Of a stretch of DNA of 16,071 bases, positions 1 through 16,071 are shown in pieces (within the stretch, counting starts at the first letter, position 1; the number at the start of each line of letters is the position of its first letter). Position numbers and translations under genes: made by a program. Below the pieces are notes generated by a model that saw nothing but the letters and a program-made list of their open reading frames with translations, made no database searches and was not told the DNA's origin. This stretch comes from Cyclobacteriaceae bacterium (GTDB lineage Bacteria; Bacteroidota; Bacteroidia; Cytophagales; Cyclobacteriaceae), in NCBI GenBank assembly GCA_013140395.1, contig JABFSY010000068.1, positions 1-16,071 on the forward strand, in the 5' to 3' direction.

Positions 1-1689
1 CTTTACAGGATTGATTGCGAGTGACACCCAGTAGCTTTCGCCTTTACTGTTATAGTTTAGAATTTCTTCATAAATTGGAATTCCTTCTTTAATGCCTTTT
101 CTTAGCTTCAGTATGGTATTTTTATCAGTAAGAGATCCTTGCAATAGCCTACCCGGTTTAAGTCCTATTATTTGACTTGGCTCATAGCCACTCATTTTGG
201 TGAACCCCGCATTTACATATTCAGTAATGCCATTTTTGTCCGTAATGATTACTGAGTTGTCGGTATTGTTTGCCACGAGAGACAATCTTTCAAATTCACC
301 TTCTTTAATCTTTCTTTGCGTGATATCTTGGATCAGGCAGAGAATACGAGTCGTAATGCCTGCTGAGTTTATGATTGCTGTAAAGGTAACGCTTAGCCAC
401 AAGTCCTTTCCCTCGATGGTCTTGGTTTGAAAGTCGCCCGCTTTTACTTTACTTGATAGGATATCACTCCATGAAATTTGATTTTCTGAACCAATCAATC
501 TTGTGTAAGGGCTTCCTTTCAACTGATCAGGTTGAGATTCAAAAAACTGTTCAAGGATGGTATTGCATTTAATCAGCGTTCCATCGGTTTCAAATTCCGC
601 GGTTGCCAGGGTGCTGTCTATTGCGCTTAGTACTCCGGAAAGCTCTGCTTGCTTGCGTGCCATTTCTTCTTGTGTGGCAGCTAGCTCTTCAAGATTTTGC
701 TTCATTTCTTCTTCACGAGTTTGAAGCTCCTGAGTAAGAACTGTTGATTCGCTCAATAGCGCCTCTGTATGCTGTGTGTTTTTTAGAGTTGCTATTTCAG
801 ATGCGATGTTGTCACACACCTCTCTTAAAAATTCAATACGATAAGGAGCCATTACTTCAAAAAGTGCAAGCTCAATTGCACCATAAAAGGTATTATTAAA
901 GATAAGTGGAGCTACAATAACATTGCGAGGTGTTGCTTGACCTAGGCCAGAAGTAATTTTTACATAATCTTTTGGGATATCGGTTATGAAAATAATATCC
1001 CTTTCTAGCATACATTGACCAAGTAGGCCTTGCCCCTCATAGATTTTATTCTCAAGGTATTTGCGTTTGTCATAGGCATAGCATGCTTTTAACTCCAGGT
1101 ACCGTTCGTTTGTTTCATCCTTATATTCGATAAACAACGCACCCTGATTTGCCTGCACATACTTTACAAGGTTGCTAATTATTTGGTGGCTGTATTCATT
1201 AACTTCAGCTTTGTTGCGAAGAATTTCACCAAACCGTGCAAGGCCCACATTGATCCAGGTTCGTTTTTCTTCCTCTCCTTTTAGTTTTTGCATTTCGTTG
1301 CGAATCTTCTCGAGTGCCTCGCCAATAGGATCATTGACAAGAAGATCATTGCTTGTAGCGGCTACTTCATTTTTGGCTAAGTTACCAATTAGCTCTGCTG
1401 AAATCTTAAATTTTCTTTTTATTAGTTCCTGATTTTCCTCTATATCATCAAGATAGTCTAAAGACCATTTTGAAGAAATTACATGTTTGCTATTTAGTGC
1501 CTGTGAAGATTGATTAACAACGCCTGTCAGATAGACCATCCAGATTCTGAAAATTACGACCACCAATATCATCCCTATGAGTATTAGTCCTATAGTCATC
1601 CAATAACTGCCGCCTAATAGCACTGATGAGACACTGCCAATCATAGCCAAAAGAAAGAAAATATGAGAAAGTATTATTTTCTGCTTCAT
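1..1689 (-). CDS. Membrane-anchored GAF/PAS sensor protein, C-terminus beyond window
   Basis: The reading frame is open from an ATG at 1689 down to base 1, giving 563 residues with no stop; the C-terminal output domain is not visible. Residues about 5-52 form two hydrophobic helices separated by a short GGS turn, so the protein is probably anchored in the inner membrane with almost no periplasmic part. A GAF-like domain follows at about 150-300, then a charged coiled coil at about 305-352 (an EELAATQEEM-type segment), one PAS at about 355-460 ending in a DITQRK linker, and a second PAS from about 468. The second PAS carries a LOV-like PGRLLQG segment with Gly where the flavin-binding Cys of true LOV domains would be. 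The ATG overlaps the stop of the CheC-like gene as ATGA, which implies translational coupling to the che operon. It could end in a histidine kinase, a receptor signalling domain or no catalytic domain. Confidence 0.85.
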   Translation of the reverse strand, partial: MKQKIILSHIFFLLAMIGSVSSVLLGGSYWMTIGLILIGMILVVVIFRIWMVYLTGVVNQSSQALNSKHVISSKWSLDYLDDIEENQELIKRKFKISAELIGNLAKNEVAATSNDLLVNDPIGEALEKIRNEMQKLKGEEEKRTWINVGLARFGEILRNKAEVNEYSHQIISNLVKYVQANQGALFIEYKDETNERYLELKACYAYDKRKYLENKIYEGQGLLGQCMLERDIIFITDIPKDYVKITSGLGQATPRNVIVAPLIFNNTFYGAIELALFEVMAPYRIEFLREVCDNIASEIATLKNTQHTEALLSESTVLTQELQTREEEMKQNLEELAATQEEMARKQAELSGVLSAIDSTLATAEFETDGTLIKCNTILEQFFESQPDQLKGSPYTRLIGSENQISWSDILSSKVKAGDFQTKTIEGKDLWLSVTFTAIINSAGITTRILCLIQDITQRKIKEGEFERLSLVANNTDNSVIITDKNGITEYVNAGFTKMSGYEPSQIIGLKPGRLLQGSLTDKNTILKLRKGIKEGIPIYEEILNYNSKGESYWVSLAINPVK

Positions 1690-2279
1690 TTTTGTGTCAG
1701 TAACTTTTCTTCTGGAATAATATCGAATATCCTACTATTTAATTTCCAAATAAATTGAGGATGAACATGATCACCAGACTCAAAATGAAATGTGGCGTTT
1801 GAAAACAATATGTTGGATGTTTCTTCATTCGTTACTTCGCCATTTATTAAATCCTGAAGCTTGCCGGAATTGATATGATGAAGGTGAGGGACATCGCCAT
1901 ACACTTCTGTGGCAAGTTTATCAGCGAGTTCGGAAATGACAGCAGCAGAAATGATGTTGTCGATTTCAAGCAAAAAACCATCTCTTAGTTGACCACTAAT
2001 TTTGGTTCCTAATACTTTGCAGATTTCAATTACTTCTCCTGCGCTAAATACCAGGAAGCTTTTTCCTGTGATCGAACCCATCAAATCTGTTGTTAACACA
2101 TAAATATCTCCTTCTTCTTCTGTAACAAAGGAGGAATCATTACCATGCCGTACTAGCAAAACAGCCGAGTTGGTGATTCGAACTGGCTGGCCAATTAGTT
2201 TAGTGAACGAGTCAGCTGCCCGTTTGAAGCCTGTATTCATGGCATGCATGACTAATTCTTCCCTGCGTTTGTTGTTCAT
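1686..2279 (-). CDS. cheC: CheC-family CheY-P phosphatase, probably one active site
   Basis: This 197-residue protein fits the CheC fold, whose members (about 200 residues) have two pseudo-symmetric helices with an E-x2-N-x22-P motif that removes phosphate from CheY-P. The second helix matches exactly: Glu105-x2-Asn108, then 22 residues to Pro131, followed by HL as in known CheC proteins. The first helix (residues 8-30) has the same layout, but His12 stands where Glu is expected beside Asn15, and Ser38 replaces the proline, so this site is probably inactive. The Asp/Ser usually four residues before the Glu is Gly101 at the second site. The gene starts 6 bases after cheA and overlaps the next gene by 4 bases. 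CheC commonly partners CheD, which is in this operon. The family is inferred from motif spacing alone; CheX or FliY-like relatives are the alternatives. Confidence 0.72.
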   Translation of the reverse strand: MNNKRREELVMHAMNTGFKRAADSFTKLIGQPVRITNSAVLLVRHGNDSSFVTEEEGDIYVLTTDLMGSITGKSFLVFSAGEVIEICKVLGTKISGQLRDGFLLEIDNIISAAVISELADKLATEVYGDVPHLHHINSGKLQDLINGEVTNEETSNILFSNATFHFESGDHVHPQFIWKLNSRIFDIIPEEKLLTQK

Positions 2280-2285
2280 ACTAGG

Positions 2286-4070
2286 CTAGTTTAGAGTGAA
2301 ATTTTTAGCCGCTTTGCCATGGGCAGTAAGGCTGAAAATGAAGTTCAATAAATGAGGTACATTTAACACTAAACACACATTTCCACTTCCCAAGATGGTT
2401 ACTCCGCTTATGAACCGTATCCTGTCTACTGGCTTCATCAATGGCTTTTCTACAATTTCCTTCTGCTGCAATAGTTTATCTACCACGAACCCTACTGTCC
2501 GATTGCTGAAATTGACCACAACTATATCTAATTTTTGCTCCGGATGGATCGCATCAAAGGAATTTTGAAGAACATTTGTGGTATACGCTGACTTTTCAAT
2601 CTGTTGATCAAAGACATCCTTCAAAAATACAACAGCCATATTTTTCCCAAGGTGTGTAGCGACTAACCCACCCCCCGCTTTGTGTATGTCTGTTTTGTAA
2701 AGAGATATTACTGACTCTGTATAGGCAAGGGGTATGGCATACACCTCTTTTCTAAGTTCAAGGAGTAAACACGATTTTACGGCCATTGATGAGGGCAAGG
2801 TTAATTGAATGGTTGTACCCTGCCCAACCTCACTCGATACTTTTATCAGCCCACCAATAGAATCCATTGTTTTCTTCACCACGTCCATACCCACTCCCCT
2901 GCCAGAAATAGCCGTTACTGCATCCATGGTTGAAAACCCAGGTTCAAAGATCAACATACTCAGTTCTTCCTCGGTAAGTTTATCAACCTGCTCTTCTTTG
3001 ATTAGGCCTTTGCTCAGCGCTTTACCTTTAATTCTATTGTAGTCCAATCCCTTTCCGTCATCGCGTATTTCAATAATAACTGCGTCCGTATCAATTCTGG
3101 CGCCAAGCCACACATTGCCATCTGGCGACTTACCAAGTCTCTTTCTTTCCTCAGGGCTTTCTATTCCGTGACCTACGCAATTGCGAATAAGATGAATTAA
3201 GGAGTCGCTAATTACCTGAAGCACGTTGCGGTCAATTTCAGTATCAGTGCCAATTAACTTAAGCACTACATTTTTTTGTTCAAGACTGGCCGCATCACGT
3301 ACCACGCGGTGAAACTTATTAAATAAAAATCCTACTTGCACAAGGCGAACGTCCATTACTGAGTATTGCAGATCAGAACTAATGCGACTTAAACGGGCGT
3401 ATTCATTGGAAGCATTCAAACCATTGCTAACATTGGAAGCAAGTATTCTATCTTTTTCAATAATCAATTCACCCACCAGATTCAATAGGTTATCCAACTT
3501 GCGCACAGGTACCTGCACCAAATCGGAGAAAGATACCTTGGCGTCCGCTTCTCCCGGAGTATCGGCTTCATCTTCATCAGGTAAAGCTATCGTTCCAGCA
3601 ATTGCTGGCTCCGGAGAGAAGGGACTTGACTCAAGACCAGTAGCACCAGCTAGGGCTGATGATTCTGAATTCTCTACCTGTGTCTCGGTGGCCTTTTTGA
3701 TCAATACTTCCAGCTTAGTTTTAATGCCTTTGTACTTTATCTCTGCGTTATCCCTAATGGCGTTGATCAGGTTCCCTAAAACATCTACGGCTTTAAAAAG
3801 CGACTCGAATATATTTGTATTCAACGTTATTTTACCATCTCTTACCTCGCCAAACAAGTCTTCCAGCACGTGAGCCATTTCTGCAATACCGGTATATCCC
3901 ATGCCCCCTGCATTTCCTTTTAGCGTATGGGTAATTCTGAAAAGTGCATGAATGGAGCTTTTTTCCTCGGGGTTTTTTTCGATGTGCGTGAGCAGTCTAT
4001 TTATTTCTTCAAAATTTTCGAGTGCTTCTGCTAAAAATATTTCCTTATACTCCTCTTCTTTATTTTTCAT
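2286..4070 (-). CDS. cheA: Chemotaxis histidine kinase CheA
   Basis: The 594-residue CheA is the cytoplasmic kinase that autophosphorylates under receptor/CheW control and passes phosphate to CheY and CheB. The N-terminal HPt domain (about 1-125) carries phosphoacceptor His48 in the context THTLKGNAGG. Residues about 130-180 are a low-complexity Ser/Ala/Pro/acidic linker with no room for a P2 domain. The dimerisation domain (about 183-255) begins with the typical VPVRKLDNLLNLVGEL segment. The ATPase domain has an N-box (HLIRN, residues 293-297), DDGKG at 337-341, SGRGVGMDVV at 389-398 and GQGTT at 416-420. The CheW-like domain spans about 430-580. Gly300 replaces the usual Asp of the N-box DHGIE motif. 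The start is 18 bases after cheB. The assignment is secure. Confidence 0.97.
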   Translation of the reverse strand: MKNKEEEYKEIFLAEALENFEEINRLLTHIEKNPEEKSSIHALFRITHTLKGNAGGMGYTGIAEMAHVLEDLFGEVRDGKITLNTNIFESLFKAVDVLGNLINAIRDNAEIKYKGIKTKLEVLIKKATETQVENSESSALAGATGLESSPFSPEPAIAGTIALPDEDEADTPGEADAKVSFSDLVQVPVRKLDNLLNLVGELIIEKDRILASNVSNGLNASNEYARLSRISSDLQYSVMDVRLVQVGFLFNKFHRVVRDAASLEQKNVVLKLIGTDTEIDRNVLQVISDSLIHLIRNCVGHGIESPEERKRLGKSPDGNVWLGARIDTDAVIIEIRDDGKGLDYNRIKGKALSKGLIKEEQVDKLTEEELSMLIFEPGFSTMDAVTAISGRGVGMDVVKKTMDSIGGLIKVSSEVGQGTTIQLTLPSSMAVKSCLLLELRKEVYAIPLAYTESVISLYKTDIHKAGGGLVATHLGKNMAVVFLKDVFDQQIEKSAYTTNVLQNSFDAIHPEQKLDIVVVNFSNRTVGFVVDKLLQQKEIVEKPLMKPVDRIRFISGVTILGSGNVCLVLNVPHLLNFIFSLTAHGKAAKNFTLN

Positions 4071-4088
4071 GTTGTCTTCATTTAGATT

Positions 4089-5129
4089 TTACAAGCAACT
4101 GACAATAAACCCCGGTATCTCTCCTAATTTCACAACTTGCTTCACAGTACCTTGCTCAAAAGCAGCCTTTGGCATTCCATACACCACCGATGATTCTTCA
4201 TCTTGTGCAATGGTGAAACCGCCCTTACTCTTAATTTTACCAAGGCCCATAGTACCATCTTTGCCCATGCCTGTCAAGATAACACCAATGGTTCGGGCGC
4301 CATAAATATCAGCTACGGATTCAAACATACAGTCAATGGAAGGGAAATTGTATTCAGGAAACTTCCTATCTGTGAAGGTGAATATTGGTGAACCCGTTAC
4401 GATACTATTTTCTATGCGCGTATTCGATTCGCCCGATGCCAAGTAAATGATTCCCTCTTTCAACGACTCACCCCGATGAGCAAGTTTTACCGGAAGCGGA
4501 CTATTTTCACTGAGCCTTACAGCAAATGTTTCAAGAAATCGTGCTGGCATGTGCTGCACCACAATTACTGGTATTGTTAAATTTTTGGGTAGATTATTAA
4601 TTACCGACTCAACTGCACTTGGCCCACCGGTGCTGGCGCCAATCACCACAATATCATAATTGAGTGTTTGGGTGAACGTATGCGCATTACTATTTTTTTG
4701 TGCGAGTTGTCTAGCTTTTAAAATACTGATATCTGTTCGAGCAGCAATCCTAATCAACTCTGCCAATGGATAATTTCCTCCACGGACAATATCCATGTCA
4801 GAAGGCTTATCAATAAATTCGAACGCACCATACTGCAATGCATCAAAGATTCTAGCGTTCGATTTTTCAAGTGAGCTGAGTAAAATAATGGGCATTGGAT
4901 GTTTTTCCATTACCGATTTCACAACATACATGCCATCATAGTCCGGCATGACCATGTCGGTGATGACTACATCGGGTTTTAGTTCCAACGCCATTGCGGT
5001 ACCCGTCTTCCCCTCGTTGGCAATGCCCACAAGCTCCAGCGATTCATCGTTACGGATGATGTCACCGATTACTTTCCGCATAAAGGCAGAATCATCGATT
5101 AATATCGTACGGATGCGGGCTGTTGGCAT
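4089..5129 (-). CDS. cheB: Receptor methylesterase/deamidase CheB
   Basis: This 346-residue protein has the standard CheB layout: a receiver domain (about 7-125), a linker, and a methylesterase domain (about 157-340). The receiver shows acidic residues Asp12/Asp13, phosphoacceptor Asp58 in ITDMVMPDYDG, Ser85 and Lys108. The esterase has the catalytic triad Ser166 (GASTGGPSA), His193 (VQHMP) and Asp291 (GMGKDG). When phosphorylated by CheA it would remove methyl groups from receptor glutamates or deamidate glutamines, acting in the cytoplasm on the receptor encoded upstream. The substrate-side loop reads YLASGES rather than the common YLAPG form. The chosen ATG gives a normal N-terminus and lies 14 bases after cheY. 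No cheR, the methyltransferase that opposes CheB, is found in the window. Confidence 0.97.
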   Translation of the reverse strand: MPTARIRTILIDDSAFMRKVIGDIIRNDESLELVGIANEGKTGTAMALELKPDVVITDMVMPDYDGMYVVKSVMEKHPMPIILLSSLEKSNARIFDALQYGAFEFIDKPSDMDIVRGGNYPLAELIRIAARTDISILKARQLAQKNSNAHTFTQTLNYDIVVIGASTGGPSAVESVINNLPKNLTIPVIVVQHMPARFLETFAVRLSENSPLPVKLAHRGESLKEGIIYLASGESNTRIENSIVTGSPIFTFTDRKFPEYNFPSIDCMFESVADIYGARTIGVILTGMGKDGTMGLGKIKSKGGFTIAQDEESSVVYGMPKAAFEQGTVKQVVKLGEIPGFIVSCL

Positions 5130-5143
5130 GGTTTTGTATTCGA

Positions 5144-5500
5144 CTAAGCCTTAGTCATCGCAGCTACTAATTGATCGCTGGTGAAGGGTTTGACAATGTA
5201 TGCCTTGGCACCTAACCGAAGGCCTTCATTTACTACCGACTCCTGACCCACTGCGCTGATCATTACGATCTTTGACTTTAAGCCTTCTTGCTGATACACT
5301 TTCAATATATCGGTGCCGATCATATCGGGCAGAATATTATCGAGAGTAATCAGATCTGGTTGAAGTTCAAATGCCAAATCAATGGCTTCTTCTCCATTAG
5401 CTGCTTGACCAACCACATTAAATCCAACGCCTTCTAATGCGTCCTTGATAATGGTACGCATATACAAGGAATCATCCACAATTAATACACTCTTTCCCAT
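5144..5500 (-). CDS. cheY: Single-domain response regulator CheY
   Basis: This is a stand-alone receiver domain of 118 residues starting at MGKSVLIVDDS. The acidic pair is Asp9/Asp10, the phosphoacceptor Asp54 (LITLDNILPD), the switch residue Ser82 (MISAVGQ) and the conserved Lys104 (VKPF). CheA should phosphorylate it; the CheC-like protein is a candidate phosphatase. An upstream ATG at 5551 would add 17 basic residues and overlap cheD by 41 bases. The internal ATG was preferred because it gives the normal CheY N-terminus, leaves a 10-base gap after cheD and has an AAAGG sequence just upstream. The motility machine it addresses cannot be told from this window: no flagellar or gliding gene is present. 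Because it lies inside a full che operon, CheY is much more likely than a general response regulator. Confidence 0.93.
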   Translation of the reverse strand: MGKSVLIVDDSLYMRTIIKDALEGVGFNVVGQAANGEEAIDLAFELQPDLITLDNILPDMIGTDILKVYQQEGLKSKIVMISAVGQESVVNEGLRLGAKAYIVKPFTSDQLVAAMTKA

Positions 5501-5510
5501 GGCCTTTATT

Positions 5511-5990
5511 TTAATAGGTTTTAGTTTGGTTAGTTTCCGGATGGCGGACATTCAACTCTCCAGACTGGCAGTTAAACCTTGCCGTTCTGCTTAAATGGCC
5601 GCCCATATCTGAGGCTGCGATAAATATGTTGCGCAGAACAAGTTCATTAGTAATTCTTTCTGCATTTTTTTTCCCGGTTTGAAACGAGTTGTCCGATCTG
5701 ACAACGCTCGCCCCACCCGTTATTTTTGCTCGCAGAGTTTGCGTTGAGCTTCCTCTGATTTTAAATTGATTTATCAATTCATCAAGGGCACTTTTTACCG
5801 AATAGTATTTATCATCGTGAATTGGCATATTCACATCGCCTGGTAGCTGAATATGCGCACCACCGCAAAGGCCAATGGTGCGGTCTTGAAGAAACACCCC
5901 AATACATGAACCTAAACCAACGCATGTAATGGTCACATTCTGATTGTCGCACACAGCTATATCACCAATATTCAGTTTATATTCAATCAT
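5511..5990 (-). CDS. cheD: Chemoreceptor glutamine deamidase CheD
   Basis: This 159-residue protein matches CheD, a cysteine-hydrolase-like deamidase that converts receptor glutamines to glutamates and, in many bacteria, is bound and controlled by CheC. Visible motifs are GLGSCIGV with catalytic Cys29, AHIQLP with His46, KITGGASV, TGKKNAE, and DMGGHLSRTARFN near the C-terminus, in the family order and spacing. The Thr that completes the triad in Thermotoga CheD lies six residues before the Cys; here that position is Cys23, with Thr22 next to it. The start codon overlaps the cheW stop as ATGA, indicating translational coupling. The likely substrate is the receptor encoded at 6616-8670, which carries two Gln-Gln pairs fitting the CheD/CheB target pattern. 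Confidence 0.94.
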   Translation of the reverse strand: MIEYKLNIGDIAVCDNQNVTITCVGLGSCIGVFLQDRTIGLCGGAHIQLPGDVNMPIHDDKYYSVKSALDELINQFKIRGSSTQTLRAKITGGASVVRSDNSFQTGKKNAERITNELVLRNIFIAASDMGGHLSRTARFNCQSGELNVRHPETNQTKTY

Positions 5991-6514
5991 GCTGCGAGTG
6001 CGGTTGTGGATGCTTTCTTGAGCGTGTTGGTCATCTCCTGATCTATCACTTTGAAAATGTCAATTAAGATGATGAGCCTGTCACCCGATTTAATGATGCC
6101 TTTAATATAATTGGTTTCCGTACTGGCATCATTGATAATACCTACCGATTCGTCCAGGTCAGCAGTGTTCACTGAAACCGTATTCGGTACATCATTTACC
6201 AACAAGCCCAACTTGATGTCTTCGCTTTCTACTACCAGCGTATACTTATTTCCATTTGTTTGATCCTCAGCGCGTGTTAGCTTAAAGCGATCCTCCAAAT
6301 CAAAGATGGCAATCACGTTGCCGCGGATGTTAGCTACCCCTTTCACAAAGGAAGCCGTTTGCGGCATGCGTGTTATGTTTGGTGTAATCACTACCTCTTT
6401 GATTTGATCGATGTGTAGTCCGTATTCCTCTTGCCCCAATTTAAAAACTACTATTTGAAGCGTGTGATGTGCACCGTCTTTTGTGGTAGCATTTGTCTTC
6501 GTATTTTCTGCCAT
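5987..6514 (-). CDS. cheW: Chemotaxis coupling protein CheW
   Basis: This 175-residue CheW links receptor tips to CheA in the signalling array. About 17 polar, probably flexible residues precede the CheW fold, which begins at LQIVVFKLGQEEYGL and runs to about residue 165. The conserved core VKGVANIRGNVIAIFDLEDRF (quoted in part) contains the NxRG signature that contacts receptor and kinase. A short Ala/Thr-rich tail ends the protein. It opens the tightly packed stretch of che genes: the next gene, cheD, overlaps it by 4 bases, while 101 bases containing an inverted repeat separate it from the receptor gene upstream. Whether it has its own promoter in that gap is unclear; no good match was seen. 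Confidence 0.96.
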   Translation of the reverse strand: MAENTKTNATTKDGAHHTLQIVVFKLGQEEYGLHIDQIKEVVITPNITRMPQTASFVKGVANIRGNVIAIFDLEDRFKLTRAEDQTNGNKYTLVVESEDIKLGLLVNDVPNTVSVNTADLDESVGIINDASTETNYIKGIIKSGDRLIILIDIFKVIDQEMTNTLKKASTTALAA

Positions 6515-6565
6515 GACTGATTTGCGTTAAAGATTAAGAATAAATTTGTTACTAGTTGGCAGCTT

Positions 6566-6601
6566 GTGCTATCCTTCCTCTATTGTTGATAAGGACAGCA
6601 C
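6566..6601 (-). other. Hairpin (inverted repeat) between MCP gene and cheW
   Basis: Read on the minus strand, the arms TGCTGTCCTT and AAGGATAGCA pair over 10 bases with one G-U wobble, plus one more flanking base pair, around a 14-base loop. It begins 14 bases after the receptor stop codon. No U-run follows the right arm, so it does not look like an intrinsic terminator. It may be an RNA-processing or stability element that sets receptor expression apart from the downstream che genes. The pairing is seen directly; the role is inference. Confidence 0.5.
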
Positions 6602-6615
6602 TTGAGCCAATAGTC

Positions 6616-8670
6616 TTACTTATTAATTTTAAACTGTTGTATTCCCGCTTGCAACTCAGCAGCAACTGCCGACAGTTCATCTCCTGCTTTTGCAATTTCC
6701 AACATGCCTGCGCTCATCTGCTGGCTTGAACTTGCCACTTGCTGTGTGCCTGCTGCCGTTTCTTCGGATACCACCACAATCTGTTCAAAGTTTTTAACCA
6801 CCGTGCCGATTGACTCTTTCTGTGCGCTGGTGGCTACTTGAATTTCCTTCGATGCTCCGAATGTTTCTTCTGTTGATTTGGCTATTTCTTTGAAGATCAC
6901 TTCTGCTTCTACGCTGGACTTGTTTCCTTCTTTTACACTGCCTTCCATCGTTTCAATGGCTTTGCCTGCGGCATGTGTATCTTTTTGAACATCACCAATG
7001 ATCTTCTCAATTTCTACTGCCGACTTGCGTGAATCCTCCGCCAGCTTTCTGATTTCTTCTGCAACTACTGCGAATCCTCTGCCTGCATCGCCTGCGCGGG
7101 CGGCTTCAATGGCGGCATTTAAGGCCAATAAGTTTGTTTGGCTCGCAATGTCTGTGATTACTTTCAGCGTGCGGCCAATCTCTTCAGTGCGCTTTGTCAA
7201 TACATTTATCGATTGAGAAGTTTGACTTGCTGAATCCTTAATACCATTCATATTATCTACCAGTATTCTCAAGGTCTTCATTCCCTGGTTGGAACTTTCC
7301 AATCCTTTTTCAGCGGCCTTGTTGATAACGTTCGATTTCTTCTCCATGTCATTGGACGAGGTCATCACATGATTGATCAGCTTAGAAGATTCGTCTGTGC
7401 GAGATGCCTGATCTTGAGCGCCTTTGGCCATTTGAGAAATGGCAGTAGCCACCTCGCCAGTGCTGCGCTTCATATCGTCTGTTTTTTTTTGCAATAAGTC
7501 AGATGATTTTGCAACCACATCCGATGCCTGACTAATGTTACTAAGTACAGAGGTGAGGTTATCGAACGCTTTGTTTATTTCTGCCGTCAAGCCTCCATTG
7601 TCCACCGCGGTGTTACAGCGGTAGGTCAAATCACCTGTAGACATGCCCTTGATCGCCCGAATTACCTCGGTCATATCCAATGCATATTTAACAACTTTAA
7701 ACGGCTTGCCATTCAAATCAGCGATAGGATTATAGGATGCCTGGATATACACTTCCTTTCCACGCTTATCAATGCGGGTATATGTGCTTACCATAAATTC
7801 TCCATTGTTAAGGCTTCTCCAAAAGTCTGCATATTCTGCACCACGCGCGTAGGTTGGATCAACGAACATACGGTGATGTTTTCCTTTAACTTCGTTTAAC
7901 GAATAGCCGCCTAATGCTGACAAGAAATTATCATTGGCTGTGATAATAGTACCATCCATATTAAATTCTATCACAGCATTTGATTTGCCAACAGCATTGA
8001 TTTGACCTTCATAGTCTGCGTTTCGGAGTTTCTGTTGGGTAGTATCCGTTGCCACTTTTACCACTTTGAAAATCTTCCCTTTATCATCTTTTACGGGGGT
8101 GTAGCTGGCTTGAATCCATACCTCTGAGCCATCTTTGGCAATTCGTTTAAACTCACCCACCTGTGGCTTCCCATCCTGCAGATCTTCCCAAAACCTTTCG
8201 TATGCATTTGAATTAGCATATGCTGCTTCGCAAAAAATTCGGTGATGCTTGCCCTCAATTTCGCCAGATTTATATTTAAGCGCACCTAGAAAAAGGTCAT
8301 TGGCTTTAATGATTGTTCCATCCGGTAAAAATTCAATAAAGGCATTCGTTGAACTAATTGCTCGCATTACTCCTTCGCCCTCCATTAATTTAACGTCTTG
8401 GCTTTTTAACCGCTCTTGCAATTCGGCTACGAGTTTAGATTCTAATCCTATGGTTGGTTCCTCAGCGCCACCTTCGGCACCATTCGCTTTGTCTTGATAC
8501 AAATTTTTACTCATTTTTTTAGTTGTTTTAGTGGAGAATGTTTCTGTTTTAAGTACACTATCATTTTGAATTTCTGTTTCATTACTCACTACTTGAGTAA
8601 CGTCTGGCTCTGCATCACTTACCAGGGTAGGTAATACTGTTTCCTTTTTTAAGTTTTTTCCTATCGCCAT
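6616..8670 (-). CDS. Soluble double-PAS methyl-accepting chemotaxis protein
   Basis: This is a 684-residue cytoplasmic chemoreceptor with no membrane segment. Residues 1 to about 75 look disordered: a basic start ([10 protein letters not shown]) followed by a Ser/Thr/Glu-rich stretch, then a short helix. Two homologous PAS domains follow (about 100-215 and 220-340), both with GKHHR and IQASY segments, resembling the tandem PAS of BdlA-type receptors. A short HAMP-like piece lies at about 340-385, then the signalling hairpin to the C-terminus. The tip (about 505-550) has [17 protein letters not shown] and [16 protein letters not shown]. Gln-Gln pairs at 643-644 and 650-651 fit the CheD/CheB target pattern. 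No NWETF-type tail is present. The ATG at 8670, 2 bases after the parA-like stop, was chosen over an in-frame TTG at 8700 that lies inside that gene. A later ATG (residue 53) is possible. The ligand is unknown; bound haem, flavin or a metabolite is plausible. Confidence 0.95.
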
Positions 8671-8672
8671 TG

Positions 8673-9431
8673 TTAATTGGGGTTTACGAGTTGAGTACAA
8701 TGAATAACTTCTTGGGCAAAGGCAGTATAATCGGTAGCGGCTGTAGAAAGTGGTGCATACTCAAGTACGCTCTTGCCAAATGAGGGTGCTTCTGCAGCTT
8801 TTACGCAAGCACGTATTGATGAATTGAAAATAGGCACCTGAAAATTCTCTTTTACATATTCCACTATTTCGCGGTATAAATTCTTTCTCACATCTGCCAT
8901 TACCGGCAATACGCCAAGTATTTCCAAACTTGGATTCAGCGTTGATTTTACTTTGGCAATTGTTTCCAGCATCATCTCCAGGCCTTTTACCGCCAGCACT
9001 TCCATTTGCATGGGAATGATTACAGCGTGCGAAGCCATTAACGCGTTTGCACTGAGCAGCGAAAGAGACGGGGGGCAATCAATCAGTACATAGTCATACT
9101 CCAACTCCGTTGATAACACATCTTTTAGATACCCAAAGCGATCGGTGCTGTTTGCAATCGAAATTTCAACATCGGCCAATGAATGATTTGTAGGTATGAG
9201 AAAGAGATTTTCGCTAGCGTATGTCGCTTGTGTAAGTGTGCATTCGCCTAAGAGCACGTGGGCGATACTGTTTTTAAACTCGGTAAGACCTAAAGAGTAA
9301 GAAAGATTGCCCTGCGCATCAAAGTCAATCAACAGAACTTTACAACCTTCTTTTGCTAGGGCAGAGCCAAGGTTTACTGTGGTGGTGGTCTTGCCTGTTC
9401 CGCCTTTATGATTTACAATTGAAATAATCAT
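8673..9431 (-). CDS. ParA/Soj-family ATPase, probably positions chemoreceptor cluster
   Basis: This 252-residue ATPase has the deviant Walker A box KGGTGKTT (residues 9-16) with signature Lys9 and catalytic Lys14, a Walker A' segment DFDAQGN (36-42) and a Walker B Asp118 in VLIDCPPS. It has the Soj/small-ParA length, without an N-terminal DNA-binding domain. Proteins of this family bind DNA non-specifically as ATP dimers and move or space a partner that stimulates their ATPase. No parB gene and no parS-like palindrome accompany it, which argues against chromosome or plasmid partitioning. It lies 18 bases after the 194-aa gene and 2 bases before the receptor gene. By analogy with Rhodobacter PpfA, it probably distributes the cytoplasmic receptor array; that role is inference from context. 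Confidence 0.93.
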
Positions 9432-9449
9432 TGTACCTTACTTTTTGAG

Positions 9450-10034
9450 TTAGTTGACAGAAAAGCGATAGAATCGTTCAGGGCAATTGGTGTGTACAAC
9501 TTTTTCTTGTATCGTGTCATTTTCTTTAGATGCTACCCTGAAGCTATTTTTGAAACCAGCAATGACCGGTTGCGCGCGCAGTGCTTCAAGCCCTTTTTCT
9601 ATCAGTTCAGTTAGCTGTGGCCCAAGCGAATCAGCCTCTATTGCAATTTGCTGTGCATCTATTAAACCTTGTAGCTTGTCGGGAAGCCTGCTGTTTGTAG
9701 AACGATCGTCAAAAATAATTTTAGTGAAATACTCCACTGCATTTTGTCCAGCTTCTAATCGCCATTGTTTAGCATTCGTTTTTAAGTGGCGGAAGGCTTG
9801 GAATAAAAAATCGTGATTGTCGCCAACCACCCAAACGCGTAGTTGGCTGCCGTCAGCCCAAATTAATGCTTCTTTATATACCAGGTTCAGCCCAGCCATA
9901 ATGGCGTGTGTTTGTGTGCCATTAAAGTAGAACGCCTCTTTTGTGCGCTTATCTGATTTCAACTCTACACACAAGGCCATTATGCTAGCTTTCGCTTTTT
10001 CTTTAGTGGTTGGCGTAATCCATTGGTGTGTCAT
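9450..10034 (-). CDS. Unrecognised 194-aa protein at head of chemosensory operon
   Basis: I do not recognise this protein. It is soluble, with no signal peptide or membrane helix, and mixes helical and strand-like stretches. An N-terminal part (about 1-75) ends in the strand-like LRVWVVGD. A Trp- and His-containing middle (about 76-105) follows, then a probable amphipathic helical region (about 120-165) with an Ile/Leu/Glu-rich pattern, and an aromatic C-terminus (ERFYRF). The reading frame is continuous with ordinary codon use, and it begins an apparent operon 18 bases ahead of the ParA gene, which supports it as a real gene. A 111-base gap precedes its ATG. The position suggests a partner or regulator of the ParA/receptor module, but nothing in the residues shows a function. 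Confidence 0.8.
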   Translation of the reverse strand: MTHQWITPTTKEKAKASIMALCVELKSDKRTKEAFYFNGTQTHAIMAGLNLVYKEALIWADGSQLRVWVVGDNHDFLFQAFRHLKTNAKQWRLEAGQNAVEYFTKIIFDDRSTNSRLPDKLQGLIDAQQIAIEADSLGPQLTELIEKGLEALRAQPVIAGFKNSFRVASKENDTIQEKVVHTNCPERFYRFSVN

Positions 10035-10145
10035 AGCGAGAGTAAAAGTATAGTCTAGGTTCCTATTATGTAATCCGCAGAAATGTGTATTTTTTGATTA
10101 CTACTTTGTACGCATCGAACGTACGTAAAACTACTTAAGCCCTCG
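10035..10145 (-). promoter_or_regulatory. Leader gap before the chemosensory operon
   Basis: This 111-base gap separates the kinase stop from the 194-aa gene and is the natural place for an operon promoter. On the minus strand a TACTTTTA sequence about 10 bases before the ATG resembles the Bacteroidota -7 box TAnnTTTG at seven of eight positions, but no TTG is placed correctly upstream. A 5-base inverted repeat, GTACG/CGTAC with a 7-base loop, lies at 10108-10124 and includes the palindrome ACGTACGT (10119-10126). No convincing terminator for the upstream kinase was seen. The promoter call is inference from position. Confidence 0.3.
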
Positions 10146-11804
10146 TTAGTCAGGCGCATGTTGTTGGAGATGAAGTTTTCTATTGATCAATTTTCCTTTA
10201 TGATCGTTTGGTATTGTTAGTTGGAAAACACTACCAAATCCTACTTCAGATTCAACCGATATACTGCCTTTCAATTGTTCCAATGCTTCTTTTGCAATAA
10301 ATAAACCTAAGCCAGCACCTTTTGAAATACTGGTAGCTTTATAAAACATGGTAAAGATGTGTTCACAATGGTCTTTGCCAATACCAATGCCGTTATCTGC
10401 AATTTGAATTTTCACCTGTTTATCACTCAGATCAACTTGTATTTTAATAAAAGGGTGCACTTTCTTTTGATCGTAATAATTGATCGCATTTCTAATTACA
10501 TTGTCAATTGTCAGCTCTACGCGATCCACGTCATTGTAAAATTGACTTATACCCTCCGTTTTTACTTCTACCTTTATTTTGCTCAAAGAAGGATCAGCCT
10601 GATACTTATTTACGAGCTTCCAAATAGTAGGTCCGAAGTCAATATGTTCGCTTTTTATCCGCTGGTAGGTGGTACGCGAATAGTTCATTATATCCTTAAT
10701 AATCTTATCTAGTTTATAAGCGCTGGCTTCAATTTTTGAAACATAATCCAGCGTTATTGAATCGGATGTTTCCATTCGCATAAGATTAACCAGCCCAAGT
10801 ATAGAAGTAAGTGGAGAACGAAATTCATGCGAGGTACTGTATAAGAATTTTTGTATCTGTTTGTTTGCTTTAGCTAACAGAAGGTTCTTTTTCTTATCGA
10901 CTTCATCCATGTGCTGAACTTGCTTCAATGTTTTGAGCAGTTCTTCATTTGCATTATGCAATTCTTGCTCGCGGAGTATTAAATCTGTGATTACATATCT
11001 AACCCCAATATATTTAATTGGCTGTCCATAAGCGTCCAGCACAGGGGCAATGGTTACATCTACCCAATACGGACTACCATCTTTCTTTTTATTTTTCAGA
11101 ATACCCCTAAAAATACTTCCGCTTTTTATGGTTGCCCACATATCCTTAAAAACAGAACTCGGAGTATCCGGATGACGCAACAAGCTGTGCGGGCGCCCTA
11201 AACATTCTTCGCGTGTATATTGAGATATTTCGCACAATAAATCATTTACATAAATGATATTACCTTTTAAATCAGATTCGGTAACGATGCAGGCGATGTT
11301 AACCTGTTTCATTCTTGTTCTAAGTTCGCTTTGCAGCGAGTTCATTGGCATCGAACGGATTTGCTCCTCATTAATATCATTAATGTCAGCCTTGGCCGTA
11401 AATGCTGGTGTGTTTGCCGGATTATTTGGTTTAGGTGCTTTGGATTCTTTTAGTTCAATTGAAACCAGTAAAAGCCATTTTCTAGTTGGTAGACTTTTGC
11501 CTGTTGGGGTAAGATTAGCCGTTACTATCAAGTTATCGGTAGTTAATTCTAACAAGTGAGGCGCCAAATCATTTGGCTCTAGGTTGCTAATGGCAAGCTC
11601 CAGTTCTCGAAGCACAGTTTCCGAATTTATGATTTCTTTGAAGGGGGTATTTTCTAGAAATATTTTACCTTCACAATCGGCAAGCGCTGCCGCTTGGGGG
11701 CTCTGTTGAAAAAGCTTATAAAAAAAAATGGCAGCCTCCGAGTTCTCCAAAAAATATTCTTTCGGTTCCTCAGCTCCAATCAACTTAATGGTTTTTACAG
11801 CCAT
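10146..11804 (-). CDS. Soluble PAS sensor histidine kinase with Aer-like PAS
   Basis: This 552-residue kinase has no membrane helix. Residues 1 to about 120 form a weakly conserved, possibly PAS-like module, followed by a Pro/Asn/Ala-rich linker (about 120-150). A clear PAS domain (about 165-275) contains [19 protein letters not shown] and a [12 protein letters not shown] segment, very like the FAD-binding PAS of the Aer redox receptor. A coiled linker leads to a HisKA domain with phosphoacceptor His326 (SHEFRSPL). The HATPase_c domain has an N-box (VIRNAINYY), a G1 box (ADNGIGIG) and a G2-type [13 protein letters not shown] segment. No receiver domain is attached; the NarL-type regulator encoded just upstream in transcription is a possible partner, though kinases of this HisKA class usually pair with other regulator types. 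A candidate promoter lies 16 bases before its ATG. Confidence 0.93.
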
Positions 11805-11820
11805 CGCTTTTCGTTTATAA

Positions 11821-11851
11821 CAAATTTATTGTGAACAACGATGGCTGGCAA
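11821..11851 (-). promoter_or_regulatory. Candidate Bacteroidota-type promoter
   Basis: On the minus strand a TTG (11849-11851) is followed, after 20 bases, by TAAATTTG (11821-11828), a full match to the Bacteroidota -7 consensus TAnnTTTG. The usual spacer is near 19. The -7 box ends 16 bases before the ATG of the PAS kinase at 11804, so the predicted leader is only about 10 bases. It lies in a 129-base gap after the response regulator gene, where no clear terminator is visible. Confidence 0.42.
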
Positions 11852-11933
11852 TACAGGTATGTTTGGATTTTGTAATCGGTAGTTGTACGCGGTATTCAAC
11901 TAGGTATAAATACGCATGCTGTTACGAATAGGT

Positions 11934-12581
11934 CTACTTGATCTCTAGCTTTTCAAGTATTTTCAAAAGTTCTATAGAATTATTAGCGCCTACTTTTTTG
12001 AGAAGATTGGCCCTATGTGTTTCAACCGTTCGTTGGCTAATAAACAGTTTGTCAGCCATTTGATGGCTTGTTAGCCCTGCTGAAATTAGTTTTACAATTT
12101 CAATTTCGCGTGCGGTAAGTTTAATTTTTTGCTCTTTCTGATTTCGGCTGATGGTGGTAGATGTATATTTTTTGACAATTATTTTTTGAACCAGGGGGCT
12201 AAAATAATTCTGATCGGCCAACACCGCTTTAATAGTGCTATCCAGTTCATTGGCAGTTTCATTTTTTATTACAAAACCTTTCACGCCATATTCAATGCAT
12301 TTACTAATATAGTCCTCATCATCATACATAGTCAGTATGATAATTTTGGCTTTGGGATGTTGTGTTATAATTTCTTTTGCGGCTTCCATGCCATTTACCT
12401 CGGGCATTGAAATATCCAAAATGACCAAATCAGGTTTCAGTGCATTGTATTTTTCTACGGCCTCTCTGCCGTTAACGGCTTCTCCGGCAATCACGTATTG
12501 TTTATTTCTACTTAGAAGCAATTTAATACCTTCACGAACCATGACGTGATCATCGGCAATCAGAATCTTATATTTTAGCAT
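11934..12581 (-). CDS. NarL/FixJ-family response regulator
   Basis: This 215-residue transcription regulator has a receiver domain (about 4-120) with the acidic pair Asp10/Asp11, phosphoacceptor Asp56 (LVILDISMPEVNG), a Thr switch in IIILTMYDD and Lys105 or so in VIKNET. After a linker comes a LuxR-type helix-turn-helix (about 150-212) with LTAREIEIVKLISAGLTS and a recognition helix containing ISQRTVETHRANLLKK. On phosphorylation it should dimerise and bind target promoters. Its start overlaps the 3' end of the REC-PAS-HisKA_3 kinase gene by 14 bases. That overlap, and the known pairing of HisKA_3 kinases with NarL-type regulators, makes that kinase its likely partner. Targets cannot be read from the window. 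Confidence 0.95.
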   Translation of the reverse strand: MLKYKILIADDHVMVREGIKLLLSRNKQYVIAGEAVNGREAVEKYNALKPDLVILDISMPEVNGMEAAKEIITQHPKAKIIILTMYDDEDYISKCIEYGVKGFVIKNETANELDSTIKAVLADQNYFSPLVQKIIVKKYTSTTISRNQKEQKIKLTAREIEIVKLISAGLTSHQMADKLFISQRTVETHRANLLKKVGANNSIELLKILEKLEIK

Positions 12582-13995
12582 GATCTAGATTATCTAGGGG
12601 AACATTAACGTTTATTAGTACGCCATCGCCTGGTCGGCTTTCCATCACAAAATTACCCACCATTATTTCGGCCCTACTTTTCATATTGTTAAGGCCGTTT
12701 CCTTTATCAAATAAATTACTGTTGCTCAACCCTAACCCTTGTCCGTCATCTTCAATTGTCAAGTCAACGTAGTGATCGGTTTGAGATAATTGAATGGTGA
12801 TAGTAGTTGCTTTTGCATGTTTGATAGCATTGCTTAACGCCTCTTGTGCAATTCGATATAAATGGACTTTCTTATTTTGCATGAGGCTCAAAATTTCCCC
12901 ATGCTTTTTAAAATGAACCTTTGCAGAGGTGGCAGCCACTCCCTCGCAAAGCGATTGCAAGCAAGTAGCTAAATCGAAATGCAATAACTTTGCTGGTGAT
13001 AAATTTTCTGAAATGCGCACACATTCTTCAATGGTTTCATCGAGTTGCATGAAAAGTTGACTTGCTGCTTCACCCGCAAAATTCATCTGGGCATTCATTT
13101 TAATAGCATTTAGCATTTGGCCTAGTCCATCGTGTAAGTCCTTTGCAATTCTGCTTCGTTCTTTTTCCTCTCCCTCCAACTGAGCCATTTTCTTTTGTAT
13201 CTCTAGCTGCTTCTCCATTAGCTTCCTATCCCTTTTCTCAGTTATGTCACGGAAAGTAATAACAAAACCAATAAAGTTTTCTCTCCTGCCTAATAATGGA
13301 CTAAAGCGACCTTCACCTATTGGTATTTCTTGCCCATTGCTATTTACCAACACCAGGTTTTCCGGTATTGCATTAACATTTCGTCCTCCTACTTCACACT
13401 GTAATGGGTTGATGGGAAAATCACCCGTGTCAATGTCTTTCAATTTGACAACTTCAAAAATGGGCTTGTCTAGAGCATCTGTGTGTGTATAATGTACCAA
13501 TGCCTGGGCACTGTGATTTAGGTAGGTAATATCAAAATTATTGTCTACTACAATCACTGCATCGCTTATTGACTTTAAGGTTGAAAAATATTTTTCCTCG
13601 CTCTCCCTGAACTTTCGTTCAATGCTATGCTTGTAGATCGCCATTTCAATGATTGTAAAAATTTCGCGATCATCGAATGGCTTTGTAAGAAAACCGTAGG
13701 GCTGAGTCAATTTTGCGCGTTGAATGGTAGCTTTATCACTCAGGGCAGTGATGTAAACTACCGGTATGTCGTACCTTTCTCTTATAACACCCGCTACTTC
13801 AATTCCATCGAGCATGCCGTTCAGCATGATATCCATCAGCACAAGACAAGGATTTAGTTCATCCAGCAAAGCAATGGCGTTCTCGCCAGAATCACACTTA
13901 CCTATCACTTTATAACCCTCGTTTTCTAAGGTAGCCTCTAAATGCAGCGCTACCACAAAGGAATCTTCCACTATTAAAATTTCGCCTTTTGACAT
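12568..13995 (-). CDS. REC-PAS-HisKA_3 histidine kinase (NarL-partner type)
   Basis: This 475-residue soluble protein carries an N-terminal receiver domain (about 3-120) with Glu10/Asp11, phosphoacceptor Asp55 (LVLMDIMLNG), Thr83 and Lys105 (FLTKPF). A PAS domain (about 133-252) ending in a DITEKR linker follows, then a coiled coil, and a HisKA_3 dimerisation domain with His288 (IAKDLHDGLGQML). The HATPase domain has EALSNAIKHA, DDGQGLG and GNGLNNMKSRAE. The N-terminal receiver probably lets another kinase tune this one, making it an intermediate in a branched phosphorelay; the HisKA_2 kinase encoded just upstream is a natural candidate input. It overlaps the regulator gene by 14 bases, suggesting coupled translation and a kinase-regulator pair. 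The start at MSKGEILIVEDS gives a normal receiver N-terminus. Confidence 0.95.
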   Translation of the reverse strand: MSKGEILIVEDSFVVALHLEATLENEGYKVIGKCDSGENAIALLDELNPCLVLMDIMLNGMLDGIEVAGVIRERYDIPVVYITALSDKATIQRAKLTQPYGFLTKPFDDREIFTIIEMAIYKHSIERKFRESEEKYFSTLKSISDAVIVVDNNFDITYLNHSAQALVHYTHTDALDKPIFEVVKLKDIDTGDFPINPLQCEVGGRNVNAIPENLVLVNSNGQEIPIGEGRFSPLLGRRENFIGFVITFRDITEKRDRKLMEKQLEIQKKMAQLEGEEKERSRIAKDLHDGLGQMLNAIKMNAQMNFAGEAASQLFMQLDETIEECVRISENLSPAKLLHFDLATCLQSLCEGVAATSAKVHFKKHGEILSLMQNKKVHLYRIAQEALSNAIKHAKATTITIQLSQTDHYVDLTIEDDGQGLGLSNSNLFDKGNGLNNMKSRAEIMVGNFVMESRPGDGVLINVNVPLDNLDHAKI

Positions 13996-14021
13996 ACGCT
14001 TGAATTTTGAGTCCTACTATC

Positions 14022-14046
14022 TTTATCTTTCTGTTTATCCTTTATC
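14022..14046 (-). repeat. Three GATAAA copies in leader before REC-PAS kinase
   Basis: The 59-base gap before the REC-PAS-HisKA_3 gene is purine-rich on the coding strand. It holds three GATAAA hexamers, at 14041-14046, 14034-14039 and 14022-14027, spaced 7 and 12 bases apart. They may be only composition bias, or a short regulator-binding or unwound leader region. No promoter of the TAnnTTTG type was seen in the gap. Confidence 0.25.
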
Positions 14047-14054
14047 ACTTGCTA

Positions 14055-16071
14055 TTAAAACCGAATGGTAAAGTTTGTTCCATTTACCCGGTCAATTTCA
14101 ATGGTGGCTTTCAATTGCTGAACAAATACCTCCAGCAACTGCATGCCAAACGATGTTTTTTGGCCTACCACCACATTGGCTGGCAAAGACGAACCCGAGT
14201 CGCTTACTTGTAAAATTGTCTGTCCATTACCGCTCTCTAACTTTACCGTTATTATACCCTCCTTCGTTTGCTCAAAAGCGTACTTTATCGCATTGGTCAC
14301 TAATTCATTTACGACAAGGCCACAGTACATGGCCTTGTCCACATCCATTGTTATGGGATCAATTTCTGCTCTTATTTGGATTACGTTTTCAATGTTTGCA
14401 TTATACGCCCCAAGGTCATGTATCAATTTACCCATGTAATCTTTCATCTCTACTCGGTTGATTTCTTGCGCAAACAACAATCGCTCGTGGATGAGTGAGA
14501 TGGACTTTATTTTTTGACGCGTTTCTTCCAGGAAAATCTTTACAGCACCGCTTTCCATTTTGTTTGATCGGATATACAAAATGGATGATATCAACTGTAG
14601 GTTGTTTTTCACCCGATGGTGAATTTCCTTTATCAGCATTTCTTTTTCAATGATGCTTTTCTGTAAGCCTAATTGATACTCACGTTCCGTTGTTACGTCT
14701 AAAAATGTGCAAATCACATGTAGAAGACCTCCATCTTTTTTTAGTATAGGGTATGCATCTACCTGCAGCCATACTCTATCTTTAGTTATAGGCCTATACA
14801 CACCCATCAGTACGCCTATCACCGGCTTTAAAGTTTGTATTGCCATTGGTACCGGATGCTGAGCCCCAGGGAAATCTGAACCATCGAAACGCACTACATT
14901 CCACTCTGGATCGAACGAAGTTTTGCCCATCAATTGTTCTTCGGTAAGCCCTAGTAAATCAAAACACTCATTGTTGCAAAGAATAATTTCAGATGAGGGT
15001 CCTTGCAGCATTACTCCGATCTGAATATCGCGAATGAGGTTGCGGAAGCGAGTCTCACTTTCCTCAAGAATTTTTTGATCGTGCTTCCATTTCGAAATAT
15101 CGCGCACAATGGTGCAGTTGTATTCTTCACCTTCAAAAAATATAAAATTGGCATTTACTTCAACCGGGAAAGTACTTTTGTCTTTGCGTGTGTATTCTCT
15201 CTCAAAGGTTAGCGTTTTTGCTTCTTTCAACTTATCCCAATGGTTCTGCCACACATCGTTCGTATAACTTAAATCAAAATCCGATTTTGACATTTTCAAT
15301 AGCTCTTCCATTGAAAAGCCGAGTTGTTTGCAGGTACTTGGGTTTACGTTTAGTATCGATGAATCTTTTCTGATCCACAGGATCATATCAGAGGTTTGAT
15401 TGAGTGCAAAATATGTGAATTCCAGGAGCTTGTTTAGCTTGATGGTTTCTGTAAGATCGATCAAAAGGCCATCCCATTGAACATTATTGTTTGGTAATTC
15501 TTTAGGCTTCGCGTACGCTTGTACAACTCGATACTCGCCACTTTGGTGACGAATCTGCCAGTTCAAATCAAACTCACTTAGGTTAGTTGCTGACTCTCCC
15601 ACGGCCGCCACGAACCGAACCCGATCGTTGGGATGAATATTTTCTAACGTAAATTCAGTATTCAATATTTGCTCGGCAGTGCGGCCGGTAATGCCAAAAA
15701 CACTTTCGCTCAAAAAGGAGAAGGATAGTTTTCCATCGGGTGATTTAATGAATTGATATATGACAACGTTTGGCAGGTTCTTGGAAATGGAAAGCAATCG
15801 CTCCTCTGACTCCTTTATTTTTTCTTGGTCTTGTTTGCGTTGAGTTATGTCTGTTATAATGCCATTCCAAACTATTGCGCCATCACTTAATTCTAAAGGT
15901 AAAGAGCGCCATTGCACTATTTTAGATTTGCCACTTTTTAGTAGCACTTTTACTTCGGCCTCAAACAAAGACGGGGCTGCATTGTATTTCTCAATTAGTG
16001 TACGAAATTTTACCTGTTCATCTGGTTCAAGTAGGGGATATATGTAGTCTTGACCCGATTCGGCCTCCTTC
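14055..16071 (-). CDS. Multi-PAS HisKA_2-type sensor histidine kinase, N-terminus outside window
   Basis: The frame is open from the window edge (16070) to a TAA at 14055, giving 671 visible residues; the true start is upstream. A TTG at 15968 is internal to a PAS domain and is not the start. Visible parts in order are the end of a PAS domain closing with a DITQRK linker, then three more PAS domains (about 90-215, 216-333 and 335-465). The HisKA_2 domain follows, with the EIHHRVKNNLQ signature (phosphoacceptor codon about 14619-14621). The ATPase domain has VVNELVTNAIKYAF and a SFGMQLL segment. The G1 box reads DSGSSLP, lacking the second glycine of the usual DxGxGLP. No membrane helix is visible in this part. 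Kinases of this class often feed receiver-only or hybrid proteins; the REC-PAS-HisKA_3 protein 59 bases downstream is a plausible target. Confidence 0.92.
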   Translation of the reverse strand, partial: KEAESGQDYIYPLLEPDEQVKFRTLIEKYNAAPSLFEAEVKVLLKSGKSKIVQWRSLPLELSDGAIVWNGIITDITQRKQDQEKIKESEERLLSISKNLPNVVIYQFIKSPDGKLSFSFLSESVFGITGRTAEQILNTEFTLENIHPNDRVRFVAAVGESATNLSEFDLNWQIRHQSGEYRVVQAYAKPKELPNNNVQWDGLLIDLTETIKLNKLLEFTYFALNQTSDMILWIRKDSSILNVNPSTCKQLGFSMEELLKMSKSDFDLSYTNDVWQNHWDKLKEAKTLTFEREYTRKDKSTFPVEVNANFIFFEGEEYNCTIVRDISKWKHDQKILEESETRFRNLIRDIQIGVMLQGPSSEIILCNNECFDLLGLTEEQLMGKTSFDPEWNVVRFDGSDFPGAQHPVPMAIQTLKPVIGVLMGVYRPITKDRVWLQVDAYPILKKDGGLLHVICTFLDVTTEREYQLGLQKSIIEKEMLIKEIHHRVKNNLQLISSILYIRSNKMESGAVKIFLEETRQKIKSISLIHERLLFAQEINRVEMKDYMGKLIHDLGAYNANIENVIQIRAEIDPITMDVDKAMYCGLVVNELVTNAIKYAFEQTKEGIITVKLESGNGQTILQVSDSGSSLPANVVVGQKTSFGMQLLEVFVQQLKATIEIDRVNGTNFTIRF

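Follow-up and report, generated by a model that had tools for sequence, protein, structure and literature searches.

The window analyzed here, a 16,071-nucleotide stretch from a metagenome-assembled genome (MAG) of the Cyclobacteriaceae (3.03 Mb, 81% complete), carries on its minus strand, in this order, genes for a PAS histidine kinase (10146..11804), a 194-aa protein (9450..10034), a ParA-type ATPase of 252 aa (8673..9431), a soluble chemoreceptor of 684 aa (6616..8670), CheW (5987..6514), CheD (5511..5990), CheY (5144..5551 for the ORF as listed, the true start of which may be further in), CheB (4089..5129), CheA (2286..4070, with Hpt, dimerisation, HATPase and CheW domains) and a 197-aa protein (1686..2279). 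The kinase and the Che proteins were assigned by family scan. As the MAG is 81% complete, absences in this genome are provisional, and so are those in the incomplete MAGs among the sampled genomes. The preliminary description had placed a full che set downstream of the receptor; CheW, CheD, CheY, CheB and CheA do follow, but CheR was not detected among the ten window proteins scanned, and the strong CheR match of this genome lies on contig C29, with a weak second match on C427. The 197-aa protein after cheA, present at most related che loci, had no match in Pfam or NCBIfam and is possibly, as a guess, a divergent phosphatase of the CheC/CheX type. The 194-aa protein just upstream of parA, defined from its ORF and from locus comparison, was not assigned to a family; a weak relative of its gene occupies the same place in two loci lacking ParA (L010 and L015), where the receptor comes next with no ParA between them. 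Likewise, a similar PAS histidine kinase was found upstream of several che clusters without ParA. SprA is present in the genome, in keeping with a gliding-type Bacteroidota, as the preliminary description had supposed.

The adjacency on which that description was built was confirmed: the parA gene ends 2 bp before the ATG of the receptor gene at 8670. A longer receptor ORF, listed from 8700, was discarded, since its start is a TTG inside parA. The receptor (Pfam) comprises an N-terminal tag (residues 1-14, 8629..8670, recognized by alignment and pattern search), a poorly conserved linker (residues 15-52, 8515..8628, with alignment columns compared to residue 40), two PAS domains and an MCP signalling domain (MCPsignal, E 1.5e-40). 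No transmembrane segment was found in it (maximum Kyte-Doolittle-19 value of 0.87), nor in any of the 24 tagged proteins tested (24/24), and it was the only MCPsignal match in the window genome (81% complete). Tagged receptors span 646 to 2084 aa. Three tagged soluble receptors (L066, L068 and L071) reach 1840-2084 aa, unusually long for chemoreceptors, and at the other end L184 encodes a shrunken MCP of 352 aa with a tag, in a genome (G124, 81% complete) where CheW was not found.

The window ParA (Pfam AAA_31, E 5e-53) shows the deviant Walker A, catalytic Asp and Walker B features of the ParA ATPase family, with its catalytic motifs intact. Residues K9, G10, G11, K14, T15, D38, D113 and D118, which we take to be the deviant Walker A with its signature lysine, the catalytic Asp and the Walker B, were kept in at least 90% of the rows of the che-linked clade to which this protein belongs and in at least 85% of the other rows. 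That clade was defined on a first tree of 51 ParAs, which took in 30 loci fetched from among the matches listed in a ParA search across the order, taken to be Cytophagales from named relatives and the Raineya names; the window ParA fell in a clade of 30 rows (support 100/97), with chromosomal and plasmid-type ParAs outside. When 57 rows were added, the clade consisted of exactly the same 30 rows (SH-aLRT 100, the only support computed for this quick tree). The added rows corresponded to 38 stretches from the order (40 were fetched, two of which, with guessed coordinates, held no ParA) and to the closest 19 loci from the rest of the phylum. The latter came from a search of 395 genomes, 78 of which matched at E ≤ 1e-50 (own genome included), with 20 loci fetched, 19 of them besides our own. 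The 78 ParA rows outside the clade represent 77 distinct sequences, L253 being a duplicate of L057.

Neither a chromosomal Soj placement nor a ParB partner, both of which the preliminary description had named as possible refutations, was found for this protein. The trees keep it apart from Soj, no ParB was detected among the window proteins scanned, and no site within 3 mismatches of what we take to be the B. subtilis-type parS consensus was present on the window, the stretch to which the parS search was confined. The genome's one ParB_N match, a ParB beginning MSKRNALGRGLSALL, is on contig C1 and adjoins another ParA.

The first 14 residues of the receptor follow a pattern shared by the proteins paired with this ParA clade, usually MALGxN[LI]K[KR][ED][KR]L[IL]P. 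Positions 1, 2 and 4 did not vary among the 30 proteins compared (27 distinct N-termini), while positions 3, 6 and 8 agreed in 24, 25 and 25 of the 27, respectively; entropy did not exceed 2.04 bits at residues 1-14, versus 2.3-3.5 bits at residues 15-40. The net charge of the tag is only 0 to +3. Two tags leave the pattern in their second half, after residue 8 or 9 (L061, MALGKNLKLSKDKLIS, and L075, MALGNNLKKGGELK). The "ALG" of the tag resembles the ParB start ALGRGLSALL, and basic LG-type boxes also open some partners of other ParAs of the phylum, namely ParB itself (ALGRGLSALL) and small proteins reading SLGSSPIAF or SLGHNPLAY; because many partners of other ParAs have a basic start that lacks such a box (MAKKSFSGGLDSLLGG and MSKKKKFAALL, for example), this likeness is suggestive only. 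Additional LG-box partners are encoded after close ParA relatives in other parts of the phylum, as small proteins of 88-137 aa with a box of the SLGxxP or MGHNP type at their start (L196, L198, L199, L201, L205-L207 and L209-L214), which may, as a guess, have a DNA-binding C-terminus.

A survey of conserved ParA-MCP adjacency, one of the checks proposed at the outset, showed it to be present in several families of the order. Directly downstream of 24 of the 30 clade ParAs (gaps of 1-337 bp) there was a gene starting MA[LI]G with Asn at position 6, and at this frequency the adjacency is not due to chance. The six remaining clade ParAs were unlinked (genomes G018, G041, G068, G070, G079 and G124), and each of these genomes has a tagged MCP, the tag being a close variant, MASGKEIKRDRLIP, in G041 and G070. 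A clade ParA thus shared its genome with a tagged protein in 30 cases out of 30. Conversely, receptors unpaired with a clade ParA had no tag, and a tagged gene was next door in none of the 78 other ParA rows (77 distinct), among them the 19 ParA loci fetched outside the order (20 loci including our own, of 78 matching genomes).

The same association was recovered when a DNA pattern for the tag was searched in 148 genomes of the order, which gave 41 matches, compared with 5 for the reversed pattern used as a control. This pattern located a tagged MCP or PAS protein in 21 of 23 clade-ParA genomes, taken as those with a ParA placed in either tree and among the matches listed, and in 0 of 125 others (Fisher p 1.5e-23, a value that is not a probability, the genomes being related); six of the genomes classed as lacking a clade ParA (G017, G069, G072, G074, G087 and G096) were so classed by score (best E 1e-43 to 2e-46). 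The two genomes missed by the pattern carry the variant MASGKEIKRDRLIP. Besides the 21 tagged genes, the 41 matches included 7 extra ones in clade-ParA genomes and 13 in the 125 genomes without clade ParA; when all of these 13 were read, not one resembled an MCP or a PAS protein. The 20 non-tag matches, judged by eye, were short frames, a 123-aa HTH-like protein (L180), a 163-aa protein of unassigned family (L127) and two frames inside larger protease-like proteins (L124 and L139). Over the 395 genomes of the phylum the pattern was uninformative: most matches (74 genomes) were to MAFGRNF, with which a conserved but unrelated gene seems to begin, and the pattern was therefore not used there for counts.

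ParA and tag also appear and disappear together among related receptors. Relatives of the receptor locus occurred in 18 genomes, with a clade ParA in 6 and none in 12. The receptor tree consisted of 44 rows (19 tagged, 23 untagged and 2 second receptors); it left out a fragment (L023) and two distant sequences (L026 and L027, 26-36% identity), and had no row for L021 and L025 (receptor cut by contig end) or L184 (short signalling match). On this tree the tagged label changed 11 times and the untagged label 10; well supported branches force at least 8 and at least 7 of these changes, respectively. Twenty-one of the 23 untagged rows came from genomes without clade ParA (six by score only), and the other two (L018 and L020) were second clusters in genomes that pair their clade ParA with a different, tagged receptor. 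In Ohtaekwangia koreensis (G159), for instance, one che cluster (L098) has ParA and a tagged receptor, and the other (L018) has no ParA.

The window receptor itself lies in a supported subclade of 10 rows, the other nine of which are untagged; its signalling region shares up to 91% identity with that of the untagged receptor of L022, a locus without ParA. These nine untagged relatives, together with the absence of MCP in 10 of 11 sampled genomes of the window family, indicate that ParA is dispensable for such clusters. In L010-L012, the untagged receptors begin with the residue that corresponds to window Met53 (ATG at 8514-8512; MKPNYYQDKENG), as does that of L008 as far as its contig shows (the contig begins 23 bases earlier), and in L007, L014, L017 and L022 the Met53 segment is internal, preceded by a leader that has no tag or by what may be an alternative start. 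Since untagged relatives in the subclade start at this Met or carry its counterpart without the tag, residues 1-52 of the window receptor look like an add-on. The degraded tag-like starts seen in L015 (MAVIRNSKKVKSLP) and G055 (MALTSKKKIDQVPAP) may be what remains after a loss.

The tag was also found outside chemotaxis. Four genomes (G025, G056, G083 and G111; loci L062-L065), belonging to one genus which is Raineya by the names of close homologues, had no MCP or CheW matches; in all four a clade ParA is followed within 1-46 bp by a tagged PAS protein of 215 or 216 aa. An alignment of 19 of its 24 homologues (P0005, P0017, P0022, P0023 and P0024 were left out) showed invariance at 13 of the 14 columns of the tag and over most of a stretch at the C-terminus (IELDIDKxLKSAKI), with a variable PAS core between them. 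The predicted proteins P0022 and P0023 begin at the residue equivalent to Met12, so that most of the tag is missing, perhaps because of the gene-start call. The protein resembles a two-ended adaptor that would serve another cargo. It might instead have been left over from a che system since lost, but that both ends are invariant speaks for a protein in use. It seems about as likely as not that the tag is a portable ParA address module, swapped between cargos, that chemoreceptors gained or lost together with ParA at least 7 times among those sampled from the order, and that in Raineya it serves another cargo through a two-ended adaptor.

Taken with the gene neighbourhood, these patterns make it probable that the window ParA positions a cytoplasmic chemoreceptor array, acting as a motor that binds the nucleoid and is driven by ATP, with the receptor itself as its adaptor; they suggest that the motor grips the sensor by the tag and shares sensor clusters between daughter cells. 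According to this model, the 14-residue tag at the receptor N-terminus would bind the ATP-bound ParA dimer and trigger ATP hydrolysis, the role that the N-terminus of ParB plays towards Soj. With its many tags on display, an array would follow a ParA-ATP gradient over the nucleoid; it would be split and then shared at division. We infer nucleoid binding, stimulation by the tag, and array splitting and inheritance from the sequence patterns and from the systems that they resemble. Weighing against this model are the dispensability of ParA for such clusters, the two tags that leave the pattern and the low net charge of the tag. The array-segregation reading of the preliminary description is supported overall, with one amendment: where a different adaptor had been considered possible, the evidence favours the 14 residues at the N-terminus of the receptor itself, in a way similar to the proposal made for TlpT.

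The stimulation of a ParA/MinD ATPase by a short, basic, disordered N-terminus of a cargo protein is an established idea, with TlpT among the cases suggested (PMC7993993, PMC10241942). Given these published activators and the LG-box partners described above, the simplest reading is that the receptor is a ParA-activating protein and the array its cargo. PpfA/TlpT of Rhodobacter sphaeroides, the model system for array positioning by a ParA (PMC3964821, PMC6829392), offers the closest gene arrangement, a ParA homologue beside a transmembrane-free receptor in a che operon, and the N-terminus of TlpT is a proposed ParB-like activator (PMC3964821, PMC7993993). The window has the same arrangement, with no ParB beside it; compared by description, it differs in belonging to another phylum and an apparently gliding type (SprA), and in its conserved 14-residue tag, common to receptors of 646-2084 aa and to small PAS proteins. 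In PomX/PomZ and McdB/McdA, likened here by description, a cargo protein with a short N-terminal activating region (or a suggested one) also acts on a ParA/MinD ATPase (PMC7993993), although the cargos are others. Soj/Spo0J shares the ATPase motifs, and its partner box ALGRGLSALL resembles MALGNNLKKEKLLP at the ALG core; in contrast, the window ParA stands in a separate clade, its partner is not a DNA-binding ParB, and no parS-like site was found on the window.

Che-linked ParA-type ATPases also control array position as ParC in Vibrio, where it works with ParP, and in Halothiobacillus neapolitanus (PMC10241942). A mechanism of the Vibrio type, with ParA marking the pole as a landmark and a CheW-like adaptor tethering the arrays there without splitting over a nucleoid gradient, would draw on the fact that ParC is likewise a ParA homologue linked to che genes (PMC5706961, PMC10241942). 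It is nonetheless unlikely here: the Vibrio system has a separate adaptor and a polar landmark, whereas no ParP-like adaptor was seen in this 81% complete genome, whose two CheW-domain matches are the window CheW and CheA, and the conserved tag is on the receptor itself, the tagged proteins tested being without membrane segment. Regulation of che signalling or motility output by ParA, with the tag merely recruiting it to an array that it does not position, seems very unlikely, given intact catalytic motifs and the positioning role of the ParAs known to pair with arrays in the published systems cited above, even though no test of a ParA from this clade appears in the literature searched. That a plasmid or chromosomal partition gene strayed into the che operon by chance is scarcely credible, common as ParAs are and even with most sampled genomes of the window family lacking MCP, because it is contradicted by the co-occurrence of all 30 clade ParAs with a tagged protein against none next door to the 78 other rows, and because unlinked pairs still co-occur.

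The presence of ParA/PpfA homologues in che operons is already known, having been in print since 2010, when 77 of 206 species (37%) were counted (PMC2829493). As far as the literature searched shows, the novelty lies in defining the tag, in showing that it pairs with one ParA clade, and in finding it on a protein outside chemotaxis. For the question of how ParA-family motors choose their cargo, this clade supplies natural test pairs: closely similar receptors with and without ParA and tag, the two clusters of Ohtaekwangia koreensis, and genomes with the tag on a non-chemotaxis protein. The tag also offers a rule by which ParA cargos can be recognized from sequence, and with the system proposed here array positioning would reach a Bacteroidota genome that appears to be of the gliding type.
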